Of a stretch of 41,715 nucleotides of DNA, positions 1-41,715 are shown piece by piece; positions within the stretch are counted from its first letter, which is position 1, and the number at the start of each line of letters is the position of its first letter. Below the pieces are notes generated by a model, which did no database searches, had not been told where the DNA came from, and worked only from the letters and a program-made list of their open reading frames with translations. The position numbers and the translations under genes are program-made. The DNA lies in the NCBI GenBank assembly GCA_026983775.1, contig JALSTK010000135.1, positions 1 through 41,715 of the forward strand. The letters run 5' to 3'. Origin of the DNA: Calditrichia bacterium (lineage in GTDB: Bacteria > Calditrichota > Calditrichia > Calditrichales > Calditrichaceae).

Positions 1-107
1 CATTTGCTCTCCATGGCATAAAACAAAAATTAATTTTCTATGATCCCGTTTATCATGATCGGTCTGTTCGTATCAACCCGAATGGAACCTGTTTTTGGGT
101 ACAATAA
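1..107 (+). CDS. C-terminal end of an unknown protein (partial)
   Basis: An open frame enters from the left edge (first full codon at 3) and stops at a TAA at 105-107, giving about 34 residues ending in RINPNGTCFWVQ. The residue mix (aromatics, Gly, Asn, Pro spread evenly) looks like a real protein tail, but it is too short to place in a family. It would be convergent with the next gene. A competing reading is a minus-strand gene starting with the ATG at 3-1, which has a GGAG five bases before it and would run out of the window. Both are possible; the + strand tail seems slightly better supported. Confidence 0.35.
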   Translation, partial: FALHGIKQKLIFYDPVYHDRSVRINPNGTCFWVQ

Positions 108-212
108 GACCCTTCCGTTCGAATCTCTGTTTGCCCTCAATTTCAGAAATGAGTTTTCTTCTTCCCTTCTGCAGACGGGTCAATAACACCGGCAAACTTT
201 TTAGACCCTGAA

Positions 213-695
213 TTAAAACTTATAGCCGATCATTCTTAAGAATTCTTTGCGCTTGACAATATCCGCTTCCGTTTCGATTCCTTTGGTACGAACCCCGTCA
301 ACGACTCCCAGGATGGCGCGTCCCATTTCCGTTTCGGCCAGGATCACCTGAACCGGATTGGCTGTGGCGCAAAATATGCGGGTGACTTCCGGCACATTTT
401 TGATACTATTCAGGACATTCACCGGAAAGGCATTACCTAAAAACACAATAAAACTATGGCCGGCTCCTAAATTAAGCGCATTCTTTTTAGCCAATTCGAT
501 GAGCTCCGGATCGGTACCGCTGAAACGTACCAGTGCGTCCTGGGAGGCTTCGCAAAAGGCCAGACCGAATTGAATGGCCGGATTGACATTAACAATAGCT
601 TCGTGAACATCCTCGACCGTTTTGATAAAATGAGAATGACCCAGGATAAAATTCATGTCTTCCGGTTTTTCGATTTCTACAATTTGTAATTCCAT
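213..695 (-). CDS. Adenosine-specific kinase family protein (DUF355, PF04008)
   Basis: A 160-residue protein that matches the small adenosine-specific kinase family over its full length. Visible family stretches are FCEASQDALVRFSGTDPEL (about 47-65), the glycine-rich NALNLGAGHSFIVFLGNAFP (about 71-90), and the C-terminal half with RIFCATANPVQVILAE and GVVDGVRTKGIE. The family is common in archaea and thermophilic bacteria; the kinase name comes from structural work on an archaeal member, and the physiological role is not settled. It stands alone: 308 bp separate it from the next minus-strand gene and there is no purine-salvage gene nearby. The start chosen has a GAGGGATGG purine-rich stretch just before it. 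The family call is firm, the enzymatic role less so. Confidence 0.85.
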   Translation of the reverse strand: MELQIVEIEKPEDMNFILGHSHFIKTVEDVHEAIVNVNPAIQFGLAFCEASQDALVRFSGTDPELIELAKKNALNLGAGHSFIVFLGNAFPVNVLNSIKNVPEVTRIFCATANPVQVILAETEMGRAILGVVDGVRTKGIETEADIVKRKEFLRMIGYKF

Positions 696-1003
696 CCATC
701 CCTCTATGTATTAGTTGTTTTGAGTCCAATTAAAGCACTGAATATCGATAAATTTATTGAAACTAAATTTAGGTAAGTTTCAGTAAAAATAACAGTATTT
801 TTTATAAACGTTTTTTAAAATGGGAAGCGAAATGACACCAAACGGCATGAGGATCCCGGCGAATCAGGCCCTTGCTATTCCGGTTTAAAACGGTTAGGTG
901 GTAAAAATGATTCTTTTATCTCTGCCTGTAACTCCTGGCTCATTCTTTGCTTGCTACCCTTCGTTTTCGGTTAAAAACGTTTCATCCCATACTATTTTGC
1001 TAT
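696..1003. other. Gene-free stretch
   Basis: 308 bp between the 3' end of the secreted beta-helix gene and the start of the adenosine-kinase-family gene. I see no RNA gene, strong terminator or repeat. Short frames here have no family resemblance. The promoter of the kinase-family gene should lie at its left end, but no convincing -35/-10 pair or Bacteroidetes-type TTTG/TAnnTTTG pair is visible. Confidence 0.5.
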
Positions 1004-4000
1004 CTAGCGGAGCAAAACTATTTTACGCGATTTGGTATAGCCATTTCCGGCGGAAAACCGCACGATATAAACCCCGCTGGGATAGCCGGAAGCGTCCCAA
1101 ACGACCACATGCCGGCCCGCTACCTGTACTCCCCTTACCAGGGTTTGTATTTTTTGGCCTAAGATATTATAGATTTGTAATTGCACCCGGCTGACAGTCG
1201 AAAGTTGATAGCGGATAACCGTTTGCGGAATGCCCCGAAAGGGACGGCTTGCGCCAAACGGATTGGGATAATTGGGCAAAAGATCAAATTCCAATGGTTG
1301 CTTCCCGATAAATTGTCCCATCCCAAGAGGCTCTTCTACAATAATCAGAATGGAATCGGAAGCGCTTGCCAGACTGTCGTCCCGCACATCGATATACAAC
1401 CAGCCCTGCCCGTGAAAATTCTTTTCAGCGGACAGGGTTATGGAATAAGAGGAATCCAGTTCGGTCAGGACAATGGAATCATTCGATACGGTGTACAGAT
1501 ATGATAACTGTTTGGCAGGCGTTTCCGCATCATACACAGAGCGCCAGGTTTCCAGTATAACGGAACTGTCCGCTTTAAAACGCAGGGTATCGGGCAATTC
1601 ATCCAGGAATACGGGTGCATCGTTTAGCGAATTTACGGTAACGAAAAACGTGTCGCTCGCGCTCAATCCGTAGGGATCGGTTGCCGTAATCATAACGTCC
1701 ATCCGGCCGAAATAATTTTCGCTGAAATTCAGAAACAGGCTATCGCCGCTTATACGTATAAGGGCCTGCGCCTCCCCGGTCCGGGCCCTGAAGGATAGTG
1801 TATCGGCGCTGTCCGGATCGCTGAAAACCTGCGGGAAATAAAGCATAAAATGCTGGCCGCTGTCTTCGTCAACAGAGGTATCTGCTGGAGAATGAACAAC
1901 CAAGGGCGCCTGTTCCACAATAACATAATCGGATCGTACTTTTTCACTGCTGCCCAGTTTTCCGAAGATGCGCAATCGCACCGGGTAGCTGCCATCATGC
2001 GTATAAATATGGCGGGGATTTTCTGTATAAGCGGAGTCACCGTCGCCGAAGTACCAGACCAGACTGTCGATCTCGCCGACGGACCGGTTGGTAAACTGTA
2101 CGCTCAGCGGCTTCTCACCCAACAATACATCGGCCGAGAAATCGGCAATAAGCTGACTGAACTCATAGGCGCCCATATCTACGATCGATTGGCCGTCGTT
2201 ATTACCGTCGTAAACGCGCGGATTACCCGCCAGATCATTTTCGGGTAGCGTAACTAAGGGATTATCCATCGTTCCTGCATCGATAGCCGGAGAATTACTC
2301 ATCAGGGCGAAGGGATCTTCGCCCTCTTGCACAAAGGAAGGGTTGTAGCCCTTCCGGTTGCCGCCGCCGTCCGTTGCTTTGGGAGGGATATAGGTTTTGC
2401 TGAACAGCGAATAGGTTACATAGGGATTGCTGGCATCGCCGGAGGCAAAATCGAAATCATGGGTGTTATTGCTAAAGATGCAATTGGTTACGTAAGGGCT
2501 GGCCTCGTTGCAATAGATTGCTTCTTCACTGTGGTTCACCAGCGTATTGTTCATAATCTGAGGATCGAGATGATCGAGCAGGATTCCCCGGCGATTACCG
2601 TTGAACAGATTACCGGTAATTTCGATCAATCCGTTGCAATAAATGCCCACTTCTTGCCCGGAAATGCGGTTGTTAAGCGCCTTGGTCTGGGCATAGCCGG
2701 AGGCCGTATAAATTCCGTAGCGCTGGTTATCATAAATCCGGTTATTCTCGATTTGACAATACACCGGCGTTTGGATGGACAGGCCGTCGCCTCCGTTGGC
2801 AAAAATGCGGTTGCCGTAAAGCAAAGGATTGTTTTTGCCCTGATTATTGCTAAAGAGAATCCCGTCAGATCCGTTGGCGTGTATAGTGCACCGGAGGATG
2901 CGCGGCGATGATTTCCCCGTCACATGGATGCCCTGGCGCAGATTGCTGCCAAGTTCGGCATGTTCCAGACGCAGCCGTGCGCCGTAAAGGGACACGGCGC
3001 CGCTTAGAGTGAGCGAATCAACCAGCGAATCGCCATAAGAGGCATAAGTCACCCGAACATAGGCCAGCAGGCTGCTGTCTAAGCTGTTCTCGTTAAAAAA
3101 CAACAAGCCCCAATAGCCGTTGTTCCCGTTGCGCGTGAAGACGATGCTGTCTTCAGCCGTGCCTTGGGCTGATAAACGGCCGTCCACCCGCAGCATACCC
3201 AGATCGAAATCGGGAGAGGTATAAACGTGATGACTACCCGTGACAAAACGCACCTGCACGCCCGGTTCGATAACCAGCAGAGACTCCGCCGGCACCAGTG
3301 CTTCGCCGCGCAACACGTAGGGACTGTATGCCTTCGACCAGATGCCGGAAACCCGCTGGCCGTTGGAAATTATGGTTTTATCGCTAATAATGAAGGTCGT
3401 ATCACTCTGATCGGTTAGCGCCGGATCAGGAGCATCGCTTACCCGGAATAGACACTGCTCGGACTGTTCATCCGGGATCAGCCAGTCGTAAGTACCGCTG
3501 CCCGGCTGTCCCACGGAAACGGACTGCCAATTTTGCCCGTTATCGGCACTGTATTCCAGGTTAACCGCCGATACATTACTCTGCCAACGGATGGTTTGTT
3601 TCGTACCGATTTTCCACGATTCCCCGCCATTGGGAACCGTAAGACGCAGATAGCTACCGGCAAATTCAAAGGCACCCATATCGATGCGGGAATCCAGGAT
3701 TCTATCCTGTCCGCCGGCGTCCTGTGTGGGCAGATTCAGTCCGCTGGTATCGCGGGTGCCGCCGTTAATACAGAAGGAATTCGAACGCAGAGTATAGTCT
3801 CCCGCGGCCATATTATTAAAGTGGGGGTCGATTGCCAGCAAATTACCCGACCCGTTGGTAACCCCTTCGGCAGGTTGATTTTCCTCCAACAGGCTGTAGG
3901 ACAGATTTACCGTAGAGGTCAGATTGCTTTCAATAGATTGTTGGTTGGCCCAGAAAATACTGTTCACTACCTCGGCCGTGGCGTTATAACCGGCATCGTA

Positions 4001-4642
4001 TCCGGTTTGGCTATGGTTGGCGACGGTACAATTGATCATCTGCACATCGCAGGCATTGGTGGATAAAATGCCGTTCCTGTTTCCGGCAATCAGGCAATTC
4101 CACAACCGGAGAGTAGCATTATCCATAAACAAGCCGTCATAGGCATTATGAAGGATGCGGCAATTTTCCAGGGTTAAAAACGTTTCATTCAAAGAGATGG
4201 CGCCGGTATGTTCTTTCCAGTCGTTAAGGTGCAAAACCTGTGAGGCGTACTCAATTCGGCAGTATTGCAAGTGGGATGAAGAATCGGCAGAAGAATGAAA
4301 ATAGAGGATGCCCCAATTCCCGTTCTCCCCGTTGCGGGTAAAAAGCAGCGGCTGATCCGCCGTACCTTCCGCCGTTAATTTGCCCTCCACGCGCAGAAAA
4401 GCGAGATCAAAAGCGGGATTGAGATAATCCGCTTCCGTACCGGTTTTAAAGCGCACTTCCACACCCGCTTCGATATGCAGGGTCGAATCGACCGGTACAA
4501 TCGCTTCTCCTTCGATTAGGTAGGGCGACTGCGCCGCCGTCCAATTACCGTATACTTCGCTTTTATCGGGGATGACGGTTTGAGCCAAAAGAAGATGGTA
4601 GAACGTTAAAAATACCGTTATAAAAAGAGTTCTGCGGATCAT
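1004..4642 (-). CDS. Secreted beta-helix/PKD protein with T9SS type-A sorting tail
   Basis: 1212 residues. The N-terminus is a signal peptide (RR followed by a hydrophobic run, probable cleavage after LLLAQ near residue 21). Two homologous right-handed beta-helix regions follow, starting near residues 38 and 437, each opening with a similar SPY-x2-xGEA-x-VP ... EAGV/EPGV-x-VRF ... LFTRNG/VFTRNG block, so the gene contains an internal duplication. Between them is an Ig-like module beginning VPNGGESWKIG. After the second helix come a PKD domain (WYFGDGDS, about 860-930), cadherin-like/Ig repeats, and a C-terminal tail from about 1117 with PNYPNPF, YNILGQKI and SGVYIVRFSAG, typical of T9SS cargo. 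It is probably exported through the outer membrane and attached to or released from the surface. Adhesion or polysaccharide binding is possible but no catalytic site is recognised. It does not seem linked to the flagellar operon on its right. Confidence 0.85.
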   Translation of the reverse strand: MIRRTLFITVFLTFYHLLLAQTVIPDKSEVYGNWTAAQSPYLIEGEAIVPVDSTLHIEAGVEVRFKTGTEADYLNPAFDLAFLRVEGKLTAEGTADQPLLFTRNGENGNWGILYFHSSADSSSHLQYCRIEYASQVLHLNDWKEHTGAISLNETFLTLENCRILHNAYDGLFMDNATLRLWNCLIAGNRNGILSTNACDVQMINCTVANHSQTGYDAGYNATAEVVNSIFWANQQSIESNLTSTVNLSYSLLEENQPAEGVTNGSGNLLAIDPHFNNMAAGDYTLRSNSFCINGGTRDTSGLNLPTQDAGGQDRILDSRIDMGAFEFAGSYLRLTVPNGGESWKIGTKQTIRWQSNVSAVNLEYSADNGQNWQSVSVGQPGSGTYDWLIPDEQSEQCLFRVSDAPDPALTDQSDTTFIISDKTIISNGQRVSGIWSKAYSPYVLRGEALVPAESLLVIEPGVQVRFVTGSHHVYTSPDFDLGMLRVDGRLSAQGTAEDSIVFTRNGNNGYWGLLFFNENSLDSSLLAYVRVTYASYGDSLVDSLTLSGAVSLYGARLRLEHAELGSNLRQGIHVTGKSSPRILRCTIHANGSDGILFSNNQGKNNPLLYGNRIFANGGDGLSIQTPVYCQIENNRIYDNQRYGIYTASGYAQTKALNNRISGQEVGIYCNGLIEITGNLFNGNRRGILLDHLDPQIMNNTLVNHSEEAIYCNEASPYVTNCIFSNNTHDFDFASGDASNPYVTYSLFSKTYIPPKATDGGGNRKGYNPSFVQEGEDPFALMSNSPAIDAGTMDNPLVTLPENDLAGNPRVYDGNNDGQSIVDMGAYEFSQLIADFSADVLLGEKPLSVQFTNRSVGEIDSLVWYFGDGDSAYTENPRHIYTHDGSYPVRLRIFGKLGSSEKVRSDYVIVEQAPLVVHSPADTSVDEDSGQHFMLYFPQVFSDPDSADTLSFRARTGEAQALIRISGDSLFLNFSENYFGRMDVMITATDPYGLSASDTFFVTVNSLNDAPVFLDELPDTLRFKADSSVILETWRSVYDAETPAKQLSYLYTVSNDSIVLTELDSSYSITLSAEKNFHGQGWLYIDVRDDSLASASDSILIIVEEPLGMGQFIGKQPLEFDLLPNYPNPFGASRPFRGIPQTVIRYQLSTVSRVQLQIYNILGQKIQTLVRGVQVAGRHVVVWDASGYPSGVYIVRFSAGNGYTKSRKIVLLR

Positions 4643-5232
4643 AGCATTTCCTGTAATTATTTACAATGGAAAAAAGGAATGTATGAATCTGCTCTAAAAA
4701 CCGAATGTTGTCATTGCGACCCGCCAAAGGTTGGGAACCCTCTTCCCTATCCATTATACCCGCCGGCCTCCAATTGAAGCGGGCAGTCACATTGTTCCCG
4801 GAAATGACGGCTTCGGACTCTTTTAGAGTCGTCTCATGTATAAAATTTATCTACAAAATATAAAGATACAAGATATTGATCCATTTGGCAAAAAAAGACG
4901 GGATAAATCGGGTCGGATTCATATTATTTTGTTCATATTTTGGGAAAATGTATGTTCTTTTTTTCGCACAAAGCAACTGTTATTCCCTGCTTGCGGCAGG
5001 CAGGGCAAAGCATGAACCTATTACCCCTTGTTTTTTATGAATTTCCACTCCGGTTGGGAAGGATATTTCTGAAATGAACTCACTTGTTTTTTTGAATAGC
5101 AACCCATTGTAAGCCATTTTAGAGTAAGTCCGACAATTGTACTTCAGAAATTCAGGGAATTTTTGGAAACATTTTTGAATTATTCCCTGAGTTATACAAA
5201 GCACCCTGATATTTAAGAAGAAGAGTAGAAAT
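4643..5232. other. Gene-free stretch with repeat remnants
   Basis: 590 bp between the flagellar operon end (fliO) and the secreted protein gene. It holds a degenerate repeat at 4710-4808, a small palindrome GACTCT-TTT-AGAGTC at 4816-4830, and a CCTGC-TTGCG-GCAGG hairpin near 4987. The right half is AT-rich with a 74-codon minus-strand frame that shows no protein-like features. No clear intrinsic terminator for the flagellar operon is visible directly after fliO. Confidence 0.5.
4710..4808. repeat. Degenerate GTCATT...AATGAC intergenic repeat
   Basis: The stretch starts GTCATTGCGACCCGCC and ends CCGGAAATGAC, so its ends are inverted copies of each other (GTCATT / AATGAC). GTCATTGCGA-type repeats of this size are frequent between genes in many FCB and delta-proteobacterial genomes. 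Here the inner part (AACCCTCTTCCC..., GGCGGGTATAATGG on the opposite strand) is diverged. Only one copy is recognised in the window, so the family assignment is by resemblance. Confidence 0.35.
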
Positions 5233-5727
5233 TTAACGTTTGCTTTTTACTTTAGTCAAAACTTGCAGGAAAGAAAGCGGATTTTCTATTTGTTTTTCCG
5301 AGGCTTCCATATCTGCGTTGCTGGCCTCACCCAAATCGGCAATTTTGTTAACGGATTGATCGGTGACCCCAAGGGCGAATTTACGGCCGTCTATAATCGC
5401 TAATAATATATATTGTTTTGGACCGATCGCGCGCCTGGCGATAATCTTAATAGCCTGTTTATTGACCGCGGTCAGGTGGCCGCTTTTTTTCTTATAAATA
5501 TTCAATCCGATCAAAAGGATGAGAATGATCAGGCCGGTTACCACAAAGACCCGGTAATAATAGCCTTCCATGCGATTATTTTGCGGTTGGATGCTCGTTG
5601 TGCTATCCGTGTTGGAAAATAAGAGTGAATCCTTTGTAACGGATTGAGCAAACGTTACCTTGGGCTGGAAAAGGACCAGGAATATGCCGCATATCCCCAA
5701 AAGGATGATTTTCTTATACATTATCAT
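5233..5727 (-). CDS. fliO: Flagellar biosynthesis protein FliO
   Basis: 164 residues. There is a signal-like hydrophobic N-terminus (about 5-27), a second membrane segment VFVVTGLIILILLIGLNIY (about 61-79), then a cytoplasmic FliO domain with the hallmark IKIIARRAIGPKQYILLAIIDGRKFALGVT. FliO assists assembly of the FliP-FliQ-FliR export gate in the inner membrane. Its ATG overlaps the fliN stop (ATGA, 5724-5727), showing translational coupling; a second in-frame ATG two codons on is equally possible. It is the last gene of the flagellar run, and fliP, which usually follows, is not here. Confidence 0.88.
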   Translation of the reverse strand: MIMYKKIILLGICGIFLVLFQPKVTFAQSVTKDSLLFSNTDSTTSIQPQNNRMEGYYYRVFVVTGLIILILLIGLNIYKKKSGHLTAVNKQAIKIIARRAIGPKQYILLAIIDGRKFALGVTDQSVNKIADLGEASNADMEASEKQIENPLSFLQVLTKVKSKR

Positions 5728-6632
5728 CCCAGGCTTTTAATTCGTTCTTTTGGACTCAGAAGCTGAGTGATCCGTATACCGAATTTATCGTCGATAACGA
5801 CCACTTCTCCTTCGGCAAATTTACGGCCGTTTACAAAAATATCGAGCGGCTCTCCTGCTGATTTTTCGAGTTCAAGGATCGATCCTTTTCCCATTTTTAA
5901 AAGTTCGGAAACAGTGACGACCTTCCGGTCCAGTTCCACAGCCACTTCTAAATTCACATCCAACAGCATATCGATATTTCGGGAATTATCCGGGTCGTAT
6001 CCGTTTCCGCCTAAATTGCTGAATTCAGCCGGTTGGACGGTTACTTTTTGTTCCTCTTCTACAACTTCCGCTTCCTGGCCATCGGGTTCATTCTGGCCGG
6101 TCTGGGTGGATTCCCATACCAGATAGATGAATGAGAATGATTTTTCATTTCCGGTAAGCTGATATTCCACATTCATTGCCGGGACATCATCCAAAAATTC
6201 GGCAATATCTTCCGGATTCTCAAGTTTTTTAATTTCGGACGTTCCGACCACAAAATTGGCCTGATCATCGGCAACGGACATTTTAATCTGCCCCATCACC
6301 TGTTCAAACCCCTCTTTCATCCCTTCAAAATGTTCGGGGGTGATGGTTTCGGCCGGTTCTTCGGCAATCATCCAGGCATAGAATTGCAGCACCAGATCTT
6401 CATTAAACAATACCAGATGCTTCAAAGAGGGTTGTTCATCACCTGTTGTAAAATAGAGAGCAATCCTCGGCAGCTCGGCCTGATTGATATAATCCAGAAC
6501 ACTTTCCACTTCGCCATTACTGGCGGAAATTGCAATCTCATTTTGCAAAAGCTGTTTTAAGGCCTCGGTAACAACAGGCTCTACCTTGCTCTGGGTTGCG
6601 TTAAATTTATCTTTGAATTGATCAACCGTCAT
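5724..6632 (-). CDS. fliN: Flagellar motor switch protein FliN with CheC-like N-terminal region
   Basis: 302 residues from the ATG at 6632, chosen because GAAGGAG sits seven bases before it; an upstream in-frame ATG at 6671 would extend far into fliM. The last ~80 residues are a standard C-ring (SpoA) domain: MLLDVNLEVAVELDRKVV, LLKMGKGSILEL, EPLDIFVNGRKFAEGEVVVI, FGIRITQLLSPKERI. The first ~180 residues resemble the CheC/FliY-like region seen in long FliN proteins, followed by an acidic linker. The ExxN signature of active CheY-P phosphatases is not seen (the corresponding helix has EGFEQ), so this part is more likely structural. It overlaps fliM by 11 bp. It builds the lower C-ring with FliM. 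Confidence 0.9.
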   Translation of the reverse strand: MTVDQFKDKFNATQSKVEPVVTEALKQLLQNEIAISASNGEVESVLDYINQAELPRIALYFTTGDEQPSLKHLVLFNEDLVLQFYAWMIAEEPAETITPEHFEGMKEGFEQVMGQIKMSVADDQANFVVGTSEIKKLENPEDIAEFLDDVPAMNVEYQLTGNEKSFSFIYLVWESTQTGQNEPDGQEAEVVEEEQKVTVQPAEFSNLGGNGYDPDNSRNIDMLLDVNLEVAVELDRKVVTVSELLKMGKGSILELEKSAGEPLDIFVNGRKFAEGEVVVIDDKFGIRITQLLSPKERIKSLG

Positions 6633-7608
6633 CTTCTTCTCCTTCTGCTGTTGAAAGAATACGGACAGCATAACGTTTATTCCGGATTCCTGCTACTCCG
6701 TAAAACAGGTGTTTGTTTTGAACAAAGACTTCCAGCGGACTGTTCGTGCGATTCATCAACTGAATCACATCCCCTTTTTTTAGTTCCAAAAAATCTCGGA
6801 TCGAGATATTGCTTTTTCCGAGAATCATACGTAAAGGGACACTTGTATTTTTTATATTATATTCGACGATGTCTCTTTCTTCCGTCGACGATTCCCTGGC
6901 GCCAAACAATATCTTTTTCTGAACTTCCGGACGGGTAAGAATATTCGAAATCCACATATAGGGATAACAGATATTCATCAAGGAGGTTGTACCATGAATT
7001 TTCACTTCCATGGAAGCGACGATTACAGGCTCGGAAGAGGGTACGATTTGTACAAATTCGGGATTGCTTTCGAATTTGACCAAGTTCGATTCGAGCGGAG
7101 CCACCGGTTCCCAATTTTTACTTAATTCAACTAAGAAACGGTCCACCACATGACGCATGATGCGCTGCTCGATCACCGAAATTGCCCGTGCTTCGGCAAT
7201 GGAAGAGCCCTGTCCTCCGAAAAGCCGTTCCACAATGAAGATTGCCAGTTGGGGACTCATTTCCATCACAAACTGAGCCGGATTTTCTTCCTTTGTTTCG
7301 AAGACATAGATACTACTCGGAGGTACGATGGACATGACGAATTCCGAATACATAATCTGATCGATAGCCAGAAGATTCATCTCCACGATCATCCTCAACT
7401 GAGCAGACAGGAATACGCCAAAATTGCGACAGAGACCTTCATGAATCGTCTCCAGTAGGCGCATTTGTTCCTTAGATACTAAATTGGGATGCTTAAAATC
7501 ATACAGCGATATCTTCTGTTTCGGCTCAGCTTTACTATCCGACTCCTGCTCGCCGGGAACATTCGATAATAAGGCATCAATTTCTTCTTGTGAAAGTATT
7601 TTGGCCAT
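6622..7608 (-). CDS. fliM: Flagellar motor switch protein FliM
   Basis: 328 residues, the usual length. The N-terminus carries the CheY-P-binding motif (LSQEEIDALLSNV, residues 5-17). The middle domain with GGxG (LFGGQGSS) contacts FliG, and the C-terminal SpoA domain (VPLRMILGKSNISIRDFLEL, GDVIQLMNRTNSPLEVFV) binds FliN. It forms the C-ring that switches rotation direction. The retained EIDALL motif implies that a CheY is encoded elsewhere, since none is in this window. It lies 16 bp after fliL. Confidence 0.95.
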   Translation of the reverse strand: MAKILSQEEIDALLSNVPGEQESDSKAEPKQKISLYDFKHPNLVSKEQMRLLETIHEGLCRNFGVFLSAQLRMIVEMNLLAIDQIMYSEFVMSIVPPSSIYVFETKEENPAQFVMEMSPQLAIFIVERLFGGQGSSIAEARAISVIEQRIMRHVVDRFLVELSKNWEPVAPLESNLVKFESNPEFVQIVPSSEPVIVASMEVKIHGTTSLMNICYPYMWISNILTRPEVQKKILFGARESSTEERDIVEYNIKNTSVPLRMILGKSNISIRDFLELKKGDVIQLMNRTNSPLEVFVQNKHLFYGVAGIRNKRYAVRILSTAEGEEDDG

Positions 7609-7624
7609 AATAAAACAGGTCCCG

Positions 7625-8137
7625 TTATTCTAAAACGTAGCGCGTAAAATACAAATTGGTTACCACTTTTTCCTGTATGACGCTATTCGCTATATTCTTC
7701 AGATCATTACGGATAGCATCCATCTCCTGGACATTGGAATACTCCTCAATGGTTTTACTCCGCAAATATTTAAGAAACTGATCGACAATTACCGGTTTAT
7801 AGGCTGTCAATTTTTCAACCGCTTTAGGGTCATGTACCTCCAGGGCCACCTCAAAGACTGCAAATCTGCGTCCCATGGACCCCTTGGGATTCACCGTTAA
7901 ATTCGAAATGGAGAACAGAGTACCCAGGGTGTTTCCTTCTTTAACCCCGGCCTCTTTCTGTTGATCCGCTCCGGGATCCGTGCTCCCGGCAAATTTGGGA
8001 TAGATCACAAAAACGACTAATGCAATCGCTGCTATGATCTGTACCAGGATAATAGTTAAGAACAAAAACCCCTTTTTCTTTTTCGGGGGCAGGGCCGGTT
8101 CTTCCTTTCCGGAACCGTTTTTTTTTAGTTCAGCCAT
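7625..8137 (-). CDS. fliL: Flagellar basal body-associated protein FliL
   Basis: 170 residues. A basic N-terminus rich in Lys and Pro leads into one membrane segment (GFLFLTIILVQIIAAIALVV, about 24-43), then a periplasmic FliL domain: GTLFSISNLTVNPKGSMGRR, FAVFEVALEVHD, LRSKTIEEYSNVQEMDAIRND. FliL forms rings around the stator and supports torque generation. It lies between motB and fliM, consistent with its role at the stator-rotor interface, with gaps of 18 and 16 bp. Confidence 0.92.
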   Translation of the reverse strand: MAELKKNGSGKEEPALPPKKKKGFLFLTIILVQIIAAIALVVFVIYPKFAGSTDPGADQQKEAGVKEGNTLGTLFSISNLTVNPKGSMGRRFAVFEVALEVHDPKAVEKLTAYKPVIVDQFLKYLRSKTIEEYSNVQEMDAIRNDLKNIANSVIQEKVVTNLYFTRYVLE

Positions 8138-8155
8138 CTTCTACCTCGATCTGTT

Positions 8156-8848
8156 TTATTCACTTTTAATAAAAATTTCTACGCGACGATTTTTAGCCCT
8201 GTGCTGAGGAGTATCATTCGGAACAAGGGGCCGAAATTCACCATGGCCTACCGCAGCCAACCGTCTGGCCGGAATCTTTTCAACGTCATAAAAATAATGA
8301 ACCACACTCATAGCTCTGGCGGTTGATAATTCCCAGTTCGAGGGATATTTTTTAGTATGAATGGGAATATTATCCGTATGCCCCTCCACATATACCTCAT
8401 TATGCGTATCTTTTATCATTTTTGCGATTTCATTTAGAATCGGCATGGCCTGGGGTTTGATCTTCGCTTTTCCTACATCATAGAGGACACTATTTCCCAG
8501 ACGGATATGGATGCCGGAAGAGGTAATTTCCACGGATATTTTATCCTGCATTTTTGAATTTTTCACCACATCCTGGAACTCTTTAACCACTTCACTGAGG
8601 CCTGTATTTTGGGTGGAAATTTTCTCCCTCAAATGCAACGTTCTGCTCGGTACAGCACTGCCGTTATCCGGAAGAACCCCTAAAGCTCCTTTCATAGAGC
8701 TCATGGCGCCTTTGAACTTCTCCAGTTCAATGGTCGAGTAGGATAAAATCAGGATAAAGAACACCAACAGTAAGGTGGTCATATCGCTGAAAGTCGTCAT
8801 CCAAAACGGCGCCGACGGTTCTTCTACTTCTTCTTTTTCTTTTTTCAT
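8156..8848 (-). CDS. motB: Flagellar motor stator protein MotB
   Basis: 230 residues. A charged N-terminus, then the single membrane segment with the proton-carrying aspartate at residue 22 (FSDMTTLLLVFFILILSYS), a plug/linker region and an OmpA-like peptidoglycan-binding domain (VYVEGHTDNIPIHT, NWELSTARAMSVV, AAVGHGEFRPLVPND, NRRVEIFI). It anchors the stator to the cell wall and, with MotA, conducts ions. Ion type cannot be settled from this alone. It starts 29 bp after motA. Confidence 0.94.
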   Translation of the reverse strand: MKKEKEEVEEPSAPFWMTTFSDMTTLLLVFFILILSYSTIELEKFKGAMSSMKGALGVLPDNGSAVPSRTLHLREKISTQNTGLSEVVKEFQDVVKNSKMQDKISVEITSSGIHIRLGNSVLYDVGKAKIKPQAMPILNEIAKMIKDTHNEVYVEGHTDNIPIHTKKYPSNWELSTARAMSVVHYFYDVEKIPARRLAAVGHGEFRPLVPNDTPQHRAKNRRVEIFIKSE

Positions 8849-8877
8849 GAACTAAATCGTTAAGATTGTTTTTATAC

Positions 8878-9645
8878 TTACCCCTCTTCCGTAGCGATCC
8901 TCTGACTGGGAGGAAGAAAGTTCGACAATTTTCTCTGAATCGTGTTGGGATGTTCGCCGAACTGGATCGAGAGGACCCCCTCAATAATCATTTCTTTTAT
9001 GACGGCTTCGGAATCGGATCGATTTTTTAATTTTCCGGCAATCGGCAAAAACAGCAGGTTTGCCAGTACCGCCCCGTAAAAGGTAGTAATAAGCGCAACG
9101 GCCATACCACCACCGATTTTGGACGGATCGTCCAGTTGGGTAAGCATTTGTACCAAACCCATCAGAGTCCCTATCATCCCGAAGGCAGGTGCATAGGTTC
9201 CGAAGGCATTAAAAATTTGCTGGCCCAGTTTATGGCGTTCCAAAGTATAAGAGAGCTCTGTTTCCATTACACTGCGAATCAGTTCCGGTTCCGTACCGTC
9301 TACAACCATTTCCATACCCGTTCTTAAGAAGGCATCTTCAATCTCATTCACATCCCGGTCAATAGCCAGCAAACCCTCCTTCCTTGCCTTTTTGGAAAGG
9401 CCGACGATTTGCTCGATTATTTCCCCTCCGTTCACTTCATCACTAAAAAAGGCTTTGCGGACCACACCGACCACACCTAACACTTCTTTTAGTTTGAAGC
9501 TAACCAGAGTGGAGGCGGTTGCACCACCGAATACGATCAGAGCCGAGGGTATATGAATAAATATTTTAGCCCCCTGACCGGTAAGAATGGTAAAAAAGAT
9601 CATACCCATACCAACCACTATTCCGATAACTGTGGCAAGATCCAA
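8878..9645 (-). CDS. motA: Flagellar motor stator protein MotA
   Basis: 255 residues with four membrane segments: two at the N-terminus (about 4-21 and 30-50), and two after the cytoplasmic loop (about 150-175 and 185-205). Family signatures include KARKEGLLAIDRDVNEIEDAFLRTGMEM-like loop residues and YAPAFGMIGTLMGLVQML with the functional proline. Cytoplasmic loop charges contact FliG. It is placed after flgE with a 68-bp gap that contains a strong hairpin, so stator and hook levels may be uncoupled. Confidence 0.94.
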   Translation of the reverse strand: MDLATVIGIVVGMGMIFFTILTGQGAKIFIHIPSALIVFGGATASTLVSFKLKEVLGVVGVVRKAFFSDEVNGGEIIEQIVGLSKKARKEGLLAIDRDVNEIEDAFLRTGMEMVVDGTEPELIRSVMETELSYTLERHKLGQQIFNAFGTYAPAFGMIGTLMGLVQMLTQLDDPSKIGGGMAVALITTFYGAVLANLLFLPIAGKLKNRSDSEAVIKEMIIEGVLSIQFGEHPNTIQRKLSNFLPPSQRIATEEG

Positions 9646-9670
9646 TCTATTCTCCTCGTTTCTTTGTTAA

Positions 9671-9699
9671 AAGTGGGGCTATGAGGCATAGCCCCACTT
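9671..9699 (-). terminator. Strong hairpin between flgE and motA
   Basis: A perfect 12-bp stem (AAGTGGGGCTAT / ATAGCCCCACTT) with a 5-nt loop. Read on the minus strand it begins 14 bases after the flgE stop and is followed only by a short TTTT. It is the strongest hairpin inside the flagellar operon. It may be a partial terminator or a processing/stability element separating the early hook genes from motA onward. Confidence 0.6.
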
Positions 9700-9713
9700 G
9701 TTACTCTTTATGT

Positions 9714-11348
9714 TTAACGTTTCAGGTTAATTAATTCGCTAAGAATCTGATCCGCTGTTGTAATAACCTTGGCATTGGCCTGGAAACCGCGTTGCGTGGT
9801 AATCATATCCGTGAATTGTCGTGATAAATCCACGTTTGACATTTCCAGGGCGCCGGAAATGATATTCGTTGCCGAATCTTCTTCCAGGCTGTTAATTTGC
9901 ACATTCCCCGAGGCAATGCTTTCCTGATAGAGGCTGTCACCCAAATCATCCAGTCCTTGTTCATTGGGAAAATCCGCCACGGCAACTTTGGCCAATTTGG
10001 AGATTTCACCATTTGTGAATGATCCGTATATCGACCCGTCCCGGCGAATATTTAGCCCGATCAATTGTCCTGTAGTCTGTCCGTCCTGATCGCGAACGGC
10101 CATTGTTGACAAAGAATCAAATTGGGATAAGCCACTGTAATCATCCGAGGCTTCGGCATGCAGGTTGATATTCATTCCTTCGGCTCCGTTTCCCGGATCC
10201 ATGACCAGCGCCGTGGCCCCACCATCGTATAGAAACGAGGTCAAATTTCCATCGGCATCAAAGGTAGCTGTTCCGGTGGAACCGGCCGAAATCGTTTCGT
10301 CACCTGTAGAACTGACCTTCCAGGTCCACTGCCCGTCCGTCGGGGTCTTATCGAATTCAATAACCAGATTGTGGCTGGCACCCAGGCTATCATACACCAT
10401 GACCGAAGTTCTCGCTTTGGCGGTAACACCTTTCGTTGTGTTTTCAAAGTTCGAGAAAGCAATGGAACCCGTATTTCCGGCTCCGTTACTCAGACTGATT
10501 GTGGTAGAACTATCTCCAGCTGTATTATCGGTCAAAACGATCTTTCCATTAGAAATACTTGCCGTTGAATCGGGATAAGCGGCACTGATCGCATCCAGGA
10601 GCTGTTGAACCGTATCACCGCTGGCATACGTGTAAGTGGCCGATACGGCCGTACCGTCGGAAGTTGTACCGTTGATGAGTATCGTATCACCCGCTACCAG
10701 GGGGGTAGTAGTCTGATCCAAAGTATTCAAATCGGTGGCTGCCGTGGCATCGGCACCACCTGATGTCAGTGCATCGTTTAAAGACCATTCTTCGGCAGTG
10801 GTATCCAATCCGGCATTAAGATTTCCGTTTAGATACACATTCTGAGTCGCAACCGCATCCGAAATCAAGCCCGGATCAATAACAATATCACTCATATTTC
10901 CCGATCCGTAGCCATTGTTTTGGACCTCCTGAGATTCCATCCAGCCCTGTACGCTCAAACCCCGCTGATTAACTAATTTGCCGCGGGAATCAAAATAGAA
11001 CTGACCGGCTCTGGAGTACAGGTCCCCGGAAGCGCCTTTCAACACAAAAAATCCTTCGCCTTCCAGAGCCAAATCGGTTTGAATACCCGTATTTTCAAGA
11101 GCACCCTGAGTAAACGAATTCTGAATCGATACCGCTTTCATACCCAAACCAACCTGCATGGGATTTACAAACCCGTTACCCATGCTCGGCGAAGCAGAAG
11201 AAATCGTTTGATTCAGAGCTTCCGAAAAATTAATTCGGCTTCCCTTATAACCAACCGTGTTAATATTGGCAATGTTATTTCCAATCACATCCATTTTCAT
11301 CTGATGATTCATTAATCCGGTTACACCGGAGTACAGAGAACGTAACAT
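9714..11348 (-). CDS. flgE: Flagellar hook protein FlgE
   Basis: 544 residues, longer than the enteric form (about 400) because of an enlarged middle domain. The N-terminal rod/hook motif is MLRSLYSGVTGLMNHQ ... VIGNNIANINTVGYKGSR, and the C-terminal motif is SGALEMSNVDLSRQFTDMI then QRGFQANAKVITTADQIL. A FlgE_D2-type segment with KARTSVMVYDSLGASHNLVIEF lies near residues 305-326. It polymerises into the hook on the cell surface. The SD AGGAGGG is well placed. A 100-bp gap precedes it, larger than usual in this operon. Confidence 0.95.
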   Translation of the reverse strand: MLRSLYSGVTGLMNHQMKMDVIGNNIANINTVGYKGSRINFSEALNQTISSASPSMGNGFVNPMQVGLGMKAVSIQNSFTQGALENTGIQTDLALEGEGFFVLKGASGDLYSRAGQFYFDSRGKLVNQRGLSVQGWMESQEVQNNGYGSGNMSDIVIDPGLISDAVATQNVYLNGNLNAGLDTTAEEWSLNDALTSGGADATAATDLNTLDQTTTPLVAGDTILINGTTSDGTAVSATYTYASGDTVQQLLDAISAAYPDSTASISNGKIVLTDNTAGDSSTTISLSNGAGNTGSIAFSNFENTTKGVTAKARTSVMVYDSLGASHNLVIEFDKTPTDGQWTWKVSSTGDETISAGSTGTATFDADGNLTSFLYDGGATALVMDPGNGAEGMNINLHAEASDDYSGLSQFDSLSTMAVRDQDGQTTGQLIGLNIRRDGSIYGSFTNGEISKLAKVAVADFPNEQGLDDLGDSLYQESIASGNVQINSLEEDSATNIISGALEMSNVDLSRQFTDMITTQRGFQANAKVITTADQILSELINLKR

Positions 11349-11448
11349 TATAAAACCCTCCTAAGTTTGATTAAGAACCCGCGTCAATCGTTCGGCGGGT
11401 GAGGGCTTCCCGGCGGACATGGTCCGCTTACGGGTCCAGCCCATTTAG
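11349..11448 (-). other. Intergenic spacer with two small hairpins before flgE
   Basis: Between the TIGR02530-type gene and flgE. It contains ACCCGC...GCGGGT (about 11379-11403) and GCGGAC-ATG-GTCCGC (about 11414-11428). On the minus strand they lie after the upstream stop codon and before the flgE ribosome site. They may modulate hook-protein level, but there is no T-run, so a simple terminator is unlikely. Confidence 0.3.
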
Positions 11449-11850
11449 TTAAACAACTGCGACACTGTCAATATTGGTAAATATGTTGTGGTTCGCGCTG
11501 TTACGATCTACAGCGGTTACAACGGTTTTATTTCTCACACTTACCACAAAGGCCGTGTCGTCTACAAATACTACCGAATTCCGGGAACCTTTGGCTTCCA
11601 GTTGGCGGATGCCTTGATCCAGACGATGGAGCGCATTTATACCCACGGGTACCTGACGTTCCTCTATACGGCGCAAAGCATGAGCGGAAAATCGTATCTT
11701 TTCCTGCCCTCTGATCTCTTTATTCAGCACTTCGGCAAAGGGCTTACTACCCGGTTGAACGGATAGGCCTTTTGCCGGCCTTGTCTGGCCCAAATGGCCC
11801 GGTTTCAGTGGAAAAGAACCGAGATTTCTTTGCAGGTCGGCTACTTTCAT
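11449..11850 (-). CDS. TIGR02530-type flagellar operon protein
   Basis: 133 residues. The C-terminal two thirds match the small 'flagellar operon protein' family found between flgD and flgE in many bacteria: IRFSAHALRRIEERQVPV (about 52-69), an ALHRLDQGIRQLEAKGSRNS helix, and VVFVDDTAFVVSVRNKTVVTAV. The N-terminus is basic and Pro/Gly-rich, probably unstructured. The exact role is unknown; location points to hook assembly or its regulation. The last residues (NHNIFTNIDSVAVV) include the expected I-F-T-N-I-D ending. Confidence 0.85.
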   Translation of the reverse strand: MKVADLQRNLGSFPLKPGHLGQTRPAKGLSVQPGSKPFAEVLNKEIRGQEKIRFSAHALRRIEERQVPVGINALHRLDQGIRQLEAKGSRNSVVFVDDTAFVVSVRNKTVVTAVDRNSANHNIFTNIDSVAVV

Positions 11851-11869
11851 AACTTTTTCCTTACCTTAT

Positions 11870-12547
11870 TCATCCGATTTCCAATACATCGGCCAGGGAA
11901 ATTTCCTTTCCGTTAACCAGTAAAACGGCATGACCATCCACATAGCGTATGGTGGAAACGATTCCCTTGGTCAATTCCTGAACCTTTACCGTTTCTCCCT
12001 TGGCATTTTCGGCTTCCACGCTAAAGGTATAGTTACCTCCCGGTAACGGTTGACCGTTATCGTCCAGGCCATCCCATTCTACCGACTGTCGTCCTGAAGA
12101 CAGACCACTCATCTTTAGGGTGCGTACCACTTTCCCTGTTTCATCAGAGATTTTTAGCGTGGCTTTGTCGGCATAATCGGAAACCAGGAAATTGAGCGCC
12201 GGATGATCCCCGGATATGAGAGTAACCGTATTCCCGAGGGAGGTTACCTCTTTGCCGATGAAATTGGCAGCCATGGTATTGTTAACAGCCTGAGTCAGCA
12301 TCATATCCGTACTTAAGCCATCTTTCAGGTTGGAATCGATACTGGTTAATTGCTCCAGCGAACTGAATTGGGCTAGCTGAGCTGCAAAATCGGTTCCCTG
12401 CATGGGATTAAACGGATCCTGATTTTTAAGCTGAGCTACCAGTAACTGCAAAAATTCATCTTTTCCCAGGGATCTGTTTTTTAACATTCCCTCCGTCTGG
12501 GTACCCGATGCATTGGTATTTGTTGAATTAATTGCTGATGTTTGCAT
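11870..12547 (-). CDS. flgD: Flagellar hook-capping protein FlgD
   Basis: 225 residues. The conserved N-terminal capping region is LGKDEFLQLLVAQLKNQDPFNPMQGTDF followed by QLAQFSSLEQL (about 27-70). The C-terminal part has the FlgD Ig/tudor-like domain: VVRTLKMSGLSSGRQSVEWDG, DNGQPLPGGNYTFSVEA. It sits at the tip of the growing hook and lets FlgE subunits fold. It follows fliK by 9 bp, the standard pairing. Confidence 0.94.
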   Translation of the reverse strand: MQTSAINSTNTNASGTQTEGMLKNRSLGKDEFLQLLVAQLKNQDPFNPMQGTDFAAQLAQFSSLEQLTSIDSNLKDGLSTDMMLTQAVNNTMAANFIGKEVTSLGNTVTLISGDHPALNFLVSDYADKATLKISDETGKVVRTLKMSGLSSGRQSVEWDGLDDNGQPLPGGNYTFSVEAENAKGETVKVQELTKGIVSTIRYVDGHAVLLVNGKEISLADVLEIG

Positions 12548-12556
12548 CTTATTCTC

Positions 12557-14437
12557 CTATGCGACAACTTCAATGGTATTATAACCGAAATCCCTTGATT
12601 TTACGGGGGCAATATCTGCTTCATGATCGCTTCCCTCCTTTCCTTTTGAATAGGTTTTATGTTTATCCCGGCCGGAAGATTGTTTGGCCTGCTGTTCCTT
12701 GGATTGGACAAAGCGGCCGATATCAATCGTGACGACTGAGATTTCCATTCCGCGCATATTCAGATTATGCTGAATAGCGGGCACCAGTTTCTGTATTTCT
12801 TGTTTCGAGTGCTCCGATTCAACCGTAATGGCAATTTTTTTGGCATCAGGCCCGTTTTTGAGTTGAATTTCCATTTTACCGAGGGGACTGCTCTCCAGCT
12901 TAAAAACACTCTTTTCCGCACCGGGCTTCTTTACTTTTTCCAGATTCTGAATAAGCTCACTCATTCTGGAAACGAAAGCCCGTGATTGTGTTTCTTTTAT
13001 TTGGGGCGACTTTGGCCGAATGCCATCTGTCTGAAAACGGACGGGAGCCGAATCATTTTGCTTTTCAGACTCCTTAGACTCATTGAATTTCGGAATGGTC
13101 TCCTCTTTTTTCCCGTGTGTATGCCCGGGGTCAATTCGTTCATGCCCGGTATGCATCTCAGGACGGGCGGCCAATACCTTGTTTTCTGGCGCTGTTTTTA
13201 CCGTTTCGGACGGCTGTATTCTTTCGGAGAAGAGAGTGATCCTTTCCTTGCCGACTTTCTTTTCAATATGCGTATTTTCCTGCCTTTTCCCCTTCATATT
13301 TATCTTCACCGGGGCCGTTTCGGAAACCGGAAGGTCCTTCAGTCTCGGCAAATTTTGCAAAGGGGATTCCTTCTTCAGAGGGGCTTCTTCGTGTGTTTGT
13401 TGTATTTGAGGCGTATGAAATGATTTGTCATTTGCTTCAACCTTATTTTGCCGGGCTATTCCTTGTGTAAACGATTTTACTTTTCCCTTCCGGATATCGG
13501 CCGGGATTTCTAAATTTTTGACGCGACCCGACATTTGTTCGCTTTCAAGTTTGGCCCGGCTCCACCGCCCGCGCCGCATCAGACGCGCAACCTTGTGAGG
13601 AAGTGAAGGTTTATCCTTTTGCAGACGATGTTCCGGTGCCGGAGCATGGTCGGTTCCCGATTTCTTCGCTTTAAAAGACGGGAAAACGTCGCTTTGTTCA
13701 CCTCGCTTTACGGTCGAAGCTTCAAGTTCGGAAAGGGGACTCACCGTTTTACTACTGCTATTTCGCGCAGTTGATTTTAGCTCGCTTTTTCCCGCGGTCG
13801 AAAGGATCTTTTGTTCGGAATCGTGTTCCGTACCTTTTATTTCGATTGCAATCCGGGGGAGAGGCTTCATATTTTGTTTATTTTCCGGAACATTCTTTCG
13901 GAATCGGGTTAAGAGCCCGCTTATTCTTTTGGCCACCCGTTTGTTACTGACTTTTATTTTGATCGGAACCCTGTCATTATCTGCGTCATATTCGAGGGAA
14001 ACCTGGTCACTGAAGCGAATTTCCAAACGGCGGGTTTTGCCCATTAACTTTTTGAATTCCGAAGAGGTAATATGTTCTATAATATACAGTAGCTTCGCAT
14101 CCGGGTCTTTATTCAAGATTTTTATTTTTTCCTTATCCTGAACAGGTTCCTTCTGCCCGGCAATCTGTTTCCCCACAGTTTTATGCGATTTTCCCAGTTT
14201 GGTAAGGAATTGCCCCATATTATCGGAGTTTGTCAGAGAAATACTCTTTTTCTCAACCATGGATCTTTGAACCGGAATCGGGGCTGCTATCGGATTTTTT
14301 TTGAAACTCTTCCTTAAAATACTGCTCAGGAATTTCCCGAAGAATCCGGTCGATGTTCGTTGTTTTCCGGTCTTTTTATTCCCGAAAAGAGGCCCGATTT
14401 TTAAGGACGAAAGTAATTGTGGTGTTTTCATCTGCAT
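12557..14437 (-). CDS. fliK: Flagellar hook-length control protein FliK
   Basis: 626 residues. Almost the whole protein is a low-complexity, Lys/Ser/Glu-rich stretch expected of a secreted molecular ruler. Near the C-terminus (about 525-600) is the Flg_hook domain: FKLESSPLGKMEIQLKNG, IAITVESEHSKQEIQKLVP, HNLNMRGMEISVVTIDIG. The family diverges strongly outside this domain, so identity rests on it and on position between the motE-like gene and flgD. FliK measures hook length and switches the export gate from hook to filament substrates through FlhB, which is not in the window. Confidence 0.88.
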   Translation of the reverse strand: MQMKTPQLLSSLKIGPLFGNKKTGKQRTSTGFFGKFLSSILRKSFKKNPIAAPIPVQRSMVEKKSISLTNSDNMGQFLTKLGKSHKTVGKQIAGQKEPVQDKEKIKILNKDPDAKLLYIIEHITSSEFKKLMGKTRRLEIRFSDQVSLEYDADNDRVPIKIKVSNKRVAKRISGLLTRFRKNVPENKQNMKPLPRIAIEIKGTEHDSEQKILSTAGKSELKSTARNSSSKTVSPLSELEASTVKRGEQSDVFPSFKAKKSGTDHAPAPEHRLQKDKPSLPHKVARLMRRGRWSRAKLESEQMSGRVKNLEIPADIRKGKVKSFTQGIARQNKVEANDKSFHTPQIQQTHEEAPLKKESPLQNLPRLKDLPVSETAPVKINMKGKRQENTHIEKKVGKERITLFSERIQPSETVKTAPENKVLAARPEMHTGHERIDPGHTHGKKEETIPKFNESKESEKQNDSAPVRFQTDGIRPKSPQIKETQSRAFVSRMSELIQNLEKVKKPGAEKSVFKLESSPLGKMEIQLKNGPDAKKIAITVESEHSKQEIQKLVPAIQHNLNMRGMEISVVTIDIGRFVQSKEQQAKQSSGRDKHKTYSKGKEGSDHEADIAPVKSRDFGYNTIEVVA

Positions 14438-14440
14438 TCT

Positions 14441-14971
14441 CTAATTCACTAATTTTCTTGTAATTTTAGCCGCACGATCTTCACTTAGAGCCATTAAAAT
14501 ATTTTTCCGGGCGCTTCTACTGGTTTGGTTGTAGATCAGAATAATCGTCTCATCATCCAGTTTATTCAGAATCGGGGCCATTTTTTTTAAGGTTAAAGAG
14601 GACAAAGTTTTAGCCATCGATTTAGCCCGGACATCCTGATCGCCTTTGTTTTTGAGTTCTACCGTTAATTTTTCAATCTCTTTTTGGGAAGTACCCAGCT
14701 GATCATTCTTTTCTGCAAGAACCTGTTTCAGACTATCCAGCTCTTTCTTCTGTCGGTCAATCTCTTTTTCATAATCGTCAATCACCTGAACAAGGCTATC
14801 CCTGGCATTCAAAATATGCCCTATCTTCTTGAAATGGGTCTTAGAAGAGGTCACTCTATTTTTCTGCTTAAGCGGCTTTTTAGGGGGCGGTTTAAGATAT
14901 AGCATGGCCCCAAATACAAGACTAAGGATAAAAATAAACGAGCTAACGCTGAATGCGATCCATTTCATCAT
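14441..14971 (-). CDS. MotE-like protein with MgtE N-domain-like C-terminus
   Basis: 176 residues: an N-terminal membrane segment (about 4-27, IAFSVSSFIFILSLVFGAML), a coiled coil (about 55-115, rich in Lys, Glu, Gln, Leu) and a C-terminal MgtE-N-like region (KKMAPILNKLDDETIILIYNQ, AAKITRKLV). This architecture is the COG3334/MotE group found next to fliJ and fliK in many flagellar operons. In other bacteria such proteins act as chaperones or scaffolds in the periplasm near the stator. Its role here is inferred from position. It lies 11 bp after fliJ and 3 bp before fliK. Confidence 0.8.
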   Translation of the reverse strand: MMKWIAFSVSSFIFILSLVFGAMLYLKPPPKKPLKQKNRVTSSKTHFKKIGHILNARDSLVQVIDDYEKEIDRQKKELDSLKQVLAEKNDQLGTSQKEIEKLTVELKNKGDQDVRAKSMAKTLSSLTLKKMAPILNKLDDETIILIYNQTSRSARKNILMALSEDRAAKITRKLVN

Positions 14972-14982
14972 TTCGAATATAC

Positions 14983-15429
14983 CTAATTGCTATTCTTTCG
15001 GGTTCTTAAGGCCACTTCGTCTATGATTTTTGTTTCTCTTTTCGAAGTTTCCTTTTTATAAGATTCCTTTTGGCGTTCTTTTAATTTCTCAACTTTTTTC
15101 TTTTCTTTGGAGGCTTTCATCAGATCGATTCGTTTTTCCTCCACAATCCGGGACTTTTGTTCAATCTCTTCCGTTTTTGTCTTGATTTGTCGATTTAACT
15201 GATCCAAATAAGTGCCCAATACCTGTAACTGTTGCAGTCGAACAGTTTGCTGAAGGTCCTGATCGGATTGTTGCAGAGTATTACTTTTCTTAATCCGCAG
15301 ATGGTCCAATTTTTGCTCTTCCTGGTAAAGAGCGTGCCTGGCCTGACCCAGTTCGATTGCTTTCTGATCTTCCTGATGAGTTCGAATATCAAGGACCTTC
15401 TGTAAAGGAAAAATAAACCGACCGCTCAT
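14983..15429 (-). CDS. fliJ: Flagellar export protein FliJ
   Basis: 148 residues, nearly all one long coiled coil rich in Gln, Lys and Glu. It begins RFIFPLQKVLDIRTHQEDQKAIEL, the usual FliJ opening. It is the central stalk of the FliI hexamer and escorts substrates to FlhA. It overlaps the fliI stop by ATGA (15426-15429). Sequence conservation is low in this family, so position beside fliI carries weight. Confidence 0.88.
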   Translation of the reverse strand: MSGRFIFPLQKVLDIRTHQEDQKAIELGQARHALYQEEQKLDHLRIKKSNTLQQSDQDLQQTVRLQQLQVLGTYLDQLNRQIKTKTEEIEQKSRIVEEKRIDLMKASKEKKKVEKLKERQKESYKKETSKRETKIIDEVALRTRKNSN

Positions 15430-16754
15430 TCGTTTTCCGTCTCCATAATTTCGCGCATCATGCTGTTTGTTTGCACAAAATCGGCTCTCTCGGTAATGCC
15501 CTGTCGCAGAAAGCCGTTCATCGGTTCAATTTTTTTCAATGCTTCATCCAGTTTCGGATTACTTCCCGGTGCATAGGCGCCGATATTAATTAAGTCTTCA
15601 TTTTCGGCATAAACGGCTAAATTTTCCAGGAACCTTGCTGAGAATTTTTTCTGGTCGTCACTGGTAACTTCCGTCTTCAAACGACTGATACTGGCCAGTA
15701 CGTCGATGGCAGGATAGTGCCCTTTGGTAGCCAGCCGCCTTGACAAAACAAGATGTCCGTCCAGAATAGAGCGCGCGGTATCGGCAACCGGTTCATCCAT
15801 ATCATCCCCTTCGACCAGTACGGTATACAGACCGGTGATACTCCCTGTTTCCCCGTTTCCCGCCCGTTCCAAAAGGCGAGGCATCAAGGCAAACACCGAC
15901 GGAGTGTACCCCTTGGTAGTCGGCGGTTCACCGATAGCCAGACCGATTTCACGCTGAGCCATAGCCACCCGGGTTAATGAATCCATTAATAACAGAACAT
16001 CGAGCCCTTTATCGCGGAAATATTCGGCAATGGTAGTTGCCACCAATGATCCCTTGATACGCACGGTAGCGGCTTGATCGGATGTGGCCACAATCACCAC
16101 GGAATGGCGCAATCCCTCTTCACCTAAATCCTTTTCAATAAATTCCCGAACTTCTCTTCCCCGTTCACCAATCAAAGCGATCACATTTACCTGAGCATCG
16201 GTATAGCGACTGATCATTCCCAACAGGACACTTTTTCCCACACCACTTCCGGCAAAAATACCCACACGCTGCCCTTTGCCGAGCGTAACCAGTCCGTCAA
16301 TAGCCCGAATCCCCGTAATCAGGGGATGCACAATACGCTTTCTCTTTAAAGGGTCCGGGGGCATATTGAAAACACTGCGAAATTGATTGGTACGAATCGG
16401 CCCCTTATCGTCAATCGGATTACCCAGGCCGTCGATAATTCTTCCCAGCAACCCTTCACCGACCGGGACTCTCAAGGGCCGGGTATTTAAACGAACATGA
16501 CTACCCGGTGCGACACCAACCGTTTCACCAAGAGGCATGAGAAGAATTTTGTTTTCTTTAAATCCAACAATTTCCGCTTTTATTTTTTCCTTAACCGTGG
16601 AAATTTCACAAACTTCTCCTACCGTTCCCCCCACGGAAGTCGCTTCAATCACGATACCGGTGATCTGGGATACCTTACCATCCACTTGGATCGGTTTGAT
16701 ATCTTCCATTTTATATAAGAATTTCTGAAAGCGTTCGTCCAGGTCTTCCATCAA
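15426..16754 (-). CDS. fliI: Flagellum-specific ATPase FliI
   Basis: 442 residues, normal length. Walker A is GIFAGSGVGKSVLLGM (about 163-178), Walker B is VLLLMDSLTRVAMAQREIG (about 248-266). An N-terminal beta-barrel (GRIIDGLGNPIDDKGPI) and C-terminal helical part (VYAENEDLINIGAYAPGSNPKLDEAL) are present. It powers the type III export of flagellar subunits. It overlaps fliH and fliJ by 4 bp each, the tight coupling expected for the FliH-FliI-FliJ complex. Confidence 0.96.
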   Translation of the reverse strand: MMEDLDERFQKFLYKMEDIKPIQVDGKVSQITGIVIEATSVGGTVGEVCEISTVKEKIKAEIVGFKENKILLMPLGETVGVAPGSHVRLNTRPLRVPVGEGLLGRIIDGLGNPIDDKGPIRTNQFRSVFNMPPDPLKRKRIVHPLITGIRAIDGLVTLGKGQRVGIFAGSGVGKSVLLGMISRYTDAQVNVIALIGERGREVREFIEKDLGEEGLRHSVVIVATSDQAATVRIKGSLVATTIAEYFRDKGLDVLLLMDSLTRVAMAQREIGLAIGEPPTTKGYTPSVFALMPRLLERAGNGETGSITGLYTVLVEGDDMDEPVADTARSILDGHLVLSRRLATKGHYPAIDVLASISRLKTEVTSDDQKKFSARFLENLAVYAENEDLINIGAYAPGSNPKLDEALKKIEPMNGFLRQGITERADFVQTNSMMREIMETENE

Positions 16755-17434
16755 TCTTCCTCATTGGCTAACTGATCGTGAATATCTTCGATCTGTGATT
16801 TGAATCTGCCGTCTATATAATAATCTTCGCTATTAATGATAACTTCGCCCTTCTGCAGGTCTTCGCGTCCGATAAAATTCAATTCCATTTTGGGAGGCAT
16901 GCCCATCGTATCCTTGATCTGCTCGGAATCAAAATTCTTAAGAAGTTCAGGATTGATTTCAACGATCACCTTATTCTGGTCTATGATTTCATAGAGCATC
17001 TTCCTTAATCGTTCATAAAGAGATTGTTCGGCCGCTTCGGGGAGCTTTAAGGCAATGCTTATGATCTCTTCGGCCATACGTTTCGAAATGGCCAACAGAG
17101 GGCCCTCGATTTTTTCTATAGCTTCCAGGTATTTAATTTCCATGGCCTGCATTTCGATATTCATAGCCTCAATGCGTTTCTGCGCTTCTCCCATGATGCT
17201 CTGGCGACCTTCTTCATAACCGGCCCGGAAAGAATCTTCCCGTGCTTTTTGCAGTTCCATTTCCAGAATTTTTATACGATCATTCAGAGTCTTTATCTTT
17301 TGCATCTCTGCAGAGAAGGGGCCTTTACCGTCCTGCCCTCCTCTTCTACCGGAACGGTCACCCCGCATACTTCTGGATTCGGCTACTTTATAACCCACGG
17401 GAGGTCTGTTTATTTTAAGCGTAAACTCTTTCAT
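16751..17434 (-). CDS. fliH: Flagellar assembly protein FliH
   Basis: 227 residues. A basic, Gly/Arg-rich N-terminus (GDRSGRRGGQDGKG, about 25-38) is followed by a long helical region (45-140) with AREDSFRAGYEEGRQSIMGEA and a C-terminal vacuolar-ATPase-E-like domain (VIVEINPELLKNFDSEQIK, LQKGEVIINSEDYYIDGRFKSQ). FliH is the stator-like regulator of FliI and docks it to the C-ring through FliN. It lies 5 bp after fliG. Confidence 0.9.
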   Translation of the reverse strand: MKEFTLKINRPPVGYKVAESRSMRGDRSGRRGGQDGKGPFSAEMQKIKTLNDRIKILEMELQKAREDSFRAGYEEGRQSIMGEAQKRIEAMNIEMQAMEIKYLEAIEKIEGPLLAISKRMAEEIISIALKLPEAAEQSLYERLRKMLYEIIDQNKVIVEINPELLKNFDSEQIKDTMGMPPKMELNFIGREDLQKGEVIINSEDYYIDGRFKSQIEDIHDQLANEED

Positions 17435-17439
17435 AACTA

Positions 17440-18456
17440 TTATTCCAGCAACTCTTCTTCTTCACCGCGAATAAGCATGATCTGTCCTTGCTCTTCGAGT
17501 CTTCTGGCTGTTTCCAAAATATTTTTCTGCGCTTCTTCCACCTCTTTGACGCGTACCGGGCCTAAGTAATCCAGTTCTTCCTTAAGCATTTTCGCAGCCC
17601 GCTCGGACATATTTTTAAATATCAATTCCTTCAGTTCATTGCTGGTCGCCTTAAGAGCCAGCGCCAGAGTTTTAGAATCGATTTCCTTGAGAATCGTCTG
17701 GATGGCCGAAGAAGGTAGGTGAGCGATATCCTCGAAAACGAACATCAGGTCTGTAATCTCATTGGCTAATTCCGTATTTCTTTCGCGCAGACTGCTTAAA
17801 ATATTCTTTTCCGAAGTGCGGCTGACCGAATTCAATATATCCGCCAAAGCTTCCACGCCACCGGTCTTGCTTAATCCGCCACCAAAAACGGAACCCAGCT
17901 GTTCTCGCAGAACATTCTCAATATCTTCAATTAATTCCGGAGAGGTTTTCTCCATAGTGGCTACTCTGTAAGCGATTTCAAATTGCGTTTCTTCCGGCAT
18001 CTCAGAAAGAATAGCAGCGGCCTGTTGCGGCTTCAAATTGGCCAGAATCAATGCTGCGGTTTGGGGGTGCTCGTTCTGCAGGAAATTTAGCAATTGTTTA
18101 TCGTCCACGGTTTGCAACAAATAAAAAGCGCTCACTTCCACCGCTGCTTCAACTTTTTTAATAAGATCTTCCGATTTTTTCTTACCCCGGGCCGCTTCGA
18201 GCATTTGGCGGGCATAATTAAGCCCCCCCTGGATGATATACTGGTTGGCCATAATCATTTCATAGAATTCTTCCAGGGTGGCCGATAGAATTTCCACCGG
18301 AATATTTTGCAGACGGGCGATCTCTATAGAAATATTTTCAATTTCCGTTTCCGATAGATTCTTTAAAATGGGTGTGGCCCGTTCGATTCCCAAAGCGATC
18401 ATCAATAATGCAACTTTTTGTACAGGTGTTATTTTTTGCGCGCTTAATTGTGCCAT
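17440..18456 (-). CDS. fliG: Flagellar motor switch protein FliG
   Basis: 338 residues, usual length. The N-terminal domain binds FliF; the middle domain has the EHPQTAALILANLKPQQAA motif (about 129-147); the C-terminal torque domain has LMFVFEDIAHLPSSAIQ (about 237-253) and RAAKMLKEELDYLGPVRVKEVEEAQ (about 289-313) with the charged residues that face MotA. It forms the rotor track. It begins directly after fliF, with one base between stop and start. Confidence 0.96.
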   Translation of the reverse strand: MAQLSAQKITPVQKVALLMIALGIERATPILKNLSETEIENISIEIARLQNIPVEILSATLEEFYEMIMANQYIIQGGLNYARQMLEAARGKKKSEDLIKKVEAAVEVSAFYLLQTVDDKQLLNFLQNEHPQTAALILANLKPQQAAAILSEMPEETQFEIAYRVATMEKTSPELIEDIENVLREQLGSVFGGGLSKTGGVEALADILNSVSRTSEKNILSSLRERNTELANEITDLMFVFEDIAHLPSSAIQTILKEIDSKTLALALKATSNELKELIFKNMSERAAKMLKEELDYLGPVRVKEVEEAQKNILETARRLEEQGQIMLIRGEEEELLE

Positions 18457-18457
18457 T

Positions 18458-20083
18458 TTAACTCTCTGAATTAGTTAACCAGGAACGAATTAATTTAGTC
18501 GTATTTTCAGGATTTTCTTCGGCAAACTTGATAACTTCATCGGTCATTTTGTCTTTGGCCTTCATTTTAGCCCGGGCCTCGGGACTTAGTTTTTTCATAT
18601 AAAAATCTTCAGAAATTTCTTCTTCCGGCTGGGGCCGTTTTATTTGTCCCGAAACGGATGTATTTTCATTTAGGGCCTGGGACTCTTCCGAGGATGCGGG
18701 TACCGAGCCGGGAAGAGATTCGGCCGCCGCCGTTCCACCACCGGGTAGAGCCAGCTGAGCTACACTTGTCTTTAACATCCCTTTTAAGAGGAACAGGGCT
18801 AACAACAGACCGACGAAGATCAAACCATAGGTGATTATTTTCTCCCAGAAATCAAATCGAATCCCCTGTTCAAAATACTCCTTATCCTTGGTGACCTGAC
18901 GATCGGCTAATTTCATATTCTGTACTTCCACTACATCTCCGCGGTCTTCATTATAACCGACCGCACTTTTAACCAGAGAAGCAATCTGATTCAGTTCCTC
19001 TTCACTTCGGGGGATATAGGTGTATGCCTCTTTCCCGTCTTTGGTCTTGTTCTTTTGATATCTACCATTCACCAAAACCGCCACAGTCAGCCTTTTTATA
19101 TCACCCGTATTGGAAACGTATGTTTCCTTGGTCTTGCTTATTTCGTAATTTGAGGTCACTTTCTGCACATTATAATTGGAGGTATCGATAGCACTTTTAG
19201 ACGATTCATTATATTTTTCCTGACTTAAAATAGCGGTATTATCCGGATCGATTTCTTCTTTGGTTCGTTCAATACGATCGAAATTGAGATCGGCGGAAAC
19301 CTTGACCACCATATTATTTTTACCTACTACCCCGCCCACGATATCCTGCACCTTTTTTTGTAATTGCTGCTCAAGGGATTGACGCAGTTCATATTGGTTG
19401 CCCACATTCCCCATGGAGGCATTACCTTCATCATCCTGGACCAGTACATTCCCATCGTCATCCATGACCACCACATCTTTGGGCTCAATGCCCTCTACAC
19501 TGTTGGCAACCAGAGCGGCAATTCCCTTCACCTGATTGGTATTCATATGCGCACCCGGCATGAAATGCAAGACAACCGAAGCACTGCCCTCTTTCTCGCC
19601 CTCAAATAATTTATCTTCCGGAATAACCAAATGAACACGGCTTTGCTTTATTTCCGGAAACTGATTAATGGTGCGCATCAATTCCCCTTCCAGAGCTCGT
19701 TTGAAATTCAAACGTTGCATAAAGGTGGTCATACCCAGATTGTTTTTCTCGAATATTTCATATCCATTTACATTATCTTTAATGAAACCGCTTTGTACAT
19801 ATTTCAGTCGTAATTCATTAATTTGATCGGATGGAGCTAATATGGTTGTTCCGCCGTTTTCCAGACGAAAAGGGATTTTACTATTGCGTAAATCCGCAAC
19901 AACGGATCCGGCCGAATTGGGATCAATATTGCTATAAAGTACACTGTATTCGGTACGATTGGCCCATAAAACCAGAGCAACGGCTGCCGAAAAAAAACCA
20001 ATCAGCACACCGATAATGATGATGCGTTGTTTCATTGAATATTGTGAAAAAAGATGTTGTAGCTGACCAAAAACCGAGTTCAT
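18458..20083 (-). CDS. fliF: Flagellar MS-ring protein FliF
   Basis: 541 residues. Membrane segments lie at about 20-42 (RIIIIGVLIGFFSAAVALVLW) and 427-447 (IITYGLIFVGLLLALFLLKG). The periplasmic ring-building motifs include YSVLYSNIDPNSAGSVVADL, FMQRLNFKRALEGELMRTI, and ASVVLHF. The C-terminal tail (DFYMKKLSPEARAKMKAKDK, ENPENTTKLIRSWL) binds FliG. It makes the MS-ring, the foundation of the basal body, in the inner membrane. It starts 12 bp after fliE. Confidence 0.96.
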   Translation of the reverse strand: MNSVFGQLQHLFSQYSMKQRIIIIGVLIGFFSAAVALVLWANRTEYSVLYSNIDPNSAGSVVADLRNSKIPFRLENGGTTILAPSDQINELRLKYVQSGFIKDNVNGYEIFEKNNLGMTTFMQRLNFKRALEGELMRTINQFPEIKQSRVHLVIPEDKLFEGEKEGSASVVLHFMPGAHMNTNQVKGIAALVANSVEGIEPKDVVVMDDDGNVLVQDDEGNASMGNVGNQYELRQSLEQQLQKKVQDIVGGVVGKNNMVVKVSADLNFDRIERTKEEIDPDNTAILSQEKYNESSKSAIDTSNYNVQKVTSNYEISKTKETYVSNTGDIKRLTVAVLVNGRYQKNKTKDGKEAYTYIPRSEEELNQIASLVKSAVGYNEDRGDVVEVQNMKLADRQVTKDKEYFEQGIRFDFWEKIITYGLIFVGLLLALFLLKGMLKTSVAQLALPGGGTAAAESLPGSVPASSEESQALNENTSVSGQIKRPQPEEEISEDFYMKKLSPEARAKMKAKDKMTDEVIKFAEENPENTTKLIRSWLTNSES

Positions 20084-20095
20084 TTCCTTACCTCA

Positions 20096-20413
20096 CTAAA
20101 TCTGCATTCTTTCCAGAGTCTTGTACGATTCGAGTAGTTTATTACGGATTTCAATCATCAGTTGGAAACTGAGACGCGCTTCTTCCAGACTGGCCATAGC
20201 CTGATGCAAATTTTCGGAGCGACCTTCAATCACGTCTGCAACTTGCTGTTGGGAAGAAATTTGTTTATTGTTTACAGCTTGAATAAAATCCGAAATTGTC
20301 TGACCAAAATCACGCGTGCGCAGAGCATCGCCAACCGATCCGGCCTCCACCGTTTTTTTCTGTTGTGTGATCTCAGAAATCTGGTTGGTATTCAGGGGAT
20401 TAATTTTGGGCAT
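20096..20413 (-). CDS. fliE: Flagellar hook-basal body protein FliE
   Basis: 105 residues. The family C-terminal motif is visible: LHQAMASLEEARLSFQLMIEIRNKLLESYKTLERMQI. FliE joins the MS-ring to the proximal rod and is among the first export substrates. It lies between an unknown small gene and fliF. Confidence 0.92.
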   Translation of the reverse strand: MPKINPLNTNQISEITQQKKTVEAGSVGDALRTRDFGQTISDFIQAVNNKQISSQQQVADVIEGRSENLHQAMASLEEARLSFQLMIEIRNKLLESYKTLERMQI

Positions 20414-20424
20414 TTGTCACCTCA

Positions 20425-20706
20425 TTATCCTTTTAAATCCAATAAAAAACCGGACTGGATACTTCTTACCGGTTTATTTCCGTAGAACATTTTTATTTGC
20501 TCGTTTCCCGAAAAAAGAGCATGCAAAGTTGCCCTCTCTTTCGTGGAAAGTATATCCGTTGGTTGCAGAGCCGCCTTCAAGGTTTTAGCAGACCCTTTGG
20601 AAACCTGAACATTGGTCGATTGGCCTTCGGGCTGAAGATGCGAACGAATCTGGCGGTAGGCCCGGGTTGCGCCTGAAATATTCCAGTTTGATGATGAAAC
20701 TTTCAT
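20425..20706 (-). CDS. Unknown 93-residue protein between flgC and fliE
   Basis: Not recognised. It opens MKVSSSNWNISGATRAYR, is basic, has no membrane segment or signal peptide, and ends in a hydrophobic/charged tail (FYGNKPVRSIQSGFLLDLKG). It is spaced 11 bp from both flgC and fliE in the same direction and its codon use looks like its neighbours, so it is very likely a real member of the operon. A rod-assembly accessory or small regulator is possible, but only by context. Confidence 0.7.
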   Translation of the reverse strand: MKVSSSNWNISGATRAYRQIRSHLQPEGQSTNVQVSKGSAKTLKAALQPTDILSTKERATLHALFSGNEQIKMFYGNKPVRSIQSGFLLDLKG

Positions 20707-20717
20707 TCTTCCACCCT

Positions 20718-21212
20718 TTATATTTCCAAAGCTCTTTTGGCCAGTTGCTTGGCTGCGTTCAGCACGGTCACATTAGCTTCATAAGTTCGCGTGGCAGCGA
20801 TTAAATCAACCATCTCTTCCACCGGATTCACATTAGGCATTTTGACATAGCCGTTTTCATCCGCTCTGGGATGAGAAGGATTGTAGACCAATTTAACCCC
20901 TTTTTCTTCCACAACTTTCAATGGAAATTCATCCGGTTTTCTGCCGGTCAGAATTTCTTCGGCTGATTTAAGGCTCATATGATTTTGATCCTGTCGACGC
21001 AATGGAAGAGATGATTCGGGATCAAAATGTATATGCCCTTTCGATGTCTTTTTCGGTACAACTACCTTACGATGGTAAACCCGACCCTTGGCATCCGGGG
21101 CCCTTTCCGCATTGGCAATGTTTTCCGAGATTACGTCCAAACGCTTCATCTGATTGGACATACCGGAAAGTGTGGTATGTATTGCCGATAATATGCCGCC
21201 TATTTTCATCAT
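20718..21212 (-). CDS. flgC: Flagellar proximal rod protein FlgC
   Basis: 164 residues. N-terminal rod motif: AIHTTLSGMSNQMKRLDVISENIANAERAPDAKGRVYHRKVV (split across about 11-50). C-terminal motif: YVKMPNVNPVEEMVDLIAATRTYEANVTVLNAAKQLAKRALEI. It is somewhat longer than typical (about 135-150) owing to an insert around residues 60-110. It builds the proximal rod with FlgB and is followed 11 bp later by the unknown small gene. Confidence 0.94.
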   Translation of the reverse strand: MMKIGGILSAIHTTLSGMSNQMKRLDVISENIANAERAPDAKGRVYHRKVVVPKKTSKGHIHFDPESSLPLRRQDQNHMSLKSAEEILTGRKPDEFPLKVVEEKGVKLVYNPSHPRADENGYVKMPNVNPVEEMVDLIAATRTYEANVTVLNAAKQLAKRALEI

Positions 21213-21221
21213 TCACCTCTT

Positions 21222-21590
21222 TTAAGTCTGTCTGCCTGTTATTCCCGAAAGAAGCATCCTGTAAGTTCGGTTCAAGGCTTTACTGGCAAATTCGTAACGA
21301 ATCTGGTTTTCCGCCAGTTGTCCCATCTCCTGCGAAATATCTACTTCGGAATGCGCATCGTTTTGATTTTTCCGTTCGGGTATTTCCGGTTCGCTAATAT
21401 GACGCGGATCCGTTGTCTTAAGGGTCCGTTCCAGATTGGAACGTAATACTTTACTAAAATCCGTATTTACCCGTTTATAGTTGGGATTGTTGGCATTGGC
21501 AATATTCTTGGCTATAGCCGAATGTTCCTTCGCATACAGATCCAGGGACTTTTTTAAAAGATGAATATTGTCTGTGTTAAATAGTTTCAT
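21222..21590 (-). CDS. flgB: Flagellar proximal rod protein FlgB
   Basis: 122 residues. N-terminal motif: LLKKSLDLYAKEHSAIAKNIANANNPNYKRVNTDF; C-terminal motif: EMGQLAENQIRYEFASKALNRTYRMLLSGITGR. It is the first gene of the flagellar run. A strong AGGAG lies 7 bases before the ATG, and a sigma-54-like promoter lies 25 bases before it. Confidence 0.94.
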   Translation of the reverse strand: MKLFNTDNIHLLKKSLDLYAKEHSAIAKNIANANNPNYKRVNTDFSKVLRSNLERTLKTTDPRHISEPEIPERKNQNDAHSEVDISQEMGQLAENQIRYEFASKALNRTYRMLLSGITGRQT

Positions 21591-21948
21591 CGTTCTTCTC
21601 CTCGTTATCTACTTTACAAGGGGCGTGCCAAACCCGAAAAATTACACCGCCATAAAGGGATTGTATCCTTAACTGGTTAAATTTACGGGAGTTACCGGAT
21701 GCGAATTAAAAAGAGTTGATCCTGTGTGTTGCTAACCCGGATGTATAGAAGAGGAAAAGATTTCCTCCGGTAAAACAATCTTTCCGTTTTAGCTCTCTCC
21801 CGGGAAAATTTTCAGCTGTTTCTCGCTATAAAATTTTGATAAAATAAAAGTATATAGGAATATTTTTAACAAAGTGAAATATGAGGGCAGGCGAAAAGGT
21901 TTTTAAATAAATAATTGAGTTGGGTGTGCCGTTCCGAACAAAATGGAA
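21591..21948. other. Intergenic region between chemotaxis and flagellar genes
   Basis: 358 bp without a gene. Besides the sigma-54-like promoter it holds a perfect palindrome GAGGAAA-AGA-TTTCCTC at 21751-21767, about 150 bp upstream of the predicted flgB transcription start, a typical distance for an enhancer-binding activator of sigma-54. The part next to cheD is AT-rich with no strong terminator. Confidence 0.5.
21615..21631 (-). promoter_or_regulatory. Sigma-54-type (-24/-12) promoter before flgB
   Basis: Read on the minus strand: TTGGCACGCCCCTTGTA. This fits the sigma-54 pattern TGGCAC-N5-TTGCW with exact spacing and one change (T for C in the -12 element). The predicted start would be near 21604, leaving a leader of only about 14 bases with the ribosome site almost at its 5' end, which is tight. 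Sigma-54 control of early flagellar genes is common. No NtrC-family activator gene is in the window. Confidence 0.5.
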
Positions 21949-23301
21949 TCAGCGCACTCCCAGTTCCAGGCGATCCATTTCATTCCAGGGTAAAGCATCG
22001 ATCAATTCGGATAACATGGCCGGTGATACCTGCAAAACTTCCATAACCCGTCCTAAATCACCGGAAGCGCTGCTATGGACCGACTCGCCGGATGCGAAGC
22101 TGTTTACTAATTGGTTGGACAGATAAATTACATTGGTTAATTTTGCATCTACCTGCGCGGCTTCCGGATTGTGATGATAGGCAATGACTTCTTGTAGGTT
22201 TTCAGGCAGAGACCATTTCTCCGCCAAAATTTTCCCGATTTCCGGATGGGAGTATCCGAATATTTCCTTTTCCAAATCAATCAGGGGATACGTAGTATTG
22301 CCCATCATCTTGCGATAAAATAAGGGGTATTCCTTGGCCATGAACTGATCCAGAACTACTTTACCGAAATCGTGAAGTAAACCGCCGGTATAGGCTTGAT
22401 CCGCAGCAACGGACTTTAAGAGTTTGGCGATGGATTCCGCTACAAAGGCCACACTCAAGGCATGGCGAAATAATCCGCCTTTTACCAGAGAATAACCTTG
22501 TTCCGCCTGTTGGTAATAAATCTCCGTAAAAACCGATAAAGTCATCAGTAAGATGCGTTTCTCACCGAGAAAAATAATCGCTCTGTCAATGGAATCGAAG
22601 GGTTTTCTGGGATTGAAATAAGCCGAGTTACTGAGCTGTAACACCTTAGCGGTCAAAATCTGATCCTGGCGTATCTCTTTGGCAATAGTCGATAACGAAA
22701 TATCTTCTTCGTTGATCATGCGAATCACGCGCAAAGCGATCTGAGGAATAGGCCGCACCTTATTCATGGCTTCATCTAAATCCAATTTTTTATTAATGGT
22801 AGGAGTCGGATTATGTATGGCCGGATGAGCGGCTACAATCGGTTCTATCTTGCATACTAACTTGGAGGTATCCAGGGCAATCTGAAAAGACAGATACCCA
22901 CCGGTTTCCATCTTGATAACCGGAATATTCTCCAGCTTAAGAAAATTAGCCACGATCTCTGCGGACTGGCCGCCGATATCCAATTTTAAATCGATCATGG
23001 AAACATTCCCAACCAGGGAGCCACCGGCCACACTGGCCTTGAGCCGTTCCTTTTTGGCACCGGCTTTTTGCAGATCGGCCAGGAATAAAGCCATCCCTGT
23101 TGAAGCGTATTTTTCCGGTTCCTGGGCAGCTCCTTTTCCGGGCGGCTCGGGTAAGAGGATGTGATAGAGGCCGGCAACTCTGGCCTCTTCGTCAACAATA
23201 GCCACACCCACACAAGACCCGAGGAAAGCTCTCAATTGCACGTGACCGTTTTTTTTGATCGAATAGGAGCCTGAAGGGACGGTTTCAAATTCCATGCACA
23301 T
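21949..23301 (-). CDS. CheD-HDOD fusion protein
   Basis: 450 residues (448 if the third codon, which has better spacing from AGGAG, is the start). Residues about 1-155 are a CheD chemoreceptor glutamine deamidase: LGSCVGVAI with the catalytic Cys at 30, GLYHILLP with the catalytic His at 46, YASTGMALFLADL, KASVAGGSLVG, and the NFLKLENIPVIKMETGGY strand. Residues about 180-400 are an HDOD signalling domain: RPIPQIALRVIRMINEED, AKVLQLSNSAYFNPR, AIIFLGEKRILLMTLS, FRHALSVAFVAESIA, GLLHDFGK. CheD modifies receptors and interacts with CheC in other bacteria; HDOD domains appear in regulators of chemotaxis, stress and c-di-GMP networks and usually lack catalysis. The join of the two in one chain is unusual. 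It is transcribed in the chemotaxis run before flgB. Confidence 0.9.
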   Translation of the reverse strand: MCMEFETVPSGSYSIKKNGHVQLRAFLGSCVGVAIVDEEARVAGLYHILLPEPPGKGAAQEPEKYASTGMALFLADLQKAGAKKERLKASVAGGSLVGNVSMIDLKLDIGGQSAEIVANFLKLENIPVIKMETGGYLSFQIALDTSKLVCKIEPIVAAHPAIHNPTPTINKKLDLDEAMNKVRPIPQIALRVIRMINEEDISLSTIAKEIRQDQILTAKVLQLSNSAYFNPRKPFDSIDRAIIFLGEKRILLMTLSVFTEIYYQQAEQGYSLVKGGLFRHALSVAFVAESIAKLLKSVAADQAYTGGLLHDFGKVVLDQFMAKEYPLFYRKMMGNTTYPLIDLEKEIFGYSHPEIGKILAEKWSLPENLQEVIAYHHNPEAAQVDAKLTNVIYLSNQLVNSFASGESVHSSASGDLGRVMEVLQVSPAMLSELIDALPWNEMDRLELGVR

Positions 23302-23909
23302 ATTCTCCTGCAGATGATCTGTAAATTGGATCTATTAAAAGATGCCTGAACTAACAAACGATTATAAATCTATCTTCGGCTTATTTTTTAAAATATTAAC
23401 GGCAAAATTTCGCCATCCTTTGTTATTTTTATCTCGCCGGTGGTTAAACGCCGTAAAAATGTCATCCTTAAATCAGCACGAAGTGATGCAATATAAGTAC
23501 CACACCCGTCAGCCGACGGGCAGGAACAAAGCCTGTGGGCAAGATGCAACCGCAAAGCGGTAAAATAAACCAGGCCTTTCAATGTATAGGGTCTCCTATC
23601 TCGTTAGAATGCTCTGCGTTCCACATTCGACGCCTTCAGCGTCGCGCTCGCTTTTTCCGCTTTACCACAGGCCAGGCCTGTGGCTACTCATGTTCGTATC
23701 CTTCGGATACTATTGTCTTTAAATACAAGATGGACGAAACCATAAAAAATTGTTTCATTCCTTTTATCAGTCTTCAATTAATATACGGCTTCACAAGAAA
23801 CACGGTAGAGTCGAATAAGAAGAGGAATCTATTAGGAGTAAGACAAAGCAAAGGATTGTTTATTTTGCCTAAAACATAACCCGCTTGTCGGGATGCGAAA
23901 TCCATACAT
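23302..23909. other. Gene-free stretch rich in short perfect palindromes
   Basis: 608 bp between cheR and the cheD fusion, breaking the otherwise compact run. It contains at least five perfect hairpins with short loops: CCCGTC-AGCC-GACGGG (23505-23520), ACCGC-AAA-GCGGT (23549-23561), GACGC-CTTCA-GCGTC (23629-23643), CCACAGGCC-A-GGCCTGTGG (23665-23683), GTATCC-TTC-GGATAC (23696-23710). The stretch from 23461 starts GTCATCCTTAAATCAGCACGAAGTGATG and looks like another degenerate intergenic repeat. No protein-like frame or known riboswitch fold is recognised. Confidence 0.5.
23505..23710. repeat. Cluster of five short-loop palindromes
   Basis: Five separate perfect inverted repeats with 5-9-bp arms and loops of 1-5 bases in 206 bp. 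They have different stem sequences, so this is not one repeated unit. They lie in the gap after cheR. On the transcript they could form successive hairpins; none has a T-run. Similar palindromes occur at 38593-38611 and inside the tRNA-derived array. Confidence 0.5.
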
Positions 23910-24758
23910 TCAATTTACATGCTGTTCTTTTAAGGAATAATAAATCGATTTCATGGAATCCTTCCGTTCGAAACAATCGTCCGCCCCGGATAGGGTTTCC
24001 GAGGAGCCAATCATTAAGATGCCCCCGGGATTCAGCTGAGTTGCGATGCGCCTGAACAGAAGGGCCCGATTCGCAGGAGCAAAATAAATAGCGACATTCC
24101 TGCATAAAATCAGATCAAATTTTTTCATTCCCGTAAATGGTTTTAATAGATTTTGCTTTTCAAAGGATACGAATTTTTTCAGTTCATTCCGAACTTGCCA
24201 GTATTTTCCGTGATTTATAAAATAACGTCTGAGCTGAATCTCATTCAATCCTCTGCCAATTTCCGTACGATTATATTGACCCGATTTGGCCCGAGTGATG
24301 GCCGCTTCGGAAATATCCGTTCCCAGAATGTGAATATCCCAAAGTTCAATATCGGAAAGAAGCTCCGTTAAAATAATTTCCAGGCTGTATACTTCCTGGC
24401 CTGTGGAGCAGGCCGCACTCCAGATCCTTAACCTGTTTTTGGAATCCTTACTGGTCCGGAGACGATGAATCATTTCCGGAAAGATTTTATGCCTTAATAA
24501 TTCAAAAGGAGCGGTATCCCTGAAAAAAAACGTTTCCTTGGTTGTAATAGCGTCAATAATGCGTTGCCGAACGATATGGCTCGAATCTTTTTCAGCATTT
24601 TCACACAATTCGCGGTAGTTTCGAAAACCATATTCCTGAAGTAATGGCCCTAACCGGCTTTCCAGCAAATACGCTTTTGATTCACTAAGGACAATACCCG
24701 TTAGCCGATGGATGTACTTCGTAACATAGGCCAGTTCATTGGCGTTTACTTTCAGCAT
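23910..24758 (-). CDS. cheR: Chemotaxis protein methyltransferase CheR
   Basis: 282 residues. The N-terminal helical domain (LAYVTKYIHRLTGIVLSES) is followed by the SAM-binding methyltransferase domain: RIWSAACSTGQEVYSLEIIL (about 110-129), ILGTDISEAAITRAKSGQY (about 145-163), FDLILCRNVAIYF (about 215-227), PGGILMIGSSETL. It methylates receptor glutamates using SAM, opposing CheB. It lies 63 bp after cheB. Confidence 0.95.
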   Translation of the reverse strand: MLKVNANELAYVTKYIHRLTGIVLSESKAYLLESRLGPLLQEYGFRNYRELCENAEKDSSHIVRQRIIDAITTKETFFFRDTAPFELLRHKIFPEMIHRLRTSKDSKNRLRIWSAACSTGQEVYSLEIILTELLSDIELWDIHILGTDISEAAITRAKSGQYNRTEIGRGLNEIQLRRYFINHGKYWQVRNELKKFVSFEKQNLLKPFTGMKKFDLILCRNVAIYFAPANRALLFRRIATQLNPGGILMIGSSETLSGADDCFERKDSMKSIYYSLKEQHVN

Positions 24759-24821
24759 ATCCTACTCTTATGTATTAGATATTGCGCGGATTATCCTTTT
24801 GGGCTCGGATCCTTCCGCAAG

Positions 24822-25958
24822 TCAAGATATACCCAAATAAGACCGATTGATCCCCATCCCATTTGAGGGTATCCTTCCGTTTTCTACCCCGTTTACAAGG
24901 CGGTATATTTTCCCGGCTATTTGTTTCAAAGGAATCACCTCATCCACTACCCCGGCCCTGATGGCTTCCAGAGGCATTCCGAAGACGACACAACTCTCTT
25001 TATCCTGGGCAATAACCCCGGCACCCCGCCTCTTCATTGCTTTTAAGCCGTCCGTACCATCCCGACCCATTCCGGTCAAGATGATACCTAACGCGTTTCG
25101 ACCATAAATCGAAGCGACAGAACGAAACAGATAATCAGCGGAAGGTTTACAATAATTTTCCGGGGGATCATCCGTTATTTCGATAATGACTCTTTGTGCC
25201 CTATTCCTGGATAGCCTCATCTGTTTGCCACCCGGAGCGATATATACGGATCCGGCCGTAAGCTCACGGCCCTCTCCGGCTTCCAGCACAGTGAGTTCGC
25301 TTTTTTTATTGAGTGATTCCGCCAGAGCCCGGGTAAAAACAGGAGGCATATGCTGAACTACAACCAGGGGCACGTTTAAATTGCCCTGAAGCCGTGGTAT
25401 TATTTCTGCCAATGCTCTTGGACCGCCGGTACTCACACCAATAGCAATGATCGCATATTTTCGACCGCTTAATACGGATTCCGGCTTTTCATTCCTCGCA
25501 AGGGATTCCGCATCGGGACTTCGATAGAGATTATCTTTAGGATGAAGCATTCTGTATAAGGCGGCGATTTTAGGATGAAGTTGCTCTTCTAAAACCCGGA
25601 TATTCTGTACAAGATCAGTACCATTTGGTTTGGCGATGAAATCGAAGGCGCCTAATTCGAGGGCTTTTAAAGTGATTTCCGCATCTCTCGTGGTATGGGA
25701 ACTCACCATGATACTAGAGACCTGGATTTCCCGATCTTTAATAGCCTGCAGCGTTTGCAGGCCGTCCATTCCCGGCATTTCGATATCGAGCGTTAACAAA
25801 TCGGGATGTAACTGATGGATCCTGTCTAAAGCGAGCTTGCCATTTGGCACCGATCCAATCACTTCTACTTCATCCATTTTATTTAGAAGATCGCGTAGAA
25901 TCTTACGGTACAAGGCCGTATCATCTACAATGAGAACCTTAAGTTTATCTTGCCGCAT
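24822..25958 (-). CDS. cheB: Chemotaxis response regulator methylesterase CheB
   Basis: 378 residues. The receiver domain has VLIVDDTALYRKIL, the phospho-acceptor Asp at 58 (LLTLDIEMPGMDG), SSHTT and FDFIAKPNG. The methylesterase domain has the catalytic serine in IAIGVSTGGPRAL, the histidine in VVVQHMPPVFTRALAE and the aspartate in GIILTGMGRDGTDGL. It removes receptor methyl groups and may deamidate glutamines. It is preceded by the chemoreceptor gene with a 121-bp gap, and the C-terminal ~25 residues are an uncharacterised tail. Confidence 0.95.
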   Translation of the reverse strand: MRQDKLKVLIVDDTALYRKILRDLLNKMDEVEVIGSVPNGKLALDRIHQLHPDLLTLDIEMPGMDGLQTLQAIKDREIQVSSIMVSSHTTRDAEITLKALELGAFDFIAKPNGTDLVQNIRVLEEQLHPKIAALYRMLHPKDNLYRSPDAESLARNEKPESVLSGRKYAIIAIGVSTGGPRALAEIIPRLQGNLNVPLVVVQHMPPVFTRALAESLNKKSELTVLEAGEGRELTAGSVYIAPGGKQMRLSRNRAQRVIIEITDDPPENYCKPSADYLFRSVASIYGRNALGIILTGMGRDGTDGLKAMKRRGAGVIAQDKESCVVFGMPLEAIRAGVVDEVIPLKQIAGKIYRLVNGVENGRIPSNGMGINRSYLGIS

Positions 25959-26079
25959 TGCTTATCCTGCCATGTTCTTCATAAAAAAGGAGCCCTTCCC
26001 CATCTTCCCAAAAGGTTTTTCGGCAACCCGCAATAATACATAAAGCCGGACAATCGAGTTCATCCGGACCATACGTTTT

Positions 26080-27795
26080 TTATTCCGTCTTAAACTGGTT
26101 TACCAATTGGATAAGTGTCGTACTAAACTTAGCCAGCTGTTCTACATTGGTATGAATCGTTTCGCTATCCCGCACTACCTCTGCGCTGGATTCGGACACA
26201 TGTTGAATCTTTTGATTGGACTCTTCATTCTTGGCAGAAGAAGTTGCGATCATCCTGTTTATTTCATCCATCCCACTGGCTGCCTGGGTTATATTGGTAG
26301 CAATTTCTTTGGTAGTAACCGCCTGTTCTTCCACGGCAGTGGCTATTGTGTCTACGGTTTCGTCCACCTGATCCATTACCGAGTTAATATTTCCGATTTC
26401 CGAAATTGTCTTTTCTGTGGTCATCTGAATGGCTTCAATCTTCTGACGGATATCTTCGGTTGCTACGGCTGTTTGCCGGGCCAGTTCTTTCACTTCATTG
26501 GCCACTACAGCAAAACCTTTTCCGGCTTCTCCCGCCCTGGCTGCCTCTATGGTTGCATTTAATGCCAGGAGTTTGGTCTGGTCGGCAATTTCCTCAATCA
26601 TCTCCACAACACGATCTATCTGACTGGCCGCCTGCCCTAATTCACTCACTCGATCACCTGCGACACGGGCATTCTTAACGGCCTGCCCGGAAACAGACCT
26701 GGCTTTTTCAGCGCTGCGGGCAATCTCTCCGATAGTGGCCGTCATTTGTTCCGCCGATGAAGCAACTACGGTAATATTAGTTCCGGTCTGTTCGGCCGCA
26801 GCAGTTACAACCATCATCTCTTCCAACATTTTATCCGAGTTGGATACAATACCGGACGACATCTCTTGCATTCTCATGGAATTTTCCGAAAGACGTTCGG
26901 AAATTGTATTGAACTGATTCGAATTCTCATTTAAAGCCATGGCAGTCTGGATAATAGATTGAATAATTTTTCTCAGCTTTATGATAATATTATTAAAAGA
27001 TGAAGCTAATACACCTATTTCATCCTGGGACTTAGGATGCACAGAAACGGTTAAATCACCGATACCTATTTGTTCTGCCGCTTTGGCTAATTCTTCCAGA
27101 GGATCGGTTAATTTTTTGCCCAACCAGAACGCACCGATAAATATTACGAAAAAGACGATGATCCCGGTCAGCAAAAGAAGTTTGATAAAGGTATCGAGAG
27201 AATGATTCATTTGTATATTGGCCTGGTCGATTTCGTCCAGGTAAGCACCGGCACCGATCACCCAGCCCCATGGTTTAAAATAGGTAACGGCAGAAATTTT
27301 CATCCGGGTTCCGGTATCACCCCTGTTTTGCCAGGGATATTTTTGGAAGTACACCTGATCTCCGTTGAGATGTTCGGCTGATTGTATCATTTGCCGGATG
27401 AAAAAATGACCGTCGGCGTCTTTTGCCGACCAAATATTTTCACCGTCTCTCAACCTGTTTTTTGAAAGAATATAGGAACCTCGTTGCTTTCCTCTTGTCC
27501 CCAATATAAAAACATAACCCGAATGCCCTATGGCGATGCGGCTGATTTGTTCCTTCAACTTTTTCTGAACTCCGGCTAAATCGCGGCTATTTTCATTAAC
27601 AATTCTACACTGATCGTATACATCCCTGGCAATTGTTGAAATATATTGCTTTGTCTGTTGATCGAGTATGTTCCCAACCTTCTGTACTGTCGCCTTTTTT
27701 ACGGAGATACTGATCAGAATAAGAACCAGAATCGGAACGACGGTGGCCAAACCGGCGATTCCCATTAACTTGTGTATGATCTTTACATTTTTCAT
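26080..27795 (-). CDS. Methyl-accepting chemotaxis protein with single Cache domain
   Basis: 571 residues. TM1 lies at about 10-30, then a periplasmic single-Cache (sCache_2-type) ligand domain ([48 protein letters not shown], about 90-195), TM2 (about 206-228), a HAMP domain ([20 protein letters not shown]), and a signalling domain with the hairpin tip ([20 protein letters not shown]). There is no C-terminal NWETF-type CheR tether; it ends LVNQFKTE. It senses a small molecule and controls CheA. The specific ligand cannot be read from sequence. It is the only receptor in the window, embedded in the che run. Confidence 0.93.
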
Positions 27796-28126
27796 CGGAT
27801 TACCCTTCTATAAATAATATGTATTAAATCTATAATCTAAATTTTACTAAAAATCCTTTTCTGCTTGCTTAATAGTTTTATGTGTCCCCTTGATTTCAGA
27901 TACGGTGCGAAAATTCTTTCCCGCCTGTCCGGCCGTCATGAAACCACGGTGAGAACGACATTCCACTCTTGATTTCACAATTTCATCCGGTCTCTACATT
28001 CACGGGATACTATAGAGTTCATTCATTTAGGGACCCAGTCTGAAGAGATTCGTTGCATCCGGGAGCCTAAAATAGCTTCGTTAGAATAGTAACCCATAAT
28101 CATAAGCACATCTCTTTCCGTTTCAT
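27796..28126. other. Gene-free stretch upstream of the chemoreceptor gene
   Basis: 331 bp between cheW and the receptor gene. The part nearest the receptor is AT-rich and may hold its promoter, but no canonical sigma-70, sigma-28 or sigma-54 element is convincing. I see no RNA gene, long repeat or terminator. Confidence 0.4.
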
Positions 28127-28591
28127 TCAAATGGGATAGTCCATTTTATTTATTCGTGTTTCCGGATTAAGAATCTTATCTAAATCCAGTAAGGCTAACA
28201 GTTTTTCATCCATCATGTATATTCCCAAAAAGTAAGAAGAGACTTTGCGGTCAATATTGGAAGGCGTCGGCTGTATCTCTTCCGTCTTTGCATAAACAAT
28301 ATCCATCATCTTACCGATCAGCAACCCGACCGGTTCCCCTTGACTGTTCACAACCATAATTCGTCTGTTCGAATCATAATTCATAGATTCTAAAGCGAAT
28401 ATACGACGCAGATTCAGAATCGTGATTACTTGCCCACGCAGATTTGCGATGCCACTGACATACTGGGGCGCATTGTATACCGGAGTGATGGTTAAATGAT
28501 TTTTAATTTCCTGAATGTGCTCAACCGGTAGGGCACAGAAAATAGACCCGATTTCAAAAATGGCCAATTGTCGTTCTTCTGAATTTTTCAT
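28127..28591 (-). CDS. cheW: Chemotaxis coupling protein CheW
   Basis: 154 residues, full-length CheW fold: RQLAIFEIGSIFCALPVEHIQEI, TPVYNAPQYVSGIANLRGQVITILNLRRIF, RRIMVVNSQGEPVGLLIGKMMDIV, and the C-terminal SSYFLGIYMMDEKLLALLDLDKIL. It links the receptor to the CheA P5 domain. It follows cheA by 16 bp. Confidence 0.95.
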   Translation of the reverse strand: MKNSEERQLAIFEIGSIFCALPVEHIQEIKNHLTITPVYNAPQYVSGIANLRGQVITILNLRRIFALESMNYDSNRRIMVVNSQGEPVGLLIGKMMDIVYAKTEEIQPTPSNIDRKVSSYFLGIYMMDEKLLALLDLDKILNPETRINKMDYPI

Positions 28592-28607
28592 ATTTTATTC
28601 CTATTCA

Positions 28608-31600
28608 TCAACCCTGCAACGATCTGCCGTTTCGGATGAAATGTTGGACACGTTCCAGAATATGTTCCCTGTTCAGCTTAATCAGATATTCATCCATACC
28701 GGCTTTCCGAGCTCGTTGTTCGGCGGACTTACCTATGACGGTTGTGAGTGCAATAATCGGTAATTCATCAAAACGATGTTGCCTGCGAATCTTTTCCGTC
28801 ATACTCACTCCATCCAGATTAGGCATTTCAATATCCGTTAATATCAAACGAATGGGATGAACGGAACTCTCAAGTAATTCGGCCCCTTCAAGCCCATCTT
28901 TGGCAGTTAAGACCGTATATCCGGCTTGTTCGAGGAATCCTCTGATCTGCCTTCTGAAAAAACGAGAATCTTCAACCAATAAGACCGTATTTTCAGCATC
29001 CGATTCCGAATCCCGGGTCCATTCCGGCAGCAATTGAGAGACTATATCATAAAGATCAAGCAATAAAGTCGTTTGGTTGTTAATGACCGCCGAACCGAGG
29101 ATACCGCTTTGCCTGAAGCTTTCTTCATCCATTTTCATGTCAAAATCCACAACATCTATGATACGGGAAACCAGTAATCCAACTTCTTTATCGCCGTAAG
29201 GGAAAACGATCACAAAAAAAGTATTCAGATCGGCTATGGGTTTCACTTTTGCTACATCTTCAATGGAACAAAGAATCAGGCTCTTCCCGCGATAACGGAT
29301 GGTTTTTTTACCACCGGTTATCTCGATTTCCGATTTGTCAATTTTTTCGATCCTCGAAATCAACCCGAGCGGTACAGCGAATTGTTCGTTTTCCGCATTG
29401 TGTACCAATAGCATGGACTGCGTATCTTCAGGCCTTTCTTGTTTTTTTGGTAGAATCGTTTCTTCGACCTTTTTCTTAACCACTTTCATTTTCATGACCA
29501 TACCCATACCGATTACATCCAAAATAAGTGCTGCTTTCCCATCACCTAACAGGGTAGCGCCGGCATAGGTGGGTAACCTGTTAATATGCCGTCCCAGCGG
29601 TTTCACGACGATTTCTTCGTAATCAATTAGTTCATCAACCAATAGACCATAATTCAATTCTCCGGCATTAACTACAACGATTGTATAGGCGCTTCCGGGT
29701 GAAATACGGCGATCGGCCCGCTCTCTGCTCTTTTCATTCCGCTTCATAGATTCGTGCCCAGCAGCACTGTTTTTGATATCCTTACTTCGTCTGTCGATAA
29801 AAGTCTTCCGGCGGTCCGTTTTTTGCTCGCCTGTTTCCGGATCGATGAAAATACGGTGAATATTCAGCACATCCGAAATGCGAATCAGGGGCAACAATTC
29901 TCCCCTTAAACGTAACAGGGCCGAATGGTCGATACGTTGAATCCGTTTCTGAACTTCTTTCGCAGGAATACGTACCAGCTCAGCCACATTAATCTGTGGA
30001 ATGGCATAGCGTTCCGAAGCCACTCTTACGATCAGGCTGGGAATAATGGCCAGAGTCAACGGCAACTTAATATGTATGGTTGTGCCCATACCCACCGTAG
30101 ACTCCATATCGACCGAACCCCCGATTTTAGATAAATTACTATGCACTACATCCATCCCAACTCCCCGTCCGGATATTGCGGTGACTTTTTCCGCGGTGGA
30201 AAAGCCGGGACGGAAAATGAATCGCATCAGTTCGCTTTCGGGCATGGTTTCCAGAGCTGCCTTTTCCGCCAGTCCCATTTCCAGTATCTTTCGTTTGATC
30301 TTCTCAGGATCGATTCCGGCTCCGTCGTCCGTAATTTCAATATTCATCTGTCCTGCTTCATGGTAAGCGTGTAATCGGATGACAGCCGGAAGTTTTTTCC
30401 CGGCCTGTTTCCGTTTTTGCGGTGTCTCGATTCCATGATCCAGGGCATTTCGAATCAGATGTGTCAGAGGATCGGCGATGGCTTCTATTATGGTTTTATC
30501 AAGTTCTACGTCATCCCCTTCGATAACCAGTTCCACTTCTTTGCCGGCTTCTTTAGCCATATCATGAACAAGACGATGAAATTTAGAAAAAATCACACCG
30601 ATCGGCTGCATACGGGTAGCTATAATCGCTTCCTGCAATTCCGAAGTGAGCAAATTTATCTGATGAATGGTATAGGTTAGATTTGAATCTGGAACCGAAC
30701 TATATTCTTGTAACAATTGATTCCGGGTAAGTACCAATTCTCCGGCCAGATTCATTAAACGGTCAAGCAAATGCACCGACACACGCAGACTGCTGCTTTT
30801 AAAACTTATGTTCGGTTCTTTCCTTCCGACGCGGGGATTTTGGGAATAATTCTTCTCTTCAGAAGGGACGGAGGGGCCTTTTCCCTCATCATGCGCATCG
30901 GAACGTTTTTGCTCTTGCTTTTCCTTCTTCTCAGGGGAATACCCATCAACCGAATCGGGTCTGCCGATACATTTTAAACTATTATTATCCGTTAGCTGAT
31001 AGGTTTGGGAGGTATCCACTTTGACTAAAGTCGGGATAAAATTCGGTTCGAGCACTGTGGCATACAGAACATAGAAAGGAACCGCAGGAAGATCATCCAG
31101 ATGCTGCAGATCCGGAAGACTGCTCAGCTCTATTTTACTATTCAAATACATACCTGCTGCTTCTACCTCTTCTATAACATCCCCTGCCGTCCGATCTTTT
31201 TTATCCAGATCCTCGAGCCAGTCGAACAAGGTCACATACACAAAGCGGCCGCCGGTTTTGGCTGCGGCTAATTCCTGTCGGGAAATATTAAAAAGAACCT
31301 TGCCGTCCGGAAGACGAATTTCAATCTTGCTCCCTTCTGAAGTTAAGGAAGTAGTGCCCTGCGGATCGGATGAAAAAATTTGCAGGGTCTTCAACGGTTC
31401 ACTAATATCCATCCGTTCGCTTGAAGCGTAATTCTGAATTAAATCTTTTAAAACATCCACAGACGTGAGTAACGTACCGATTAATTTCGAATCGGGTAGC
31501 AAAGTCCCGTTACGCATACGGTTCAGAATATCTTCCATACTATGGGAAAGATTTTTGATGGTCTCGAATCCTAAAAAGGCCGCTCCGCCTTTTATGGAAT

Positions 31601-31751
31601 GAATGGCTCGGAAAACCTTGTTAATCCGTTCAGGATCGACTGCCTTCCCCTGCTTTTCAATTTCCAAGAAATCGGCTTCGATTCCATCCAAATGTTCGCC
31701 TGATTCCTCGATGAACAATTCAATCAGTTCCTGATCCTCCGAATAAGCCAT
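28608..31751 (-). CDS. cheA: Hybrid chemotaxis histidine kinase CheA with two CheW modules and a receiver
   Basis: 1047 residues, far longer than usual (about 650-700). An HPt domain with phospho-acceptor His 51 (FRAIHSIKGGAAFLGF); a second folded region about 125-260 (LPDGKVLFNIS, FVYVTLFDWLEDL) in place of a plain P2; a dimerisation helix pair from about 320 (LLDRLMNLAGELVLTRNQLL); an HATPase with HLIRNALDHGIETP (about 430), DDGAGIDPEKI and GRGVGMDVVHSNL; a CheW-like P5 (about 560-760) with a basic Arg/Lys-rich insert; a second CheW-like domain (about 770-905); and a C-terminal receiver (VLLVEDSRFFRR, LILTDIEMPN with Asp near 972). The receiver may act as a phosphate sink or modulator. It follows the STAS gene by 38 bp. 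Confidence 0.95.
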   Translation of the reverse strand: MAYSEDQELIELFIEESGEHLDGIEADFLEIEKQGKAVDPERINKVFRAIHSIKGGAAFLGFETIKNLSHSMEDILNRMRNGTLLPDSKLIGTLLTSVDVLKDLIQNYASSERMDISEPLKTLQIFSSDPQGTTSLTSEGSKIEIRLPDGKVLFNISRQELAAAKTGGRFVYVTLFDWLEDLDKKDRTAGDVIEEVEAAGMYLNSKIELSSLPDLQHLDDLPAVPFYVLYATVLEPNFIPTLVKVDTSQTYQLTDNNSLKCIGRPDSVDGYSPEKKEKQEQKRSDAHDEGKGPSVPSEEKNYSQNPRVGRKEPNISFKSSSLRVSVHLLDRLMNLAGELVLTRNQLLQEYSSVPDSNLTYTIHQINLLTSELQEAIIATRMQPIGVIFSKFHRLVHDMAKEAGKEVELVIEGDDVELDKTIIEAIADPLTHLIRNALDHGIETPQKRKQAGKKLPAVIRLHAYHEAGQMNIEITDDGAGIDPEKIKRKILEMGLAEKAALETMPESELMRFIFRPGFSTAEKVTAISGRGVGMDVVHSNLSKIGGSVDMESTVGMGTTIHIKLPLTLAIIPSLIVRVASERYAIPQINVAELVRIPAKEVQKRIQRIDHSALLRLRGELLPLIRISDVLNIHRIFIDPETGEQKTDRRKTFIDRRSKDIKNSAAGHESMKRNEKSRERADRRISPGSAYTIVVVNAGELNYGLLVDELIDYEEIVVKPLGRHINRLPTYAGATLLGDGKAALILDVIGMGMVMKMKVVKKKVEETILPKKQERPEDTQSMLLVHNAENEQFAVPLGLISRIEKIDKSEIEITGGKKTIRYRGKSLILCSIEDVAKVKPIADLNTFFVIVFPYGDKEVGLLVSRIIDVVDFDMKMDEESFRQSGILGSAVINNQTTLLLDLYDIVSQLLPEWTRDSESDAENTVLLVEDSRFFRRQIRGFLEQAGYTVLTAKDGLEGAELLESSVHPIRLILTDIEMPNLDGVSMTEKIRRQHRFDELPIIALTTVIGKSAEQRARKAGMDEYLIKLNREHILERVQHFIRNGRSLQG

Positions 31752-31789
31752 TTAATCGGCTCCCTGATACGTCATAGAATGATTCCATT

Positions 31790-32080
31790 CTACATGTGAT
31801 GAAAATATTGTTGCAGACCCGTTATATCCAGCAAGGTTCTCATAAAAGGAGAAAGTTTAACCAGTTCCATTTTCTTTTCGGAGGCAAGGCAGGATTTGTA
31901 AGTTGCCACTAAAACGGCAATCCCTTTGGCATCGATTTTCTGGATATTACTCAAATCGATTTTCAGATGCGTTTTACCTTCGTCCAGGATTTTTAAGACC
32001 CTCTCCTTGAAGCGATCCGCATTCCCGGCAGTAAAATTCTTCCCTATCCTGATCGTGGCTGGTTTTACCACCATTTCCAT
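31790..32080 (-). CDS. STAS-domain protein (anti-sigma-antagonist-like)
   Basis: 96 residues, a single STAS domain: TIRIGKNFTAGNADRFKERV, HLKIDLSNIQKIDAKGIAVLVATYK, KLSPFMRTLLDITGLQQYF. At the position where SpoIIAA-type proteins have the phosphorylated serine (IDSxG), this protein has alanine (IDAKG, about 51-55), so control by a partner kinase of the SpoIIAB type seems unlikely. STAS genes of this kind are often found in front of cheA genes. It is the first gene of the leftward chemotaxis run and has a 398-bp region before it. Confidence 0.85.
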   Translation of the reverse strand: MEMVVKPATIRIGKNFTAGNADRFKERVLKILDEGKTHLKIDLSNIQKIDAKGIAVLVATYKSCLASEKKMELVKLSPFMRTLLDITGLQQYFHHM

Positions 32081-32478
32081 TCCTTTTCAATTTTCGATCC
32101 TAAAAACTAATTAAACGTAAACACTCTTCTCTACCTTGGGAGCCGGTACAGCCCCTGGTAACGGAGTTTGCCATAGAAGCAAATTCTTCCCGTATATAAT
32201 CGAACATTTCAAAAGATAACTTTAGGCTGAATCCCCTCTTATTTCTCAACTTTAAACTGGAAAAAGGCCGTCCGGATACGTATATTTATGCCAAATTCAG
32301 CAACAGATTTTTTCTTGTGCCAAATCGACTAAGAAAATCCGATTCTTTCACCTACAGAGAATCAAAGATTTTCTACGTAAGCATGACACGTAATAAGGCT
32401 CTTTGCAAAACATCTATTGCCTGCTGAACAGGATAAGGAGAAAAGAGCCGATCACCATTTAACCGGGGAGAAATTAGT
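32081..32478. other. Divergent intergenic region between STAS and bTHX genes
   Basis: 398 bp that should contain leftward promoters for the chemotaxis run and rightward promoters for bTHX. A TTGGCAC (minus strand, plus-strand 32316-32322) has no -12 element at the right distance. A loose sigma-28-like pair exists at 32197-32224 but is weak. No RNA gene or long repeat is seen. Confidence 0.4.
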
Positions 32479-32577
32479 ATGGGGAAAGGAGATCGACGAA
32501 CCAGAAGGGGAAAAATCTACCGTGGTACAACCGGAAAAACACGTCGTAAAAAGAAACACGGCAAAGTAAAAAAATAA
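32479..32577 (+). CDS. Small ribosomal subunit protein bTHX
   Basis: A 32-residue, extremely basic peptide starting MGKGDRRTRRGKIYRGTTGK and ending HGKVKK. The MGKGD(K/R)(K/R)(T/S)RRGKI opening is the hallmark of the THX family of the 30S subunit, known from Thermus and widespread in Bacteroidetes and relatives; it is thought to stabilise the head of the 30S particle. An SD GGGGAG lies 8 bases upstream. It is transcribed toward uvrC, 185 bp away, and appears to stand alone. Confidence 0.85.
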   Translation: MGKGDRRTRRGKIYRGTTGKTRRKKKHGKVKK

Positions 32578-32762
32578 ATCTATATGATAAGAAGGCTGCC
32601 GGGCAGGAACGGATTGTTGGTCCTTCACAAAATATAATGCGGGGAAAAGCGTAAGATTATTTCGGCTTCCGGCTAAAAAGATAAATTCCGTATGGTATAG
32701 CGGGTTACATTGCTTTCACTGCCATATTGATTTCCTGCGCTTAAAATTCTATCTTCCTCTTT

Positions 32763-34601
32763 ATGATTAAACAGGTTCTAAAAGAAAAACTGGAACGCGT
32801 TCCTAACAGACCCGGATGTTATTTATTTAAAGATAAAAAGGGAAACATTCTCTATGTAGGCAAAGCCGGTTCTTTGCGCAATCGGGTGCGTTCTTATTTT
32901 CAATTATCCCGCTCCTCTCACCCCAAGTTAGAGGCCTTAGTCAGTCATATCGAACATATTGAATGGATTGTAACCGATTCGGAAGTGGAAGCCCTGATCC
33001 TGGAGAACAATCTCATTAAGGAGAATAAACCCCGCTATAATATCGATTTAAAAGACGATAAAAGCTATCCATACATCCGTATTACCCGAGAAGACTTTCC
33101 CCGCGTTTTTATAACCCGCACTCTGGTTCAGGACGGATCGGAATATTTTGGTCCCTATACCAATGTCAAAAATGTGCGCTTTACGCTGAAAACGCTTAAA
33201 CGTCTCTTCCCTCTTCGTTCCTGTAAATATGATTTAAATCCCCGGGTGATTGAGGATAAAAAAGTTCAGCTCTGTCTGGACTATTATATTAAAAAATGTA
33301 AAGGACCCTGTCAGGGCCTGCAAAGTCGCGCAGAGTACGGACAAATGATTGATCAGGTCCGACAATTTCTAAAGGGGAAAACCCAAGCGATCGTAAATCA
33401 ACTGAAAACCGAAATGGCCCGGCTTTCCGATCAGCTCGAATATGAAGAGGCCGCCCGGGTTCGGGATCGTATTGAAATTCTGGAAAACTACCGCAACACG
33501 CAGAAAGTCGTCATGACGGATTTCAAAGACCGGGATCTGGTCGGTATGGCCAGAGACGGGGACAATGCCTGTGCTGTAATCTTCAAAATACGCGAGGGGA
33601 AAATCATAAATCGCATTCATTTCTTTATGAAAAAAATTGCGGGCCAGAGCGACAGCGAAATTCTGGATTATTTTCTGAATCATTATTATTTAAGCACCGA
33701 AGACATTCCTCAGGATATTCTGGTATCCGAGGCCACGGAGAACCAAAAGATATTGGAAAAATTTTTAAATCGGAAATCCGCTCAAAGGGTTCATTTTATT
33801 CATCCTCAAATTGGCGACAAAAAGAAATTGATTGAAATGACGGTTAAAAATGCCAGATATTTAATCGAAGAAATAAAATTACAACAATTGAAAGCCAAAG
33901 AATACGTCCCTCATTCTGTGGCTTCATTGCAACGTGATCTCCGTTTAAACAAACTTCCCCGTCGTATAGAATGCTTTGATATTTCCAACATTCAGGGCAG
34001 CGATCCCGTAGCTTCGATGGTCTGTTTTGTGAACGGTAAACCCAAAAAGTCCGAATACCGGAAATTTAAAATACAGAGTAAAGAAACGCCGGACGATTTC
34101 GCCATGATGCAGGAAGCATTGACCAGAAGATACCGGAGAGTATTGGATGAAAAGCAAGAAATGCCGGACCTGATTGTGGTAGACGGCGGTAAGGGACAAT
34201 TGTCGAGTGCCCTGATGGCACTCGCCCGGTTGGGTTTGGACGGTAAAAAGCTGCCCATCCTTGGGCTGGCCAAGCGTCTGGAAGAAGTTTTCATCCCCGG
34301 TATAAAAGATTCGATCATGTTACCCCGCACCTCTTCCAGCCTGAAGCTGCTACAACAGATTCGCAATGAAGCCCACCGTTTTGCCATCACCTTTCATCGC
34401 CAGCGGAGAAGCAAACGCACGTTGCAATCTGAATTGGATGCCATTCCGGGTATTGGCCCTCATCGTAAAAAAGCGCTTCTAACCACTTTCGGCTCTGTAA
34501 AAAAAATCAAAGATCTCAGCAGAGAGGATTTAAGCGCATGCCCCTCTATCCCCCCCAAAATTGCCGAGGCGATCTTCAACCATTTCCACCCCGGGCGGTA
34601 A
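32763..34601 (+). CDS. uvrC: Excinuclease ABC subunit UvrC
   Basis: 612 residues, standard length. The GIY-YIG nuclease is at 14-95 (RPGCYLFKDKKGNILYVGKA), making the 3' incision. A cysteine set (SCKYDL ... CLDYYIKKCKGPC) matches the spacing C-x7-C-x3-C reported for an iron-sulfur site in UvrC. A UVR helix (LKTEMARLSDQLEYEEAARVRD) binds UvrB. The RNase H-like endonuclease region (IECFDISNIQGSDPVASMVCF, DLIVVDGGKGQL) makes the 5' incision, and two helix-hairpin-helix motifs (DAIPGIGPHRKKALLTTFGS) close the protein. It acts with UvrA/UvrB on bulky DNA damage. No strong ribosome site is visible before the ATG. Confidence 0.96.
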   Translation: MIKQVLKEKLERVPNRPGCYLFKDKKGNILYVGKAGSLRNRVRSYFQLSRSSHPKLEALVSHIEHIEWIVTDSEVEALILENNLIKENKPRYNIDLKDDKSYPYIRITREDFPRVFITRTLVQDGSEYFGPYTNVKNVRFTLKTLKRLFPLRSCKYDLNPRVIEDKKVQLCLDYYIKKCKGPCQGLQSRAEYGQMIDQVRQFLKGKTQAIVNQLKTEMARLSDQLEYEEAARVRDRIEILENYRNTQKVVMTDFKDRDLVGMARDGDNACAVIFKIREGKIINRIHFFMKKIAGQSDSEILDYFLNHYYLSTEDIPQDILVSEATENQKILEKFLNRKSAQRVHFIHPQIGDKKKLIEMTVKNARYLIEEIKLQQLKAKEYVPHSVASLQRDLRLNKLPRRIECFDISNIQGSDPVASMVCFVNGKPKKSEYRKFKIQSKETPDDFAMMQEALTRRYRRVLDEKQEMPDLIVVDGGKGQLSSALMALARLGLDGKKLPILGLAKRLEEVFIPGIKDSIMLPRTSSSLKLLQQIRNEAHRFAITFHRQRRSKRTLQSELDAIPGIGPHRKKALLTTFGSVKKIKDLSREDLSACPSIPPKIAEAIFNHFHPGR

Positions 34602-34761
34602 TCGGACTGCATATTTTTCGTATTGAACTGAAATGATGTCACAGTCCGCTGTCATTTTTTTCATAGCCAATCGAAAGATTGCTCTTTTAAATGATTTTAC
34701 AGGGTCTACCTCTATTTGGCAACTCATTATTTTTTAATTACTTACAAAATTTTCCCGAATT

Positions 34762-34778
34762 TTGGCACAACCCTTGTA
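34762..34778 (+). promoter_or_regulatory. Sigma-54-type (-24/-12) promoter before hsp20
   Basis: TTGGCACAACCCTTGTA matches TGGCAC-N5-TTGCW with exact spacing and the same single change (TTGTA) as the promoter before flgB. The predicted start is near 34789, giving a leader of about 44 bases to the hsp20 ATG, which is comfortable. A TATAAT at 34781-34786 is present, but its distance from any -35 is wrong for sigma-70. Confidence 0.6.
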
Positions 34779-34832
34779 TATATAATTGGCGAATTAGAAA
34801 ACAAAAAACCAAAAATAAGGAGGTGAGGTACC

Positions 34833-35279
34833 ATGACCTTAGTAAAATATAATCCCGTACGCAGTCTGTTCGACTTAAGAAGCAGTGTAGACCGTTTATT
34901 CGATGATTTCTTCGGCTTGGATCGGCCAACTTTACGTGAGCCGTCTTTGAATGTGGTTCCTGCCGTTGATCTGGAAGAGACCGGTGATGCTTTTAAGATT
35001 ACCGCTGAATTACCGGGAATGGATAAAAAAGATATTCAGATTACCTTTGAAAACAACGTATTGTCAATCAGCGGTGAAAAGAAAGCGGAGAAGGAAATTA
35101 AGGAAGAAAATTACCATCGGTTGGAGCGTAGTTACGGTAAATTTCATCGATCCTTCGAATTACCCGGTTACATCGATCGCGATAAGATCGAAGCCGATTA
35201 TAAAGACGGTATTTTGCATATAACCATTCCTAAAACCGAAGAAGCCAAACCGAAACAGATTGAAGTAAAGGTTAAATAA
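34833..35279 (+). CDS. Small heat shock protein Hsp20
   Basis: 148 residues. The N-terminal arm (LVKYNPVRSLFDLRSSVDRLFDDFF) leads into the alpha-crystallin domain (PAVDLEETGDAFKITAELPGMDKKDIQI, VLSISGEKKAEKE, RLERSYGKFHRSFELPGYID, ADYKDGILHITIPKTEEAKPK), and it ends in the IxV-type tail QIEVKVK. It is an ATP-independent holdase forming cytoplasmic oligomers. The ribosome site AAGGAGGTGA is near-perfect, suggesting strong expression. It is monocistronic, with its own promoter and terminator. Confidence 0.96.
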   Translation: MTLVKYNPVRSLFDLRSSVDRLFDDFFGLDRPTLREPSLNVVPAVDLEETGDAFKITAELPGMDKKDIQITFENNVLSISGEKKAEKEIKEENYHRLERSYGKFHRSFELPGYIDRDKIEADYKDGILHITIPKTEEAKPKQIEVKVK

Positions 35280-35300
35280 TCTGCTTCAGGAATAAGAAGA

Positions 35301-35330
35301 AGGCAGGAAAAAAATCCTGCCTTTTTTTTT
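35301..35330 (+). terminator. Intrinsic terminator after hsp20
   Basis: Stem AGGCAGGA / TCCTGCCT with an AAAAAA loop, followed by a run of eight T. It lies 21 bases after the hsp20 stop. Confidence 0.9.
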
Positions 35331-35555
35331 GTGAACCCAATGGATCATAGAATTCTTCCCATACTATATAAAAATCAGCTTGATGCCGAAAAATTTGATT
35401 CTTCTCCATAATTTTGTAAATTCAGGGCTTAATTATTCAGGGTATGATTTAACATAAGTCTATCGTTTTATGTAGTGAATTGATTAAGGCGGCCCTATAC
35501 GGATGTTATGGATTTCCACATGAAACGGAGACACCAATAAGGGACACAGTTGTTC
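35331..35555. other. Gene-free stretch before the tRNA-derived array
   Basis: 225 bp with no frame of note. It leads into the tandem array and shares with it only the last few bases (GTTC). The promoter of the tRNA-Ser transcript may lie here or within the array. Confidence 0.4.
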
Positions 35556-35838
35556 GGATGATTAGACGAATGGGTAAGTCATCCCGAAAATCGGGACGCC
35601 CTTCGCAACCCGGTCTTTTACACGGTAATCTTTGAATTTGCTATCCGTTCGGAGGATTAGACGAATGGGTAAGTCATCCCGAAAATCGGGACGCCTTTCG
35701 CACCCGGTCTTTTACACGGTAATCTTCGAATTTGCTATCCGTTCGGAGGATTAGGCGAATGGGTAAGTCACCCCGAAAATCGGGACGCCCTTCGCACCCG
35801 GTCTTTTACACGGTAATCTTTGAATTTGCTATCCGTTC
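35556..35838 (+). repeat. Three tandem degenerate copies of the tRNA-Ser 5' half
   Basis: Units at 35556-35650 (95 bp), 35651-35744 (94) and 35745-35838 (94), running directly into the intact tRNA-Ser at 35839. Each unit begins like that tRNA (GGAGGATTAG(A/G)CGAA, then GGTAAGTCA), then the anticodon arm is replaced by a palindrome (CCCGA-AAA-TCGGG), and CGCCCTTCG of the variable arm follows. The 3' half of the tRNA is missing; instead there is a 44-bp spacer containing TTTTACACGGTAATCTT that ends at the next unit. Similarity to the tRNA is highest in the third unit and lowest in the first (GGATGATTAGAC). No unit could fold into a functional tRNA: U33, the T-arm and the acceptor 3' strand are absent. 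Confidence 0.85.
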
Positions 35839-35923
35839 GGAGGATTAGGCTAACTGGTAAGTCAGCGGTCTTGAAAACCGCCGCCCTTCGGGCTTGGGGG
35901 TTCGAGTCCCTCATCCTCCGCCA
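35839..35923 (+). tRNA. tRNA-Ser (anticodon UGA)
   Basis: 85 nt including an encoded CCA. Acceptor GGAGGAT / ATCCTCC with discriminator G, anticodon stem GCGGT / ACCGC with loop CTTGAAA (anticodon TGA), a long class II variable arm (GCCC-TTCG-GGCT), and T-arm GGGGG-TTCGAGT-CCCTC. It follows the array of degenerate copies without a break. Confidence 0.93.
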
Positions 35924-35981
35924 GGGAATCTGAATATACAAAATACAATCGGTAGGGTAGATTCACAGCTATTTTTATAAC

Positions 35982-36072
35982 GGAGAGGTGGCCGAGCTGG
36001 CTGAAGGCGCTCGCCTGCTAAGCGAGTATAGGGGCAAAACCTCTATCCAGGGTTCGAATCCCTGCCTCTCCG
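35982..36072 (+). tRNA. tRNA-Ser (anticodon GCU)
   Basis: 91 nt. Acceptor GGAGAGG / CCTCTCC with discriminator G, anticodon stem CTCGC / GCGAG with loop CTGCTAA (anticodon GCT), a long variable arm (ATAGGGGCAAAACCTCTAT) and T-arm CAGGG-TTCGAAT-CCCTG. CCA is not encoded (GCAG follows). It lies 58 bp after tRNA-Ser(UGA), likely on the same transcript. Confidence 0.95.
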
Positions 36073-36077
36073 CAGCA

Positions 36078-36106
36078 AAGCCGGATATTTCTTCCGGCTT
36101 TTTTTT
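36078..36106 (+). terminator. Intrinsic terminator after the tRNA-Ser pair
   Basis: Stem AAGCCGGA / TCCGGCTT with a 7-base loop, then a T-run to 36106. It starts six bases after the tRNA-Ser(GCU) 3' end. Confidence 0.88.
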
Positions 36107-36184
36107 ATTCATATTTCTTCAATCGAATCTGTAAACCTCTGCAAGACTCACAAGGAAATCCGAAACCTGTCCGGGATTTTTAAT

Positions 36185-36484
36185 CTATTCCTGAAAACCA
36201 ATATTTTTGTCTTTATCGCCCTGACCATGCACCGTAATCTGGCCATATTGTGTTTCATATTTTTTTATATTATCCTGTAAGGCCATCAGCAGGGATTTGG
36301 CGTGTTGGGGGGCCATAATAATACGTGAATAGACCTTCGCCTTCTGGCGTCCGGGCAGAATCCGGGTAAAGTCAAAAACAAACTCGGCGGGCGAATGGGT
36401 AATTAAGACCAGATTACTATAGGTCCCTTCCGCTTCCTGATCGCCCAGTTCTATTTTAATCTGATTCTCAGCGGGATTATTCAT
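36185..36484 (-). CDS. DUF3467 family protein
   Basis: 99 residues from the ATG at 36484, chosen because CGGAG lies six bases upstream; a longer frame exists but its extra residues are not protein-like. It contains the DUF3467 pattern IKIELGDQEAEGTYSNLVLITHSPAEFVFDFTRILPGR-like residues, then VYSRIIMAPQHAKSLLMALQDNIKKYE. The family is small, cytoplasmic and of unknown function, widespread in bacteria. It is divergent from dnaG, with 131 bp between the starts. Confidence 0.88.
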   Translation of the reverse strand: MNNPAENQIKIELGDQEAEGTYSNLVLITHSPAEFVFDFTRILPGRQKAKVYSRIIMAPQHAKSLLMALQDNIKKYETQYGQITVHGQGDKDKNIGFQE

Positions 36485-36615
36485 TTTTTTCTCCGTTTTT
36501 ATGACGCATTTTAATAAGTTGACTTTATTTGTCAATTCTCTTTTGATTACGTAAATTTTATCCAATATAATCAATAAAAGCAAATTTTGAGATCAAGGAT
36601 AAAAACGTTTCCCCA

Positions 36616-38412
36616 ATGGCTAAGTTATCCGACGAAAAAATTGATGAAATTCGAAGTTCGGTAAATATTGTCCACTATATTTCCCAATTCATAAACCTGA
36701 AAAAGACCGGTAAAAACTATAAAGGACTCTGCCCTTTTCATACTGAAAAGACACCTTCTTTTGTAGTGAGTCCGGAAAAGCAAATATACCATTGTTTCGG
36801 CTGTGGAAAAGGCGGAAATATCTATACCTTTATTATGGACTATGAAAAACTCTCTTTTATGGAAGCGGTTAAAAAGGCTGCTGATTTTGCCGGTATTCTT
36901 TTACCGAAACCGGAATCGAATCCGGAACAGGCAGGTTATTTCGATCGGCTTTACGCAATGAATGAAACGGCTTGTCAGTTCTTCGAACAATCCCTTCAGC
37001 AAGAAAAAAATCAAAACTGGCTGCGATACCTACTGGATCGTCAACTTTCCCCTACTACCATCCAAAAATTCCGTCTCGGGTACGCTCCGGATTCGGATAA
37101 CGGATTGCAACAAGCTTTACAGGAAAAAAACTTTTCCCTTGAAGAGGTATCCAATCTGGGTCTGCTTCAGAAGCGGGATCAGGGTACGGGGTATTTTTCC
37201 AAATTCAGGCACCGGGTTATCTTCCCTTTTCATACTGTGGGTGGTAAGATCGTTGGTTTCGGGGGACGGAAACTACGCGAAACTCAGCAACCGAAATATT
37301 TAAATAGCCCGGAAAGTCCGATCTACAAAAAAGGTGAAATTCTTTACGGTTTGCATCAGGCGATTACTTCAATCAGGGAAAAGGGATTTGTTGTTCTGGT
37401 CGAGGGATATTTTGATCTGCTGCGGTTGGTAGAGAATCAATTTAAAAATGTAGTTGCTTCCAGCGGGACCGCCTTAACCGATATACAGGCCCGATTAATT
37501 CGCCGTTATACGAAAGACGTCTATATTTGTTATGACGGTGATGCCGCAGGTATTTCGGCAGCAATTCGCAACGCCCAAATATTGGAAAAGCAGGATCTGA
37601 ATGTCTTTATCGCGGCTCTTCCGGCAGGGGAAGATCCGGATACCTTTGTTTTAAAACACGGCATACAAGATTTTGAAGCAATTCTCAGCCGAAAACAATC
37701 TCCTATGGAATTCAGAATACATGCATTCCTTGAAACCACGCCCGGCGCGGCTATTGAAGTGAATAACCAATTTATTCAGAATATACTCGGGGATCTGGCC
37801 GAGCTAAAGAATCAGGTTAAAATCGGCCTTTATCTGCACCAATTATCCGAACAATTCCAAATCAATGAAACCCTGTTAGTTGAACAATTAAATCATCTGA
37901 AACGATACAAACAACGCTATCAGGATACTGCTAAAGAGCAACACCCTTCCAACCCGGGTTTCGTACGGACAGGAATGCACAAGGCTGAAGCCGGAATTAC
38001 CAGCCTTTTATTATCCGGTAACCAGGCCATCATTGATTATATCCGTGAAGAGGTTTCCCACGAATTATTCGAAAATCCCCCATACATCCGTATTTATGAA
38101 TTTACTATGCAGGATCTGGAGGAGACCGGACAGATTGATGCACAAAGATTACTGGAACATTTTCAGGATGATGAAGAGATTACCCAATTAATTTCGGAAA
38201 TTATGCTGCTCGAATACGGTGATGCCAAAAAATTCGCCACCGATTGTATCTTCCAACTAAAAAAGTGGCATTTAGAGAAACAATCGCGGGAAATCAGTGA
38301 ACTCATTCGTAAAGAAAAGAATTCGCCTGAGTCGGTTCTCCATTATAATCAGGAACTCATCCGGATCCGCAAAAAGATCCATGCCCTGGAAAAGAGCAGA
38401 CATGATCTGTGA
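36616..38412 (+). CDS. dnaG: DNA primase DnaG
   Basis: 598 residues. The N-terminal CHC2 zinc finger uses Cys39, His42, Cys60, Cys63 (CPFHTEKTPSF ... YHCFGCGKGGN). The catalytic core has HRVIFPFHTVGGKIVGFGGR and the Toprim motifs VLVEGYFDLLRL and YDGDAAGISAAIR. The C-terminal ~150 residues form the helicase-binding region. It makes RNA primers for replication. In many bacteria rpoD follows dnaG, but here a 405-bp gene-free stretch and a converging gene follow. Confidence 0.96.
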   Translation: MAKLSDEKIDEIRSSVNIVHYISQFINLKKTGKNYKGLCPFHTEKTPSFVVSPEKQIYHCFGCGKGGNIYTFIMDYEKLSFMEAVKKAADFAGILLPKPESNPEQAGYFDRLYAMNETACQFFEQSLQQEKNQNWLRYLLDRQLSPTTIQKFRLGYAPDSDNGLQQALQEKNFSLEEVSNLGLLQKRDQGTGYFSKFRHRVIFPFHTVGGKIVGFGGRKLRETQQPKYLNSPESPIYKKGEILYGLHQAITSIREKGFVVLVEGYFDLLRLVENQFKNVVASSGTALTDIQARLIRRYTKDVYICYDGDAAGISAAIRNAQILEKQDLNVFIAALPAGEDPDTFVLKHGIQDFEAILSRKQSPMEFRIHAFLETTPGAAIEVNNQFIQNILGDLAELKNQVKIGLYLHQLSEQFQINETLLVEQLNHLKRYKQRYQDTAKEQHPSNPGFVRTGMHKAEAGITSLLLSGNQAIIDYIREEVSHELFENPPYIRIYEFTMQDLEETGQIDAQRLLEHFQDDEEITQLISEIMLLEYGDAKKFATDCIFQLKKWHLEKQSREISELIRKEKNSPESVLHYNQELIRIRKKIHALEKSRHDL

Positions 38413-38817
38413 GTTTTTCGGATCCATACAGTAAATACTGCAGAGTTTGTAGCATATACATAATTAGGCTCTACAGGAATTCGTGTATTTAAAAACCGGA
38501 AATGGAATGGATGAAGTACACACTTTACGAATATTCATGAGAAGAACAGAGTGATCCGGACTACCCATCACTAAGGATAGTAAGAATTTTGATTTACCGC
38601 GAAGCGGTAAAAGAAACCGGGCATTTCTGCCGGATTATTTTAATCCAATGGCATTCGGAGATTTGCTGAAAAATACAAAACCGCCTCAATACCGTTATAA
38701 GAGTTCACTTTTATGATATTCGTGTTGATTCGTCAACAGATTTTAAACTGCTTCCTGAGCCGCGCCGGAACGGGAATTGTAAAATTGCTGTCAAATGCAG
38801 AGACTAAAAAAAATAAA
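38413..38817. other. Gene-free stretch between dnaG and the radical SAM gene
   Basis: 405 bp between two converging genes. It contains a perfect palindrome TTTACCGC-GAA-GCGGTAAA (38593-38611) and a CCGGGCA-TTTC-TGCCGG hairpin (about 38617-38633) followed by ATTATTTT, a possible weak terminator. No RNA gene or protein-like frame is seen. Confidence 0.45.
38593..38611. repeat. Perfect GAA-loop palindrome
   Basis: TTTACCGC-GAA-GCGGTAAA, an 8-bp stem with a 3-base loop. The centre GCGAAGC is the known very stable DNA mini-hairpin. It resembles ACCGC-AAA-GCGGT at 23549-23561. Confidence 0.5.
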
Positions 38818-39849
38818 TTATTTCCATACCCCGGGAATTTTTTGACCACATTTTGCGCAATGCCCCTCCTTGATGTTATTAGTATAAATACTATGCCAAT
38901 CCCGTTCAATTAAGGCTGCATGGCAGTTGGGACAGAAGGTCGTTTGCCCCGGAACATCACGAACATTACCCACATAGCAGAAATGAATACCTGCATCCAA
39001 AGCTATTTTTCTGGCCCGGGTCAAAGTGGAATGGGGAGTCGGCGGATGATCCAGCATACGGAATGAGGGATGAAAAGCTGTGAAATGAATCGGTACATCA
39101 GCCCCTAAATTTGATAATATCCAACCGATCATTTGTTTGATCTCTTCATCCGAATCGTTTTCACCGGGAATAAGAAGGGTGGTAATTTCCAGCCAAACAT
39201 CCGTTTCGTGTACCAGCCATTTCAGCGTATCAAGCACCGGAGCCAAATGACTCAGAGTCAGTTTGCTGTAAAAGCGTTCCGTAAAGGCCTTTAAGTCTAC
39301 ATTGGCCGCATCCACGAATCGAAACACATCCTTGCGGGCTTCGGGATCAATATACCCATTGGTGACCATGACCGAACGAATATGCTCTTCCCTGGCCAGT
39401 CTGGAAATATCAACCACATATTCACCGAATATGATGGGGTCATTGTAGGTATAGGCAATGGAGGGAACCTGATGTTTCCTGGCAAGCTCAACTACCTGTT
39501 CGGGCGAGGCATAAAGAGAATTGACCTCATCCAGGTGGGCCTTACTCATGGTCCAGTTTTGACAAAATTTGCAACCTAAATTACAACCTGCTGTCCCAAA
39601 ACTTAAAATACCCGTTCCCGGTAAAAAATGATTTAACGGTTTCTTTTCAATAGGATCGATGGCAAAACCGGTAGGACGACCGTAACCGAGAGAGTACAGT
39701 TTACCGTCGATATTTTTACGAATATAACAGAAGCCGGACTGCCCTTCCCCTATTTTACAATAACGGGGACAAAGGGTACAGAGCAAACGATCATGATCCG
39801 TTTCCTGCCACCAGAGCGCCGAATGAAAATTTTGATTGAGCATAGTCAT
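38818..39849 (-). CDS. amrS: AmmeMemoRadiSam-type radical SAM enzyme
   Basis: 343 residues. An N-terminal cysteine group (Cys24, 27, 31, 41), the radical SAM motif Cys89-x3-Cys93-x2-Cys96 (GCNLGCKFCQNW), IAYTYNDPIIFGEYVVDI, VTNGYIDPEA, VDLKAF, TTLLIPGENDS, PIHFTAFHPSFRM, VGNVRD, and a C-terminal zinc-ribbon-like cysteine set (CPNC ... CAKC). It is related to pyruvate formate-lyase-activating enzymes. The group is usually encoded beside Memo and AMMECR1 genes; neither is in the window. Substrate and function are unknown. Confidence 0.9.
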   Translation of the reverse strand: MTMLNQNFHSALWWQETDHDRLLCTLCPRYCKIGEGQSGFCYIRKNIDGKLYSLGYGRPTGFAIDPIEKKPLNHFLPGTGILSFGTAGCNLGCKFCQNWTMSKAHLDEVNSLYASPEQVVELARKHQVPSIAYTYNDPIIFGEYVVDISRLAREEHIRSVMVTNGYIDPEARKDVFRFVDAANVDLKAFTERFYSKLTLSHLAPVLDTLKWLVHETDVWLEITTLLIPGENDSDEEIKQMIGWILSNLGADVPIHFTAFHPSFRMLDHPPTPHSTLTRARKIALDAGIHFCYVGNVRDVPGQTTFCPNCHAALIERDWHSIYTNNIKEGHCAKCGQKIPGVWK

Positions 39850-39909
39850 GATATTTTAATTCTATTAATTTTTAACTATCCGTCCACTGAATGTTCCGGA
39901 AAAATTTTC

Positions 39910-41715
39910 CTATCTATTTTTCAGTAGTAAAGCATTGAACAGTAATTTGAATGTTCCTTGCGTTGAGCCCCGAAACTGGGGATTAAAAGCGTAAAGAATC
40001 AATTGACCCTTTCCCTTTTTAAGCCAGACCATGGCGCTTTTATTCGAAAGCATTTTCTGTTTTTCTGCATAGCCGCTAAGTAATAAATCACCATCCGGGA
40101 ACCAGCCGATTACTCGACGATCCATATCAAAATGGGGAATGGAGGTGGTAAAAACAGGGTGGCCGCGATAAAAGATACCCACCTCGTCCGGTAATCCCAG
40201 GGTAAGAGGATGATGCTTTTTAAGTTTCATCCGGATCAGTGATCCGGGAATATACAGACCCTCTTTGTTCAAATTCTTCGAAATATCTTGTACCGGAAGC
40301 TGAAAATTTTCTTTGTTCTTTTTAGACCACCGGATTTCCTTAGCTCCCATAAAAAGGCCGGTTGAACGACCCCAGGAAAGTATACGACCTCCTTCGCTGA
40401 GAAACTTTAAAAGCTTTTCCAGTCCTTTTTTGCCAATCCCTTTGGTAAATTCGGGGGGATAGGAAGGGATATAGTATTCATTACCGGACTTCCACTTCCC
40501 TTCCATCAGAACCGACTTGTCCGCATCGGGAAAGACAACCACATCAAATTTCTTATTAAAATCGATCGCTTCAAAATCACCCGGATGCAGGACGGTATAG
40601 GGGATATGATATTGATCGAAAATGAAACGGGTCCAACCGGCGTCCATATCATGAAAATAGGTCTCAACCAGCGCAATACGCGGCAGGCGCAAAGCCGAAG
40701 ATTCAAATTTGACCGGTGCCTTGAGAAAAATAGGCTGAACTGTTAACAGGGCTTCCAGCTTTTTTAACTTTGATCCCGTAGCACCTGAGGTCATTATAAT
40801 GAAACTGCCGTCGTTAACTTTGGTATCGTTAAAATCCGTAATCTTATCGAGACGTTTTACCTGTAATCCCAAACGTGAGGCATAAAAAGCGATTTTATAA
40901 CTTTCATTCTCAGATACGGGAAGAACCATAGCCCAATATGAATCGGGTACGGATTTCAGCAACGAATAGTTGTCTTCAATCGGTTTTAGTTCCGAAGAAA
41001 ATCCGGCAACGGGCCGGTTTACCTCTACACATTCCAATCCCCGATGCAAAGGGAGAGACCAACTGGTGATATCATAAGGACGAATTAATTTGCCGTCAGG
41101 TGTATAATGCCTCTCCGGAAACTTCTGTCGTTCCATTACTTCCTTTATGAAAGCCCGGAAAGGCTGAGCTAAAGGTACAACGATATCGCCGGCATGAAAT
41201 GTGCGCGAAGCAATGACTTGATCCGACTGTAAGCGATAAACGTTCACACCCTGCTCATTCAGTAAATGGACCAAATCAACCAGTTCCGATTGATCTTTTT
41301 GCTTCTGAGGCAGAATATAATAAAAGGGCGGCTTGCTTTTTCCTTTTTGTACTTCACGTTTACAAAGTGTATTTCTAAGACGCAATATTTCTTTTTTATG
41401 CAGGGCCGCTGTTTTTAAAATGGATTTGGTAGAAACAATTTCATATTGAACAATATCCGACAAGCGCCACCAGCCCCCTTTCCAGGGCAGGGTCATATTA
41501 ATGCTCTTCTTGTACTCGGATAACCCCTTTCCACCCACACTCAATTCGGTCGGTTCTACATAAACAGGAGTTGCATAATCGGCACTGGAACATTCGGTTA
41601 ACATGCCGATTACATTCTTCCATAGACAGGTTTCGGTAGAACCGGGCCAATAGTCATCAAAGATATAATGCTGGGAGATACCTGCCAATCCGGCCCTGGT
41701 CATATCCTTGGCCAG
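39910..41715 (-). CDS. M14-family zinc carboxypeptidase, C-terminal part (partial)
   Basis: At least 601 residues; the frame is open through the right edge. The seen portion contains the late part of the M14 domain region (GLAGISQHYIFDDYWPGSTETCLW, MLTECSSADYATPVYV) and the long C-terminal region typical of secreted ~850-residue M14-like proteins: SRTFHAGDIVVPLAQPFRAFIKEVMERQ, DITSWSLPLHRGLECVEV, and a glutamine-amidotransferase-like region (RIALVETYFHDMDAGWTRFIFDQY ... IPSYPPEFTKGIGKKGLEKLLKFL). The zinc ligands would lie in the missing N-terminal part. It is probably an exported peptidase or peptide-binding protein, and is 60 bp upstream of the radical SAM gene on the same strand. Confidence 0.85.
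   Translation of the reverse strand: MAKDMTRAGLAGISQHYIFDDYWPGSTETCLWKNVIGMLTECSSADYATPVYVEPTELSVGGKGLSEYKKSINMTLPWKGGWWRLSDIVQYEIVSTKSILKTAALHKKEILRLRNTLCKREVQKGKSKPPFYYILPQKQKDQSELVDLVHLLNEQGVNVYRLQSDQVIASRTFHAGDIVVPLAQPFRAFIKEVMERQKFPERHYTPDGKLIRPYDITSWSLPLHRGLECVEVNRPVAGFSSELKPIEDNYSLLKSVPDSYWAMVLPVSENESYKIAFYASRLGLQVKRLDKITDFNDTKVNDGSFIIMTSGATGSKLKKLEALLTVQPIFLKAPVKFESSALRLPRIALVETYFHDMDAGWTRFIFDQYHIPYTVLHPGDFEAIDFNKKFDVVVFPDADKSVLMEGKWKSGNEYYIPSYPPEFTKGIGKKGLEKLLKFLSEGGRILSWGRSTGLFMGAKEIRWSKKNKENFQLPVQDISKNLNKEGLYIPGSLIRMKLKKHHPLTLGLPDEVGIFYRGHPVFTTSIPHFDMDRRVIGWFPDGDLLLSGYAEKQKMLSNKSAMVWLKKGKGQLILYAFNPQFRGSTQGTFKLLFNALLLKNR

Follow-up and report, generated by a model that had tools for sequence, protein, structure and literature searches.

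A tandem array of palindrome-broken tRNA-Ser copies in a Calditrichia bacterium, a probable footprint of a tRNA-homing GIY-YIG element

The stretch of DNA analyzed here (the window, 41,715 nucleotides) is contig C135 of its own assembly, G000, which comprises 4.03 Mb in 179 contigs. It carries a pair of intact serine tRNA genes on the plus strand, tRNA-Ser(UGA) (35839..35923) and its partner tRNA-Ser(GCU) (35982..36073), both identified with ARAGORN and Rfam. TRF detected a tandem array at 35552-35864 with a period of 94 and 94% matches. The array resolves into three plus-strand units, located head-to-tail right before the intact tRNA-Ser(UGA) gene, which is their source: unit 1 (35556..35650, 95 bp), unit 2 (35651..35744, 94 bp), and unit 3 (35745..35838, 94 bp). 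TRF, the coordinates, and the alignment of the units all agree with the arrangement given in the original prediction. Each unit begins with a copy of tRNA positions 1-26, identical to the gene at 21, 22, and 23 of the 26 positions in units 1, 2, and 3, respectively. A palindrome, to which no strand is assigned, follows in each unit: TCCCGAAAATCGGGA in units 1 (35582..35596) and 2 (35677..35691), and CCCCGAAAATCGGGA in unit 3 (35771..35785). With the anticodon placed at position 34 by ARAGORN, the palindrome is an exact substitute for the whole anticodon arm, positions 27-43, in all three units, as had been proposed. The further proposal that a common spacer replaces the 3' half was right about the spacer but overlooked approximately 9 nt of tRNA-like sequence, the variable arm (CGCCCTTCG), which is retained 3' of the palindrome. 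The spacer also precedes the intact tRNA-Ser(UGA) gene, into which it continues from unit 3. The units have neither a T-arm nor a 3' acceptor strand.

The three units were found to be alike over their full length, as predicted, with pairwise identities of 95.7-95.8%. Three changes in the D-loop are common to all of them and absent from the intact gene, so the units are most simply explained by one altered copy that was later multiplied. Of the suggested stepwise duplication from the tRNA, the tandem duplication stands, while the stepwise decay with distance was based on two positions; the gradient in tRNA-likeness amounts to a single base per unit and is not found in the unit-to-unit distances. 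The only GIY-YIG open reading frame (ORF) at the locus is the housekeeping gene uvrC (32763-34601). Reading through the ORF list revealed no integrase-like ORF at 27000-41715, and Rfam reported only the two tRNAs in the window, with no match to rtT (RF00391).

A search of related genomes for an array at tRNA-Ser(UGA), as the original prediction had advised, uncovered a comparable array of 5 x 104 bp in G001, a member of the same family (4,978,541 bases; 45.3% G+C in a 400 kb sample). Because the G001 genome is a single contig and the array lies at the same tRNA, chance and assembly artefact can be ruled out for the window array. No array was found at this gene in G006, nor in G003, which belongs to the genus of G001 and has similar sequence upstream of tRNA-Ser(UGA); the absence in G003 indicates that arrays are gained and lost within a genus. 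When arrays were compared across genera, the tRNA part and the palindrome matched and nothing else did. This restricted match, together with the lack of an array beside this gene in other genera and in one member of the G001 genus, speaks against the selective conservation that had been considered.

Broken copies were not confined to tRNA-Ser(UGA). Self-comparison of tRNA loci revealed same-strand partial copies of Ser(UGA), Glu(UUC), Val(CAC), Gly, and Cys genes in G000, and of Ser(UGA), Ser(GCU), Ser(CGA), Glu(UUC), Glu(CUC), Cys, and Asn genes in G001. Across G000 and its Calditrichota relatives, broken copies occur at many tRNA genes, including those for Ser, Glu, Val, Cys, Asp, and Asn. 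Copies located upstream contain the 5' part with a leader, and those located downstream contain the 3' part with a terminator. Nearly all copies examined contain a palindrome, usually of the form TCCC..GGGA, in the anticodon arm, the T-loop, or the D-loop; the exceptions include a degenerate Asp remnant at L082 of G000. The palindrome sequence differs among genomes and among arrays. The second gene of the serine pair, tRNA-Ser(GCU), is accompanied elsewhere by broken copies (G001, G002, and G003) or by a GIY-YIG ORF (G021). Most of the genomes compared are draft assemblies, which break at these repeats. In G000 itself, tRNA-Ser(GGA) lies near two contig ends (L054 on C154 and L055 on C133), each time followed by a degraded Ser-like stretch.

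We searched for a D-arm followed by TCCCG..CGGGA in 40 Calditrichota genomes and obtained 29 matches, located in 13 of the genomes, versus 1 match with a reversed control. The pattern was matched in only 5 of 149 Bacteroidia genomes, which makes the trait less common in that group than among Calditrichota (13 of 40). Among the matches listed from public genomes, which were mostly chance sites, clear cases were found in Bacteroidota, Ignavibacteria, and CPR lineages, as well as in an Armatimonadetes bin and an Acidobacteriia genome. At L180 (Met), L181 (Gln), L214 (Pro), and L220 (Gly), a palindrome again takes the place of precisely positions 27-43; as the search pattern itself demands a palindrome at the place of the anticodon arm, these cases are evidence of exactness and spread rather than of frequency. 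The exact pattern of the window units had no match in the genome contig collection. In viral contigs, the D-arm and palindrome matches were ordinary tRNAs and chance sites, apart from two array-like cases, one of which has a GIY-YIG ORF. One IMG/VR contig (L371) combines a tRNA-Lys gene, a palindrome-broken copy, and a GIY-YIG ORF, and could be either phage or mis-binned host DNA.

In relatives, the broken copies are found together with a nuclease gene. The complete arrangement consists of a single-domain GIY-YIG gene of approximately 80 codons, an intact tRNA gene, and a same-strand partial tRNA copy in which a TCCC..GGGA palindrome interrupts the anticodon, T, or D arm. At L180, L181, L214, and L220, the broken copy leads directly into a small GIY-YIG ORF, which is followed by the intact tRNA, and tandem ORF-bearing units were found in G006 and G019. 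In a set of pattern matches picked without regard to proteins, a GIY-YIG ORF at a distance of at most 600 bp accompanied 11 of 24 tRNA-linked matches and 6 of 96 others (p=1.3e-5). The six others came from L201 and L263; L263 holds five units and is thus an array itself.

A protein search with a nuclease profile of the tRNA type, built from tRNA-linked proteins, gave a match in 28 of the 40 Calditrichota genomes. Strong matches (at least 72 bits, a split placed at a score gap after the scores had been seen) lay within 600 bp of a tRNA gene in 41 of 55 cases, versus 1 of 19 weak matches (p=9e-8), and the proportion was 31 of 42 in genomes that had given no query. All 41 of the tRNA-adjacent strong matches were on the strand of the tRNA, several at a distance of just 1-4 bp, and 11 of the 14 non-adjacent ones were within approximately 210 bp of a contig end. 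Two pairs of G000 loci may be recorded here. Two contig ends (L131 on C69 and L303 on C42) together bear three or more GIY-YIG copies accompanied by Glu-derived units, which are probably one array split by the assembly. Two further GIY-YIG copies (L296 on C133 and L082 on C130) have nearly identical flanks, one copy being at tRNA-Asp and the other away from any tRNA found, with an Asp-like piece (ACGCAGAAA), which suggests movement or segmental copying.

The nuclease fold is clearly GIY-YIG according to Pfam, and residues Y5, Y16, G18, R26, H30, and E62, which we take to be the positions expected of a working GIY-YIG active site, are invariant in the aligned tRNA-type ORFs. We constructed a nuclease tree and compared it with the isotype of the adjacent tRNA. 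With the adjacent Cys and Leu(UAA) genes merged, isotype required 10 changes on the tree (against a minimum of 8, a shuffled mean of 27, and a lowest shuffled value of 22), and without merging 13 versus a shuffled 28, while host family required 15 (minimum 5; shuffled mean 22); the tree is based on 74 columns and many of its forks are weak. The nuclease lineages are thus specific to tRNA isotypes. UPF0213 and SLX1-type proteins share the fold family, and the nearest solved structures are 1zg2, 1ywl, and SLX1. However, these genomes also have housekeeping-like copies, which are longer, group in a clade of their own (96/83), and do not lie close to tRNA genes. Phage and plasmid collections yielded no close relative of the nuclease.

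The window array can be linked to this nuclease arrangement through loci where units with and without an ORF occur together. At the Val locus of G005 (L527), ORF-less upstream units and an ORF-bearing downstream unit have an identical palindrome (TCCCGATTTTCAATCGGGA), and the Glu locus of G000 (L131) is arranged in this way too, its palindromes being closely similar. For the tRNA type of the window, a nuclease ORF lies 21 bp downstream of tRNA-Ser(UGA) in G037 and between Ser(GCU) and Ser(UGA) in G021. No Ser-lineage nuclease ORF was found in G000, whose tRNA-type ORFs belong to the Glu, Cys, and Asp lineages. As the window locus has no such ORF either, the best interpretation of its array is that of a relic or a non-autonomous form. 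Among the possibilities originally raised, traces of integration at the tRNA came nearest, in that the same type of unit bears a nuclease ORF in relatives.

We therefore consider it fairly probable that the window array was left by a small tRNA-homing GIY-YIG mobile element, as a footprint without the ORF. Building on the observed anatomy, recurrence, nuclease association, isotype specificity, and presence/absence variation, we infer the cleavage, the mobility, and the origin of the array as follows. The nuclease would cut tRNA genes of a single isotype, recombinational repair would copy the element in, and repeated repair would amplify broken-copy units in tandem. The palindrome would disable the spare copy as a tRNA and probably make it uncuttable, and an element with a spare copy that is both useless and probably uncuttable could persist while one good tRNA survives. 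If cutting of the spare copy is blocked, so might be the deletion of the ORF by annealing between the repeats. At the window, a Ser-lineage ORF would have been lost or never have been there, leaving the amplified broken copies alone. By a smaller degree, we also favor the broader proposal of a widespread class of chromosomal mobile elements in which each GIY-YIG lineage homes on one tRNA isotype and inserts beside the gene without destroying the tRNA, the spare copy being palindrome-broken, with ORF-less tandem arrays as the non-autonomous or relic form.

The closest functional parallel is SegB of phage T6, which breaks DNA within tRNA genes at the motif RAWTSGAAC, has no isotype preference, and is required for tandem recombinational amplification of the tRNA-segB segment (PMC13096335). 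Like the gene for SegB, a free-standing GIY-YIG homing endonuclease of the tRNA clusters of phages T4 and T6, the nuclease gene lies beside tRNA genes and is accompanied by tandem tRNA-containing segments; nuclease genes are enriched beside tRNA genes in Calditrichota. By our own reading, the other strand of the SegB motif, GTTCSAWTY, fits the T-loop, which is the insertion point of several palindromes here, placed exactly at GTTC^GA. Unlike SegB, the elements are chromosomal, their tRNA copies are palindrome-broken, and each nuclease lineage is tied to one isotype. A search with the Ser(CGA) protein of G001 retrieved no T4-type phage at E values of up to 0.001, and with no kinship to SegB in this search we propose that the nuclease would work like SegB and not that it is a SegB. 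The window was not itself assigned as a SegB-like locus, since it has no GIY-YIG gene of this type, which comparable loci in relatives do have. Besides the missing ORF at the window and the lack of sequence kinship with SegB, two points stand against the homing interpretation: the T-loop motif is intact in several downstream copies (Val in G000, G005, and G007), so that a SegB-type site can survive the palindrome, and the intact tRNA of the donor should be a target of cutting too.

Short palindromes inserted in genes, RNA genes included, are known from the Rickettsia palindromic elements (RPE) and REP/RAYT systems, and the palindrome might be a separate small element of this sort that enters structured-RNA genes and is tolerated in tandem tRNA duplicates, with the GIY-YIG gene as a second, independent parasite of tRNA loci. 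The variability of the palindrome between genomes and arrays is consistent with this, as are TCCCG-stem palindromes in G001. Three peripheral TCCCG..CGGGA hairpins, one within a stretch inserted relative to the RF00010 consensus, are found there in the RNase P RNA gene (L159:7245-7664; RF00010, 243 bits), and TCCCG stems occur elsewhere in G001 as well. However, only 10 TCCCG stems were found in the 400 kb sample of G001, three of them in rnpB, and whole arms are replaced, which is unlike random landing. The exact window palindrome is undispersed: G000 has six copies, five in two tRNA arrays and one within a coding frame, and on this basis we rejected a dispersed RPE/REP-type repeat. In addition, ORF-bearing and ORF-less units share a palindrome at the one Val locus of G005, and the palindromes here, in contrast to RPE and REP/RAYT, are mainly in partial tRNA copies, vary in sequence, and are linked to a GIY-YIG gene where those systems have a Y1 transposase. 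We regard a separate element as unlikely. A long inverted repeat (..CCCCCTCTCCCGATTTTCGGGAGAGGGGG..) is dispersed in G001 with related flanks at four sampled places (L148:15454, L151:16341, L156:2300, and L164:631) and is perhaps a separate palindromic element. An ORF starting MARPLRLEFPGAFYHITSRG just after the tRNA-Ser pair of G012 (L051, approximately 1990-2100) looks by eye like a REP-associated Y1 transposase.

The units could alternatively be functional, as decoys or small RNAs transcribed with the tRNA or as regulators of its processing. Their upstream position on the same strand would permit co-transcription, and they have kept the D-arm and a hairpin while staying approximately 96% alike. 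This explanation, which includes the RNA processing and decoys of the original prediction, is quite improbable given the absent T-arm and 3' acceptor strand and the variation of spacer, palindrome, and insertion point from genus to genus, with no array at all at the tRNA in G003 and G006. An unpaired centre is missing from several related palindromes, including those of L181, L214, and L220 (for example TCCCGATGGCCATCGGGA), and this indicates symmetry at the DNA level more than a loop in RNA. We give similarly little weight to plain replication slippage that multiplied one dead tRNA copy with no element involved. It accords with the likeness of the units and the absence of a nuclease ORF at the window site but leaves unexplained why such copies recur at many isotypes, why almost all of those examined contain a palindrome, and why a nuclease is associated with them. 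Scars of a tyrosine-integrase island or prophage might be expected at a tRNA gene, the usual site of such integration, and islands of C. abyssi frequently adjoin tRNA genes (PMC5317091). This origin is very improbable and was rejected for the window, where the units repeat a 5' part with a replaced anticodon arm and not an unbroken tRNA 3' end, no integrase-like ORF accompanies them in the ORF list for 27000-41715, and the companion gene of such units elsewhere is a GIY-YIG gene. The tandem units of the E. coli tyrT locus, 178-bp repeats associated with rtT RNA (RF00391), similarly each contain a piece of the adjacent tRNA gene. However, the tyrT repeats are located downstream and contain the 3' end of the tRNA, whereas the window units are upstream of the gene, combine its 5' part with a palindrome, and have no RF00391 match; an rtT/tyrT-type repeat was therefore rejected.

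Small selfish tRNA-gene nuclease elements of the kind proposed here are apparently a family undescribed so far, as open-licence PMC papers yielded no direct earlier description of bacterial tRNA-linked GIY-YIG elements, and the same held for the rtT literature. If the homing interpretation is correct, it would explain the dead tandem tRNA copies with palindromes and the contig breaks at tRNA genes in many environmental genomes, and it would add a chromosomal family of isotype-specific tRNA-targeting nucleases to those of phages. The elements would then provide a system for understanding how a selfish nuclease can exploit an essential gene and yet leave its host alive, the natural arrays being a record of its activity.
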